Source: Trichodelitschia bisporula
Taxonomy: Eukaryota; Ascomycota; Dothideomycetes; Phaeotrichales; Phaeotrichaceae
Reading direction: 5' to 3'
DNA length: 64,000 nucleotides
NCBI GenBank assembly: GCA_010356995.1
Contig: ML996694.1
Coordinates: 57,139 to 121,138, forward strand
Positions 1 to 64,000 of this stretch are shown here, piece by piece (the stretch's first letter is position 1; each line of letters begins with the position of its first letter). The position numbers and the translations under genes were made by a program. The notes beneath the pieces are model-generated. The model was not told the DNA's origin, ran no database searches, and saw only the letters and a program-made list of their open reading frames with translations.

Positions 1-2928
1 CAACTCGAAAAACTCCCGGTTCGCGCAAAGGAACTAACGCTGGAATGCATCCTCGCCCTCCTCCAGACGGCATGGAAGGCCGACATGCCCCCCGAACTAG
101 GCTGCCAGCTCCTGATTCTGCTCTCGTTCCTCGCGGACCCGGGACCGGGGAAACCGCTGACTTCGTCTGAGGAACTCCAAGCGTTGACGTTCACGTGTAT
201 GGACGCCGTCTTCACCGCCCTATCCAGCAGCCCGAAATCCCGCGCCGCGCTCACCGCATCACCCAACCTCCCCCACCTAGGCAAATCCGTCTCGGTCCTC
301 CTCGACGGCGCCGTCGATGGCGTCTCGCCCGCAATCCAACTCGCCGCCCTCTCCGCGCTGCACTCCTTCGCCACCGCCGTCCTCGACCCCGAAGCCCTCG
401 CCCTCTCCTTCCTCCCGGGTATCATGTCCGCCCTAACCAAGATCCTAACCCAAGCCGCCAACGCGCGGCGCTCGATCCGCGTCCTCGCGTCCGCGCTCGA
501 CGTACTCACGGTCCTACTCCCGACCGTGCTCTCGGAAGCAGCGACCGCCAATCTCCCCGAAAAAGCAACAGCCACACGCCTCGACCGCGCCTGGCTCCGG
601 GCTACATCCGCACAAGTCAACCTCGCGCTCGGCAACGTCGTCAAGCTCCGTCAGCACGACCGGGACACCGTACGATCCGCCCTATCCCGGCTCTGCCTCA
701 CCATAATCCAACAATGCCGCGCCTCACTCTCCGCCTCCATCCCCATGGTGCTCGAAACGCTAGTCACGCTCGCAGCCACCGACACAGATACGCAGCGCGC
801 GCTAAGTGATTTACTAGGAGCTGACTACACGCTGGCGGAAATCCTCCGCGAGTTGCTGCGCGGGTGGATCGTGGCCCTGCCCCGCGTTATGCAGTCTACG
901 GACGACGCGTCAAGGCATAGACGGATCCACCAACTCGAGCTCGCGCACCGGCTGCTCAGCGCGCAGGCCGTCGATCTTACCCCTGTCGACGGCGTCCTGG
1001 CTGCGAATCTGAGGGACAGTGTGGTTAACGCCATACACCTCGGCAAAGGGGCCGGCGGTGTGGTTGAGTACCCCGACACCGGGCCGGGGATAATGGACGT
1101 CAGCACATCTGACGCCGTGACCTTTGCGCCCGTCCTCGCGCCACGGCCCGCGCAAGTCGCCACGCTGGACGAACTATCGCACTTCCTAACGCATCTCAGC
1201 GCGGCAGATACGGGGCTGGCGGTGACGCGGGAGCTCATCCCCTCCCTCCCCATCAGCGCGGGTGAGGCGCAACTCGCATCCTTCTGGCTCAGCCTCACCA
1301 TCTTACGCAAGTCATGCGAGTCCGCGCTCGCGGTGACGGACATGCTCGCGCTAGACGCGGGGTCTGACGATAGGGCTGATCTGCTGGAGCAGATGTACTC
1401 GTTCTCGCTGGGCGTGCTTACGGCCCCGTCGGATGAGCTCGAGGGGCTGGATTGGCGCCTGCAGGCGCTATCCCTCGAAACACTCGCGCTCCAAGCCAGT
1501 CAACAGGGGCAGGCGTTCCGCGCGGAGCTGATCGACGCGCTGTACCCCGTCCTGCACATCATGGGCGCGCCGCACCCGGCCCTGCGTGCGCACGCCGTGT
1601 CCACGCTCAACATTCTCGCTCGGTCCTGCGGGTACGCCAGCGCCGCGGAGCTGGTGATTGGGAATGTGGATTATTTGGTTAATGCGGTGGGGCTGCGGTT
1701 GAATATGTTCGATCTCACGCCTCAAGCGCCTAGGGTGTTGCTTATGATGGTTAGATTAGCGGGGCCGGGCGTGGTGAGGTACCTTGGGGATGTCGTGGAG
1801 AGTGTGTTTGCGGCTTTGGAGGCGTTTCATGGGTATAAGGGACTGGTGGAGGGGTTGTTTGGGGCGCTGAGGGGGATTGTGGAGGTTGGGGTGAGGGAGC
1901 CGGCGCTTGCTATCACCGAAGGGGGAGAGGGAGCCCAGGACCAAGAGGGGGGATCAAAGCAAGAAGGTGGGCCGGCGAGCATGGCGGTTGTTGCGGAGCG
2001 GTTTTGGGCTATAAGGCAAAGGAGGGAGGAGAGGGAGGCAAGGGTTGAGAACGTGGGACCATTTCCACAGCGCCCGTGGAAGGAGGAAAAGGAGCAGGAT
2101 GCCATGGATACCGACGACCGCGACCTCAACGACATCAACAACGACGACGACGAAGCCACCTCCCCTCCCCCCCCTACCCCGGACGACGTCGAAACCCCCC
2201 CACCAGCCCCCCTCACCTTCGACATCCTCCTCCGCATCGCATCCCTAACCCAGCACTACCTCCCCTCCTCCTCCGCTCCCCTGCGCACCTCCCTCCTCTC
2301 ACTCCTCACCACCGCCCTCCCCGCCCTCGCGAAACACGAAAACACGCTCCTCCCCGCGATTCACACCCTCTGGCCCGTTGTCCTGGCGCGCCTGGACGAC
2401 GGGGAGGCGTATGTGGTTGCGGGGGCCATGGATGTTGTTGGCTTGATGTGCGTCCACGCTGGGGACTTCATGAGAAGCCGCATCGAAGAAAGCTGGGGGT
2501 TTATGAAGTCCTGCGTCCTGAAGCGGACGCGAATAGGCGTGCCGGGAGCTGGAGCCAGCACCACAGTCACGACATCAAGCGGATACACGTCAACACCTAC
2601 CGCCCTCCTCACGGCATCCTTCACCACGCTCCTCACGCGGATAGCACGCTACGTCCCCGTCTCCGACATGCTCTTCGACGACATCGTGGACCTCCTCGCT
2701 CCTACGCTTTCGCACAACCCCGACGCACGTGCCGCACTGGAAGCACGCAACGCGGACGCGGTCTGGCTGGCCGAACGCCAGTTCGCCATTTACAGGGAGA
2801 AGGAGAAGGCTCTTCTCGGTTCCCGTCTGGAAAGCGGAGCGGGAAGTGGTGGGGCGGTAGTGTCAAGCGGGTATCCGCAGCGGAAAGCTCTTGGCAAACA
2901 GGGGCTGCGGTTTGTGGGTGTGGTTTGA
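1..2928 (+). CDS. TTI1: Tti1-like HEAT-repeat protein, 3' part (5' end outside window)
   Basis: The frame is open from base 1 to the stop at 2926-2928, so the gene enters from the left; the first in-window Met (85) lies inside the protein and is not the start. About 975 residues are visible. Family knowledge: Tti1 joins Tel2 and Tti2 in the TTT co-chaperone that matures PI3K-like kinases (TOR, ATM/ATR relatives). Seen: leucine/alanine-rich helical repeats throughout; family-like stretches such as LALGNVVKLRQHDRDTVR near base 630 and VDYLVNAVGLRLNMFDLTPQ near base 1670; a low-complexity acidic, proline-rich linker (about 2090-2210) between two helical blocks. No intron is needed in the visible part. 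Identification rests on recalled family similarity. Confidence 0.85.
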   Translation, partial: QLEKLPVRAKELTLECILALLQTAWKADMPPELGCQLLILLSFLADPGPGKPLTSSEELQALTFTCMDAVFTALSSSPKSRAALTASPNLPHLGKSVSVLLDGAVDGVSPAIQLAALSALHSFATAVLDPEALALSFLPGIMSALTKILTQAANARRSIRVLASALDVLTVLLPTVLSEAATANLPEKATATRLDRAWLRATSAQVNLALGNVVKLRQHDRDTVRSALSRLCLTIIQQCRASLSASIPMVLETLVTLAATDTDTQRALSDLLGADYTLAEILRELLRGWIVALPRVMQSTDDASRHRRIHQLELAHRLLSAQAVDLTPVDGVLAANLRDSVVNAIHLGKGAGGVVEYPDTGPGIMDVSTSDAVTFAPVLAPRPAQVATLDELSHFLTHLSAADTGLAVTRELIPSLPISAGEAQLASFWLSLTILRKSCESALAVTDMLALDAGSDDRADLLEQMYSFSLGVLTAPSDELEGLDWRLQALSLETLALQASQQGQAFRAELIDALYPVLHIMGAPHPALRAHAVSTLNILARSCGYASAAELVIGNVDYLVNAVGLRLNMFDLTPQAPRVLLMMVRLAGPGVVRYLGDVVESVFAALEAFHGYKGLVEGLFGALRGIVEVGVREPALAITEGGEGAQDQEGGSKQEGGPASMAVVAERFWAIRQRREEREARVENVGPFPQRPWKEEKEQDAMDTDDRDLNDINNDDDEATSPPPPTPDDVETPPPAPLTFDILLRIASLTQHYLPSSSAPLRTSLLSLLTTALPALAKHENTLLPAIHTLWPVVLARLDDGEAYVVAGAMDVVGLMCVHAGDFMRSRIEESWGFMKSCVLKRTRIGVPGAGASTTVTTSSGYTSTPTALLTASFTTLLTRIARYVPVSDMLFDDIVDLLAPTLSHNPDARAALEARNADAVWLAERQFAIYREKEKALLGSRLESGAGSGGAVVSSGYPQRKALGKQGLRFVGVV

Positions 2929-3558
2929 TGCGGGGCTGCCAGTCGCTTTGCGGCGGGGGAAATGTGTGAGGCGAGGCGTGGGTTTGGGTGTTGGTTTGGG
3001 TGCGGGCGGGACGAGGCGACGGTTTGAACGGGCGGAATGTGGTTTGAGGCGGCTCGTATGCGCGTTTGTCGTCATCTCCCCGACTTTACCGCCTCATATT
3101 GTCTGAGTGTCGTTTGGCAGACGGAGTGAGACAGCAAACAGGCGCTTCCTTACCCTTGTGGGCGCCTTGGATTGCGACGGGGTCTGAGATGGGGTTTAAA
3201 GCGGTGCGGGAGGGATGGGGGACGGAGAGGGCGGTATTGATACAGTCGCTATCTCTCTCCCTCGCGCGGTTGCGGTGTTTCTCCTCGGGTGTTAATCTGT
3301 CCGCTCACGGAAGCATTGCATTTGCGGGGGCGCTGAAAACGGGTCTGCTTTGTCTAGTTCGTTCTTGGAGTCCTTTGTTGCGAGTCCTTCGCTCGGGAGC
3401 GCATATCGACGACACTCTTCCTCCTACCACACGACACCTGATTTCTTATACCTCACCAGCCGAAAGACTTTATACGCTCCGACGGCCAACCAGCACCCCT
3501 CACCAACCACCCAGAACACCTCATACCTTCACAACCCCTCGTCTCACCACTCCGCAAA
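2929..3558. other. Intergenic region, no supported gene
   Basis: 3' flank of TTI1 and likely promoter and leader of the small gene at 3559. The last 140 bases are C/A/T-rich, like a fungal 5' leader. Open frames here have no recognisable protein features. Confidence 0.5.
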
Positions 3559-3774
3559 ATGTGCTACCACCTCTACACCCACTTCCTCGCCTGCCCGCAC
3601 ACACCCGCCTGCGTCGCGCTGCACACACATCAGTGCCTGAAAGTCGAGAACCCGATGCTTGTCCTTTTCTGTCCGCACTACGTCACACAACGAGTCACGA
3701 AGAGGGAACCTTGTCCGGGGGCGGAGGGGACAGCCAGTGGAGGAATCGAGGGGGATATGTGGGGGAGTGGGTAG
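3559..3774 (+). CDS. Small Cys/His-rich protein (hypothetical)
   Basis: 71-residue open frame beginning MCYHLYTHFLACPHTPAC. It has six cysteines (2, 12, 18, 26, 38, 52) and several histidines packed into the first 52 residues, followed by a glycine-rich tail. The ATG follows a C/A-rich leader and has a purine-rich upstream context (gcaaaATG), usual for fungal starts. Short fungal proteins opening with Met-Cys and ending their conserved part with R-E-P-C-P are, as I recall, a recurrent uncharacterised family; this resemblance is recalled, not searched. It may bind zinc (inference). There is no signal peptide. Alternatively this is a chance frame, since the longer overlapping frame at 3066-3782 is unconvincing. 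Confidence 0.5.
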   Translation: MCYHLYTHFLACPHTPACVALHTHQCLKVENPMLVLFCPHYVTQRVTKREPCPGAEGTASGGIEGDMWGSG

Positions 3775-3957
3775 GAAGCTGAAGGGGAAGGGAGAGAGGA
3801 TGGGGGCAGGTGGACGGAGTTATGGAACATGGAAGCGGTGGTGGAGCATGGAGGTCGTGTCGGGTGTAGTTGTTGATGACATGCTTGCCTAGATTTACAA
3901 GAACCCTCATCGGGCATTATTCAGCCTCCCCCCTTCCCATCACCGTGACCCCCCAGG

Positions 3958-4761
3958 CTACCGTATAAACGGAATCCCTACCCTCGTCCCCGCCCTATAC
4001 CCCTCATACTCCTCAAAAAACTGCCCAAGCGCCCTCTCCTCCCCCTTAATCCTGCTATTAAAAAACCGCCACAGCACCACGGTGTACAACACCAGACACC
4101 CCGCATTCCCACACACAACCTGCGTGCCCAGCGCCCACCAAAAGAACCCGAAGTAGGACGGGTGCCGCAGGATGCTGTACACGCCGTGCGTGACGAGCGC
4201 GTGGCCTTCGCGCCGCCGTGTTTGGACGCGGTGGTTGAAGTTTGGGCCTGCGGTTGCTATTGCTGCTGTGCGTAGGGTCTGGCCCAGCAGCACGAGGCCG
4301 AAGCCGAGTGTGATGACGGGGGCGGGCCAGCGCTGCCAGCTGGGATAGAAGATGCCGGTGAGGATGCACTCGATCATGGCGGCTGTGTGGGCGGCGGCGT
4401 AGGCGAGCCCGTTGGATGTCAGGAGGAAGGCGTCGATTTTGGCCATTTTCGGGCTCCAGCGGGCGTGGGCGTGGTATTCGAGGAAGTGGAATATGCAGAG
4501 GCAGGAGAGGAAGAAGGGGGGGCGCCAGAGGGGGGAGGTTGTAAGGGTTGCGGTTAGGAGGGCGGTGAGAGCGGAGGTTCCGAGGAGAGTGCCGAGGGCG
4601 AAGGAAAGAACGGAGGCCTTTGAGAGAGAATGGGAGCCATCGGGGAGGATGATTCGGAGGGGATTTGGTTGTTCGGGACGCCAGTGTTCGTGGTGTGACT
4701 GGGAGGGGGAGGTGGGCGGTGAGGGTGAGGGAGAGGCGGATGTTGATGGTGAGGTTGACAT
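3958..4761 (-). CDS. STE14: Protein-S-isoprenylcysteine O-methyltransferase (ICMT family)
   Basis: Intronless 267-residue integral membrane protein. Family role: carboxyl-methylates the C-terminal prenylcysteine of CaaX proteins (Ras/Rho GTPases, a-factor-like pheromones) in the ER membrane using S-adenosylmethionine. Seen: a Ser/Pro-rich cytosolic N-terminus (1-30), hydrophobic segments at about 49-75, 82-97, 110-138, 147-165 and 204-232, the family signature RHPSYFGF at 199-206, and a C-terminal Glu pair (241-242) followed by the EEYEGYRAGTRVGIPFI-type end. Length is normal for the family. The ATG at 4761 is the only Met before the first membrane segment. The next gene leftwards is the small gene at 3559, on the other strand. 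Confidence 0.9.
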   Translation of the reverse strand: MSTSPSTSASPSPSPPTSPSQSHHEHWRPEQPNPLRIILPDGSHSLSKASVLSFALGTLLGTSALTALLTATLTTSPLWRPPFFLSCLCIFHFLEYHAHARWSPKMAKIDAFLLTSNGLAYAAAHTAAMIECILTGIFYPSWQRWPAPVITLGFGLVLLGQTLRTAAIATAGPNFNHRVQTRRREGHALVTHGVYSILRHPSYFGFFWWALGTQVVCGNAGCLVLYTVVLWRFFNSRIKGEERALGQFFEEYEGYRAGTRVGIPFIR

Positions 4762-5511
4762 CGCAGCGTGCGTCTGCGTGGTTCAATGGCGGGGAAGGGA
4801 TGCTGAAGCGGTGTGCATGACAGCGTGGTATGTGTTCGTGATGGCGATCGGTCGCGATGTTCTTTGACGTGGAGTTGCGGATGCAAGAGGCAGGTCGGTG
4901 GGGCAGAGCCGCAAACGGCGACGCGACGCGCATGAGTCTTGGCGCCGGGTGCTCCCGATCGGGGGTGCGGTCGGGCCGAGTGGAACGAGGGCCGGCAGTT
5001 TGGCAGTGCCGGGTAGATGCAAGACAAGGGAGGTTGTGTGTCCGAGGAAGAGCAGCGGAACATCGCACGGCAGCTACAGAGTGGATTCGGTACAGAGGCA
5101 CACAAAGGACCTCGGTTTGACCTGCGAGGCGAACGCGGGAGGTCTAGCGGACCAGTGAAGCTGGAGCCATATCCTAGGCCAAAATCATACTACAGGACCA
5201 CCAAGACATCGATTCTCGAAGCTGATAACGCTCGGGACGATGACTTGAGATGATGGAGAAGGGGGGTGGAGAGGAGTCGGAGCCGTTGTGAAATCGTCAG
5301 GCTAGTTGGGACTGACTGCTGTGCACGAGAGGACATGGAGGAATCGCAACAATATTCAGCATCTCGTTGAAACACGCAACAGCGCAAAAATTACACGATA
5401 CCTTGCGCCAGTCGCAAGACCAATTCCAACCCTTTGATTCCTTCTATTGGTATAACCATGACCTGAAACCAGAGCACCTCGCCAGCTATGCAAACATCCC
5501 ATTAACACCTC
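4762..5511. other. Intergenic region, no supported gene
   Basis: Upstream of the methyltransferase gene (minus) and downstream of the PRCC-like gene (minus). The frames present are short, Arg/Pro-rich and not protein-like. Probably the promoter of the methyltransferase gene plus the 3' flank of the PRCC-like gene. Confidence 0.5.
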
Positions 5512-6582
5512 TCACCATCCATATCTTGCCCCAGCCTCGCGCTGATTCCTCTTCCCCTGTGCAAAATGCTCCTCCAAAGCCTCCTTCTGCGCCGTGGCCT
5601 GGTTGAGTAGCTGTTTGAGGCTGTGTTTGCCCGGGGCGATGGTGCGGACGGGGTTGTGCACGGCAGTCTCGCCCCGCGCCCGCAGCTCCTCGTTCGCCTC
5701 GTACTCGGCATCTGTGTTGAATTTGCCGATGTTGACCCCGGACAGATCGAGACCGCCGGCTTTGCCTGCCTTCCGCCCAAATATGCGCTTCATTTCGGCT
5801 TGGGAGAGGTTGAGATCGCTGACTTCGAGCCCCGAGGGTGCAGCTTTTTGTGCGGGCTGCTCCGGCCACGACGTTTCTTCCTGGTACTCATTTGCATTAT
5901 CCTCCTCCGGTTCCAGCAGGACGGGCTTGTATGCTTCGGTTGGCGCCGCCTTCGTCTCCACTATCTCCTCTGTTGTTATCGAAAAGAGAGACACCTTTGG
6001 TTTGGTGGGTTTGGCCGGCAGTGCTTGCGAAGGCGCGGTCGATGCCGATGCATTTGATGCCTTTGACGCCTCGGCAGCAGCGGCGCTGCTTGGATGTGGT
6101 CGCTTCTTCTGAGCTCTCCTCGCGACCGAAAGTGGCTTGAAGACGGTGGCCTTGCCGACGATCTTGACGCTGTCTCCTGGATTCATTGGCTCCACCTTTG
6201 CTGTCGCTGCTCCGGTAGCTGTTGTACTAGCCTCTTCTGCAGTGTGATCACTCGCGGGTGCCTCTCTGCTAAACGCAGGAGCAGCACCTGTCTTAAGATT
6301 CACACCCGTGCCCATCCCCTTCAGTGCCCGCTTTGGCGCAGGCAAAAAGGCATTGATGTTGAGCGCGCCACCTGTGCGCGGCTTCTTCGCCGGAGGCGCA
6401 TCTTTGTCTATGTCGTCCGTGGAGCTCGCGAGCGAGGATAGGTTGACGCGAACTTTGTGGGTTGAAGGATCGATGAGCTTGCGGGCGGCGGGCTTTGCGG
6501 GTTCGGGAGGCGCGGGCTTTTGGACGGGAGTTTCGTTGTCAGAGTCCTCTGAGTCGGAGTAGGCTACCAGAAGGCTATTCAT
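5512..6582 (-). CDS. PRCC-family protein (mitotic checkpoint regulator PRCC, C-terminal domain)
   Basis: Intronless, 356 residues when started at 6582. That Met opens MNSLLVAYSDSEDSD, the usual N-terminus of fungal PRCC-like proteins; the frame extends 39 codons further upstream but those are not protein-like. Seen: acidic Ser/Asp N-terminus, Pro/Ala-rich low-complexity middle with basic patches (KKPR near residue 64; RAQKKRPHP near 160), and a conserved C-terminal block from about residue 275 (LSQAEMKRIFGRKAG, then HSLKQLLNQATAQKEALEE) ending in RYGW. Family knowledge: human PRCC is a nuclear protein linked to MAD2B localisation and splicing; the fungal role is not established. It shares a 315-bp divergent promoter region with SIN1. 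Confidence 0.8.
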   Translation of the reverse strand: MNSLLVAYSDSEDSDNETPVQKPAPPEPAKPAARKLIDPSTHKVRVNLSSLASSTDDIDKDAPPAKKPRTGGALNINAFLPAPKRALKGMGTGVNLKTGAAPAFSREAPASDHTAEEASTTATGAATAKVEPMNPGDSVKIVGKATVFKPLSVARRAQKKRPHPSSAAAAEASKASNASASTAPSQALPAKPTKPKVSLFSITTEEIVETKAAPTEAYKPVLLEPEEDNANEYQEETSWPEQPAQKAAPSGLEVSDLNLSQAEMKRIFGRKAGKAGGLDLSGVNIGKFNTDAEYEANEELRARGETAVHNPVRTIAPGKHSLKQLLNQATAQKEALEEHFAQGKRNQREAGARYGW

Positions 6583-6897
6583 GGTGAAATGAGGGAGACG
6601 CGTAAGTTGGATGGTGGTTTTGGAGGAGTTGGATAAATGATGCTCTGGAAGTGGCAAGCCGCGTCGCAGAATCCAGGCCCAGTGACCCGCTCCCCGCACC
6701 CGCGACTTTCGGCCAACAACCCTCAGCGGCTGCTCGCTGAGACGTAAGGCCCGACATCACCACCTCTCGAAATGCCTCAACTGCACCATTAACCTAGGTT
6801 AGCCTGCAGCATAACTCCGTTCTTTATCCCAGCAGCGGGCCTGTTACTTCCTGCGGTTACCTTTGTCGCAGGAGTTGTTATCTGCCATGAACTCATC
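6583..6897. promoter_or_regulatory. Divergent promoter between PRCC-like gene and SIN1
   Basis: Only 315 bp separate the two start codons, so both promoters must lie here or overlap it. A perfect 12-bp palindrome, TAACCTAGGTTA, sits near the middle (6790-6801). No obvious TATA box. Regulation is inferred from position only. Confidence 0.55.
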
Positions 6898-9443
6898 ATG
6901 TCTCTCTTAGAACGAGAGGAGTACGTTTGGCCTCCAGTTGCATGTCTCGTCTAACTGTCCCCAGCTTCGTCCTCTACCACCTTAGAACTTCCTACCTCTC
7001 GATGATCAAAGATGGCGTCGGAGACCGCCTTATTCATGTTGACGCTTCGGTCCTGAACGATCCAGCGTTCCGAGCAGCCGGCTGGTTCGCCAACCCATCC
7101 GATATCCGCCGTACTTACTCCCCGCCCATCCCCACTGCCGTCACTGCAGAGTATTTCCAAGCACCCCGAAATGTGAACCTCGTCGACCCCGGGTTTGGCG
7201 ATGATGAAGAGGAGGGCGGCATGATCACCGGTGCCGGGCCCAGCGCCGACACAGTTGGTCCCGGGATGCAGACGCGCAGGAAGCGTCGTAAGGAGACACA
7301 ACCGGAAGAAGAGGATAGCAGCGATCTCAGTGAAGAAAGCGATGAGGAGGGCGAAGGAACTCAGAGGTAGGCAGTTTCTGCCACTCGCAATCCCAGCTTA
7401 CCCCGCAGGCCTGGGAACCAGATCAAGTTCCAGAAAATGCCTCTCCGTACGCGCGCTGGCTCGTCACCCATCCGCAGCAGCAATCTCCTTGATGGGCCCT
7501 CGGTGTTGGTCACATCTCCCTCGCACCCAGCCGATGGCAGCCGGTTGAGGCGGGGCTCTCTTGGTGCGGTAGAAGTCGTCAAGGAGCGTGCCCGTCGTGA
7601 CACCACGACTAGCAGTGAAATGTCGTCGGAGAACGAGCTGGACCCCTCTGTCTTCCAGCGGAAGCAGGTAAATCCCCTTCGAGCAGCCAAGGCCGGTCGC
7701 TTGCTTGCGGAGCGCATCCAGGAGGATGACCGTGAAGACTTGCACGATATGGATCCGGGCGAGGAATCCGACAGCACTCTGTCCTCAGGCTTTGACGGCT
7801 CAGAAGACAGCGAGTCGATTCTGGACGCTGTCGACTCCGGCCCACTCACGTCACTACCGTCGCGCCCCTCTGGGGAGACGGCAATGGCCAAGTTGACGAC
7901 TTCGTCGCCCAAAAGGTCAAGGCAGGGTCCCTCCGTGCTTCAAGCACTGCCCCCACCTCGGCCCATCAGCGTCATGGCACCAGTCAGCGCCTTGACTTTG
8001 GCTTTGAAAGCCAAGGATAAGAAGCCGGATGTCCCCTTCGAGAGGTTTGCCATTCTGAGTGGAAAAGGCGACCCCAATCCCATCTACATCAAGGTCTTCG
8101 CCCCATTTGCAAAGCCCACTCGATCCTATGAAGTTCTGCTGCGCCGGTCGCCCGACTCAGGCGGTGCAGTCTCAGTCGCCGAAGCCATTGGTTTGGCACT
8201 ATGGCGGTATTTCGAGGAAAAAATCGAGCCTCCGATTCCCAACGATAAGTTCAACGTCAACCGATGGAACTTCCGCATGGTCGAAGACGACGAAGTGGAT
8301 TACGACTTTCCAGCTCTCAGTCGCGTCCGCCCGATGGCCGACTTCACTTCCAACAACAACAACCCTCGGCTGCGAGGCCGCTCGCGGGACAAGCCGTGGG
8401 ACGAGTTTGCGTTGGTCGAAGCCAATGATAGCGAGTTCCGCGACAACCAAACTGCTACTCCGCAATACGCCGGAGACACGACTGCGGTAAGACGCGTCTC
8501 TTCACCTCCTCCAACGCTATCGAAAACTCCCGTGCCACAGGCACCCGCGTCCGTTGCCTCCGTCGTGCCCGTCTTGCCCAGGAATCCCATCATTGGCCCC
8601 ACATTCTCGGTAGCTGCATTCCGTAGCCCAGCTGCACCACTCCTCGATGCGCCTGTTGCTCCCGTATCCCATGCGACTCCCCGCATGGGGCCGCCGAAAA
8701 CTCTCACTGTCCACTTCACGGACAATAACTTTGTCTCTATAAAGACTCAAGTCGAAGTCACTACCGACACGTATATTGCCGAGGTGTTTGACCAGGTCTG
8801 CAAGCGTCTCAAAGTGGATATGGCCGCCCACGTACTCAAAGTTTCAAATTCCGCAACTGTTGCGCCTTCAGACCGCACGGTTGAAGCGCTAGGCGACCGC
8901 TCGGAGCTGGACCTCGTGCGGCGGAGGTTTATCGGAGACGGCAATTTCGGTCTGAGCGGTTCGCCGGGCAGCAGCAGCCCGAATGCGCCTCTGCTCATCG
9001 CTCCTGGTGGGACGCCAAAGAAAGGCAAGAAAGTCGGCACTCACCCGCTCGCTCAAAGGAATGACGCCCTCATGCTTTTCGGGAGCAACTCGACATATAA
9101 GCGCTACTACGTGGTGCAAAAGAAGCAGATGTCTTTCTCGTCTTCGACGGCAAAGATCATGGCTCTGGAGGGCGAGTATATGCACGTCATGCCAACGTCG
9201 TCTGAGCACCATCCGACCGCGACCAAGTTCTTCGAGACGCCGGGCAAGGTCATGACGGTTCACTTCAGCAGTGTTATTGGCACCAAAGTCTCTCGACGTC
9301 ATCCGCGCATGTTCCGGGTAGTTGTCTATCGGGAGCGCGAGCAGAAACGCTACGACTTTGAGACGCAGACTTCGGATGAAGCTCAGGAAATCGTCAGTGA
9401 GATCAAAAAGGGTGTCGCGCGGTTCCATGAGGGCGCGGCTTAG
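6898..9443 (+). CDS. SIN1: Sin1/Avo1-type TORC2 subunit
   Basis: Three exons: 6898-6920, 6965-7366, 7409-9443 (819 aa). The first exon is only 23 nt (MSLLERE plus two bases); intron 1 has donor GTACGT, branch CTAAC and acceptor CCCAG, and the join reads MSLLERED-FVLYHLRTSY, the usual N-terminus of fungal Sin1. Intron 2 is 42 nt and joins to PGNQIKFQKMPLRTRAG. Domains (approximate residues): CRIM 335-480 (NFRMVEDDEVDYDF, then RGRSRDKPWDEF), Ras-binding-like 570-650 (begins KTLTVHFTDNNF), PH 686-816 (KRYYVVQKKQMSF). Family role: scaffold of TORC2 that presents AGC kinases to TOR and binds membrane lipid through the PH domain. Starting at 6927 would give a wrong N-terminus. Confidence 0.92.
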
Positions 9444-9760
9444 GCGTGGGATGGGTCTGGGAGGGAATGAGGGCGTTTCGGATGAAATAAGGATGGCCGG
9501 ATGGGATTCTTTCGCGGGCAGGCGGGGCGTAGGATACTGCTTCCTGATATAAAATGCAATGTTTGCGCTTCCACGCCATACTGGCTTGTCCCTGACGTGC
9601 TCTGATCTCTTTGTGCCCATCCCGCCCCCATACCGTAGGGCTGACACTCGGACCGGTCCGCCGGACTAACGTTTATCCCGATCGGCATCGTCACCAGGCT
9701 CCGGTCACGGCCCCGAGCTTCAACGCTCTCACAGTACATACGCCATGTGTCTTTAGAGAC
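9444..9760. other. Intergenic region between SIN1 and the CLC gene
   Basis: 317 bp containing the SIN1 3' end and the promoter/leader of the CLC gene on the same strand. No gene seen. Confidence 0.5.
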
Positions 9761-12530
9761 ATGCCCTATCCGTCATCCTCAAACTCAAGTAGCCTGTATG
9801 GCCAGACTAGTGGTGAATCGTCTTCGAGCCGCATCGGCGCGCGCCAGCCGCATGTTGAGGATGCAGACGATGATGCGGATAACGCGCCGGAGCGCACTGA
9901 CGACTTAGCTTCTCAGTATGTCCGTCCGCTCAGTTAGTAGACGGTTCTAATGGTAGCAGTATCTCATTCAAGCGCCGTGCCAAAAATACCAGCGTGTCGG
10001 GCTTCGCGCTTCCCCGCTTTCTCTCCGGCTTCGCCCAGCCCCCCCATCCCAACGGCGAGGCCTCGTCAAACCGCTCCGCAATCGATTTGCCCCTCCTCGA
10101 TACAGACGATGATAACCCACCGGGTCAAACAAAGGATGGCTCGGTCTACGATTGGTACGCCGAGGGCCCCGGTCGGCGTGTCGGCTACGACGATCTCACG
10201 GCCATCGACTGGATCTTCGAGTACGCGAAGGAGCGGCAGCGGTTGCGCGCATTATACTCCACGGCGACGGGATTGGCGGGATATGTGCGCCAAGTGGCGG
10301 ATGCGGCGCAGATATGGGTCGTGTTGATTGTGACGGGGATTGCGGTCGGGGCGATTGCGGCGTGCATTGATGTTGTGAGTGACTGGTTAGGGGATTTGAA
10401 GGCGGGGGTGTGTCGGGATGTGGATCAGGGAGGACGGTTTTATTTGAATAGGGCGTTTTGCTGTTGGGGGGCTGAAGGTACGTTGAGGGACTTGCGGAGG
10501 GTCGGGCTAACAGGCACAGACCTGGCACAATGCTCGGACTGGCAACCGTGGAGTGATGTATTTGGCGTTCGGGCATCGAAGGGAGGCTGGATCCTGGAAT
10601 ACATGGTGTTTTTGATTTTATCTGTGGGTTCGGAATCCCATCAAGTGGTCATTGCTGATTTGCAGGTGCTCTTTGCGGCTTGCGCCAGCGTCCTAGTGAA
10701 GAACTATGCGATGTATGCGAAGCACAGTGGGATACCCGAGATAAAGACGGTTTTGAGCGGGTTTGTCATTCGGCGTTTTATGGGTTCCTGGACTTTGCTC
10801 ATCAAGTCACTGGGATTGGTATGTTGGCTATATTCTATTTGACTCCTTGCTAATGAAACCAGTGTCTAGCAGTGGCTTCTGGACTGTGGCTCGGGAAAGA
10901 GGGTCCCCTTGTACATGTTGCGTGCTGTTGTGCGAATCTTATACTCAAGGCTTTCGACACCCTCAACAGTAATGAGGCACGAAAGCGAGAGGTGCTCTCG
11001 GCTGCGGCTGCGGCTGGCATCTCTGTTGCATTTGGGTCTCCCATCGGTGGAGTCCTCTTCAGCCTTGAGGTACGAATTCGTCTCAGTCTTCTTTTTATTA
11101 CTGACGGCCAACAGCAACTCTCATACTACTTCCCCGACAAGACGATGTGGCAGAGCTTCGTCTGCGCCATGATCGGCGCTGTCACCTTGCAGGCCTTCAA
11201 CCCCTTCCGAACCGGCAAGCTGGTGCTGTATCAAGTCACATATCACAGTGGCTGGCATGGCTTCGAAATAATACCCTTTGCGCTCTTGGGCATTCTGGGC
11301 GGCGTGTATGGAGGACTGTTCATACGCCTCAACATGAAAGTCGCCCAGTGGCGGCGAGACCGCACATACCTCAAGGGTCCAGTTCTCGAGGTCGTCCTCG
11401 TCGCGCTCCTCACCGCCATCATCAACTACCCCATCAAATTCACCCGCGCCCAGACCTCCCAGCTCGTCTACACGCTCTTCGCCGAATGCATCGACATAAC
11501 CGACGACCAACTCGACCTCTGCCAATCCGGCCGCGCAAACACCGGCGTCATAACCCTCCTCCTCATCGCCGCCGTCCTCGGCTTCTTCCTCTCGGCCATC
11601 ACCTTCGGCCTGCATATCCCAGCTGGCATCATCCTCCCCTCCATGGCCATCGGCGCGCTGTACGGCCGCGCCGTCGGCCTCATCCTCGAGGTCTGGCAGC
11701 AGGCTCACCCCGCTTGGCTCATCTTCCGCAACTGCGAGGCTGACATCCCGTGCATCACTCCGGGCACGTATGCCATCATCGGCGCTGCGTCTGCACTCGG
11801 CGGCGCGACGCGCATGACCGTCTCTATCGTGGTCATTATGTTCGAGCTCACGGGGGCGCTGACTTACGTCCTCCCCATTATGATCGCCGTGCTGCTGAGC
11901 AAATGGGTCGGGGATGCGATATCCCCGCGCGGCATTTACGAGTCCTGGATTCAATTCAATGGGTACCCGCTCCTGGATAATCGCGACGATAATGCGGCGC
12001 AGGTGCCGGATGTACCGGCCGCTGATATCATGACCCGCATTGAGGATCTATGCGTCATTACGGCGACGGGGCACACGGTTGCCACCCTCACCGATCTGCT
12101 GGCCAAGCACCCGTACCGCGGCTTTCCGGTCATCGACGACCCGCGCGACGCGCTGCTGCTCGGGTACATATCGCGGACGGAGCTGGACTTTGCATTAAGG
12201 GCTGCGGCGCGGGGACGGGCCGGTGCCGCGGGCACGGAGGTTGTGTTTGCGCATCAGGCGCTGGGGGAGATGGGGCAGGTTGTGGACTTCAGGGCGTGGA
12301 TGGATCAGACGCCGATAACACTGGGGGCGAGGGCGAGTTTGGGGCTCACGGTGAATATGTTTCAGAAGTTGGGGTTGAGGTATGTGCTTTTTGTTGAGAG
12401 GGGGGGGTTGAGGGGGTTGTTGACTAAGAAGGATGTTTGGGTTGCGTTGAATGAGGAGGGGTTGGGGGGGGGACGGGATGAGGGGGTGGGGGTGGAGAGG
12501 GGGGAGGATGTTGGGGGGGAGTATGAGTAG
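9761..12530 (+). CDS. CLC-family chloride channel/transporter with CBS domains
   Basis: Six exons: 9761-9915, 9960-10477, 10520-10623, 10666-10818, 10863-11069, 11115-12530 (850 aa); all five introns are 42-45 nt. Intron 3 is in frame and stop-free, but removing it restores the family-like join FLILS-VLFAACASVLVK. Seen: acidic Ser-rich cytosolic N-terminus (1-130), first membrane helix near 150, selectivity motifs SGIPE (280-284) and GKEGP (321-325, gating Glu323), GLHIPAG (544-550), and two CBS domains from about residue 690. The extreme C-terminus is Gly/Glu low complexity encoded by a G-rich stretch. Family role: Cl- channel or Cl-/H+ exchange in endomembranes (yeast Gef1 type), supporting vesicle acidification and metal homeostasis. 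Which subtype cannot be told here. Confidence 0.92.
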
Positions 12531-14809
12531 TGGGATGGGTAGGGGTGGGTGGGCTCGATGTTGTGCATAGATGGTATGTTTGAAGTCTGGTTCAGGAGGC
12601 TGCGAGGCCTAATGCTGTGTTTGTCACCAGAGGTCGTTGAGGATAGTGGCCCTTTCTGCGGCCTCATTGTGACTTCTCTAGAACCGAGTTGCCTGCATGC
12701 CATTGTCCAATCGACACGCCCTCCTCCTGCAAGCGGATACGCGTTGTGACGCGATTGTGACACATGAGGTGGCATGGTATGGAACTGCGTGTGCGGAATG
12801 AGTTCGGTTTAGGCAGTAGTTTATCATGAGTTAACGGTACAACGGCAGGGATCTAGTCTGGCGTCCGTTCTTCACCGGTCACAAGGCTGAAGTTGCGGGG
12901 TAGTTCTACCGTACGGTAGTCTGTCGTGTCTGTCAAAAGCGGCCTGGCGGGGCTTATCCGTGGTCACATGTAGAACTAGTCTGGTCGGAGGCCGGAGTCA
13001 TGAACCGGAGCTTCCCGAAAAGGTCCAGAAACTTGTGGCCGTCTTTTGCTAAGGCCTTTTGCTGAGGAAAGAGGTAGAGACTGTCGGGAGGGCGACATTA
13101 CTTGGACCCAGGCAACGAAGGTTTAGATGAGTTCTAGGCGACAAGAGCGTCATCTGGGATCTGATAAGGCTGGGAGGCCTACCGGCAAAGTGCGGTTGCA
13201 GGAGGCAGCCGAGAAGGCCCGAATGCCAGCCTTTCCGGGGGACGAAGGGCATTTTTCGGTAAATCACTTTGGTTTCCTTGTCCCCCTTGCGCCATACAGT
13301 AACAACTTGCCAGCAAGGCAAACACGGCGGAGATTCACGAACCGCATGTGGTACCTGCCGCCTTCCCGGTTGTACGACAGTGATAAAGCCATGTTCCGGA
13401 TTTCGTGCGGGGGGGGGGGAGGCTGATACTCCGGATATGGGCTTTGGGGAAGGGAAGTGGGGGCCAGCAGGGAGTGGTTGATGGGTATTGGCGTTCGGCT
13501 GCTTCTCAGCCTTACTAGATATTCAGGATGCGTGGGTGCGGCTGAACTGCGCACTGCATGTCGGCCTACCCCGCCACTGAGGCCGCGCAGCCAGCCTCAG
13601 ATCGTAGAGAGAGCAAATGATGTCGACACTGCATTGAAGAAGAGGAAGCAGCCTCAACGCAGGCTCTCGCCTTTATAAGTCGTGCGCGGACACATCCTCG
13701 CTCGCATTCATTGCCTCGCGGGACCTCTAACCTCTTCCTTATTCCCCAGGATCGTCGGTGAGGAAGGCTCCATAAAATGTGCCGTGGTCCTCTGCCTGAT
13801 GGAAAATCTGACGCAGCTGAAACTGATGATGATTCTCTCACGACTGGATATTAGTGTTCGCTGATGAGATATCTCAGGTGAGAAGTGTCGCGTTACCATT
13901 ATTGCGAATATTTATATGCTGACCTGCGTCGTGAGACCGAAGCTGACAATGCCTTGCTACTGTCTAGAACTAATCGAATCGACGAGGCCGTAAATTAAAT
14001 TATCTAGGTGGGGAGACCCTTGGGGAAATCGCTATGGTCGTCGGCATCCCAATCGGGCTCGCCGACAAACACGAGGTCCCCGTATGCGTCGTGAAAATTG
14101 CTTCCTGGAACTCATGCACTCCTACGCAACTTACACGCGCGCTTTCAGCTTGACACAGCGGTGAAATGGCCCTCTATGGCATGCACCTTCACCTCATCCA
14201 CTTGCATCTCGCGACAGTCGCCTCCGATGGCACCTCACTGTACGGCCTCAATGCGTGAGATGCCGGCCCCAGCTGTCAAAAATCAGCCAGTTCACAATAC
14301 GGCACGGACACGAGAATCGACGAGTCCCCCACGCAGGTGCAATTTTCTCATCGTGTAATCACCGTGGTCCAGAATGGTCACCTCCCCGCCAATCACGCCA
14401 ATCACGCCAACCACGCCAATCACGCGACCACAATACTTTTTGGGGGCCCAGAGAAAATGTGGGAATCTGAAGCCGAGTGGTTGAAAAAGCATCTGAGGAC
14501 CACTCGAAACGTCGTGGCCACCCCGTCTTGCGCCCTTCTGTGGTCAGGCAAGAACGGATTTAATGCCGGTCTGAAGATATATCCGGTTGAGGCCTCCGGA
14601 TTTCGAACTGGATTGTTTGGAAATGCGCCTTAGGGCCTCGAGACCGGATGCGGCGGCTTCTGAATCATGAAGCCTTGTGGAGCCGGTCGCGGGCGTCATG
14701 GATAAGGGGCAAGGCTGAGCACAATCAAACATCAGGTATGGTACGGTAGAACTCAATGGCCTCAAGGCCGCTTTGGTTACGCTAATAAAACATGACGAAC
14801 GTCAGGAAA
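12531..14809. other. Gene-poor interval, no supported gene
   Basis: 2.3 kb between the 3' ends of two convergent genes. Frames are short and without protein-like composition. It contains an 11-G run near 13409-13419 and a 9-bp tandem repeat (14387-14427). Confidence 0.5.
14387..14427 (+). repeat. 9-bp tandem repeat (about 4.5 copies)
   Basis: Unit AATCACGCC, one copy with a T-to-C change and one ending in G. If translated it would read Asn-His-Ala repeats, but the surrounding frame is not convincing as a gene. Confidence 0.8.
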
Positions 14810-16141
14810 TCATTTCAGCCCAGCAAATGTAATGGAGAACATCCCCATGACACCCGTCGCTTCCTGACCGCTAGCCGACTTCCTCCTGCTCCGAGTTAGG
14901 AAGGTGCTTTCTGGTGAGTGTGGGGGTACTTACAGGGGGTACTTCTTGAGATCGTACTCCACCACCATGGAAAGCTCATCGCCCTTCTTGACGGGGACGG
15001 GTCCATCGCAGTTCGTCATGGACGAGATGGTCTGCCATTGCTGGCCGTTGATCTCAGCGGTAGAGCCCGCGCCGCCATACACCGCCTTCGACGCGCAAGC
15101 GAACTTGTTGTTAATGAACAGATCCACCGCGACGCCGCCATCTGCACCCGTTAGTCCATATCTAACCACTTCCAGACCACCTACCATGCAAATGGCCCCG
15201 CGCAGCCAGAATATTCCCGTCCTCGCGAACAGTCCACTTCCCGCTCGTCGTGTTCGTCGGCCCAGCATTCGAGGTCTTAATTGCCTTGCCCTTGCACTGC
15301 GAAATCGAGATCAACATGCCCTTGCTATTGACCTCCTGGCCGCGTGGCGTCCATTCCAGATCGTACGTGATGTACACCTGCTTCGCCTCCTTGTTGTAGT
15401 TGACCAGCTCCACCATGGCCATGAACGCATCGCCCTGACCCACGTGATACCCGGCATTAGCCTTGCCGTCACGCGACGTGTACAGCACGGGAACGTCGCC
15501 GCTGTCCTCGCCCGTGCCGACGAAGCCCGTGCCGGAGCCCATCGAACTGACGGAAGATCCAGGGCGAGTAGGGTTATCGCAGCTCGAAAGCCAAGACTCG
15601 GTTTTCTTGGTCGTATCCGTGGTGAGGACGTGGTGGATGTAGACGCCTGGTCTCGGTTAGCGGTCATGGCGCGGCAACGTGGTCGGCTCACCCTTGGACG
15701 GGTCGGCCTTAGTGCCGTCTTCGAACTGCACGCCGACTTTGCCGGCGTAGACGGTGCACGGCGCGTTCTCGTTGCAGAAGCCCTTCTTGATGTTGAGGAA
15801 GTAGGACTGGCCGGCGAGGGTGGAGTCGCCGCCCATACCGCCCATCATCCCGCCGCTGCTCTTCCCGGTGCTCTGAAGAGGGATTAGCTGATACAGTTGT
15901 TGAAATCGAAATACATACAGCCTTGGCGCCATTGAGGGTGTACGCTAGTCTGTCAGCCGCAGCCTTGCGGTGTTCACATGTTGCGCAACTCACGCCCGAA
16001 TTTTGTCAAGGTGCGCTGGGCGCCAGCTTTAATCTTAGGCTGGAGCTTCTCAATGCCAGCAACCGGCGCCATCTTGGCCTGGCGGGCATCAAGCACCGCC
16101 GCCGAGACCAGCGGCAGCACGAAAAGAGCGGATATCTTCAT
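14810..16141 (-). CDS. Secreted SURNod19-domain protein
   Basis: Six exons on the minus strand: 16141-15994, 15944-15919, 15872-15692, 15646-15185, 15141-14934, 14885-14810 (366 aa; introns 43-50 nt). Signal peptide: MKISALFVLPLVSAAVLDAR, hydrophobic core 4-16. Domain (about residues 75-345) with YIHH (121-124), a TGEDSGD stretch, CKGKAIK, GPTNTTSGK (N-glycosylation sequon) and RGHLHDGG (His270, His272). The paired His motifs could bind metal (inference). An apparent stop after KKYPL is the GTAA of a donor: splicing a 48-nt intron with a CTAAC branch adds a 25-residue C-terminus containing TGVMGMF, as in relatives I recall. Family: SURNod19, named from a stress-up-regulated nodulin; the biochemical function is unknown. 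Confidence 0.85.
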
Positions 16142-19100
16142 GGTAAGACGTTAAGCAAAGGACGGTCAAAGGAGTGTGAGAAAGGAAGTATAACACAAAA
16201 TATTCTCAATGATAGCCAGAGTGTTTGGGCGAGATCATATATCTGCGCAAGCGAGTGTCAATCTTATCGGCCATTGCTTCTACCGATATACTATAGAACA
16301 TTCGGCAATCTGAGTGGCTAGCGCAGTGTTTGGCTCCAGATCTGATACCAAGATATAGTGCTTTAGACGTTACGCCCGCTAGCATCACGCGGACTAGTGA
16401 TCGCAAGGCTCGGAACCCGACGATCTGCCCGAATGGTGATTTTCCACCCAATGAGATGATGTTCTGTGAACCTTGCATCCAAACTTCAGATGCGGAGAAG
16501 CTGAAGTGCAGGCCGATATGTCAGATAGTGATCCATCATGGAGCCAGCGTGCCCCACGCCCAGTGCAAAGGGAACCCTTCCCGAAAGACTTCGGAGATCG
16601 AAGAATTAGATTAAAGAACATCGGAATGTGATCTATCGGTGATAAGCACATGCACGATTCGCTAGTATCCTTGCGCAACTTCGCGTGAACGTCCCGAGGC
16701 CTGTATCAGATAGAGGGGCGTGCATCAAGCAAACGATCAAAGTAACCTTGAATAGCACGAGGTATGCTGGGAAGTCCGAAGGGCATGTAATTTCCCCGAA
16801 CCCTACGTTCCCGGTCATCAAGGAGCGTTGAGAGGGATGGGCAACTGATCTAATGCTGCGGATGGACGGTTGGTTTTAATCGGGATAGCCCTCAGCGGCC
16901 GAAAGGTTAAACGGCACGGATAAGCTAGGGCTTCCATCCATATGATAGAGAATTATCTTAAGAAGTTAGCCCTATTTTCGAAGATACCTAAGAGTGGATG
17001 TAAGTATCGATGCTCGTCGCTTTCAGGCTGACAAAAGTGTCGACAAGAGTGTTAAGCAAAATGACTCCGATATGCGAGCACTCATAACTGGCTGGATATC
17101 ACTTCCAAACAGCCAAGGTGGCAATAACAACGATAGATAGGCCGATTGGATGGAGTCAACAGCTGTCATAAGATGACTGGGGGGCGATTTTCTACTCAGT
17201 ATTAAGATGTGGACTGCAGGCTTGAGTTGATGTTAAAATGAAGTGTGAACATGACTGAGTTGCTTATTTGACTAGCAGTGGGAGGTGAGCTGACTCTATA
17301 CCTCGCCAGAAGACGACCCCTGTCTCCTGGCTCCACTCCAGCCACCCCAGGTTGCCGCCACAAATTCAAACAGTTGAGCTCTTCGACGTATCTTTTAAGG
17401 CTTGAAAACTCTGAGCAATCTGCTGTATAACCCAAAGCGCTTGCCGGTGACCAAATGGACATCGCAAGTTGCCACCAACGAATACCGTTTACCAACGGAC
17501 TTTCCTGGCGAGACCCGATGGTCAGAGGGCTGGGGATTGAGGCATTATCACGGTCACGTTCACCGTAAAGCTTTTACTATATCACGTGAGCTGATTTTGC
17601 CCCATCAGCTCTTCCACCATTTTCTACCCACGTCCCTCGCAAAAGCAAGTGATTGAGGTGTTCCTTTGACGACTTTTACGGAGTAGACGGCGAAACTTAC
17701 GTTGAACCTCACAAGTGGGCCGCCACAGTAATAAAGAGCTCGACCCATCAGCGCGGAGAACTCCACGAACCCCTATTCGAGAGAGCTTCAGCGCTAATCT
17801 TACCTGCAAGTTCGCTGACGACACATACACCAACACGCTTCCGCGGTCAGTTTCACCGAGGGACACCGTTATCCCTATCAAGAGCGAAGCGACTACCTAC
17901 TGCACCGTATCGGAATGCTGCCTGGTGGGCTTTTGGCTTCTCTCTTACCTATTCGGGGCCTCAGTATCCATTCAGTTTGAGATGATTCGGAGATCTCACC
18001 GCCAGGCGTACCATGATAGCCTGAGACTTGAAGCGGGCCACGCCGACCGTGCCTTTGCCTCATGTAGGCCGTGACTGGCTTGCCTTTCACTGCGCTGGCC
18101 ACGTCCCTCTGATCCCCCACGCAGTCAGTGATGCGTATGGCACTCTGCAACGTCTGCCTGTCAAGATGCCTTGATGGGTGGCAACGTGAGAGTGGGGCGT
18201 CTGGGTCTTCCTTCATTGCCTAGTTACGACTCCACTCTTTTTTCGGTGATTGCGGACGAGTCTCAAGATCTGGATGTTGAGACTTCTTTTCCCATGATCG
18301 GTTCAGGGCGGCCTCCATTCCTTGAGGTCATGATACGTTAGTGACGATCTCTAGGAAGCCTGGTGGTTACATACGCTTTCTCAGCACATTGTCACCGGAC
18401 CTGAATCGGTGTAGGTACTTTGGGGAAGTCCAAGAACCATAAACCAGTCGAAGTAGTCCGTAGGCACCCCTTCGAAACACGAAAATGATGCAGTTCACGT
18501 GTTGAGATGGCCAGCGGCCTCGCTTCATCACCATTCCAATGTCGGCGAGAAGTTGTGTTCCCATCTCGAGTTCCCCAGCCGCAGAGAACAGGGCGAACGA
18601 AGGCGACCTTAATCGGAGATGGGTTCGCATGAACCTAAGCATATGACGCTGTCTATGCCACTAACTGTCCGTTTGTATGCCTTTGGTGTCACCGCTTAGT
18701 TGGTATTACCGTACTGGTAGGTGATGCTAGCTTACCGGCCCGCCGGTGCACTCACATGCATCTGCCGGCGATTATCGGCACCCTGGCGAGAGTGCTGCTC
18801 TGCGTTGGTCAAATAAACTCCTCCTTTGGTTGGTCATGCAGAGGGCTCCCGTGTCCTCCGAGCGCCTCATTCATTGCAGTATGTCGTCTCGTTGCACTTA
18901 GGATCCTGCTGTGACGCTGAGCTTCTTACGGTATAGGCTCCGTCTGGGGTCACTCGTGTCGGAGGTCACACTCAAAAGGTGCCACGGTTCAGTTGCCTCG
19001 GGGTACGTGGATCCTAGAACTAACAGCGTCCGCATGTATACAGGCTCCATCTCAAGATATTTGCCGGCATAGTCGCATGATGGCTCTGTCGAGGGGCAAG

Positions 19101-19751
19101 GAAAGTCGGTTGCCTCTCATGAGGCCTGATCTGTTCCACGGTCGTTGTATCACATGTGGAGGTTGACGTCACCTATGCAGTCAGTAGATAGTAACTCATT
19201 GTTTCGGCTTATGGAACCAGCAAGAAAGCATGTGCTTAACATGTGACTTGTCTAATCTTCCTGCGCGATGGTTTTGCGGAGTTTTATCGATTCGTTTGCT
19301 CAGAGCGTGCTGTACTCGGCTTTAACCCCTTAGGTTTACAGATGGAGAGCAACCAAATGGCAGTCAGAAGGGCAGATGTCCATCATTCTAGAAATTTCCA
19401 ATGATTAGCCGGAACATCAATTGAAGGACTGGGGTGGAGGTACCTCATCCGAAGCATGGCCTGACTTCCTTCCGCTTTCGGAACCGAGACTAAAGTGAAC
19501 AAATGGCCATCAGCCTCGCTAGCTACGTGTACACGGATGCTTATCTACCGCCATTTGTCGCTTTACTCCCAATGATGAAGCATCAACCGAATCCATAATG
19601 ATTTTGTACTATGCAGCTGAGGCGTGGAATAGAATTCGATGCCTCAAAGATGATCTCACGCAAGAACATCGCGGCAACCTGGCACCATATTGTCCAATCA
19701 TTTGACAGCCTTGCCTCAGAGGCTGAACTCAGCACACAGCCATCCGATAAG
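16142..19751. other. Gene-poor interval, no supported gene
   Basis: 3.6 kb with visibly lower GC than the genes on either side. Only short frames, no recognised domain, no tRNA or rRNA pattern found by eye. Its right end abuts repeat A. Confidence 0.5.
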
Positions 19752-20598
19752 CCTCATCTCTCTGGAAACACGATGGTCAACGGTATCATTTCTCTGGTGC
19801 ATGATGAATGCTGTGGACGGTGCTTCCCCGAGTATTGGGCGCTTCACCATCTGAAGTTGAAATAAGGTTTGCGAAAATCCGGTGAGCGTTCAGACGCCAC
19901 ATGAAAGAGGTATTCCCATACCGTGGACAGTAATGCACAGAGAGATATTCCCTTGGGAATCTGCTTTGACATGAGGCTTCGGCGATTGGATCAAGCTCTA
20001 CGCTCTGGAGCAAGAGCGACGCCGATAGACTCCCGGGACAAGCGACCAACTATGTCCCAAGTTCCAGAGGTCGAACATTCACCCGCTCGGAGCTCTCCGA
20101 TATTGCCGCTGAAGCGTGACTTGCTGCAAAACCGAGTAGATACATATGTAATGCAAGCAGAATGTTTAGTACATCGTCTTGCTCATGTGATGCAGTAAAT
20201 CTTACATACGCTCCTTTTAGAGTGGAAGAACCTGCTTGCAGCTTTGCAGCCTAAGCCTGACTTTGACTTCCGCCCTTCCAAGCGGGCACGGCGGGGTTGA
20301 ATCGGTCGCGCCTGTCAACAGCGAGTTCCAAGGGCTAACTTAAAGTATCATGTTCCCCCTCCTTCCTCATCTTTTGCTGTGTGATAAACATGTCATTGGA
20401 GGAGAGGGAAGTAGACGGCTACGCTTTTATTCGGATGGCCCTTGGTCCTTTCTGCAGCTTTCGAGAATGTTGAGATTTTATTGGCTGGAAGCGTCCAGGC
20501 GAATTTTGAACTTTTATATAAACTTGTATATAAGGAGGGCGCATTCCGTTGAGAGAACAGGTCGGAGTAAGGCTACTGCGTTTTGGGTCGCATTCGGC
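19752..20598 (+). repeat. Repeat A, left copy (inverted copy at 62524-63392)
   Basis: 847 bp whose reverse complement recurs at 62524-63392 with only scattered differences. It carries two TATA-like boxes near its right end and runs directly into repeat B, the upstream region of the Est1-type gene. I see no terminal inverted repeat or transposase inside it. The right-hand copy has an extra 11-bp duplication (GGTCGGAGTAA twice). Confidence 0.9.
20515..20533 (+). promoter_or_regulatory. Twin TATA-like boxes upstream of Est1-type gene
   Basis: TATATAA at 20515-20521 and again at 20527-20533, about 330 bp before the ATG at 20860. Position and sequence suggest a core promoter with a long leader; no direct evidence of transcription start. 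Confidence 0.4.
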
Positions 20599-20912
20599 TC
20601 AGTGCTGGCCTCGGCGCAGGGGGAGAAGCTGAGCGACATTTTAAGCCGCAAGGCAACGGTGCGCGAACCACGCTCCGGCCCTTGTAACCACCAGCGCGGG
20701 CCGCGCACCGCCGAATGCGTATATGTTCAATCCAACTCCCTCGGATGATGATGATTCTGGTGCCATTGCTCGCACTTTGTTAGATTCGGTCGCTACCGGC
20801 TTTCGACGCTTTCTAATCAAATCAAACTTTCACAACTTACTCTTCAAGACCGAGCCTAAATGCGTTCCCAAGGATCTGAACTCGGCACGTTCACCGCAAT
20901 GCGTGCCAGTCC
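20569..20912 (+). repeat. Repeat B, left copy (direct copy at 63592 to window end)
   Basis: Covers the leader and first coding bases of the Est1-type gene. The right-hand copy is nearly identical apart from two insertions (about 19 and 50 bp) and a few substitutions. The first 30 bases overlap the end of repeat A, so this short stretch occurs three times in the window (20569, inverted at 62524, and 63592). Confidence 0.9.
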
Positions 20913-23895
20913 CGCATCTTCCATGCTGCGAGATAAAGATGCTTCGATGAAGGGGAGCCTTCCATTGGAAAGATCGGCCTCTTCTCAAGACGGAAGGTCG
21001 AACCATCGGCCGTCGTTGGATGGAACTCCCAGAAACAGGCGCACATCGTCAGTTCGAGAACTCCTTCCACACCCTGCCTCACCTAACGTCCCATTAGCGA
21101 CACTTCATCTCAAGTCTGTCATCAGGTGTCGCATGGTTCTCCTTCACCAACGGTCTCTCCTGCAACCCGTATGCGCCACGCTCCTTCGCCCACGAAATCG
21201 ACCAGCCATCCGTCGAACCAACGTTCACCTCACGCTCACTCCCCTCCTCCGACCGTCGATCATACATCTCCAACACACAACATTTCCTTGCCGATGAAAA
21301 CTAAGAATTCTTTGAACCAGTCCTCGCCTCTTCCAACTGTCTCTCAAGCATCTCCCATACGTCACAATCCTGCCATGAAAAAGAAGACCAACCTCCATTC
21401 AAATCAACATGCCCTTCACACCCACACACAGCGCACTCGTATGTCGGTCCCTGACGGTATCAAGGCTTCGGGTCCTAAGACTCCACGCCCTGTTCCTCCG
21501 TCCCAGTCGAAGAGGCGAGGAAATCAGTCCAGACCACCAGAGCCTGATCACCCACGCGACCCTCGATGGCCTGCCCTTGCTCGCCAACCGGAATCGAGGA
21601 CGATATCGCCCGAACAGCTGGCTACGGAGGTCAAGTCTATATACCAGGGGCTCACAATGGTCGAATCGAAGTGTCGACACGTCGACAAGGCCCAGGTCGC
21701 GGCGTTGAATGATGGTGCCCCTCTGGAGGATATTCACTTCCAAGCCCTTCTTGCCCTGCACAGGACCCTTCTTCACGAACATCATGACTTCTTCCTCGCC
21801 AGCCAACACCCGATGGCGACGCCGGCGCTTCGAAAACTCGCGCAGAAGTATACGATGACGGCGAGGATGTGGAAGCATGGTATTCATTCTTTTCTGGAGC
21901 TTCTTCGGTACCGGCTTCCAGAGAGCCTTGAATACATGCTCGCCTTCATCTATACCGCGTACCAAATGATGTGTCTTCTGCTGGAAACAGTACCCTCCTA
22001 TGACGAGACCTGGATCGAATGTTTAGGGGACCTCGCAAGATACCGCATGGCCATCGAAGACGAGTGTATGCAGACGCGGGAGATCTGGGCTGGCGTTGCG
22101 CGTTCTTGGTATACTAAGGCGGCCGACCGTTCTCCTACCGTCGGCCGGCTATTCCACCGCCTCGCCATCCTTGCACGTCCTTTCGCCGTTCAACAACTTC
22201 ATCTCTACAGCCTCTCACTCACCAGCGTTATCCCCTTTCTCAGCACGCGTGATTCCATCCAATCTCTTCTTGATCCAATGCTCGCACGAAATGATGCAAC
22301 ACCAATGGGAATTCCCGAAAACGACGTTGAGTTTATCACAGCCATAACCATCGTCTTCAAGCGACAAAAGCTCGACGCCTTCCATCATCACGCTGATAAG
22401 TTCCTTAAATCTCTCGATTCCAGCTGCCAGGGTATGGGGCAGAAATGGCGGGATCATGGCTCGTTTATTGCCTTCACATTGGTTGCTTCCCTCTTTGATT
22501 TCGGCTTCGATAACCCCCTGCGACGGTTGTACCATTGGGGCAATCTCAAGCGGATCTCCGAGCAAAATAAGCCACATGCAGAAGACGATACCCAGGGCAA
22601 CCCGCCGGCGCCAACAGCTTGGGAGCCCTTGCAGCCGCTCCCGCCTCAGGATCCCGAAACCGCCAAGGTCTCCGAGTACGAACTCTTTCTCACAACTCAT
22701 ACGTTTGCTGTTGTCCTCTCTCGCCGTTGCGACAGGAATTGCTTACCTTTTGTACACGTGCTTTGCTGTTTCTTGTATTCCTTGACATCCGTTCCGCGTA
22801 CCGAGTTTTCTATTGCGTATACGTCGTCTGCGAACCGCATCTTAGAGGCTCAGCCCTGGTCTGCGCTCTGCGATTATGCCAATGCTCTGGACAAATCGGA
22901 AAGGGAGGATGCGAGTTATCAGGGTCCAGACTTCGTGCGACCAGAGGGAGGCAATGGACCTCTGCCCGAGGACTTTAAGCTCAGGGGTCAGATTTATGCC
23001 GCCCATGGCTACTACCCCGGCGACTGGTTTGAGGGTAAAGGGATGGGTGTGGACGACGATGAATGCTTGATTGAACGGGCAAGCACCTCTATCATCCGAG
23101 CCGGTCGCGTCTTATGGCTGATGCATCGGCTGGCCGCTGTAACAACCACTGCACTCCACTTTCTCAATTTGCTGATTTGAACAGGATGAACTATATATTG
23201 GATTCGATCAGGCGAACAAGCAGTTCTACGTCGTCGCAAGCTCTGCTAGTCCAAGCCTTAGCGCAGGTATCATGGCGCCAGAAAGTGTTGATGACAATGT
23301 CGACCTCGTCATGTCGGATGCTTCGCTGCCCGAGCCGATGCAGAACGATATCCCTTACAATGTACGGTATACCCCTCCCTCCCTTCCATGTCGCTAAACT
23401 TTTAAGGTTGTTGTTGTGGACAAGAGCACGCTTGAACGGGATGAGTTCGAGGGAGTTGTGCAAATCCACTGGGACGTAATTGTTCCCTTTGAATGTAGGC
23501 TTTATCAACTCTGTCTAGCAAGACTACTCACGCTCGCAGTTGCCTCCCGTCTGCCTAAGGACTCGCTTGCCGAGAAGCGATTGCGTGATGCCATCAAAAA
23601 TGGAAAGAGCAATGTCCGCGTCTGGACTCAGGACGGCGACGACCGGACGGACGAGCTTCGGGTCAAGGACGAAGACGAGATGGACATAGACGGCCAAAAT
23701 ACGTCCATGCAGGACCAGGAGATTGTCATGAAAATTGCACGGAGGGCCACTGATCTGAACCTGGACGGGAAAGAGGGCCAGGCTAAGACCGTGCTTCTGA
23801 CTGAAGATGGCGATGTGGAAACCAGGGCCCTTGGCAGAGGACTCAAAGCGATGGCCTCCATGCTTGCCATCAAGTTACGCGGCGGGAATGGGTGA
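20860..23895 (+). CDS. Est1-type DNA/RNA-binding protein with degenerate C-terminal PIN domain
   Basis: Proposed exons: 20860-21047, 21098-23138, 23185-23361, 23407-23494, 23540-23895 (949 aa). Intron 1 (donor GTCAGT, branch CTAAC, acceptor TTAG) is the weakest join; the others are 45-46 nt, and intron 4 is in frame and optional. Seen: Ser/Pro-rich basic N-terminus (1-225); Est1/SMG-type helical domain about 237-455, with ALHRTLLHEHHDFFLASQHP, then MWKHGIHSFLELLRYR and YRMAIEDECMQ; PIN-like region from 803 (VVVVDKSTL, keeping one Asp; LLTEDGDVE near the end), where the middle acidic residue expected in PIN nucleases is not apparent. Family role: 14-3-3-like/TPR fold of Est1, SMG5-7 and Ebs1, in telomere or mRNA-decay complexes. 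A second copy starts at 63948 and relics lie at 58-61.3 kb. ATG 20723 is an alternative start in another frame. Confidence 0.75.
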
Positions 23896-24125
23896 TTCAA
23901 CGTACCTCCAGTGCTCCTTTTGGGTTGTCCATGTTCTGGATGGAGAGCCATGCCGTTGGTGGGCTCCGACAGAAAATGCGTGACTCAACTTCCATCCCAT
24001 GTTGGTAGATCCTGACGGAAGCACGTGATTCAACATCCATGCCATATTGGTGGAACTTATCCTTGGATCGGCAACAATGCCATGTTGGTTTAACTTGTCT
24101 CTGGACCGGCAACCATGCCGCTGAT
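23891..24125 (+). repeat. Degenerate tandem repeat downstream of Est1-type gene
   Basis: Recurring elements GTGATTCAAC, CATGCCATGTTGGTGG and GACCGGCAAC in irregular order, with spacings of roughly 38-90 bp. It begins at the stop codon of the Est1-type gene. The copies are diverged. Confidence 0.6.
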
Positions 24126-27100
24126 GGATATCGGACCCATCACGCTCCCGCAGGTGGTACCGGGATTCCATGTTGGACCCAAACGGTGTGCTCTTTGTGC
24201 TGGTCTGGACGAGGCCTCTCCCGGCGGTCTCCATAACGCGTCGTGAAGATGAGGTTCCCGACGCAATGTGGCTCGGTGGATATCCCTCAACGGATAGCCG
24301 TGCTTTTTAATGAGTACATTCAAACATTCAAACATGGATCTGGGAGGGAGAATTCCGCGGAAGAAAGGTCGAAACTGAGAGGCCCGCTAACCCTTTGAAC
24401 CGTTCCACAAGCAACACCACCATCTCCCCACATAACATCCCTTTTGCGACTTCGACATCCCACTTGCTCGAGATCCGCCGGATGGCGCAGATACTGCCCA
24501 TGCACGCTGGTTTGCCTCCGTATTTTGGGCCCGAGCCTGGTCTGCACGCCCTTTCGGTTGCTGGGTCGGCGGCGCACAAGATTTCCGCCGTTGAGAGGAC
24601 GAAAACTGGGAACAAAAAATCTGTCACGTCTTGTACATGTCCATTGGGTTTCCCGTGCCTGATGTTTTTTGCTCATGCTTCTTGGACTGTGTGAGGGTTG
24701 GCAGCGCAATCATGGATATCACACCTGGGTTTTTTTATACGTTTCACGGCTGATGATTACTGTTACCGTACAACGGTCGATCTTTGATTGCTGTCCCTCA
24801 GCACAGTGACTATCCTGAAGTCTACTAGATATCTGACTCAGGTGAAAATGATGCCAGAAGTCCATGTCTTCCACGGACTCCGCGGATGGCCTGCAGCTGT
24901 CACAGCGGAGAGCAAGTAGCCTTTGAACTTCTTGACGATGACAGCAGTAGAATTACCGGAGGGAACGACCATTCACCTGCCGTAGCGCAAGCGTTTGGCG
25001 CGACCGCGATCGCACAAGTGGCCTCGGTCGGGAGGTGATGGCATGTCTCACTTACCGTGCTGGCTGGCCTGAGGCCGCGCCATGACACCACCTCGGAGTG
25101 CCTCGACCGCAGCATCAGCTGTCCGGCCTCACCATCATCATCCCATGCACGGCCTTCCATCACACGGCATATCTCCCCACCCAAACGCCCTCATCCAGAC
25201 GAACTCCCGTTCGCCCACCGCGCCGGGACGCACAAGGCACACTCCCCCAAAGCGTCACTAACCCAGCCAAAGCGGCACTCGCCGCCACTCCCCGCACACC
25301 TAAGGTTGCGGTACCGAACCGAGTCATGCCCCAGCGGCCCGGTTCCCGCGTCGGCCCGGCGAGTCGGATTCAGGCAACCGCCTCGGTGTGCGCGAGTCAG
25401 GATATGCGTAAGTAGGCTGAAACAGGCACGCGCTCCGTGCGTAACTCTTTGCCGTTCCTGCAGCGATACCGCTTTTGCGCCGCAATGCGAGGCAAACGAA
25501 GGACCCTACCTTGTGCTCTGCTTTGAGGATCGGGGCGGAACTAAGGAATGAATTGCCTTGCTCCCGTAGGAAGCACAGAATGAGTAGCGGCGGTTTCGAG
25601 TCGCCGCTGCATGTGTGCAGGGGCTGATCCCTTACGTGTGCGAGAGCGGCTGGACTGCGCACCCTGCATGCCGGAGGGATGTCCGGTGCAGATCGCAGGT
25701 GGCCGGAATATGTTAGGGACGAGGCAAGCGTTGGGAATGAGGCATAGCGGTACAAAGCCCCATCGAAAATGGCGGGGAGAACCCCGAGTCTAATTGCCGC
25801 CCGAGTGGGGTGCCGAGGCTTGCCCAGGTCGGGGTATTGAGATCTTCGGCAATTCGACATTCGTGCACCGCAGCTAGGCGACTTTTGTGCACATTGGAGC
25901 GCCGGAAGGCAAAGTCGGGTATCAAATCGGGTTATTTCCGCGCCTTGGGCGAGATTGTGCCCAGCGACGGTGTCGTGTCGAGAGATGTGAGGTCCGAGAG
26001 CTACCTGAAAAAGTCAGGTGCTCCTCACTCAGCCAAAGCCTTGCGGAGGGCGGCTACAACTCTTTTTTGGGCGCCTTTTGGGCAGACTTTGGTCACTAAA
26101 CAAGGCTTCAATATGCAAACGGAGAGTCAAACTCAGTCACCGACGTCGGATAAGGAAAGATGCGGGGCACATCCGGGCATGATTATCTCGTGCTGAGTGT
26201 CGTGGGAGACCAATGACGGGCCTTGACCTAATTGGCTCCCGCGATCTTCCCCCGCGGCTGCTACCACGTCACGCCAGCCTTCCCGCACCCGGCCGTGCCT
26301 TAGGCAGACGGCAGCGCGATCTGCTCAAGAGTCTGGCGGCTCGCTCTTCAGATAGATCTTTGTGGAAGTAACTTGTTCATGCCTGCACCATACCCATCGT
26401 GACTTCCACACTTTTGCACGCCCCTGACACTGAGATAACGTTTGCCTACCTACGCCATAAGGCACTGGGCAGATGAGCATTATCGAGCAAGATTGTCGCG
26501 TGGACAATGTGTCGTGGCAAGACAGTGCAGTGTGCATGATGCATGGTCAAGCGCAGTTGAGGCCGCCAACGTGCTGATCTGAGCCCGACGGTGCACCGCA
26601 TCGCCGCACTCGGCGCTAAGTGCAGTAAGACTGAATGTGAGCTCATTCACGGGCTTGCAGATACTCGAGACAGACGGGCAACAGGCAAGGCAATGATCTC
26701 TCGGAAGCACACATCGGGTAGAGGGTTTGCTGTTTGCGGCGAAGGCAATATTGCGGTTAACGTGCAAAGGCTGCGGAAGTAAGGAGTTGGGACATTTGGT
26801 GTTAGAAGGAGTGGGACAGAAGATAATTGGTAACGGAACCGCAGGTGTACGCGAAGGCAAAATGCCAACGCCCGCGAAGGAGCTGGCTGAGTTGGACGGC
26901 GCTTACTCTTGATATAGGCAAATTAGACACCAATGCTCATAGCTCCTCGCGTTAGAGCCGCGATCGTTAGCCTTGGGCGGAGCGGCCTCCCCCACAGTTA
27001 CTTCCAGCGCTAACAGTGAAGTGTGGGGTCGTGGGGTAACGCAGCGCTGATCACCTCCAGATACAGCGCAGCGAGTCTTGGACAGACAGGAGTGAATCTC

Positions 27101-28299
27101 AGTAACCGTACCGCCGAGTTTTGAGAAGCTTTCCTTACATACCGTACCGTTCGCTCTTCGGCCGTACGAGTACGATGCATGACGCATGTACGATGGAAAG
27201 CGGCGCTTGGCATGGAGGTGAGATATCAGGGCAACTGGGAAGTCGAACATCGTCTCAGCATCGTGAACCATTAAGACACCGGAGTCCCCCTCCAGTGGGT
27301 TGCGGGGTAAGTGCTGGATTTGAAAGCAGATGAGTCTCCCTCCTGTGGTCAAGCCTGATCATCATGAATGCTGCCCGGCTTCGTTTTTCCTGTGATGCAA
27401 CACTTTGTCAGATTACAGCATCTGCTCCAGTAGATATCGGAGCAAGCGCATGGAAGAAGAAAGGAGCGTCAGCGCTCCGCTAAAGAAAAAATCGACAGGC
27501 CGGTGGTGCCGACACACCGTGACACCATCGCAAGTTGAATGAAGCTCGCTAGGTTTTATCGATAAGCCGTTACGGACCGAGCCGGACAACCCAGTTCGGA
27601 CGACCCATTTCGGAGCGGAGGATTTTGTTGCCGAGCCCCGTCACCAAGTGGGACAGAGATATGTCATCATTCACTCCGCAATCTGGAACAGGGCTTAGCC
27701 TGCTTCATTATGCAGCTCGCTGCTACGTACCATTTGAAGATGGCTCGCTGTCTTCAACTTGACACCTTCATACCAACTCCGCGACGACCCCCCAACGACC
27801 CGATAACCGTCCAATAAAGTCCAGATAGGAGACTGCGCGCCGGCGCGTGCCATATCGTGAACATCTTGGAAGCCTCCGATCTCCTCTTTGCAGCCTTTGT
27901 ACCCGCGACCTCCCGTTATCTACAACGGTCGGCCATACGCACGATCCGACTTTCCCCTTTCGTGGTAGCCGCGACCGGCCCGCGTGCATCGCCAGTGGGC
28001 GATTACGTCGTTGACTTTGCGCGCTGCGCCAATCAGCGTGCACGCTTTAGATTGGCCGCTGGGGTTCGTTGCTGGAACGCAGAGTGGAGCGATAACAGGT
28101 TGTCAGCGCGCATATCGTTTTTTTGGGGGGTGGGGACTTGTTACTTGCACCCCGTTTCTTGGAAACACACTGGCGTTGGGGTTTCAGGGCATGCAACGTT
28201 ACTTGGAAGGAGATTCTGGACTGAGAATGTGAAGCTGCCGTGTTGTGCGACATTCAAATCACCACGCATAAGACGCGCCTGCGGGGACCATTGCACGAC
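24126..28299. other. Gene-poor interval, no supported gene
   Basis: 4.2 kb without a convincing coding region. One minus-strand frame (24627-24328) opens with a hydrophobic stretch and has several cysteines, but it lacks splice or family support. The last few hundred bases must hold the MFS transporter promoter. Confidence 0.5.
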
Positions 28300-30122
28300 A
28301 TGGAGGGTGATCAGCTTCTCGAAGTCGAGGAGGAGTTCCAGAGGCCGCCCCGGAGGAGGGATGCGACGGAACGTCCCGTGCACTTGGACTCGCCGTACCG
28401 CGACAGCGAGGATACGCCACTGCTGCGCGACGACGACTCCAGGCGCAGCTCCGTCGACGAATCTGCCTCCGAATGGGCGGGCGATGTGGACTGGCGGCAT
28501 CTGCCGTGGTGGAGGAGACCATCCGTATGTATCATGCTTCCAATTCCATCCGCCGCGACACTAATAGCCGCAGGTGTTTTGGCTCCTCGGTCCTTACATC
28601 CTCACTGCGCTCGCTTTCGGCGGCATCATTGTGCCCAAGATCAACCTCATTCTCTCGCTCATCTGCCGCGAATACTACGCCGATAAAAGCCTCAAGGACC
28701 CGAACTTCACATTCCTACCCATCGTTTTCGGAGGCGACAACCCCCAATGCCGCACCCCAGAAGTCCAGCGCCGCGTCACGCAGTTCAGTCTCTGCGGCAG
28801 TCTAATCACAGGTATCTTATCCGCCATAATCGCCCCCAAACTAGGCGCTTTGTCCGATCGCTACGGCCGCAAGCCGCTCATGGTCCTGACCAGCGCGGGC
28901 ATGCTCTCCGGCGAGATAATCACCATCTTCGCAGCTAACTACCCCGAGACCTTCAACGTCAAGTGGATCTTCCTGGGCATGGCCATTGACGGTCTCTGCG
29001 GCTCCTTCGTCGCGTCCATGGCGCTGTCGCACTCGTATGCTACGGACTGCACGCCGCCGAACCGGCGCAATGTGGTGTTTGGCTGGTTCCACGGGTGCAT
29101 GTTCACGGGCATCGCGATTGGGCCCGCGCTCGCTGGCAAAATCATCAAGGAGACGGGGTCTATCGTGTTCATGTTCTACATAGCCCTCGGCTGCCACGTG
29201 TTCTACATCGTGTACCTCATCCTCATCGTCCCGGAATCGCTCAGCATGCGCCTGCAACACGCCGGGCGCGCACGGCACGAGGAAGCCAAAGCCACCATGT
29301 CCGAGTCCGCGGATTGGATAACCCAAATCCGGCGCGTGAACATCTTCGCCCCGCTCAAAATCCTCTACCCGACTACGCCCGGCACAAACAAAGCCCTGCG
29401 GAGAAACCTCGTCCTCCTCGCCGCCATCGACGCCATAATCTTCGGTGTCGCCTCTGGAGCGGGCCCCATCATTATTATATACTCGAATTTCAAGTTCGCG
29501 TGGACGACGTGGGAGCAGAGTATTTTCATGACCGTCGCGAATACGTGTCGCGTCGCGTGTCTGATGCTCGTCCTCCCGGCGCTGACGTGGATCTTTCGTC
29601 GGGGGGAGAGGGGGCCTATGTCCGGGACGGACACCTTCGAGCTCGGCATCCTGCGCGTCGCGATCGCGTTCGACGTGCTCGGGTACGCGATGTTCGCGGC
29701 CGCGGACCAGAGCGCCGTATTCATGGCCGCCGGCGCCCTGGCCTCGTTCGGCGGCATGGGCTCCCCCACACTCCAAGGCGCACTCACAAAGCACGTCCGC
29801 GCCGGCGAAATCGGCCAGTTACTCGGTGCCATGGGGCTGCTGCACAGCGTGGGCAAGATCGTAGGCCCGATTGTGTTCAATGGGATTTATATGGCGACCG
29901 TGGCGAGCTTTCCGCAGATGAGTTTTTGCATTCTGGCGGTGCTGTTTGGGGGGGCTTGGGGGCTGACGTGGGGGATTAGGCCGGGGGGTGAGTTTTGAGT
30001 GGATATTTTTGGGGGTAGGGGCTAACCTAATGGTGCTAGTTGCGATGGTGGATGAGGAGGATAAAGTGCGGAGGCGGGAGGCGGGGACCGTGGATGGCGT
30101 GGAGGAGCAGATGGGGCTGTAG
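28300..30122 (+). CDS. MFS transporter (DHA1/TetA-like)
   Basis: Three exons: 28300-28524, 28574-29987, 30040-30122 (573 aa). Intron 1 is 49 nt with a CTAAT branch; intron 2 is 52 nt with donor GTGAGT, branch GCTAACC and acceptor CTAG. Unspliced, the second exon stops at 29998 after IRPGGEF; splicing adds an acidic tail ending EEQMGL, which I prefer because all signals fit. Seen: charged cytosolic N-terminus (about 1-75), about 12 hydrophobic helices, and MFS motif A as GALSDRYGRKPLM near residue 166 in loop 2-3. A central cytosolic loop follows helix 6. Family role: proton-driven import or export of a small molecule at the plasma or vacuolar membrane; substrate not predictable here. Confidence 0.85.
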
Positions 30123-31074
30123 ATTGTGGTGGAGGCCTAATGGCAGCCTAGCGACGGCGACGTATAAGGTGAGGATTCTAAAGCTGCCTTTCTGACTTCT
30201 GACGCGTTCTAGTTCAGCCCGTTTTTGCCTCGTTCGTATTTCGTCACTTGGGGGCTGCTTTGGCGTTGTGGTCTCGTGCGGAGAGTTATGACTCTAGGAT
30301 ACATCTACTGCCACTGGTTTGGGGGCCAGGTCGAGGAAATATACCGCGTGTTCTTTGCGTATGGGCTGGATCTGGGTGTACATGGCATGCTGGCGTTTTG
30401 CGAGTCGTTATGAATGGCTGTACGGTTGGACGGGGTGGTACAGTGTGCTTTTTTTGGGCCCGGCATAGGTAGCTATGCGTCGTCATGATGTCTTAGTCCT
30501 CGCTTTCATGACCTCGTGCACTCCATATGAAGGGAGTTGCAATACAATCAAGTCTCTCTAGGAACACTGAGCTTCATCCGGCGGTTCATAGGTACACCAA
30601 CTGAGAGGAGTAAAGCTCATACACAGGCGACGGCAAGTTTGTAAACTGAAGATTGGCGTTGAGGACAAGGAGAGCAAGAGACTCGAGACACTTAGGTACG
30701 CGATACCGATTATCCTCGTTTGCTTCCTTCCTTCCACTATCCGCTGATTACATCATGGCTCTGATATGTGCCTTCCTGACATGAAGCTGCTCCTTCCATG
30801 TCCACATAACCTTATTGGTAACGGACGTGGACTCGCCCTGAAGGGGATGTCATCGTCATGAGAACATGCAGATTTGGCACAGTACATCGCATTAATGAAG
30901 CCCCTAACGTACAAACATAGTCCACCCATCTGAATGGCACCTCATCTAAACACATATCCATCCGCAAGAACCATGGCTCTTCTTGATGCCGGTCGCCCGC
31001 ATCAGACGCTCTCCCACCGACGAGCAGTTGAGAAAACAAACCCATACCCAAACGCCATGAACAACAACCCCCAT
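30123..31074. other. Intergenic region, no supported gene
   Basis: About 950 bp between convergent genes (MFS plus, Acinus-like minus). Short frames only. Confidence 0.5.
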
Positions 31075-31174
31075 CTACCGCCACCTCTCCCCCCCACCCC
31101 TCCCATACCCAATCCCCCTCCGATTCCCATAATCATCATTCCTCCCCCGTCCGCCTCCATACCCACCCCGCCAA

Positions 31175-33277
31175 CTATCCCCACCACCACCACCACCACC
31201 ACCACCATACGCCCCCCTCCCCCCTCCACCCGGCCCCACCCCCCCGTCCCCTCCTCCCATCAAAATGCGTCCCACTATGCACCAACCCCTCCCCCTCAAA
31301 CGTAAACCTCCTCAACTCCTCCCCAACCCTCCAATCACTCCCCCGCCACCCCTTAGCAGTAGCGTCCCTAATCTCATCCAGCCGATCCTCAGCCACATCC
31401 CGCTTGACGGGCAGGAAGTAGAGCTTCGGCTTCGCGGTCGTGGATTCGAACAGCTGGTCCAGGGTCTGGAAGCTCTTGCTCGTCTCCCGCGCCGCAGGCG
31501 GAGGGGTGGTGCGAGGCACGTGGTCCTCGCGCGGCGGACTCGCGCGGTCACGCCGCGGCCCCGTCGGCGCGCCCTCGATGCCCTCGTTCCGCACCGGCCG
31601 CGGCGGCTGGACCAGGGCACCAACCTCGCACAACATCGCTTCAACCGCGCCATTCACGCCCGGCTCATAGACAACCTCCCACTTAACCCTGCTCCCCTCC
31701 ACATTTTTTTCTGCCTTTACCCAATCCTCCATCCTCTCCTCGGGCACAAAATCAACCCACAACTCGCGGCGATCGCGCTCCATCGGCCAGACCCGTCCAT
31801 GCAGACCCATGCGGACGCGGGCGGCGGCCGCGGGGGCGGTGAAGCGGACGAAGGCGTGGGTGCGGATGGGGTCGAGGTAGAAGTCTTCGATGATAGAAGC
31901 GTCGGGATCGGAGTTGGGCGGGGCGGCGAGGCGCGCGAGGTGGGTGCGTAAGGCCGGAGGTTGGAGCGGGCGCATGAAGTTGCGGATGTAGAGGGCGCGG
32001 GTGGCGGGGTGGAGAGCGGGAGGTGGTGGTTCGATGTCGTCGGTTGCCTCATCGACTGGGGCGGATGAGGCGGTGGGTTGAAAGAGGGATTTGTAGCGGA
32101 CGTCCTTTGCGGGTGGGGATTTCGGCTTGTCAACTGACGTGTCGTCTTTGACCTCAACAACCTGCTCTGTATCGGCAGGAGGTGCTTGGTCTTCGGCGTT
32201 GGCAGAGGCTTGGGGTACATCATTTTCAGGCGCTTGATCCGTAGACCCAGTGGAGAGCGGTTTCTCCTCCTGTACAGCTTGAGCCGGCGCGTTTTCGGGT
32301 TCTGAGCCGTCGCTCTCCTCCATGGCGACATCCTCGGCCTCATTTGTCGCATCGTCCTGAGTCATTTCCACGTCTTGCTGTACTGGTGCTTCTTCTGTTG
32401 CTTCCGCTGCCGCATCCATTTCGAGCTGCTTCTGTCTCTTTGCGGCAACTTCCTCCGGCGACACGGATGGGGTGGCGCTGCGCCGCTTGCGCTTGCGGCT
32501 GTCCTCAACCATCTCCTGCGAGAGCTCAGGCGCGACCTCAACCGTGACTTGCGCATCGGCCAGTGCCGACGTCTTGGGGAGTTCTGCGCTCTCTGCCATT
32601 ACCGCGGTCGACGTTGCAACTCCCTCCACAGAAGCTTCGTGGGCGATGGCCGTGGGAAGGCTGACGCTTGGTTCCTGGGAGGCTACATCGGCGTCCGGCA
32701 CACTGACTGCGGCTCCATCCGGCACGGTGATTGTCGCTCCATCTGGAACAGTGATTGTTGCTCCAGCCGGAACAGTGATCGTAGCTCCATCCGGCGCAGC
32801 GACTGTCGCTTCATCCGGCTCAGTCTCCGCAGTCACAGGCGCAACCTCAACCTGCGCTGTCTCAATTGTAGGCTGCGCCGGGGGTTCGGACGCGTCAGTC
32901 GCGCCCGAAGTACCAGCAGTTGTCTCGTTCTGCGCCTGGTCAACCACGGGCGTATTAGCGGCAATGGTCACGCTGGACGCGGCAGAGAAGCCCTGGCTCA
33001 CAGGCGATATCTGCTCTGGATCGCCGGGCAGGATAGAATCGTGGTGCTTTGGCACAGGAGTCGCGGTGCGCGATTCTTCATCAGCGCCCGAAATCTGCGC
33101 GACGGCCGCATCGGTGATTGCCGGGGGACCCTGAGCGGACGTCGCTTCTGTATCGTCAGCTTCGCGCAGCTTCTCGATGATCTGGGCCTTGCGAGTGAGA
33201 CCGGTGGATGGAATGTTGCGGTCTTTGAGCAAGCCTCGCAGGTCCTTGACGGTGAGCTTGTCGTAATCGGCGGCCAT
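31175..33277 (-). CDS. Acinus-like SAP/RRM protein; C-terminal frame break suspected
   Basis: 700-residue intronless frame. Seen: SAP domain (about 4-42, KLTVKDLRGLLKDRNIP), long acidic low-complexity middle with a 24-nt repeat, RRM-like fold about 430-530 (RALYIRNFMRPL, then HAFVRFTAPAAA), and an RSB-like motif LDQLFESTTAKPKLYFLPV, the element by which Acinus binds RNPS1/SAP18. This points to an Acinus-like exon-junction/splicing factor that also binds DNA through SAP (family inference). Oddity: the frame ends in nine Trp then Gly, whereas the adjacent frame over the same bases gives an RGG-type tail (GGRGAYGG, GRGRNDDYGNRRG) ending at 31075. One extra G in a G-run (such as the C7 on the plus strand at 31239-31245) would explain it, so the true end may be 31075. 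Confidence 0.8.
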   Translation of the reverse strand: MAADYDKLTVKDLRGLLKDRNIPSTGLTRKAQIIEKLREADDTEATSAQGPPAITDAAVAQISGADEESRTATPVPKHHDSILPGDPEQISPVSQGFSAASSVTIAANTPVVDQAQNETTAGTSGATDASEPPAQPTIETAQVEVAPVTAETEPDEATVAAPDGATITVPAGATITVPDGATITVPDGAAVSVPDADVASQEPSVSLPTAIAHEASVEGVATSTAVMAESAELPKTSALADAQVTVEVAPELSQEMVEDSRKRKRRSATPSVSPEEVAAKRQKQLEMDAAAEATEEAPVQQDVEMTQDDATNEAEDVAMEESDGSEPENAPAQAVQEEKPLSTGSTDQAPENDVPQASANAEDQAPPADTEQVVEVKDDTSVDKPKSPPAKDVRYKSLFQPTASSAPVDEATDDIEPPPPALHPATRALYIRNFMRPLQPPALRTHLARLAAPPNSDPDASIIEDFYLDPIRTHAFVRFTAPAAAARVRMGLHGRVWPMERDRRELWVDFVPEERMEDWVKAEKNVEGSRVKWEVVYEPGVNGAVEAMLCEVGALVQPPRPVRNEGIEGAPTGPRRDRASPPREDHVPRTTPPPAARETSKSFQTLDQLFESTTAKPKLYFLPVKRDVAEDRLDEIRDATAKGWRGSDWRVGEELRRFTFEGEGLVHSGTHFDGRRGRGGGAGWRGEGGVWWWWWWWWWG
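32712..32819 (-). repeat. 24-bp in-frame tandem repeat in the Acinus-like gene
   Basis: About 4.4 copies of a 24-nt unit coding for an eight-residue repeat of the type DGATITVP. Copies differ by a few substitutions and keep the frame. Probably a flexible linker. Confidence 0.85.
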
Positions 33278-34430
33278 GGCGCGTGTGTGGACGATGGATT
33301 CAGGTTAGGGATAGTAGCATTCGCGATGGGGATGCGTGAAGTTGCAAAGGAATGTGGTGTTTGGAGTTGGGGATGTGGAGTGAGAAAGAAGAAGGCGAGC
33401 CGAGCGCGCCGCGCGAGGAAGTGACGTTGCGACGCTCTGTTTGCTGCTTGGCGTGGAAGATGCAAAGCTCATTGTGGCTGAAGGTTACTGGGGCGGTGCA
33501 TCGGTATGTGCGCTGTGGCGCTTTGACATCAAAATCGCAAGGCCAACATTTGTTTGCCTCAGGCTTTAAAGCTGCTTATGCCAAGAGCTCAACCCACATG
33601 CAACAAGAAGACAGGCCCAAAACACACGACGTCTTGAATGGCCTTTGTTCATGAAGTTACGGGTAAGACTTATGGGATGTCTTGCTCTATAGCCGTTGGA
33701 TCATCTGAGTACATCCGTACTCCGCACTCACCACTTTCCCCTTTGTGCGGCGCATTGCAGCACTCCCGCTCAAGATATCTTCCCATATGGTATCGTGGGT
33801 ACACGGGATGGGAGGGGTACAGGTTGACTTGCAGCAGAACCTGGGTATCCGAACATGCGATAAGCGTGCATTAGATTCACTGAGCCTGGAGTAGCCAGGC
33901 GAAGGTAAGTCGATGTGGCTCATGGCGATGAAAAAGGTCCTTGTAAGAAGAGGTCAAAGAAGATCATGGGGTTTAATTCACGGGCATGAAGCCACAAAGT
34001 CGTGGGTAAGATGTTTGCGGCCTACGATATCCAGAAAAAAGCAGTAGGTATCAAAGATGGATGGATACTCAGAAGATCTGGCCTGCGATCGGCCAAAATC
34101 GTGCTCGAGATCGTGGCGTCTCATGGCGCCTGTGGCGGATCTCAACATGGCTGAGTCAGCAACGCGTCTCAAACGGATCCCCCCCCAGTTGCCGCGCCCT
34201 GCGCCCCCCTACCCGCCTGCCACTGGGACAAGTGGCACGAGCTCAAACCACTCACAACGTCTTGTCCCGACTTCCGACAGCCTCAACTCCACTTCATCCC
34301 TCTCCACACCCATCCTTTTCCCTCTCTGCTAACCCCATCTCGGCGCCTCCGGTCCCTCTCCCCAATTAACCCCGTGTTCCCTTCCCCGCATCACCCCCCC
34401 ACACCACCCGCCTCTCGGTTCCGGCCCGAG
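33278..34430. other. Divergent intergenic region, no supported gene
   Basis: About 1.15 kb between the starts of the Acinus-like gene (minus) and the Zn2Cys6 gene (plus). The last 170 bases are C-rich, like a leader. No small gene recognised. Confidence 0.5.
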
Positions 34431-36065
34431 ATGGTCGCTACACGACCGCCCCTGCCGCCGGGTGCCCGGAATCAGGTCCGCATCCGCGGCAAGAAACCCG
34501 ACATGATGTTGCAGTGCGCCTCACTCGAGGAACTCACAGGACTACTGCGGAACCGATTGGCGCAAGCTACCGAGTGCGGCGATTGGCCGGAGACCGTGCA
34601 TGTTCAATTCAAAGTCAGCCTGGACGCGATCCTCGGCGAAATAGCCGAAGTACATGGATACCTCCGCGACCTGTTCCAGGACTTCGTGGATGAGGCTGAA
34701 CGCCTCGGGGATGCCCACAAGGAGCAGGACCGTAAACCACCGGACGGTCCGCTGCACATTGAAGTCGCGCAGTTGTATGACAAGGACCTCAAGCTTCGAC
34801 GTCAGCGTGCCATCGCGCGGGTCATCGTCGATACCTTCCAGGGAGTAGATGGGTTCCGGTATTTCGAAAAAGAGGCCTGGAACACCAAACACTTTGATGG
34901 CTATCGGTTCAAATTCCACTGTCATGAGTCGCCGTTTGGTAGGGAGCGTGCGCTCAAGGCCTGTGCTTCTACCTCCAACAGTCTGCCAAGCGCTGAACAA
35001 ACAGACACCGAAGGTATGCTTTCCTTCATACCACACAGCTTCGCTTAACTTCTTCGCTCGCTTAGATCAATCTGTTATCGATTGCAAAGGAGCTATATAT
35101 GTCAAATTTTCTATATCTCAACACATCGTCGACGTAGTGTACCAACACTTTCCACTTCACGGAGAGCTTCCACTCGTCGCCGCCCTGAACAAGGCTTCGT
35201 TGCAAGCCGAAACAAGGCCTCAAGTGTAAGTCCAGCATGCTACTTAATGCTTCCCAGGTTGCAGCAATTGACTAGACCGTGTGCACGATTTCCTTAACCT
35301 CGTTTGCAAGTAGCCGTTAGCAATCTTTCATCGCCTCTAATCTCTCGATGTACCTTACTAGTGCGAACCGAGCAGACCGTGAGCTGCAGTGACTGGTCTA
35401 GTCAATTGCTGCACTGGTGATTCCTTCCAAGTCTAACGCACCCCAGTGAAGTCCCAGACCCGATTGTTTCTTACCAAACGCCGCCAGCCATCTACACGGC
35501 GCGCGCTGTGGAGAACGATAAAAAGGAGCTGAAGCGCAAGCGCCCGGCGAAGGGTCTCGGCTCGTCGGACGACACCCCGCCCCCAATCCGCGACGACGAC
35601 GACGACGACGATCTGGGCGACGCGTTCTGCCTGGCTCTCGTCTCCCCGACCTGGCAGCCCGACCCCGGCGACGGCGATTTCTACCGGCAAAGCGTCGTAA
35701 CGCGGAAGCCGCTTCTCGCCCGCCCTACCAAGAAGACAATGTCCAGGAGCGGTATCTCCAGCACGCCCCGGTCGGATTCTGATGGCGAATCGGCCAGTGG
35801 CTCGGCATATGATACCAAGAAGGACCGCAATAGGACGGCACTGAAAGCCCGATCCCTCGCCACGCCGGTTCTGACAACTGCAAAGGCGACGCAACATTCC
35901 CATAGGAAGCGCACGAAGACCGGGTGCTTCACCTGTCGCGCACGGAAGTTGAAATGCGACGAAGTGAAGCCGACGTGCACCCTCTGCGCGCGGAGCCGGG
36001 AGCCCCGGGATTGCGCCTACCCCGACGACGCCGAGGGGACGCCCGGCCCTCCGGTCAAACGCTAG
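34431..36065 (+). CDS. Zn2Cys6-cluster protein with unusual C-terminal position of the cluster
   Basis: Exons 34431-35013, 35066-35225, 35447-36065 (453 aa). Intron 1 is 52 nt; intron 2, at 221 nt, is unusually long for this window and could hide a microexon. Seen: helical N-terminal half (TGLLRNRLAQATECGDW, then LHGEL after the His pair); a possible zinc site FHCHE ... DCKGAIYVKFS ... YQHFPLH, whose C...C...H-x3-H order recalls WRKY-GCM1-type fingers (inference); an Asp-rich patch; and near residues 407-437 a complete Zn2Cys6 cluster with spacing C-x2-C-x6-C-x6-C-x2-C-x8-C followed by a short tail. Most fungal Zn2Cys6 factors carry the cluster at the N-terminus with a middle homology region, absent here. 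Likely a nuclear DNA-binding regulator; target unknown. Confidence 0.75.
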
Positions 36066-37532
36066 GGCGACATATCTGAGAAGGATTGGACACGATGGTA
36101 GGCCGGGCACGGGACAGGATCAATAGGAGTAAACGACTTGAACGAAACAACGACTTTCCTTGACCTCATATACGGAAGAACACGGGACGACTTGACATAT
36201 ATACCAAAAAGTGCGATTAGAGCGGCTCTTCCACTCCGAGAGACATGATTTTCGTTAAACGGTTTTGGGCTATGGACGGACTTGCGGCGGCGGATATTTG
36301 ACGAACTCGTGATACCTCTGGATCTTTCTCCACCGCGGGCGGGACGCTTGGATGATGACTCTGAAATGCGTTTGTTTTTGATGACGCGCATCGCAGTTTG
36401 CATGCGTGGTGTTGGCGGATGTTTGTTTTACCTTTACTGCGCTTGCGTTCGCGCCTGATTCCACTCTGCGTTTACGTTCTATTGTTGTCTCTTTACCTTG
36501 CGCGCTACTTGGTATTTTCCTAGCGATTCTTGGGTGGCTGTATGCTTGATTCACGCTCTGTACTGGCAAAAATGCGGAAATTGTCTGAGTATCGGTTCAT
36601 GCTGCGTTCTTGCGTGCCCTTTGTCTTCCTTATCGAAGTAGGATATCATGTTTGGCTGGTGGGCTGGCTACAATGATAGTATATTGTGGCAGGCTGGATG
36701 TGTCTCGAACGAATTCATGGCTAGTTTTGATGGGAACCCGTGGCGAGACGGCCTATTCCACCCTGATTAAGTGATAATGCGGAAAGGTGAATAGACCAAG
36801 GCATAGCCGTTCCCGGGACTGAGGAAGATCCGTCCGAGCCCAGGCCTATCCAGAAGTTAGGAACAGGTATGGCAGATGTGGTCATGAAAGGAGCATTGAT
36901 ATGTCGGGAGGCGCATACGGAGGTACTAAGGGTCATAATGTAATGAGCCATGATAGAAAGAAGGAGCAAAAAGGAGGACACTCGACATCCTGTATTTAAG
37001 TCTCGACAGTCTCCTCCTCTCCTCCTCTCCTCCTCTCCTCGTCTTCCACTTCAATCCTCAGTTCACACAGATGTTCTGCCTGTGCACGAGCCTTGCTCCC
37101 ATTATCGGCCCCTGAAGCTGTCCTTCGGCTTTCGCTGGCTTCGTGCCTTCGGAGTTCTTCAGACGTCATCATTCTTTGACTACATCGGCACGCGTTCAGA
37201 CTTCAAGCCGGAGCAATATGGAAGTGGGCGGCTAAGGCCAGGGGTTTCCCATTCACGGCCCTCGCTGACGTCGGTGACGTGGTTCCACCACGAACTCAAC
37301 GGTTATGCGTACCCATGGAGTGGAGACATCTCCGCTGCCGGATGATATCACGTACGACCTCAAACCCCTCCACCGCATATGTCCCCGACATGTGTTCGCC
37401 ACGGCATCCACCTCTGCCGCTCCCGCCTGGTATCGTACAAACCGCACATCGAATATACAGATCAGCCCGCCACGCCCGAGCCATACCTCCAATGCCCTCC
37501 CGCCGCGATCTTCCTCAACCACCGCCGATCAC
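36066..37532. other. Intergenic region between convergent genes
   Basis: 1.5 kb with no supported gene. A short imperfect CTCCTCTCCT microsatellite lies at about 37010-37043. Confidence 0.5.
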
Positions 37533-38076
37533 TCAAGGCACCTTCGTGCGTAACTGTATTCCATGCCACTCCTTAATATCGCTTTTCAGGATATCATTCA
37601 CAAGCCGGTGCTGCTTGATAACGGGTAATCCACGGAAGGCCTCTGCGGTGATGGCGACGGCGTACATGCTCCCGCAGCCGCCGCTTATGTCTTGGACCTG
37701 GCGCACCATCCCATTAGCACCGTCTTCCCCCAGGCAAGCCCACAAGCCAGGAATAGGCCCCAAGCGCACTACCCACCTCCAACGCAACCGGATCCAGCGC
37801 CTCCCTGAGCCGCAGAAATATCCCCCTCTCCTTATCGTCCAGATAGTCAGGGGGTTCAGGCGCCTGCACAGCGGCCGCCGCCTGGATTCGCTTCCCCGCG
37901 TTGAAGCGTCGTGTCTGAGTGCGGGGAGGGTTGCACAGGGCGGGGAAAGCTGCGGGTCGGGGTGCGGATGCGGATGCGACGAGGCATTGCGGGGTTGTGG
38001 TTCGGTGAGGGCGGGTGTAGAAGGGGGCCCGGCGGCAAGTAGTGAGGAAGCGGGTGGGGGCTCTAGAAGGGGCCAT
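37533..38076 (-). CDS. BOL3: Mitochondrial BolA-like protein (BOLA3 type)
   Basis: Two exons, 38076-37777 and 37697-37533 (154 aa). The 79-nt intron has donor GTGGGT and a GCTAAT branch, and the join reads PVALEV-QDISGGCGSMY, matching the family. Seen: Arg/Thr/Pro-rich N-terminus without acidic residues (about 1-60), consistent with mitochondrial import; BolA fold about 72-154 with Cys108 in GGCGSMY, KQHRLV at 128-133 and WHGIQLRT at 144-151. Family role: BOLA3/Bol3 works with monothiol glutaredoxin 5 and Nfu1 in late delivery of 4Fe-4S clusters to mitochondrial enzymes such as lipoyl synthase. The symbol is assigned by type, not by phylogeny. Confidence 0.88.
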
Positions 38077-40695
38077 TTTGGAGGTGATGGGGGAGAGATG
38101 ATGGTGTAGTTCAGAATTCTCGATGCAGAGGTCGTCGTCATACGGGTAAGCGGTTTGAGGGTCCGTGCACGGCGAGTGCTGCCGCGACTACGCCGTTAGG
38201 GCACGTGATATCGAGTCATCTCTTCAACGTTGACGTCGATTCGAGTTCACTTTGTTTCTTGATACTTCATCTCTTCGCAGATGAGCGTTCCTAGGCCGCA
38301 AGAACGGATGGCATATCCGCCATGACGTAGAGTAGTGAGCATCCACGCGCCCTCTCCGTCCCCTCACCACTTCCTAACAACGCCAGAACCACTCCCCGAT
38401 GCGCGGTCAAGCGCGTCGGATAACACTCCACCAAAAACACCCTCAAGCTTCCAGTCCAGGTCTTAAACCAAAATCCCAACCGATTTTGCATAAAGTGCTG
38501 GATTTCGCAACCCCACGTTGCCCGGACTCAACCCCGGCCATGCCTTCCCCGCATCCAGCAGCTTGCTGCAGCCACCTGCAGACATTAGATGAATAGCATT
38601 CATCGCCCCGCGCGCAGGACGCGCATCCCTTCCCTCTTAGGCCGCCATCGTTCGACACATTGCATACCGCTGGCATCTCCGCAGGGCCTGACACGGTTAC
38701 CTGCACGTTCCCCTCCCAGCCCGGGGACTTGCCTTGTGTAAGGAGGTTCACATGCCACAACAGGAATTCTAGGGATTGCGCAACAATGAGGGTTTCTGGA
38801 AGTGCGGAGTTTCGCCACTTGCTTCACCCCCCGTTCTGCCCCCGCCCTGCCATATGAGCTCATTTACACGCTCGCCGGGCTGGGGTAATATGCGATGCTG
38901 GGGGGGTGGAGGTTGCACAGCGTGTTGCTCCCTCGTCCTTCGTATAATTGCCTGCGAGGGCCCTGGCGAGAGGAGTTTGATGCTGGGCGAGCGGCGGGCC
39001 CCTGCTTAAGCGCTGGCGAGATGGAAGGGGTTATTCAGGATGTATGGCCCCCATGGGCACAATGAGCACGGTCGAAGTTCTCAGACTCCCCTGTTGCATG
39101 TTGCTGGGGGAGGAGATACTTCCTTAACTGTTCGTCAGGGGAGGGGGGAGATACAAGTACTTGGGTACTTATGGGCCAAGTACCCATTCATTTCGCTGGA
39201 GATGTGAGAGGCGGTATAAAACTCAGCGCTGGAGGGTCTTCATTCGGTCTCCACTGGATCGTGTAAGTGCCTCACACTTTGGATATGACGTATCTGCTTT
39301 CTCAAAGGTTCTTACTGTGAGCCTGGAACTCGCTGCTGGATACCATTGCCACTAATTTCACAGGCAATGAACGTCTAAGCATTCTAGAATACTCCACATG
39401 GAACCATACGACGTACTCCACGCGCGGATATTCGTTAGCATCACCATACGTCCAAGAATTTCGATATTCGGCCCTCGACCTCCCTCGCAACCACGCGCAG
39501 AATCAAACCCGCCTACTGGACACTCACTCAAGCGCGGCTTGCCCATCTCAACCCGTCCTCGCTTCATCTGCCCCGTCCCTCCATCCACAACACACGTTTC
39601 CCCAGCTATCCCCAGCCCAGACAAGCCCCGCTCCACGAAGCCCGTGGTACCAGAAGCTCACTCCCGTTGCGCAACCCCAACTCCCTCACGCTTGCCACGA
39701 GGAGGGCCCAACCGTTTACTCCACCATTCGCGATCCGCAGTCTTCAGACGTACAGGAAGCGTTTGTCCAACTCCGATCGACGGAACGCTTACTCTAACGT
39801 GGTATGGCAATCACTAGATCAAAGAACACGCTGACGGTTAGCACTCCCTTCGTGCCTCATCTGCGTGGTACGTTGCGTGGAAAATTCGAGATAGGTGGCG
39901 TAGACTGTGCGGTCGGTGGTGGTAGTGTCGATTCTCACTCCTTGTGGGAAGCTGCATGGTCGGTGTCGGCTAGACCTTTCTATCTCGGTGGGAAATTCCC
40001 TATCACGCACTTCTCACAGCAGAACTTCACGTCTAAACGTCGGGCCGGAACATGCTTCGCAAGCAGAGAATATACTCGCCAAGTACCGTCGCTGCTTTGC
40101 ATCATCCCATCCCATACCAAGCTCGAGTACCGTACGTAACAATCAAATCTCCATTCCCTTCCCCAGCCCTCTCACTCCATACCAACCCTCTCAACCCCCT
40201 CACCCATCCACAGCATCAAAAAATTCGCCCCGCATACGCCACGCACCTCAACAATGTCAATCCCCTCCCCGCCAGATTAATGATAAACCTCCGCACGGTA
40301 TTTCCCGCACCGTCGCCCATAACGCTGCCGATCGGCACGCCTCGTTCCCCAGACACCACGCCGGACCCCGTCCCGCATCGCGCCTACCGTAGAAGGACCA
40401 CACCCTCACCTCCACCTCCACCTCCACCCCCGTCTAACCCCAAGCCCCCGCCACATATTGCAAATTCCTAGCCACATCGCTAAAAATCGTTTGCTACGAA
40501 TCCGTAGTCAAGTCTCATGAAGGAATAGACGAGTGAATTAATGAATGAATCTCGATATCCACGAGAACATGTCAAGTCTGACGTGGCCCCACATCCCAAA
40601 AAAAAGCATTCACCCGGACTTTCGACCTCACGCCCCCCCGAGTCGCCTTCTCACACCTTCAACCTCCCTCCCTCCACGCAACATCCCCCCTCGCC
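38077..40695. other. Gene-poor interval, no supported gene
   Basis: 2.6 kb between the BolA3 start (minus) and the RNase H-like locus (plus). Pro/Thr/Ser-rich frames around 39400-40470 reflect C-rich composition and lack splice or family support. Confidence 0.5.
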
Positions 40696-41235
40696 ATGGA
40701 CACCAACTCCAACGCCGAAGATACGGACAACAGCCTCCCCGACCTCCTCCCAGCATCCCCCCCCCGGCCACACTCACCACCTCCAACGCGGAAGAGACGA
40801 CCACCACCCTCCCCGTCATCCCCCCCGCCACAGACACCAACTCCGACAACGACGAAGAGATGGACTCCGACTCCAACACCGACTCCGACTCCGACTCCGG
40901 CCTATTCCCCATCTTCCCCCCCCCGAGGATACGGGTACTACTACTCCGGGCGAAACATCCACACCGAAGACGTAGAAGAACACCCCTACGACGGCATCAT
41001 GGTCTGGTGGAAAGACCGGCAGCTCCTCGTCTACGCCGAAAAGCCAGTCTGGCCGGTGGAGACCCACGTCAACACCTGCAAAGGGTGCGGGTGGTTCTAT
41101 CTACACTGCCCCAAGCACGACGACATCCCGCTCACGCGCCGGCCGTGCCACCACAAGCGCGTCATTTTCGTCGCCGGGTCGTGTATTTCCGAAGACGATA
41201 CTAATGCTATAGTGGGGAATTGGGTTGCGATGGGC

Positions 41236-41292
<57 letters not shown>

Positions 41293-41994
41293 GGCCGCTG
41301 CTGCCGTCGTATTGGGGGCCGAGTCAGGGGCAGAAGGATCATTTTTCGAAGGGGTATAACCCAAGGAAGAAAAAGAAGTCTCAAGTGGTTGATGAAGACG
41401 ATGATGAAGAGGGGGACGAAGAGGACGAGGACGAGGAACCTGAGGATGATACCCTTGCCAAAGGCGTACCGTCGAAGCAGCGCGCGGTTCTGCTGGCCGT
41501 GCTTTACGGGCTGAATATCCAGATCCTGACGGAGGCGTTTGAGTTCGAGGAGGATGGGGAAAAGCTGAAGTCTGCGATGTGGATCGTGGCGACGGATTCG
41601 GAGTACGTCATGCGCGGGCTGACGGAGTGGCTGCCTAAGTGGAGGGTAAGGGCGTTTCGTGGTTTAAAACTATCTTGACTGACGAAATTAGTCCAAAAAA
41701 AATGATCAAGTGGGAAACCACGCCAGAAACCTTCAAGGGTGCGGATGGTAACCTCATTGAGAACGGAAACGTGTTCCTCAAGATTGAGCGGTTGCTCGAT
41801 GACTACGAGCACAGGGGAAAGCAGGTTAGTCTTTCACTATCCCGGGATTCAAGAGTCTGGAGCTAATACATGTAGATCGGTTTCTGGCAGATATCTCCAG
41901 CGAAAATACCCTTGCCAATAAGCTAGCGAGGAAAGGCGAATTCGAGGGGTCGTTCGAGGGCCCCCCGCCACCAGACATGTGCGTCCCTCAGTGA
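40696..41994 (+). pseudogene. RNase H-like gene with several homopolymer-associated frame breaks
   Basis: Pieces of one protein lie in different frames: MDTNSNAEDTDNSLPDLLP (start 40696), GIMVWWKDRQLLVYAEKPVW (about 41000), RVIFVAGSCISEDDTN (about 41160), AVLLAVLYGLNIQ then WIVATDSEYVMRGLTEWLPK (41480-41640), MIKWETTPETF (41702), IGFWQIS (41876) and NTLANKLARKGEFEG (41907-41950). The order matches fungal RNase H-like proteins (RNA-DNA hybrid nuclease fold). Introns at 41646-41691 and 41826-41875 look normal. Breaks coincide with G54 (41238-41291), A8 (41695-41702) and A4 (near 41904). Two of the expected acidic residues are missing: the first strand has VAGSC instead of a TDG-type motif, and RAVLLAV replaces RAE; Asp in ATDSEYV is kept. 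Either a decaying gene or consensus errors. Confidence 0.65.
41238..41291 (+). repeat. Poly-G tract, 54 consecutive Gs
   Basis: Counted directly: G from 41238 through 41291, flanked by GGGCCC on the left and TGGCC on the right. It sits inside the RNase H-like locus, where it would encode polyglycine. Confidence 0.95.
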
Positions 41995-44900
41995 GAGGAA
42001 AGAATCGGAAAAAGGGTGTTGCCATCACTTTGTATAAGCCCTTGGTTCTTGCTCGTGATGTTCGAGAGCCGGCCGCTATGATGGAGCCACAGCCTAAGCA
42101 CGTGCGCCTCCAATTTCCCCCTCAACATGTAGGCGAAATCTTCAACTGCTGTGCAACTACCACCGCAGATATTGAACCGCTAACGTCATGCCTCGCCCAC
42201 CGGACGCCTTCACAGTAAATGCCTCCCTAACACCCTAAACCACCGACCTAAATCCCCCCGCCCCATTTCACACCTTCGTACAAGGCGCACAACACGGTCC
42301 GCGCCCGGGACGCTAGCCCCGATGATCAGGTCCAGTCCAGTTCAAGTCAAGTCAGGGCGGGGAGGGAGTGCTCCATACGCGTGGCTAGCAGCGTGGATGG
42401 TGACATGTAGCTCGTGGTAAATGTACGTATCGTGGAGTATTCATGGGCCTGGAACGGGAGCAACCCGGGTTGGCGTGCTCCCCGCGTATACGAGTGCGGG
42501 GGCGAATCCTTGCATCTCGTATTGCCAGAATATTCTCACCGACTTCATTCATCTAGACACAATCAGAGCACACTATTCCCACGCCACCATCAATCCTCCT
42601 CTCCATCAATCCCCAAGCCAACCTCCATTCCCACGGTTCCACAACCCTCATCCAACCACAACTTAGCATCGGGTCCTCCTGCAGACGCCGTACAACATCC
42701 GGCCCCCCGCACACTGCCGACTTCCTATCTTGTGCGCCGCGACCGACGGCGAAACTCACCTCTTATGACACCATCAATTCACATTCGATCCGTAGAAACC
42801 AGCGGCAGGTAAAAGACAAACCACCCAAACTTGTAATCCCTCAGAAAACCACAATATCAACGCCGCCCATACATCCCCTCCATCCCGTCCTCACAATCCC
42901 ATCCCCACAACGGTACGTACCGCCCAGGCGGGAACGCGGCCCCACGCCCAGGCATCCCGCCCGCGAACAGTTTCCCGAGACCAGCGCCAGACGCCTAGCT
43001 TCCGTTTTCCAGGCCTAGTCCAGACCCCTTAGCAGCACGAGTACCATTGGCGCGCACTCCGCTGCAGTGGCGAGTGGCAAACAGTCCTCGCCCTCGCCAG
43101 TACGCGCTTGCGTTGCGCGGCGCTTCGCGGGGGCGGCCCCGCAGCGGCGTAAAGTCTAATTACGGTCCGCGCGGCGCGGGGCCCACATATAATGGGTCCC
43201 GATGGCCGCGGCGCGGCTTGGGGGTGGGGAGGGCGGTTCGTCGGTGAGATTTGGTTTTTGCCTATGGTGATGGGTGTGGAGGGGTGGAGATGATGCGGGG
43301 AGGTGGGGGAGTTCTGAAGTGAGTTCTCGGGTATTTGGGGTCGTTGCAGCTGTTGGTTAATGAGTGTAGATGGAAATACGCGGTTGCCCTAGGCGGGTCT
43401 GGTGGAGAACGGTTGAGTGGAAGTTTTCTCCACTCTGTCGACGTTCCCTACGTCGTCCTCGCCACTCTTGCGTAACACTTTCGCACGTCCTAGCTCAACC
43501 GCAGCCATGCCCGCAGTCTGCCGATACGCGATAGGAAAAATGCGTCTTCATGCCGTCGTGGCGATGGAAGCCGCCGAGAGAGTGGAGTCGACGACCCCGC
43601 CTGCCCCACCCCGCGCTCCCGACCCCGCCTGGAGCCCGCTGCTGTCTGGCTCCGCTATGCACCCCGCAGGCCGGGATCTATAATCTAGCTGGACGATGGA
43701 GGCGGGGCTTTTGTTGCTGGGACTGGGAGTGAGGGTGTTGAGATGGCGACGGTGGGTGGGTATTGAGGTCAGGGGGGTTGAGGTTGACGGGGGTTGTGGG
43801 GTGTGGGGTAGGAGGGGTGGGGTGTGGTTGGTGAAGATGGGGACTTTGTGGGCTTTTGGATGCGTTGGGGGATGGTGATGCGGGGTTGGTTCATGGTAGG
43901 TGAGTTTGACCGGTTGTTTTGACTGTGTTGCAGGCGATGGAGCTGCTCTGGCTGGTTGTAGTACCCGTACTCTTGCAGTTTACCTGCGAATACTAATGGG
44001 AGCATGCCTCAAGGCACATGTAGTGTCAACGAGTGCGGAGGGAAAGCATGAATGAAAGACGAAGAGCAAACGAAGGTGGAGACGGAGTCGCTCTTACCCG
44101 TATCGTGATACAAGGCAACGTATCCTCCTTCCTCCTTTTAACGAGAGTTCCCTCCGGCCTTGTCCTCCGTGGCTTCCCTAGATAAGAATGCTCTTTCCAT
44201 GAAGACGAATGCCCCTTCCCTTCGCCTACACCACGTACGATGTTTCTCTGGCAGCCGCAATGCATCCGCTTTGCATGGCCAAAGCTGATACAATATGGCC
44301 ATGTCCGATGGCGGAGGTGTCAACTCTCAGATGTTGCATTGTGTGTACGATACAGGAGTACGCCGGCCCGCATCACATCCGTGCTGCAGTTGCAAGCCCT
44401 TTGTGGAGGTAATATGTAGGTGAGTCCCCATGGCCTATTTTCGCCCCAAGGTCCGAGTTCACCGATGCCCTCCCCCAAAAATTTAGTACGAGAGCCATAA
44501 GGTAAATCCCCATGCCTCACATCCCACCTCAAGACCAGGAATGGCATGTCCGCAGGACGCCAAGCCCCATGCTGCCTATCAGACCAACCCCCGTAAAATG
44601 ACCTGCATCTGCATGCACCTCGCAGGCGCTGCAGGTAAGCGGCGATAAAGCAGTGCCCCGAGTCATATTTAAAGAGAAAAAAATGCCAAAGCACAAAGTA
44701 ATCCGGAGGCTCAGTCAACATGAATGTACATTTGCTGACATATTTCTACAGTCCTTACGCCCCGCAGCTGTGCCCCTCCAAATACCCCACCCATGACGTC
44801 GTGACAAGGCTGACCGTTGCTTTCGAGTATGGCCCGAATTGGCTAGCTTTGCCAAGATGGTTGCCTTGTTCGAACAAAGCAGGTGGGGCGAGGGATGGCG

Positions 44901-47900
44901 CAAGATAAGCATTGGCTCGTGCGCGCTAGGCTGGGATTGTGTGACCTTGCCAAGACTGGAGTTGGTTGGCATGTGCGGGTGGGGCTGGCGGGGTACGTAC
45001 CTCAGTCCGATTTTGGGGACACGCTGGGACATTTTGCAGTGAGTAAATATTGCGATATCTCGATAGTACTCATGGTTTTAATGGGTTTGATGCTAGAGAC
45101 ACCGTACGACGGCACCTCAATCAAGACTATCGCGTTTTGGAAGCGGCGTGCGAATAGGCGGTGTACGGCGTAAATGATGTGGGAGGGGTGCAACGGCGAG
45201 CGATTGCGATGGAAGTGGCGCACATTACTAACAGACGGGAGAGGCACGGGCTGGGGCTGGTAGCGGGGTCGGAGGTTGGTAATTTGATATGCATTGATTG
45301 AGCGGCGGGAGGGGCACGGAACGGCGGGGCTTTGTTTGGCAACCCCCTCCGCGGCCCCCGTTGCTGAGTATGGAAGCGAGATAAAGACGCCTAGAATAAT
45401 TGAAGGGTCTTGCGCGGCATTTTGCCCTGCAGAAGGGTTTTTGTGGGGTTGGACTTGGGAGAGCCTTGGAGTGTTAGCACTTGTTGAGGGTGGTTTGCGT
45501 GGGTTGCTACGAGGGTTTGCTGCGAGGGGAGGGGTTGGAGATGGTGAAGGGCCGCAACGCGTCTGGGGTGGGGCACGATGGCAGCGGGAGGGCCGGGAAG
45601 GGAGCCTAGATTGCGTTTGAGATATGAAATCAAACTGGCAGCGGAGGGTTAGGGCGGGGTTGCGTGCGGCAGAGACGCTGGCCCCTGGTGGCCGGCGCTT
45701 TGGCAGCGGTTCTGCCCTCGACCTTGATGCTGTTGTGCGTCGGTAGGCTGCCTGCGAGAGTCGAACCGAGTTGCATTGCGAGGAAGAACTCCCACTGCTG
45801 TCTGTGTGAGGGCTTCGGGTGAGGAAAGGATTCCCGATGCCTTGCTAGCCTTTGCGCCGACTAGCCTGCAATATACTCCTCCCAGTCAGGGACTTTGAAG
45901 TTTGGTAGACTAGAATATGTGCCTACGATGCACATATCAAAAGTCTACGTTAGACGTCGGCGTTGTAGATTCCAAACACACGAAGCATATCTCCTCGCCA
46001 AAACCGCCCCTCAGTACCCACCATTTTACCTTTTGTCCGACGGTTCTGAGATTGACAGCTTGCACGCTAGCCAATCACGCTCCCGCACGCCAGTCGTTGG
46101 TTCGCTTACGCGGGTCGTGGAGTGCCGACGACATGCATCGAAGGCACAAACCCCAGCCGTTGGCTGCATACCCATTTCATTCATACAGTAGCGCATCTGC
46201 ATTGCTGCATGCCCCCAAACCGTGGGGCCAGGGGTGGGGGCGAATAGAGCATGCAATCGGCCTGCGCTCTCATTGCCCAGCGTTTGGCAGTTGCGAGCGA
46301 GCCTTGATTGATGCGCAACGCAAGGCCATGACGGCCTGATGTGGTCCCATCTGGTGCGGGGAAGATATCCCCCTCGCCACGACTTATGAGATATCCGCCG
46401 TGCTTGGCTGGCGCAGGGTCGCTATTGCAGATGTGGGTAGTGCACGCAACGATTCGACGACATGTGCAATGGTGGGAGCACCAAGCATCCGACACCGGGG
46501 AATTGATTCCGAGATGGCGCACGATGATCGGATTTGCTTCCGACACCATTTTATGGGACGACGTTTGTTGCGCCGCAAGTGGGAGTCTGATCCTCTCCCA
46601 GTCAGGCCACCGGGCATCCAATGCGGGGTTCGTGTTCGACATACCGGTACGTACTGACATGCGCGCGCGGCGGGCCTATCGCTGCGCAACGTGGGGCGAG
46701 ATCGAGGGTCCAGCTGTCTTCCAATCTCGCCGCTGCGATAGAGCAGCACGTTGATGAAGGAACTAACGCCCGGCGGTCCAGGGGGGGAAGCAGAATGGCA
46801 ACACCTTCTATGCGTATGCTGGATACCCTCATGCTAAAATGCTAGTCTTCTGCATCGGTCATATCCTTCATCCCAGTTGGTCCATACATTTGCAGCGAGA
46901 GGTGCGGAAATCCCATGACGACTTCCATACGGAAAATTAGACACAGATATTAGCCCCGGCCCGTGTGCGAAGTGGAGGGGACGGTTTCGGGTTTTGCGGC
47001 AATGCGGCGCTCCGAGCGGGTTTCAACGTCCACGGCCACGACGCAACTGGATCTCAGCCGGAGCACGCCCACCCGACCACAAAGCACGCGAAATACACGT
47101 GACGATGAATGAATGCAACGGCTTCACCGAATCACATAATTCCGGTCAGCTCAACACGAGTGAGAGGAAGGCCTCACAGCCGCGATGCGGAAGCTGGAGC
47201 CTCGTCCCCACCCCCACAAGGCAGCGGACGCTCAAACTCCCCCAAAAGCAATTCGCTACTTGAAGGATGGCGTATGTGGGTGCTGATAAGGCTGCTCGCA
47301 GGTCGTCGATACACGGCTGACTGGTTGGTCCATAGGTGGAACGCCCACCACCGCGAGCAGGGGCCTCAAGATGATCCAGCTTTGCGCTACGCTCTGACAA
47401 TGTTTTGATGGACGAGCCTCCCGCAACCGGAGGCGTCGAGGGCTGCGCACATGTCGCGAAATTCATTCAACAATTTTTTTCACATCTGAATCCGGCCCGC
47501 CTGCCTCTTTCTATAGACGGGAGACGGGGATGCTGCGGGCGGCTCGACGGCGGCGAGAGTGGAGATGTCTATTTTGGCATGTGGCCAAAGTTTTCTTGCG
47601 GGGCGACAAGGATTTTTATCTTCGCGGCCAGCGTCGGTTCTGAGCGTTGCACAAGGACCTTTGCAAGGATGAGAGCTGAGCGAGGCGATCATGGCTGTAA
47701 GGGAACTCCCAACGAGCGCCACTCGCATGGTCTGTGCTGTGTAACCATGCAGGAAACCTGGCAGACTTCTTGAATAGCCAATGCGCATCAGGCTCGGCAG
47801 CCAGCCACTAACCGCATGTTCGTCAAAGTGTCCCGTCCATATCTGTGAGATAAGCGGACTTGGCTGCGCGCTAATCTGCCCGAGGGCTGTCAAACACAAT

Positions 47901-50900
47901 GTTTTGGTAACGGAGAGCGTGCCGCATCAATCCGCGGATATTGAATGCTTCTGAGCTTCAGATGGAGGGTCATAGATGTTGAGCAATGCCCGATAAAAGG
48001 GCCAGAATTTATCGGATTCATATGGCTCGGGTCTGGTGAGGGGTGAGTGCGGCGATGCAAACAGAATTGGCTCGTAGTGCTTGCGGCATGCTTTGGCAAA
48101 GCTGAAGGCTGAAGGGCGATGGTTGCTGGAAAGCCTCGAGGCTCTTTACTGCTGACCGAGCAAAAGTGAGCATGGAAATGTCGAAAGCACGTGATAAGCT
48201 GGCTACATCAGCAGCACTGCAAAGGTTAGTGTGGTGCGAGAGAATAAGTGGAGATAGTACGGTACCTCATCTCATTAATGATCGCAACTCTGCTGTTGCC
48301 ATATGCTAGAGATTAGAGGCGGGCTAGAATAAAGCTGCTTCGACGCTCAGCTCGGCATCTCATCGTTAGCCACCTGGCTTGATGTCGTCAGGTACCAAGC
48401 AACCGAGCTCGTCGTGTGTGGGCAAGCCTGCAGCCTCATCCACGACCGAACGTAATGGGCTTTACTATGCTGATAGAGCCCGAAGAGCGTCGCAGAAGGG
48501 GTGTCGCGGGTGAGACGATGGTTATTGTACTGTTTGCAAGTACGTACGATATAAGGAAGTACCGCGACTGGCGCCTGACTAAGGGGAGACCTCGGGTCGC
48601 ACAAGAGCCAAGGAGTGACGTCACTGCTCGCTTGTTGCCATAGTCTGACACACCAATATTGCGGGGCATCGTCACTTTTGAGCATCAACCTCAGCAAAGT
48701 CCACTCGAGACAGCCGAGGAGTGCTCCGTACCAGCCAAGCCTCACTGGGACGGGATTCCACGTTTTCAAGTTCCATTCAGTCCTTGGACAACATATCCTC
48801 GCATCCGATGGCTGTTGAACCCGACGACCGGGTTCGTTGGTCAGGTTCGGTTCCTGTTCCTCATTGATCTTGCCGAAAACCCAGCTATCGGGTATATTTT
48901 GCGATTCAATAATAGATCGAGTGCACATCTCCCGAGATCTACGATCACCGATCACCGATCATCACTTCGGCCTAGAAAAGGGGAAGGAAGAAAGTCTGCA
49001 GTGATGGTCTTTCAAGGCATCAACCGCTATAGGCCCTCGTCTCCAGTTTCTTGACTTCAACTCGATCTTCCGGCAAAACCACGATCGTGAAGGCAGATAC
49101 GTTTTAGGTATTTACCCCGGGTGCCTTGGCTACCAAAGGACCTTGGTTTTTGTCGTGCCGGTTTAATCTCCGCGACCGGGTCAAGCTTTGATCGATGCCC
49201 GTCAGAATACGTACCTTGGAAGTTGCGGGCACCCACTTCACGGACATCCATTCCGTCAGCGCCGCTCATCGTGATCGTTGATTCGAGCTTGAGGGCCTGC
49301 GGAAACGCGGCACGCCAGACACTCACGATGCATCTGCCATTGGTAGCGACGCACGTAACCCTGCAGTGTGGGGTACCTGACGAGGGACGCTATTCCGCAA
49401 TATGAGATTTATGACTTTGTGCCTTGTCAAAAGGCGGCATTCTGTGAGATCCCCACGCGCACGCGCCACCTTTTTACCCTTTGCCATTTGATGGGGAAAA
49501 GGGCGCAGGATGATGTTCCCCAACAGTTGAGTGTGAATCTGCAAAATCCAGGATGCGAGTCTTGGAAACTGGGCAGTTTACGAGGCCGGGATGCTGGATG
49601 TTGCATTTCCCCGCGGGGTCCCGCGGAAGGGTCGAAGCCAAATCAGTGTTTGTTTAATTGCGCGGTTTACGTGAGAGCACACCGACTCTATGATGATACC
49701 GCGCAGTTATAGAGTTTGACACCTTGACAGTGAGCGAGGCGACGCAATGCCGACGGATGGCTACGGCTTCCGGCAAAGTCAGCTGACCAGGCGCTGGGTG
49801 CGACGGCAGGCGATTCAGGCCCTCGCCGCTCTCGCATTCGACAAGCGCCCACAGGAATCGGGATGCCGAAGGTAAACAACCACCAATATCCAACCCCCAC
49901 TCCCCAGCCGTGCGCGGCTCGCCTTCATCCGCGGTCCTGCAGCAATGATGTAGGGACGATGGCGATGGGATCCATTATCGTCAATGGCAGCTATTAAGCG
50001 GAACAATGTGGGGAAAGGCGAATGACAAACTTTTCTTCACGAACCTAGCGACCAATCCACTTTCTCCTGCACCGCTCCAAAGTCTCTTCACTTGCCACCG
50101 CCGTCGATGTTCGCTGCACGGCGGCGCTGCTAGACTGCTGCAGGACACAAGAGCCGACTCCTGCGTTGCGGCAGCTGCAGACTACTGGCTGGCTGGCCAA
50201 TGCGGGACGCGGGCGTCGGCGTGCGCGAGGGGACGAGAACGCGCTGCAGTAGGCGTCCGCCAGCCGTCCCTGTGTCATCTCATCTCGGAGACGGCATCAC
50301 TAAGGACGCTCCGCCACACGGCTCGGATTGTCTGTACGGTAGGAGGCTGGGCGGCAGACGGCGCGCGGGCAAGCACGACGCTTTTCGAGCGGGATCGCAG
50401 GTGGCTTTTTGTCCTGCGTCAAATGTATCTCGGGAGACCGGAGGATTCAACGAGGGAACTACTGCGAAGCGATGGAGTGAAGCGGGGCGGCCGACTGCGA
50501 ACATCGGAGGTTGAGTTGTGCAAAGGGCGCAGAATGCTGATCATCCTCCAAGCGCGCGGCCGTCCCCGTCCGGTGCTCTGGGATCGTGATGGGAATGTTT
50601 TTTGGGGTACAGAACTGGCGCGCACGGAGAAAAAAAGCTTGCGCGGCGCCGTTAGCGGCAGTCGGGTGAAACTCAACGACCGCTCCCTTTTCGACTGCAA
50701 GTCCAAGACGCCGCGAGCAGCGGCCCGGCACTATTTTAGATGGTGAGGAATATCGTACGGCTCTAGCAGTACGTACACACTACGTATGTAAGTCATGGGT
50801 GGAGCAGCGGGGCTGGTAGGGAGTGGGTCGGCCGAGCACAGCCATTGTTCGAAAGTTTTGCGGGCCGCTCGCACGATTCTCGATAACGCATATTGAACGA

Positions 50901-53900
50901 AGAGTGGATAACAGGCAGTTAGGGGTTCGTTAGTCTAGGGTCTTTAGGTTGTGCAAGCGCGACTGCGAGCGGGACCCCGCTTGACTCCAACCCTTTCCCA
51001 CGCACATCCATCACCTCACACCTCAAACCTCACAGATCTCGTACAGAAACACAGAAGAATGGCTCCTCGTGTGGCGCATCTTCCACCATGCGGCACAACA
51101 ATGGTTTGATTGGCCAATTGCGGCGTGATGTCCCACCGCCTTTTTTTTCGAGGCCCGTGTGTGGGTTGTTGGAATGAGGGGTGCCACACTTGATGCACGC
51201 CGCATCCGGCTGGCGCTGCCCTCTTCGACGTCCCAGGCTGACTGCCTCATGCTGCCTCCGCATACATACGGGACGCACTCAGCTGCTGTGCGCAACAAGC
51301 TCCGAGAACGGCGTGCGATATGATAGGAATGGGGTTAAGGTTTCCCCTCTGCAAAATGCAAGCTGACAGGGCCTCCGGCGAGATGAACTGATGCTAGGTT
51401 GTTTAGTGGGGGCATGTTTCTATCCTATTTGGAGGGCAACAGGCATCAACTCCGCGGGGCGGGGTTCCTTTTCAGGTCCCTCTTCATCCCTGATGCTGTT
51501 GCGGGGTTCAGTCAGCTTATTAACCACTCGATGAGGGGATTTGAGCGATAGATGACCGGAGGGGACTCCGTGCTGCCCCTCGACTGACCTTCGTGTAACC
51601 GATCTCGCGAGGAAATGCCAAGATTTGGGATCCAAAAGCTGGACATGGATGGTTGTACCGTAGTGGTACGGCTTGCACCACCACCCCCACCACCCGCCTA
51701 AAGCACGGGCCGTTCGGCGTGTTCGGCGGCGGCTCGCTTGATTCGCTTAGAGGCAATCTGGCGCTGCCTTGGCCCTAGGCGAATCATGAAGGCGGCACGC
51801 CGTGTGTTTTGCACTACGGTATGGCGCCGCGCGGTGATGATGTCAGGCCCCATGAAGGGCGGGGTGCATATTGGCCTTTCTTATTACCCTCTATCGCGAC
51901 ATACTGTTCCGTCAAATGTGTCGCGTAGAAATGGCGGCACGAGAGGGGGTTGTTGACGATGGAAATTGAGATGGAAGCGGACGACGGCGAGAATGATGAC
52001 GACGGAGTTACGGTAGAAGCGGCATTTCCTCTCATCCTTCGCGCGCGCGCGCGCTAGCAACACAAACAATCACGAAGCATTGCCAATCAAGAGACTATTG
52101 CGCAAGCATCGCGTTGGGAACATTCTATGCCCTCATTTTTACACTTTTCAGCATTTCTCAACGGCCTGATATTTCGTGTGGGATGGAGGCTTTGACAAAG
52201 GCGGCGAGAAAGTAGCGCTTCGTACCGCGCGCAGCGGCAAAGTATCGTGTGGGAAGGAATGGGTGGTGGGTATGAGGAGGGGGAGGGAGTACGGCGATGG
52301 CCAAGTCCGGCGATGGCTGGGTTTCGACGCCCTGGTTTGTTGGGGGGTAAAAAAACGCTGGGCGGCACACTCGGTGAGGGACGGCGGCAACTTCACAACC
52401 AACCTCATCTTTTGTCTTCTTCTCTTCTCGCAGGTCTGGAGGGGAAAGGGCTCTGAGGTAGTTCATACGCGAGGGTTTGGACTTCATTATATGCTTGAGC
52501 GGAGGCGCAATTGCATCAAGAGCGTGTACAGCAGCAGCGACATCAGCGGCAAGTACTGGAGCAACAAGAAGCTGCACTGCAGTACCGTAACCAGCACCAG
52601 CACCAACATTAGCAGGTTTGGCGAGCCGTGCAGAAAAGAGGTCAGCCAGGCTTTATTCTCCTACGGCAAGGTTAGTGGTTAGTCTCTATCCAATCCTTTG
52701 GTATCCACCTCCTCCCTCCCTCTCTTTCCCACTCCCTCACCCGTCTGCCGCCGTGGTTCGCCAGCCCTGGCTCGTTCGCCGCCTATGCTTGCTAACCACT
52801 GGCCAGTCTGTGTTCACAGCCTGCCCAGTCGCGTGTTGGGGATAGGACAATTGTTGCTGAGAATATTTTCACGGCTGCACATCGTGCACACCACAGGCAC
52901 ACACACCTACCACACAAAAAGGCACACCGATGATGAAGAAGCAAGAGAGGTGCCGAAGAACTTCAACACGCGATAGTCACGAGCGGGTACTCTGCAACAA
53001 AGTGTGGGGATATCCGTAGGGATAGAAGGGGTCTTCTCTTCTTACGCTTCAACACCCAGCTTCTCCCCTCCTCCTCCTCCTCCTCCTCCTCCTCATCCTC
53101 CTCCTCCTACCGTACATCAAAACACCAAGGTCCAAGCCTCGACGCTTTCCTCACGGCCCATCTCTCCCCAGACGAGCTCTAAGCTTCTTCCGTAGGAGGC
53201 TAGATACCTGGCTACCAAGGCCCTTCAGAAAAGTAGTCTCGGTAAGGAACACCCTAGCTACAGCCCAGCCGTTGCAGCTTGCAAGGCTTTTCCTTGCCCC
53301 AACTCCCTTCCAACCTTTACGTTTAGCCGTTAGAGCGCAACCCACCTCTCGTCATTTGTTCCTCCTACCCACCTCATCCTCCTCCTCCCCCTCCACTTCC
53401 TCCCCTCCCTCATCCAATATCCCACCATCCCACCTTACACACCACCCATCGCCTCCCTCGCCGCCCACCACACCTATCCACCCCTCCTACCTCCCTCGCC
53501 TTCATCAATCCGCACGGCCCGCAAGACCCTGCGACTATTTCGCCCGTCTCAACGCCTTCCAGCCCGGCCTCCAGCCAAAAGGTGACTGAAGGCCCTGGAA
53601 ATTCAAACTCTCACCCACTCTTCATCACTTCCCCTCCTCCCTCACATTCTTCTTCCTCTCCCTCTTGAATTAGCATCACAGCCTTTGCCCGGCTTGCTAA
53701 TTCAATTCTCCCTCACGAAAAGGTCTTCTGTCATTTTGTTTGTTGCCGAACAAAACGATAAGACTCTTCTCTCCCCAATATCACTCTCTCAACGCCCCTC
53801 CCCACCAAGTCACACCACTCGGATCTCCGCGGACGGTTCCTTCCCTGACTCTACGACGCATCGAAAGATTGCGTCTTCTGTTTCTCAGGGTAGAGGTTTT

Positions 53901-54343
53901 GCGAAGTTGCAAAGCATCGCCTCCTCTTGACCATCCTGTGGCCTGACCGCACCTCATTCGACATCACAGCTTTAACTAGACTGTGCGCCATCCAAAGGAC
54001 TGCCCTTATCCAAACACCGCCCTATCAGCACCCACTGAAGCCTTCCCATCCCTCCCCCTCCCCCCCACTCCACCTCCACCTACCTCAACCTACCTCACAA
54101 CCTCACGGTCAACCTCTCCTCCCTTGGGTTTGCACCAGTGAAACCTCCATTTGCGCGGAGCTCGGTTTTTCTATTCCTGTAAGTTTAGTAACATTGCTCT
54201 CTTCATCATCAATCATCGTTTCTCTCGAGGCTGACATCCCTGTGCAGGGTACATATCTTGTTCCTACGCCCTGTGATGCTCGCGACATCCTAGAAGTCGA
54301 CGTCACCACTAGCAAGCCCCTTCTCCTCGACCGTCAAGAAGGA
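41995..54343. other. 12-kb interval without a supported gene, ending in a long pyrimidine-rich leader
   Basis: No protein family, tRNA or rRNA was recognised. The longest frame (50006-50746) is Arg-rich and lacks any domain. A CTC-repeat microsatellite lies at 53066-53108. From about 53330 to 54180 the sequence is strongly C/T-rich, as in long fungal 5' leaders, followed by a likely leader intron 54179-54247 (donor GTAAGT, acceptor GTGCAG) just before the PP1 subunit start. Confidence 0.5.
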
Positions 54344-56480
54344 ATGCCTTACACACCGCCGTCTCAGCGGTCCCCTGCCTCCTCCAAATCTAACAGCCCG
54401 ACCGTCTCCCGTACCCACTCGTTTGACAACACCTCCGTTCCCTCGGAGCGTCCTGTTATCGCGCGCTCCAAGTCGGCAGCGTACCTCCACAAGCATCGCC
54501 GCTCGCCGTCCGTTTCGGACCACTCTAACAATGGGAACATGGCGGTAAACGGCTTCGGCCAGCACATCCCCCGCAGCAGGCACGACGCCGCGCGGCATGT
54601 CTCGCCTGCTCCTGCAGTCGGATCGCCGCAAGCTGGATCACCTCTGGGCTCCGAAGACGACTACCGTGGCCGCCAGATCCAGCACCTCGCTGAGTCGCTG
54701 AAAGAGACCATGAAGATATCGAAGCGCACACAGTCGCCGACTCGGGAGGTGCTATCACCGGTGCTCGCATTAACGGCATCGAAGCCTGCTCTCCCGCCAT
54801 TGACGGCTGAGGCGCGTAAGATTTCGCACTCGCGGTCGTCGAGCGAAGTCCAACTGTCGGCGCTCGAGACGCTCACTGATGGTCCGGTCGCATTGACATC
54901 TGAAAGCGATGATGACGAGTACTATGGGTCGAAGCCTCTGATGGTTCGCAAGAAGTCCGGCGAGCTCGTGAAACCGGCTCTGCGACCTCCCATCAATCGT
55001 CGGCGCCCGTCCAGCATGCCTGGCACGCCGACATTCGTCAAAAACGTGCATTTCAACGAGGACGCCCAAGTCCGCCACTTCTTGAAAGTCGATAAGCCTA
55101 TCGCCGTCAGCGCGGGTTCGTCACCCGTGGAGACCTACGACAGCGAGTCGGAGTACCCGTTTTACCACGCTCGTTCGAAGCCCAAGGTCGAGTGGGAACT
55201 CCGCCTCGCCAACTTCCCACGGGACACTCATGAGCGGTTGGCCCAAGCTGTTCGCGTTGAGCGTTTGTTCCTGTCGTCGGACTTCAAGATGCTGATCGGA
55301 ACTGTGGCCGTGGCGAACCTGGCCTTCCACAAGCATGTTACTGCACGCTTCACATTTGACTACTGGAGCACCACATCCGAAGTTACTGCGGAGTACAACA
55401 ATGACGTACGGAAGAAGCAGAGCAGTGACGGCTTTGACCGGTTCAACTTTTCCATCAAGCTGTCCGAGCAGGCCCATCTTGAGAGCAAGACGCTTCTTCT
55501 GTGCGTCCGGTACAACGTCGAGGGCCAGGAGTTCTGGGACAGCAACCAAGGTAGCAACTACATGGTCGACTTCGTTAAGAAGGTCGCGCCATCGCCGGAC
55601 CAAAAGCATGGAGTCGGATCTGGGGTTGGACCGTTGGGGGCCATCCCCCGCAGCCGCCACTCGCCGTCAGTGGCACGCCCTCGGTCATACCCTGCCGGTA
55701 ACCATGGTGATGATGACTGGAGCCACACATTGGAACAGCCTGCTCCTGCCCCCAACTGCCTCCGCACTGATCCCCTGCGGGCCGGTAAGAATGCGCGCAA
55801 GCAGCCGTCGTATCCGACCCAAGTTCCCCGCGCCAAGCCGGGACAGCCCATCAAGCAGGCATTTTCGACCCGATACGACTTTTCGGCTTCGCTCTCGGCC
55901 GCACTAACCACGGCACAGACGGCTCTCGGTGACCAGAGCGGGCTGAAGATGAAGGACGTCGGCCGGCAGTCAAGGTCGTCCGCCCCCGCTGTCCAACCTG
56001 TTAACAGCCCGCGGCCCGATGCGTTGTCGTCTGTCAGGCCCGATGTCCATTCCGCGGAGTACAACGATCTGATCCAGAAGTTCTGTTATGTACGTGTGCC
56101 CGTCCCGGGGAGCGGCCAACACGGCGGTGTACTAATGCTGGACACAGTATCGCCCCAACCCTACTCCTACACCGGTGTCTTCACCCAAGGACAACGTCAA
56201 GGCTCCGAATACCAAGACGCCGTCAGGCGTTCCTGATGGTCCGGTCAACTCTCCTCCCTCGGATACCGACACCGACAATGAGAGCGGTCCGTCATCCGGC
56301 TCAAACAGTCCTCCCTCTCCGCGCGCTGAACTTCAACAACTTGACGGTACCTGCGACTCCCAGTCCACGACGCGAACCGCTAGCCCTTCGTATTTCTCGA
56401 CGTCGCCGCGCCTCCTCGCGCAGTATCGCTCGGCATCGCCTGCCCTTCAGTTGCCACACCAGGTGGTCGGGCATGCCTGA
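54344..56480 (+). CDS. GAC1: Glycogen-targeting PP1 regulatory subunit (Gac1-type, CBM21)
   Basis: Two exons, 54344-56089 and 56148-56480 (692 aa); the 58-nt intron has donor GTACGT and an ACTAAT branch. The start MPYTPPSQRSPASS is preferred over the upstream in-frame Met at 53927 because it matches the usual fungal N-terminus and the intervening codons lie in a pyrimidine-rich leader with a probable intron. Seen: Ser/Pro-rich disordered N-terminus, PP1-docking RVxF-type motif KNVHF (233-237), CBM21 carbohydrate-binding domain about 282-410 (RVERLFLSSDFKMLIGTV, then FDYWSTTSEV and GQEFWDSNQGSNY), disordered Ser/Pro C-terminus. Family role: brings PP1 to glycogen to activate glycogen synthase. 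The gene is isolated from its neighbours on both sides. Confidence 0.9.
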
Positions 56481-58077
56481 AAAATGGAACCGGAAAAAAA
56501 ACGACTAGAAACGACCACGACAATATCGTTGTCATGGTGTTTTACGATCTTATGATTGAGACGAGCTGAAGTGGAGGGCTTTGCTGCTTGATCCACGAGT
56601 TCGCGCGGCTTTTTCGGAGGATGGGGTCTGGGAATCCTTTTCTCGCTGGGACATGTGCGCCATTTGTGGTGCGGCCTGGGAGTCAAAGGTTCCTCATGGC
56701 AACGCCCGGCTCTGGATCATTCCTGCGTGTCTTTTTTTTATGTCCGGTGGCGCTTTGCTACTGCCGAGGGGGGATCAGGCGCTATATCCAATAGACGGTT
56801 TGTAATTTTTTGCGGTTTTTCTTTCTTGGGTCCCGCGGTGGGACATCTTCTCACCTCTGAAGCGCCTGCTTCGCCCAAAAGCTCGGGGTTTCGTCTGCTT
56901 CGCCGTTGTGTTTTTTGCTGCCATTTTGTGCGTGGGACCCGTGGGCCTTTTTCTCTCGCCTCCCACTGGGTTTCGGGCTGCGTGTCTGGGTTTGTTTTCG
57001 GTCTTCGTGTCGTCATTTGAAGCGGAAACACACAGCACACGTATTGCAAGGCGTTATTGGCGTTTTGTGGTTCGCGTTTTTGTGAGTGCGGTGCAGAGGC
57101 GGCCGTTTGTGTAAGTCACCAGGCCTTCTTTTCCGGCTCGGGCTTTGTCGCTGTCGTTTTTGGTTGCTGAAAAGCGAGGGGAGGGAGACTTCTTCAGGGG
57201 AAAGGATGACGCCGTGCGATGAGGAATGGATTTTATCGCCTGCATCTTCTTTCGACTGGGAGTCTTCTTCGCCTCGTCGCATGGTGGCAATGGTTGCTCT
57301 TGCCGTGTGTGCGCCGAGACGTGGACGGACGGGTTTGGGCTGGGGGGAGGTTGGCTGGACATTGGGGATGGCTGGATGGGGTAGATTCCACTCGAGCTGG
57401 GCGAAGACGGGTGGTTTGGAGCTGGTGCAGCCGATAGGTCTAAGGCCTTTTGGGGGATCGGGGGCAATGGTGAACGTCTAGGCATCATTAGGCTCAGAAT
57501 GAGGATATATCTTACTCTCTCAGTGTGCTTGCTGTGGTGATTTGTCGACTTGGGAGGAGTTGGTGAGGGTGTTAGGTATGTTTCATTTCTTGTTCTGGGC
57601 CCGCGCTGATGGTTTTAGGTGCAGAGGCGAGGGATTGGGACCTGATCTGCATATCGTGGGAGTGGTACGTGCAGGTGTAAGTGCCGCTCTGAGGACGAGA
57701 TTATGCTGATGGACGGCGATAGGAAGCCCGTTCCAATGCCAGCATGTCGAACCAAACCACCGAACCATGGCGGAATGTTATTGCGAACTCTTTTCTAAGT
57801 TGATTATCGGTATGTCGTCTCCCCCGCGCGTAGCTGATTGGCCGCCGCCACCCGCGCGGCAATCTTACCCCGCACTCGCACGGGCCCTACCGCATTGGCT
57901 CGTGCCTCAACGTCACCTCTTCCGTCCACGACACTCTTCCTCACCATACATACCCTCCCACACTCTGGGTTCTGACTCCGCTGCGGATCTGGCTTACGGC
58001 GGTATGGACATGGGTGTTTGGTGAGTGTGTGGTTATGCTGTGTTCTATTTGGGCGGTAGCTGATGGTGTGTATCCTT
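56481..58077. other. Intergenic region, no supported gene
   Basis: 1.6 kb: 3' flank of the PP1 subunit gene, then T/G-rich sequence without convincing coding capacity. A short open stretch at 57739-57798 begins MSNQTTEPWRNVIANSFLS but stops immediately. Confidence 0.5.
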
Positions 58078-58400
58078 GATGGAAGGGTTTGTCGTCATTT
58101 GGCTGTTTTTGCGAGGCCCGCAGGCTGGGCGACGGCGGAGAAACGGAGCTGAGCTAGCAGCTTGGTTTAAGAAGGTGGTGAGGTGGGCTTCTAGGTTGGA
58201 AGGGTTTATCGTCATTTCCCTGTTTTCGCGAGTCCGGAGCTGGGGGACGGCTTCGTAGCTCACCGAGCAAGCATCTTGGTACACGAAGGCGGCGGACTGT
58301 CCTCCTGCAGTTGGAAGGTTTTATCATCATCTCGCCCTTTGCGCTCGTCCGTTCGCTGGATGACAGCTTCGTCTCTCGCGAAGCAAGCAGCGAGGATGTG
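58078..58400 (+). repeat. About 116-bp tandem repeat, nearly 3 copies
   Basis: TGGAAGG(G)TTT recurs at 58080, 58197 and 58312. Each copy continues with a similar TCGTCATTT...GAC(A/G)GC pattern. Copy 2 contains GGTACACGAAGGCGGCGGAC, resembling the Est1-type coding sequence near 22110, so at least part derives from that gene (inference). Confidence 0.7.
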
Positions 58401-58494
58401 GAAGCGTGGCATTCATTCCTTTCTGAAACTTCTTCGCTGTCGGATTTGACTGAGGATTTGACTGACATTTTCTCAAGACCGTTCGCTGACCTCG

Positions 58495-58790
58495 GGCGTT
58501 TCTGGAGAGCACCGGGATCGGATGACTGAAGATCTAGGAGGAGCCCGAATGGCCTGCTTTTGGAGAGCCCGTGGACCGGATACCTGGATACCTAGGGAGA
58601 TCCAAACAGCCTGCTTCTGGAGAGAACTTGGACCGGATGCCTGGGAGACCTTGATGGAGCCCAAATGGCCTGCTTTTGGAGAGCCCATGGACCAAATGCT
58701 CGAGGAACCCAGGAAAATGCAAACAGCCCGCTTCTGGAGAGAACCTGAACGGAATGCCTGGGAGACCTAGGAAGACCACAAATGGCCAGA
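58495..58790 (+). repeat. 58-bp tandem repeat, 4-5 copies
   Basis: CTGCTTcTGGAGAG-type cores are spaced 57, 59 and 58 bp, each followed by GGACCGGATGCCTGGGAGACCT or a variant. Alternate copies resemble each other more (AAATGGCC... versus AAACAGCC...), suggesting duplication of a two-unit block. The GGACCGGATGCCTGGGAGACC part resembles the TWIECLGDL segment of the Est1-type gene (22010-22036). Confidence 0.75.
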
Positions 58791-58904
58791 ACGCGTGTTG
58801 AGGCCTCCTGGTGCCGCACCCAGGCAAAGAGGGACTTCCAATGCCATGCTCGGGAATGAAGTACGCTCTGTTAAGGAGGTCTCTTTCAACTTTTTTTATG
58901 ATAT

Positions 58905-59462
58905 TTCTAGCATCCCTCAAACACTTTCAAAGGCTTATGGCCCTCCCCCGGACTCTCCTTCACGAGCACCATGACTTCTTCCTCGTCAGGCAGCATCTGA
59001 TGGCGATGCCAGCGAGGATGTGGAAACATGGCTTCCATTTCCTTCTGAGCTTCTTCGCTACCGGGAGGTGGAAACATGGAATACCTTCCTTTCTGGCTCT
59101 TCTTCTCTACCTGGGGGTGGAAACATGGCATTCATTCCTTCCAGAGCTTCTTCACAGCCGGGATGTGGAAACACGATGTTCATTCCTTCCTGGGACTCCT
59201 TCACTGCCGGCTTCCGGATAGCCTTGGATACATGCTGGCCTTCATCTATACAGCGAACCAAATAATGTGTCTTCTGGTGGAGACCGTTCCTTCCTTCGAC
59301 GGGACCTGGATCGAATGTTTGGGAGACCCCGCGAGGTACCGCATGGCCATCGAGGGTGAGCGTATGCAGACCGCGACATTTGGACTGGCGTTGCACGTTT
59401 TTGGTATACGAAGGCGTGCGACATTTGGACTGAAGTTGAACGTTTTGGTATACGAAGACGGC
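58905..59462 (+). pseudogene. Relic of Est1-type gene, middle part
   Basis: Matches the intact gene around 21760-22125, with frame breaks. Recognisable pieces: LLHEHHDFFLVRQHLMAMP (58953), four tandem WKHG units (59013-59210), and MLAFIYTANQIMCLLVETVP to YRMAIEGERMQT (59225-59375). It ends in two 45-bp copies of the segment corresponding to 22082-22124 (59371-59462). Confidence 0.85.
59013..59210 (+). repeat. 48-51-bp tandem repeat derived from one Est1-domain helix, 4 copies
   Basis: Units begin near 59013, 59064, 59114 and 59162, each of the type GATGTGGAAACATGG...TTC(A)TTCCTT...CTTCTTC...CCGG. The intact gene has a single such unit (21863-21914), coding for MWKHGIHSFLELLRYR. Copies are diverged and not all in the same frame. 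Confidence 0.9.
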
Positions 59463-59499
59463 CGGCCGTGGGAGACCGATCGGCCGACTTCATCACATA

Positions 59500-59830
59500 C
59501 CCGTCCCAAGACTCCAAGACCTGTTCCAGCGTCCGAGTCGAAGAGACGAGGAACCCAATCCAGACCCGCAGAGCCCGATCTCCCACGCGACCCCGGATGG
59601 CCTCCTTAATCCATGACCATATCCCCCGAGCAGTTGGCCACAGAAGTCAAGTATATATACCAGGGGCTCACAACGGTTCGAGTCGAAGTGCGGTCACGTC
59701 GACAAGTCCCAGGTCGCGGCTTTAAACGATGGTGCCCTCCTGGAGGATCCTCACTTCCAAGCCCTAGTTGCCCTCCACCGGACCCTTCTTCACGAGCATC
59801 ATGACTTAATCCTCGCCAGCCAACATCATC
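59500..59830 (+). pseudogene. Relic of Est1-type gene, N-terminal part
   Basis: Corresponds to 21470-21806 of the intact gene (KTPRPVPASESKRRGTQSRP, ISPEQLATEVKYIYQGLT, then the HRTLLHEHHD region) with an in-frame stop (59608-59610) and frameshifts. It lies downstream of the relic of the middle part, so gene order is scrambled. Confidence 0.88.
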
Positions 59831-59919
59831 TTGCCATTCTTGCTCGTCCCTTCTCCCTTTACGAAGACCATGACTTTTTTCTCACCAGCCAGTATTCGAT
59901 GATAACGCAGGGGGTTCCC

Positions 59920-60004
59920 AGAAATGAGCAAAAATGCACGATGCCGGCGAGGATGTGGAAACATGGCATTCACTCCTTCCTAGAGCTTCTTCACTCGCGG
60001 GTTC
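59920..60004 (+). pseudogene. Single WKHG unit of the Est1-type gene
   Basis: One more copy of the helix unit, preceded by ATGCCGGCGAG as in the intact gene near 21855. It is followed directly by unrelated coding sequence (TCP11-type fragment). Confidence 0.8.
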
Positions 60005-60313
60005 TGATGTAGGAACTTGCGGGGATTATGTGACTTTGTCAGTATCGCTATGTGGCTGGCGCAGCTGTTGAAGCGGCACTGCGCGCCCATGAGGGACAGC
60101 ATGGTCGATCACATGGTGGATCGGCTGCGCGCTGGGATTCCGCCGGACGTACCCAAGGGACTGTTGGAGCTGTTTGGCGTTCTGGAGTCCATGAAGCTGG
60201 GTTGTATCCGTTTGCGTTGGAATGCTAGGATCTAACAGCGCAGGATGTGGCTAACCACCAAATCCGGCACCTCTACTGCCTCATTGTGGACACCATCTCG
60301 TTCGAACAGGCAT
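60005..60313 (+). pseudogene. TCP11/Sok1-type gene fragment embedded in Est1-type relics
   Basis: The frame reads AQLLKRHCAPMRDSMVDHMV, then DVPKGLLELFGVLESMKL up to 60199, an intron-like gap (60200-60243, ending CTAACAGCGCAG), then DVANHQIRHLYCLIVDTISF. This is the central signature of the TCP11 family (fungal Sok1-like proteins). No start or stop belongs to it. The donor side is off by one base (CTGG before GTTGTA), so splicing would not restore the frame. The next base run returns to an Est1-type WKHG unit. Confidence 0.75.
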
Positions 60314-60720
60314 GTGGAAACATGGGAAATGTCCTTTTTTGGAGCTTCTTCGTCACCGGGACTCTCCTCCACGAGCATCATGACTTCTTCCTCGCTAGCC
60401 AGTACCCGATGGCGACGCGTGCGCTCCCCAAACTCTGGCAAAATGTATGCGATGCCGGCGAGGATGTGGAAACATGGAATACCTTCACTTTCTGGAGCTT
60501 CTTCGCCGCTGGGGCGTGGAAACATGACATCCATTCCTTCCTGGAGCTCCCTCGCTGTCAGACTCGATTCCGAACATTTGTCAACGCCGTTCACTAAATG
60601 ATGGATCACCTCAGGCCTCTTGGACAGCACTTGGACCGAATGCCTGGGGCATCTTGGAAGATACCGAATGAACATAGTCAGGCAAAGCAACTTCAGGACC
60701 TTGCGGGGAACGAAAATGCG
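60314..60720 (+). pseudogene. Further Est1-type relics
   Basis: Contains a WKHG unit (60310-60360), LLHEHHDFFLASQYPMATRA (60364-60420), two more WKHG units (60466-60560) and a short piece resembling ECLG(D/H)LGRYRMN (60630-60680). Orientation is plus, the frame is broken and order differs from the intact gene. Confidence 0.82.
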
Positions 60721-60917
60721 CTCCGCCAAAGACGTCTCTTCGGCTTGTTTCGCCACTCATACGACCTGACGCGCCAAGAGGACACGATCCACAACACCTG
60801 TATGCGAATAGGTACACGCGCTTCAAATCAGAAGGACGTCTAGGTCTGCAGTGACGACGCACCATCTGGATTTGACCGAAAGCGGCATTTTCCATGGAAG
60901 CTGACAAGCCGACTCCC

Positions 60918-61338
60918 AATACCCGTGGTACCTGAACAGCTGGCGACAGAAGTCAAGTCCATATATGCCGGCCTCACTATGGTCGAGGGAACTCAACAAG
61001 CCGACAAACGCTAACGACAGCGCCGGGAGATAGTCTTATCTCCACGGTACGCGCTTCCAAACCCCTATCGCCGTCTATGGAATACTGGTCACCCACGAGT
61101 ACCTCGACCGCTTCTTCGCCTCGTAGTATCCCGCCGGTCTGGACCGGGACACGGCTAACTTCCATAGGAAATGCCACTTCCGCCTGCTCTGGACCGGGAG
61201 ACCGTTAACTTCTATGGGGAATGCCACTTCCGGCCACTCTGGACTGGGACACGGCTGAGTTGCCTCGACCATAGTGAGGCCGGCATACATGGACTTCACT
61301 CTTGCAGCCAGCTGTTCAGATACCGCGGGTATTGTGGG
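60918..61338. repeat. Inverted repeat of an Est1-type N-terminal fragment
   Basis: The plus-strand arm (60918-60986) reads PEQLATEVKSIYAGLTMVE; the second arm (about 61262-61338) carries the same sequence on the minus strand. Each arm extends the match into flanking ACAATACCCG-type sequence. The spacer is about 275 bp and includes a 50-bp tandem repeat. Confidence 0.85.
61139..61260 (+). repeat. 50-bp tandem repeat, 2.4 copies
   Basis: Units begin CTGGACCGGGA at 61139 and 61189, and CTGGACTGGGA at 61239; the first two units share AATGCCACTTCCG. Lies between the arms of the inverted repeat. Confidence 0.85.
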
Positions 61339-61586
61339 TCGGCACGAATGCCAAATTTTTTTTTTCGAAAAGCAATAATCTCGAAGCACTCCAAGCGACA
61401 GATACGAAACCATACCTGCCCAAACTGGAAGTTTCGCAGATGTCCGACCAAGGAATGGAAAACAGCCCGAACCGTAGACTCAGTACAACGTATGTCAGTC
61501 CACCACAAATAGAAACAATGAAACCCAACTTAAAGAACTTGGGCTTGTGTGGTGACCGTTCACAGTTTCTCTCATGTGACTTCGTC

Positions 61587-61894
61587 CTAAGGGTTCTTGA
61601 CGAATCTCTCCATCACGGTCAAGCCACGTGTGTCCTCCCCATCAGCCAGTCGAACCGTATTGACGTCGAACTGGATGCCCATCTGCGCCAGCACGGCAAG
61701 GTGCCTGTTCGTGTGGGCTGAGGCGCTGGTGCTTGGTGGGTGGGCTGCGGTGATTTGGTCATGCCTGGCAAGGTTTTCGGCCGTGAGAGGGCTGTAGCGG
61801 TGTTAGTGTACGGACTGCTGATGGGTGGGTGGAGTGAAAGGTGTTGGTTGTAAGGGAGGGCGAAGACTTACTTCGACGACTGGTTCTGTGCCAT
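61587..61894 (-). CDS. Small spliced gene, 75-residue hypothetical protein
   Basis: Two exons, 61894-61872 and 61791-61587. The 80-nt intron has consensus signals: donor GTAAGT, branch CTAAC, acceptor CTACAG. The protein begins MAQNQSSN-PLTAENLARHD, has a Ser/Ala/His linker, then QMGIQFDVNTVRLADGEDTR, and ends VMERFVKNP. The intact spliced frame with ideal signals and non-repetitive composition argues for a real gene. I do not recognise the family. There is no signal peptide, membrane segment or cysteine. It lies on the opposite strand to the surrounding Est1-type relics. Confidence 0.65.
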
Positions 61895-61942
61895 GTGCGC
61901 GGTCGTGGTGGTGGTATTGGTGGCAGTCGTTGTTGAGGTGGG

Positions 61943-62050
61943 TATGGATGACGAAGAGAGCAAGCGAGTTGAGGGGCGGCTATGGATAACGAAGAGAGCA
62001 AGCGAGTTGAGGGGTGGGTATGGATGACGAAGAGAGTAAGAGAGTTTAGG
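61943..62050 (-). repeat. 38-bp tandem repeat upstream of the small gene, about 2.8 copies
   Basis: Units start at 61943, 61981 and 62019 with TATGGATGACGAAGAGAG or a one-base variant. On the strand of the small gene the repeat is pyrimidine-rich and lies 49-156 bp before its ATG, so it is in the promoter or leader. Confidence 0.9.
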
Positions 62051-62523
62051 AATGGAGGCTGAGTTGTTGCTAAGGGATTGGAAGGTGTAAACTGGAAGTG
62101 GTGATAGGGAAGTTGCTCGGCGGGACATGTCTTTATATCAAGCACATTTCACAGTTTTTACGCCTGCAACCTGCGATGGGAGGCAGTAGACCATACTTGC
62201 ATTATGGCTGATAGATCCAGTCGAAACCAGCGAGCCGTGGTGCGCACCTTCATGGCGGGGGGTGGGTGAGGTGCGATGAGATAGTGTACATCAAGGGCGA
62301 ACCCGTCGGTAACTAGGGTGCAATTCGTAGCGTGTTTTTTATTGGCCGCACACACGCGTCAAGGGCGGATCCCACTTGCAGATACACCCCGGTTGTGGTG
62401 TCGCTAAATTCATCTTGCGGTGCGCGAACCGTCTGCCTGAACACATCGAAGCAAGTTGCAGGATATAAGCTTACTTGGGGCTCAACGACTGGCGTGTGGT
62501 GGATGTACGCACGTCCCCCCTGC

Positions 62524-63392
62524 GCCGAATGCGACCCAAAACGCAGTAGCCCTTACTCCGACCTTACTCCGACCTGTTCTCTCAACGGAATGCGCCCTCT
62601 TTACCTCTTTATATACAAGTTTATATAAAAGTTCCAAAATCCGCCTGGACGCTTCCAGCCAATAAAATCTCAAAATTCTCGAAAGCTGCAGAAAGGACCA
62701 AGGGCCATCCGAAAAAAAGCGTAGCCGTCTACTTCCCTCTCCTCCAATGACATGTTTATCACACAGCAAAAGATGAGGAAGGAGGGGGAACATGATACTT
62801 TAAGTTAGCCCTTGGAACTCGCTGTTGACAGGCGCGACCGATTCAACCCCGCCGTGCCCGCTTGGAAGGACGGAAGTCAAAGTCAGGCTCAGGCTGCAAA
62901 GCTGCAAGCAGGTTCTTCCACTCTAAAAGGAGCGTATGTAAGATTTACTGCATCACATGAGCAAGACGATGTACTAAACATTCTGCTTGCATTACATATG
63001 TATCTACTCGGTTTTGCAGCAAGTCACGCTTCAGCGGCAATATCGGAGAGCTCCGAGCGGGTGAATGTTCGACCTCTGGAACTTGGGACATAGTTGGTCG
63101 CTTGTCCAGGGAGTCTATCGGCGTCGCTCTTGCTCCAGAGCGTAGAGCTTGATCCAATCGCCGAAGCCTCATGTCAAAGCAGATTCCCAAGGGAATATCT
63201 CTCTGTGCATTACTGTCCACGGTATGGGAATACCTCTTTCATGTGGCGTCTGAACGCTCACCGGATTTTCGCAAACCTTTATTTCAACTTCAGATGGTGA
63301 AGCGCCCAATACTCGGGGAAGCACCGTCCACAGCATTCATCATGCACCAGAGAAATGATACCGTTGACCATCGTGTTTCCAGAGAGATGAGG
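62524..63392 (-). repeat. Repeat A, right copy (inverted relative to 19752-20598)
   Basis: 869 bp matching the reverse complement of the left copy over its whole length, with few substitutions and an 11-bp duplication. The two TATA-like boxes now face left, away from the second Est1-type gene copy and toward the small minus-strand gene. Confidence 0.9.
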
Positions 63393-63499
63393 GAGACTTC
63401 TGCCTTGCCCCCTTTAGGGCGTCCTCCGATCACCTTTTGTCGCCTTTTTTTCGAGTCTTCGGCCTTGTCATCTATTCCAGATACATCGGACTCGGCCAT
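63393..63499 (-). pseudogene. Truncated coding fragment interrupted by repeat A
   Basis: On the minus strand, ATG at 63499 opens MAESDVSGIDDKAEDSKKRR and then KVIGGRPKGGKAEVS, running into repeat A at 63392. The basic GRPKGG segment is of a kind often seen near the N-terminus of BED-finger/hAT-type transposon proteins, but that assignment is weak. This ~200-bp stretch is absent next to the left copy of A. Confidence 0.35.
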
Positions 63500-63591
63500 T
63501 TTTCCACGGCCGCCCGATGATGCGATGGCCACAGGCTACCCGAAAACATCGTGGCCTCGCCAAACCACAACATAAGCTACAACTCAACCTG

Positions 63592-64000
63592 AAGGCTACT
63601 GCGTTTTGGGTCGCATTCGGCTCAGTGCTGGCCTCAGCGCAGGGGGGAGAAGCTGAGGCGAAATTTTAAGCCGCAAGGCAACGGTGCGCGAACCACGCGG
63701 GATTACGTGTTGGCCCTCGCTCCGGCCCTTGTAACCACCAGCCCCATGAATGGAGGCCCACCAAACAACTGCTTTCGGGCGTCGAGGGCCGCGCTCCACA
63801 GAATGCGTACATGTTCAATCCAACTCCCTCGGATGATGATGATTCTGGTGCCATTGCTCGCACTTTGTTAGATTCGGTCGCTATCAGCTTTCGACGCTTT
63901 CTAATCAAATCAAACTTTCACAACTTACTCTTCAAGACCGAGCCTAAATGCGTTCCCGAGGATCTGAACTCGGCACGTTCACCGCAATGCGTGCCAGTCC
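63592..64000 (+). repeat. Repeat B, right copy (direct copy of 20569-20912)
   Basis: Nearly identical to the left copy except for about 19 bp inserted after GAACCACGCG, a longer (about 50 bp) insertion after AACCACCAGC, and scattered substitutions. It continues to the window edge. Confidence 0.93.
63948..64000 (+). CDS. Second copy of Est1-type gene, first codons only (runs off window)
   Basis: ATG at 63948 corresponds to 20860. The 53 visible bases differ from the first copy by one substitution (Gln to Arg at the fourth codon) and keep the frame. Whether the rest is intact cannot be seen. Confidence 0.7.
   Translation, partial: MRSRGSELGTFTAMRAS

Follow-up and report, generated by a model that had tools for sequence, protein, structure and literature searches.

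The relic region at ~58.1-61.35 kb of the analysed window (64,000 nucleotides of Trichodelitschia bisporula contig ML996694.1) is probably a graveyard of tandem Est1-type gene copies, formed by birth-and-death turnover beside a young member of the family (gene B). Nineteen direct and one inverted piece match gene A, the closest intact relative in the window, and all of them come from 21472-22206, i.e., from 735 of its 3036 bp. The original prediction of a copy of the intact gene scrambled by one local re-replication or template-switch process was not supported: the divergence between the pieces is of the coding type and points to diverged coding paralogs, no fewer than two or three, as sources, not to a recent scrambling of gene A alone.

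Gene A occupies 20860-23895 on the + strand (boundaries as originally predicted), 34 kb upstream of the relic region, and its main open exon (21171-23180) has an ORF of 669 codons. It matched the EST1A structure 4um2 in PDB (E 3.5e-6), 3zhe (E 0.069) and the family PF22695 EST1-like_DNA_bind (E 7e-4, under its curated cutoff), and is thus predicted to encode an Est1-type N-terminal helical domain. Relatives of its exon protein were not confirmed in viral_contigs or genome_contigs, both non-fungal collections in which absence says little; no relatives from other genomes were found, so nothing was dated or polarised. Among the matches listed in the literature on Est1-type genes there were no such relics.

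Segmental alignment of 57501-62000 with 20840-24000 produced 24 segments scoring up to 170, against null maxima of 19 per segment in 20 Markov shuffles of the region and 21 in eight other stretches of the window. Nineteen + strand segments and one - strand segment fell in 58274-61317. Three of them, in the 58-bp repeats, scored inside the nulls (15 for 58501 and 58604, 21 for 58718) and were kept because they share the register of the 58-bp units. Four further segments, at 57697 (- strand), 57921, 59830 and 61085, were marginal (scores 15-17), and the one at 57921, corresponding to gene 22671-22702, would be the sole C-terminal piece. The one at 59830, tested alone as 59826-59856, matched gene 22161-22187 with 0/1000 shuffles as good. 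Neither segmental alignment nor tblastn gave a convincing piece of the C-terminal half of gene A in the relic region; the tblastn search, in which the exon protein of 21171-23177 (lacking the last exons) was compared unfiltered with 56501-64000, found nothing past residue 349 at E <0.5. On the - strand, at ~57.1-57.7 kb, it gave weak N-terminal matches (residues 3-131, E 4e-4 to 0.009), which were taken as low complexity.

The relics follow each other on the + strand. Relic 1 (58080-58376) is a 117-bp-spaced duplication, whose second copy corresponds to gene 22104-22206. Relic 2 consists of gene 21859-21917 at 58388-58446 (score 39, 49/59) and of a 58-bp minisatellite at 58501-58788 with ~5 units and a 116/117-bp dimer, from gene ~21982-22053. 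Relic 3 begins at 58922-59153 with gene 21735-21823 and three helix units of ~21861-21913, and continues at 59154-59489 with gene 21858-22127 (82% identity, score 170; Ka/Ks 0.16 to gene A), followed by 22083-22150 again, as a 45-bp tandem duplication (score 27). Relic 4a (59503-59856) joins gene 21472-21572, 21588-21808 and a 27-nt piece of 22161-22187, and is followed directly by relic 4b (59857-60004, gene 21771-21918). Relic 5 (60310-60675) has a helix unit, gene 21763-21907, another helix unit and 21994-22054, and relic 6 (60931-61072) corresponds to gene 21609-21755 at 68%. The inverted piece (gene 21664-21612) comes last in the row, after 21609-21755, as part of the right arm (61256-61343, - strand) of an 88-bp inverted repeat, whose left arm is at 60908-60995 (+ strand; 88% identity, spacer 260 bp). 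Relics 2 and 5 have in common a linker and following sequence absent from gene A (score 50 for a null maximum of 15.5, and 19.5 for one of 15, respectively). The pieces are 68-89% identical to gene A and most repeat pairs inside the region 72-89% alike, values that do not look like an assembly error.

The intervals 58789-58921 and 60676-60930 matched neither gene A nor its flank, and the ORFs tested there had no Pfam family. A 50-bp repeat at 61131-61256 did not match gene A (100/200 shuffles as good) and was borderline against its 3' flank (10/200), and 61073-61255 matched gene 21544-21566 weakly (12/200 shuffles; 2/300 on a narrower target).

Several separate exon segments had been predicted to have become tandem repeats of their own, and alignment of the units to the gene A exon bears this out: helix, 45-bp and 58-bp exon units each occur in a short tandem array. 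The fourfold helix unit of about 50 bp is present at ~59012-59206, its fourth unit being the start of the longer piece, and the twofold 45-bp unit at 59373-59457. Failure of the 58-bp unit to align to the gene would have spoken against the prediction; its consensus did align to the exon (0/200 shuffles as good), as did units 1, 3 and 5 (4, 2 and 0 of 200), although units 2 and 4 alone did not (43 and 51 of 200). What had been described as one 116-bp unit, partly of gene origin, proved to be two features. One is the 58-bp array read as a dimer (58500-58787), with a consensus that matches gene A (3/200); the other is the duplication spaced by 117 bp at 58080-58389, of which the second copy matches (0/200) and the first copy alone gave no match (133/200 against the whole gene, 19/300 against 22090-22206 only).

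The predicted disorder of gene pieces over 3.3 kb was likewise seen, with a row that runs back and forth (22104-22206, 21859-21917, 21982-22053, 21735-21823, and so on). In an order test of 17 items, which counted the 58-bp units as one and omitted the inverted segment and the four marginal ones, 4/16 neighbouring steps were collinear with gene A against 0.97 expected at a tolerance of 40 nt (43/5000 permutations as good); with 2 steps at 20 nt (243/5000) and 4 at 60 nt (207/5000), collinearity was only modestly above chance. The back-and-forth order would suit a single local re-replication or microhomology template-switch event that scrambled one Est1-type gene and made the minisatellites, and the same holds for the 27-nt piece set between 21808 and 21771, the inverted piece with its 260-bp spacer, a foreign Tcp11 insert and a second inversion at 62520-63392. 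Such an event should have drawn all pieces from one template at one time, and we consider it improbable since pieces that cover one and the same stretch of the gene have diverged mutually in the manner of coding genes. Nor do the repeats favor it: of the four arrays, only that of the 58-bp unit is bracketed in gene A by a direct repeat of 5 bp or longer, namely the 6-bp GACGAG at an offset of 57, the other three having at most 3-4 bp at the three offsets inspected for each. Junctions between the relics have decayed too far for reading.

The coding-type divergence was apparent in mismatches to gene A, which over 16 of the 24 segments (leaving out the three 58-bp units, the four marginal segments and the inverted one) numbered 79/549, 81/552 and 188/542 by codon position; the third-position excess held whether the site was A, C, G, T or CpG. 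A RIP-like decay by C>T and G>A changes was dropped as an explanation, the changes from gene to piece being 45 C>T and 54 G>A versus 62 T>C and 41 A>G. In a Ka/Ks comparison of 19 segments, with codons that are stops in either sequence skipped, synonymous divergence from gene A exceeded nonsynonymous in 13/19 pieces (p<0.05). Among the pairs sharing at least 60 gene positions, 8/9 were synonymous-biased against each other (p<0.05), although the nine pairs share pieces and hence are not independent, and one of the biased pairs lies inside the 58-bp array; Ka/Ks over the same gene interval was 0.13-0.30 in the 7/9 pairs where it was defined. The pair 59857-60004 and 60359-60505 had a Ks of 1.44 and a Ka of 0.19 (p 4.7e-6), which places relic 4b, as judged from these sequences, with a different paralog than 60359-60505. 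Together, the third-position excess and Ka/Ks well below 1 indicate that the pieces stem from separate paralogs, each of which had evolved as a gene before its death.

The minisatellite units are less telling. Differences private to one copy were third-biased in the longer pieces (25/232, 33/235 and 57/230 by codon position) and without significant bias in the units (12/111, 14/110 and 17/106), an apparent contrast with a small sample of units behind it; pieces 58274 and 59423, with 7-8 columns per codon position each, were left out of this split. A further analysis of the pieces behind the third-position and Ka/Ks case covered 19 segments, with 60931-61072 cut to 60986, and only columns with at least three copies. 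Among eight further helix-unit pairs one was clearly synonymous-biased (59113/59154, p 0.0059) and one was at 0.05, so the short helix units appear to say little either way on coding-type divergence. Inside the 58-bp array, 58604 and 58718 differed more at synonymous sites (p 0.018), which counts against a purely post-death origin of this array.

Between relics 4b and 5 lies a fragment of an unrelated gene of the Tcp11 family (60050-60310, + strand), matching PF05794 with E 3.2e-12 over 60050-60229 (profile positions 101-150, weakly on to 174); a continuation in another frame had E 0.18, under the cutoff. Relatives of this piece were not confirmed in viral_contigs, a non-fungal collection in which absence says little. 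Downstream, 62520-63392 on the - strand is an inverted copy of 19752-20602 from upstream of gene A (96.6% with gaps counted), and, after a 199-bp spacer (63393-63591) with no clear match upstream of gene A in a comparison run without shuffles, 63592-64000 on the + strand is the leader and start of gene B, a copy of 20569-20912. In gene B 337/347 aligned bases are identical, with gaps of 75 positions in total, including one of 22 and one of 41; its start at ~63948 is near-identical to that of gene A, and it runs off the window with the first 53 bases of the reading frame inside. Neither the Tcp11 fragment nor gene B with its inverted upstream region (62520-64000) had figured in the original prediction.

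The adjacency of fragments from two unrelated genes, together with the presence of inverted repeats, could recall a gene-capturing transposon that put the fragments together. This is extremely unlikely, however: the 88-bp inverted repeat, itself of gene origin, encloses 260 bp only; a search down to 16 nt for inverted repeats around the region gave just short, weak ones (19 nt at 79% and 24 nt at 71%); and the pieces tested matched no transposase family.

A graveyard of tandem copies agrees with the arrangement of the pieces, 19/20 of which share the + orientation, as does gene B 2.6 kb downstream; paralogous copies are thus contiguous and mostly in one orientation, and the codon statistics indicate that the relics descend from copies with a history as genes. 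Full-length copies would also be expected, though not strictly, to leave relics of every part of the gene, and here only 21472-22206 is represented. Full-length dead copies at Ka ~0.1 should leave C-terminal pieces, so the failure to find a convincing one counts against the graveyard reading, and the sources may be partial 5' duplicates instead of full-length copies. Repeated duplications of the 5' end, in which only the promoter and the N-terminal half were copied from a full gene, today represented by gene B, and N-terminal fragments were left upstream, would account for this restriction, for the position of the pieces upstream of gene B and nearly all in its orientation, and for the rearranged upstream region of gene B. 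They are nevertheless rather unlikely, as the coding-type divergence needs a long life in working genes before truncation and the upstream DNA 19752-20860 has no match at 57.5-62 kb (BLAST, E 1e-3).

Common limits of the pieces might also mean that short family members, encoding the N-terminal helical core alone and themselves under selection, gave rise to the relics, some perhaps still read, in line with open frames at 59049-59606 and 59617-60009, a 177-codon ORF at 59076-59609 and the 48- and 45-bp units being multiples of three. Against this, frames shift along the region, pieces are joined out of gene order, the length of the 58-bp unit is not divisible by three and no Pfam family was matched by either open frame (sole hit E 0.24), which makes such members very unlikely. 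A standing hotspot, at which the N-terminal helical segment was partially copied over a long term upstream of a live copy by repeated fold-back and template-switch repair, is a doubtful possibility; if true, it would jointly explain the single 735-bp source, the two short-spacer inversions, the 27-nt piece and the Tcp11 filler.

In the preferred reading, a graveyard beside gene B, several paralogs, presumably full-length, that diverged while still coding would have stood head to tail, and after death would have been cut down by deletions to parts of one N-terminal helical segment, fused in places, with at least one break filled by foreign gene DNA (the Tcp11 piece). The short tandem duplications (48, 45, 58 and 117 bp) would have arisen by slippage or break repair, probably mostly post-death, and part of the array structure would have been copied again between relics 2 and 5. 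Minisatellites are reportedly born by slippage between short direct repeats, a view ascribed to Haber and Louis 1998; the 58-bp unit with its GACGAG repeat is like such cases, whereas the 48-, 45- and 117-bp units, with no flanking repeat >4 bp in gene A, differ. Template switching may have made individual junctions: a templated insert, an inversion and a mixed order of pieces could all be products of FoSTeS/MMBIR rearrangements as outlined in PMC3449122, although, unlike those, the pieces here come from more than one source and junction microhomology is putative.

The nearest known systems are the yeast tandem gene arrays, 11% of which contain gene relics according to the account in PMC2822764, where the hemiascomycete array definition allows one heterologous gene between copies. 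As in the arrays outlined there, which are read as birth-and-death, degenerate copies adjoin paralogous ones; unlike them, the relics here are very short, come from one 735-bp segment and carry small tandem repeats of their own, and the neighbouring copy, gene B, is visible by its start only. The truncated pseudogenes of Hemiascomycetes, explained in the relevant part of PMC2876123 by DNA-level deletion, with four inactivated by inserted mitochondrial DNA, are similar in being gene remains shortened by deletion; 3' and 5' truncation are equally common in that account, and here only an internal N-terminal part was found.

On present evidence the locus resembles a commonplace gene-family graveyard in which small tandem duplications abound. 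It clearly illustrates that the seeming scrambling of one gene can amount to overlapped remains of several related genes, which the statistics on codon positions separate. Should other strains show the N-terminal restriction too, the conversion of exon pieces into minisatellites within a decaying gene cluster could be studied at this locus.

The segmental alignment of 57501-62000 against 20840-24000, which covers the Est1-type gene at 20860-23895 (+) (gene A, the closest intact relative within the window), produced 24 segments, the best of them scoring 170; by comparison, 20 Markov shuffles of the region stayed at or below 19, and eight control stretches of 4.5 kb from elsewhere in the window at or below 21. 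The main pieces were recovered independently by BLAST. With four marginal segments left out, 19 pieces on the + strand and one on the - strand traced to roughly one quarter of gene A (21472-22206). The sequence of gene A resembles Est1/SMG6 (4um2 EST1A, E 3.5e-6; the Pfam hit was below threshold), and the gene content of the window, which includes TTI1, SIN1, CBM21 and others, with short introns, suggests a fungal host. Two small tandem repeats are present directly downstream of gene A (23955-24119), and an unusual unbroken run of 54 G at 41238-41291 is possibly an assembly or sequencing artefact.

The mismatches of 16 pieces to gene A by codon position (79/549, 81/552 and 188/542; Fisher p 6e-20) showed a third-position excess, which held for each base and for CpG. 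Because part of it could stem from gene A's own evolution, the pieces were compared with each other: synonymous divergence exceeded nonsynonymous at p<0.05 in eight of the nine piece pairs that had 60 or more positions in common, the ninth (58922/60359) giving p 0.059, whereby these values are rough, since pieces are shared among pairs and sites were taken as independent. For 59857 vs 60359, Ks was 1.44 and Ka 0.19. Eight more short helix-unit pairs were mostly uninformative (p for synonymous bias 0.0059 in one, 0.05 in another and higher in six). Single-copy private differences retained the third-position bias in the longer pieces (p 1e-4), and in the small sample of minisatellite units it was not significant (p 0.5), each value representing a separate within-group test rather than a direct contrast; 58604 and 58718, both in the 58-bp array, do carry synonymous bias. 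Most simply read, these data point to several coding paralogs as the source of the pieces and, as the weaker half of this reading, to tandem amplification mostly later than paralog divergence.

From left to right, we infer about six remains, at 58080-58376, 58388-58788, 58922-59489, 59503-60004 (perhaps two), 60310-60675 and 60931-61072, and 61256-61343 is an inverted copy of 60908-60995. At 40-nt tolerance, 4 of 16 steps were collinear with gene A where 0.97 were expected, and 43 of 5000 permutations did as well. Since the result varied with tolerance (2 steps and 243/5000 at 20 nt; 4 steps and 207/5000 at 60 nt), the collinearity is suggestive, not strong. Between two helix units lies a fragment of a Tcp11-family gene, 60 residues long (60050-60229; PF05794, E 3.2e-12), extending weakly to ~60310 in a different frame (E 0.18); an intron or a frameshift may explain why the frame changes around 60200-60240. 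A 177-codon ORF (59076-59609) spans helix units and two Est1-type pieces joined out of order, and the open frame enclosing it had no Pfam match.

Both the 48-bp helix units and the two 45-bp copies aligned directly to the exon. The Est1-type exon origin suspected for the 58-bp unit was confirmed by units 1, 3 and 5 and the array consensus, which matched gene A 21982-22053, while units 2 and 4, each taken alone, did not match gene A. The 117-bp unit found over 58500-58787 by the tandem-repeat finder is a dimer of this array; a separate duplication with 117-bp spacing is located at 58080-58389, with a gene A match in its second copy only. Four elements of 58387-58896 (helix, linker, 58-bp-type unit and the sequence after it) were found again at 60505-60750, and therefore part of the repeat structure was itself duplicated. 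Across four arrays and three offsets, only the 58-bp unit was flanked in gene A by a direct repeat of at least 5 bp (GACGAG, offset 57); among random 35-nt windows, a fraction of 0.006 per offset holds a repeat of at least 6 bp, or ~0.07 across twelve tries. Further right, a 38-bp tandem repeat of ~3 copies (61932-62050) did not align to the Est1-type gene in our searches.

The segment 62520-63392 is an inverted copy of 19752-20602 (96.6% with gaps counted), so that near-identical, mutually inverted 0.85-kb segments are present upstream of both Est1-type copies. The leader and start of gene A are copied directly at 63592-64000 (from 20569-20912; 337/347 aligned bases identical; 22-base and 41-base insertions are among the differences), and thus a second Est1-type gene begins at ~63948, with 53 bases inside the window. 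A 32-bp stretch occurs in inverted form at 62520-62551, the edge of the right-hand 0.85-kb copy, and 63594-63625. A helix unit (59166-59182) and the inverted segment's edge (63365-63381) share 17 nt in inverted orientation (94%), probably by chance.

The out-of-order fragments and exon-derived minisatellites of the original prediction are real, but its view that such a picture lies beyond ordinary processes, which called for a local re-replication or template-switch process, is unsupported: a dying paralog cluster accounts for the data. Paralogs of one cluster would die at different times, losing DNA to deletion, taking up filler and acquiring small tandem duplications. This leaves one main fact unexplained, namely that neither the segmental alignment nor the translated search of the region gave a convincing match to the C-terminal half of gene A, which a partial 5' duplication, the best rival on this point, would cover. 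For the decaying paralog cluster a parallel exists in yeast, where tandem arrays containing gene relics are documented (PMC2822764).
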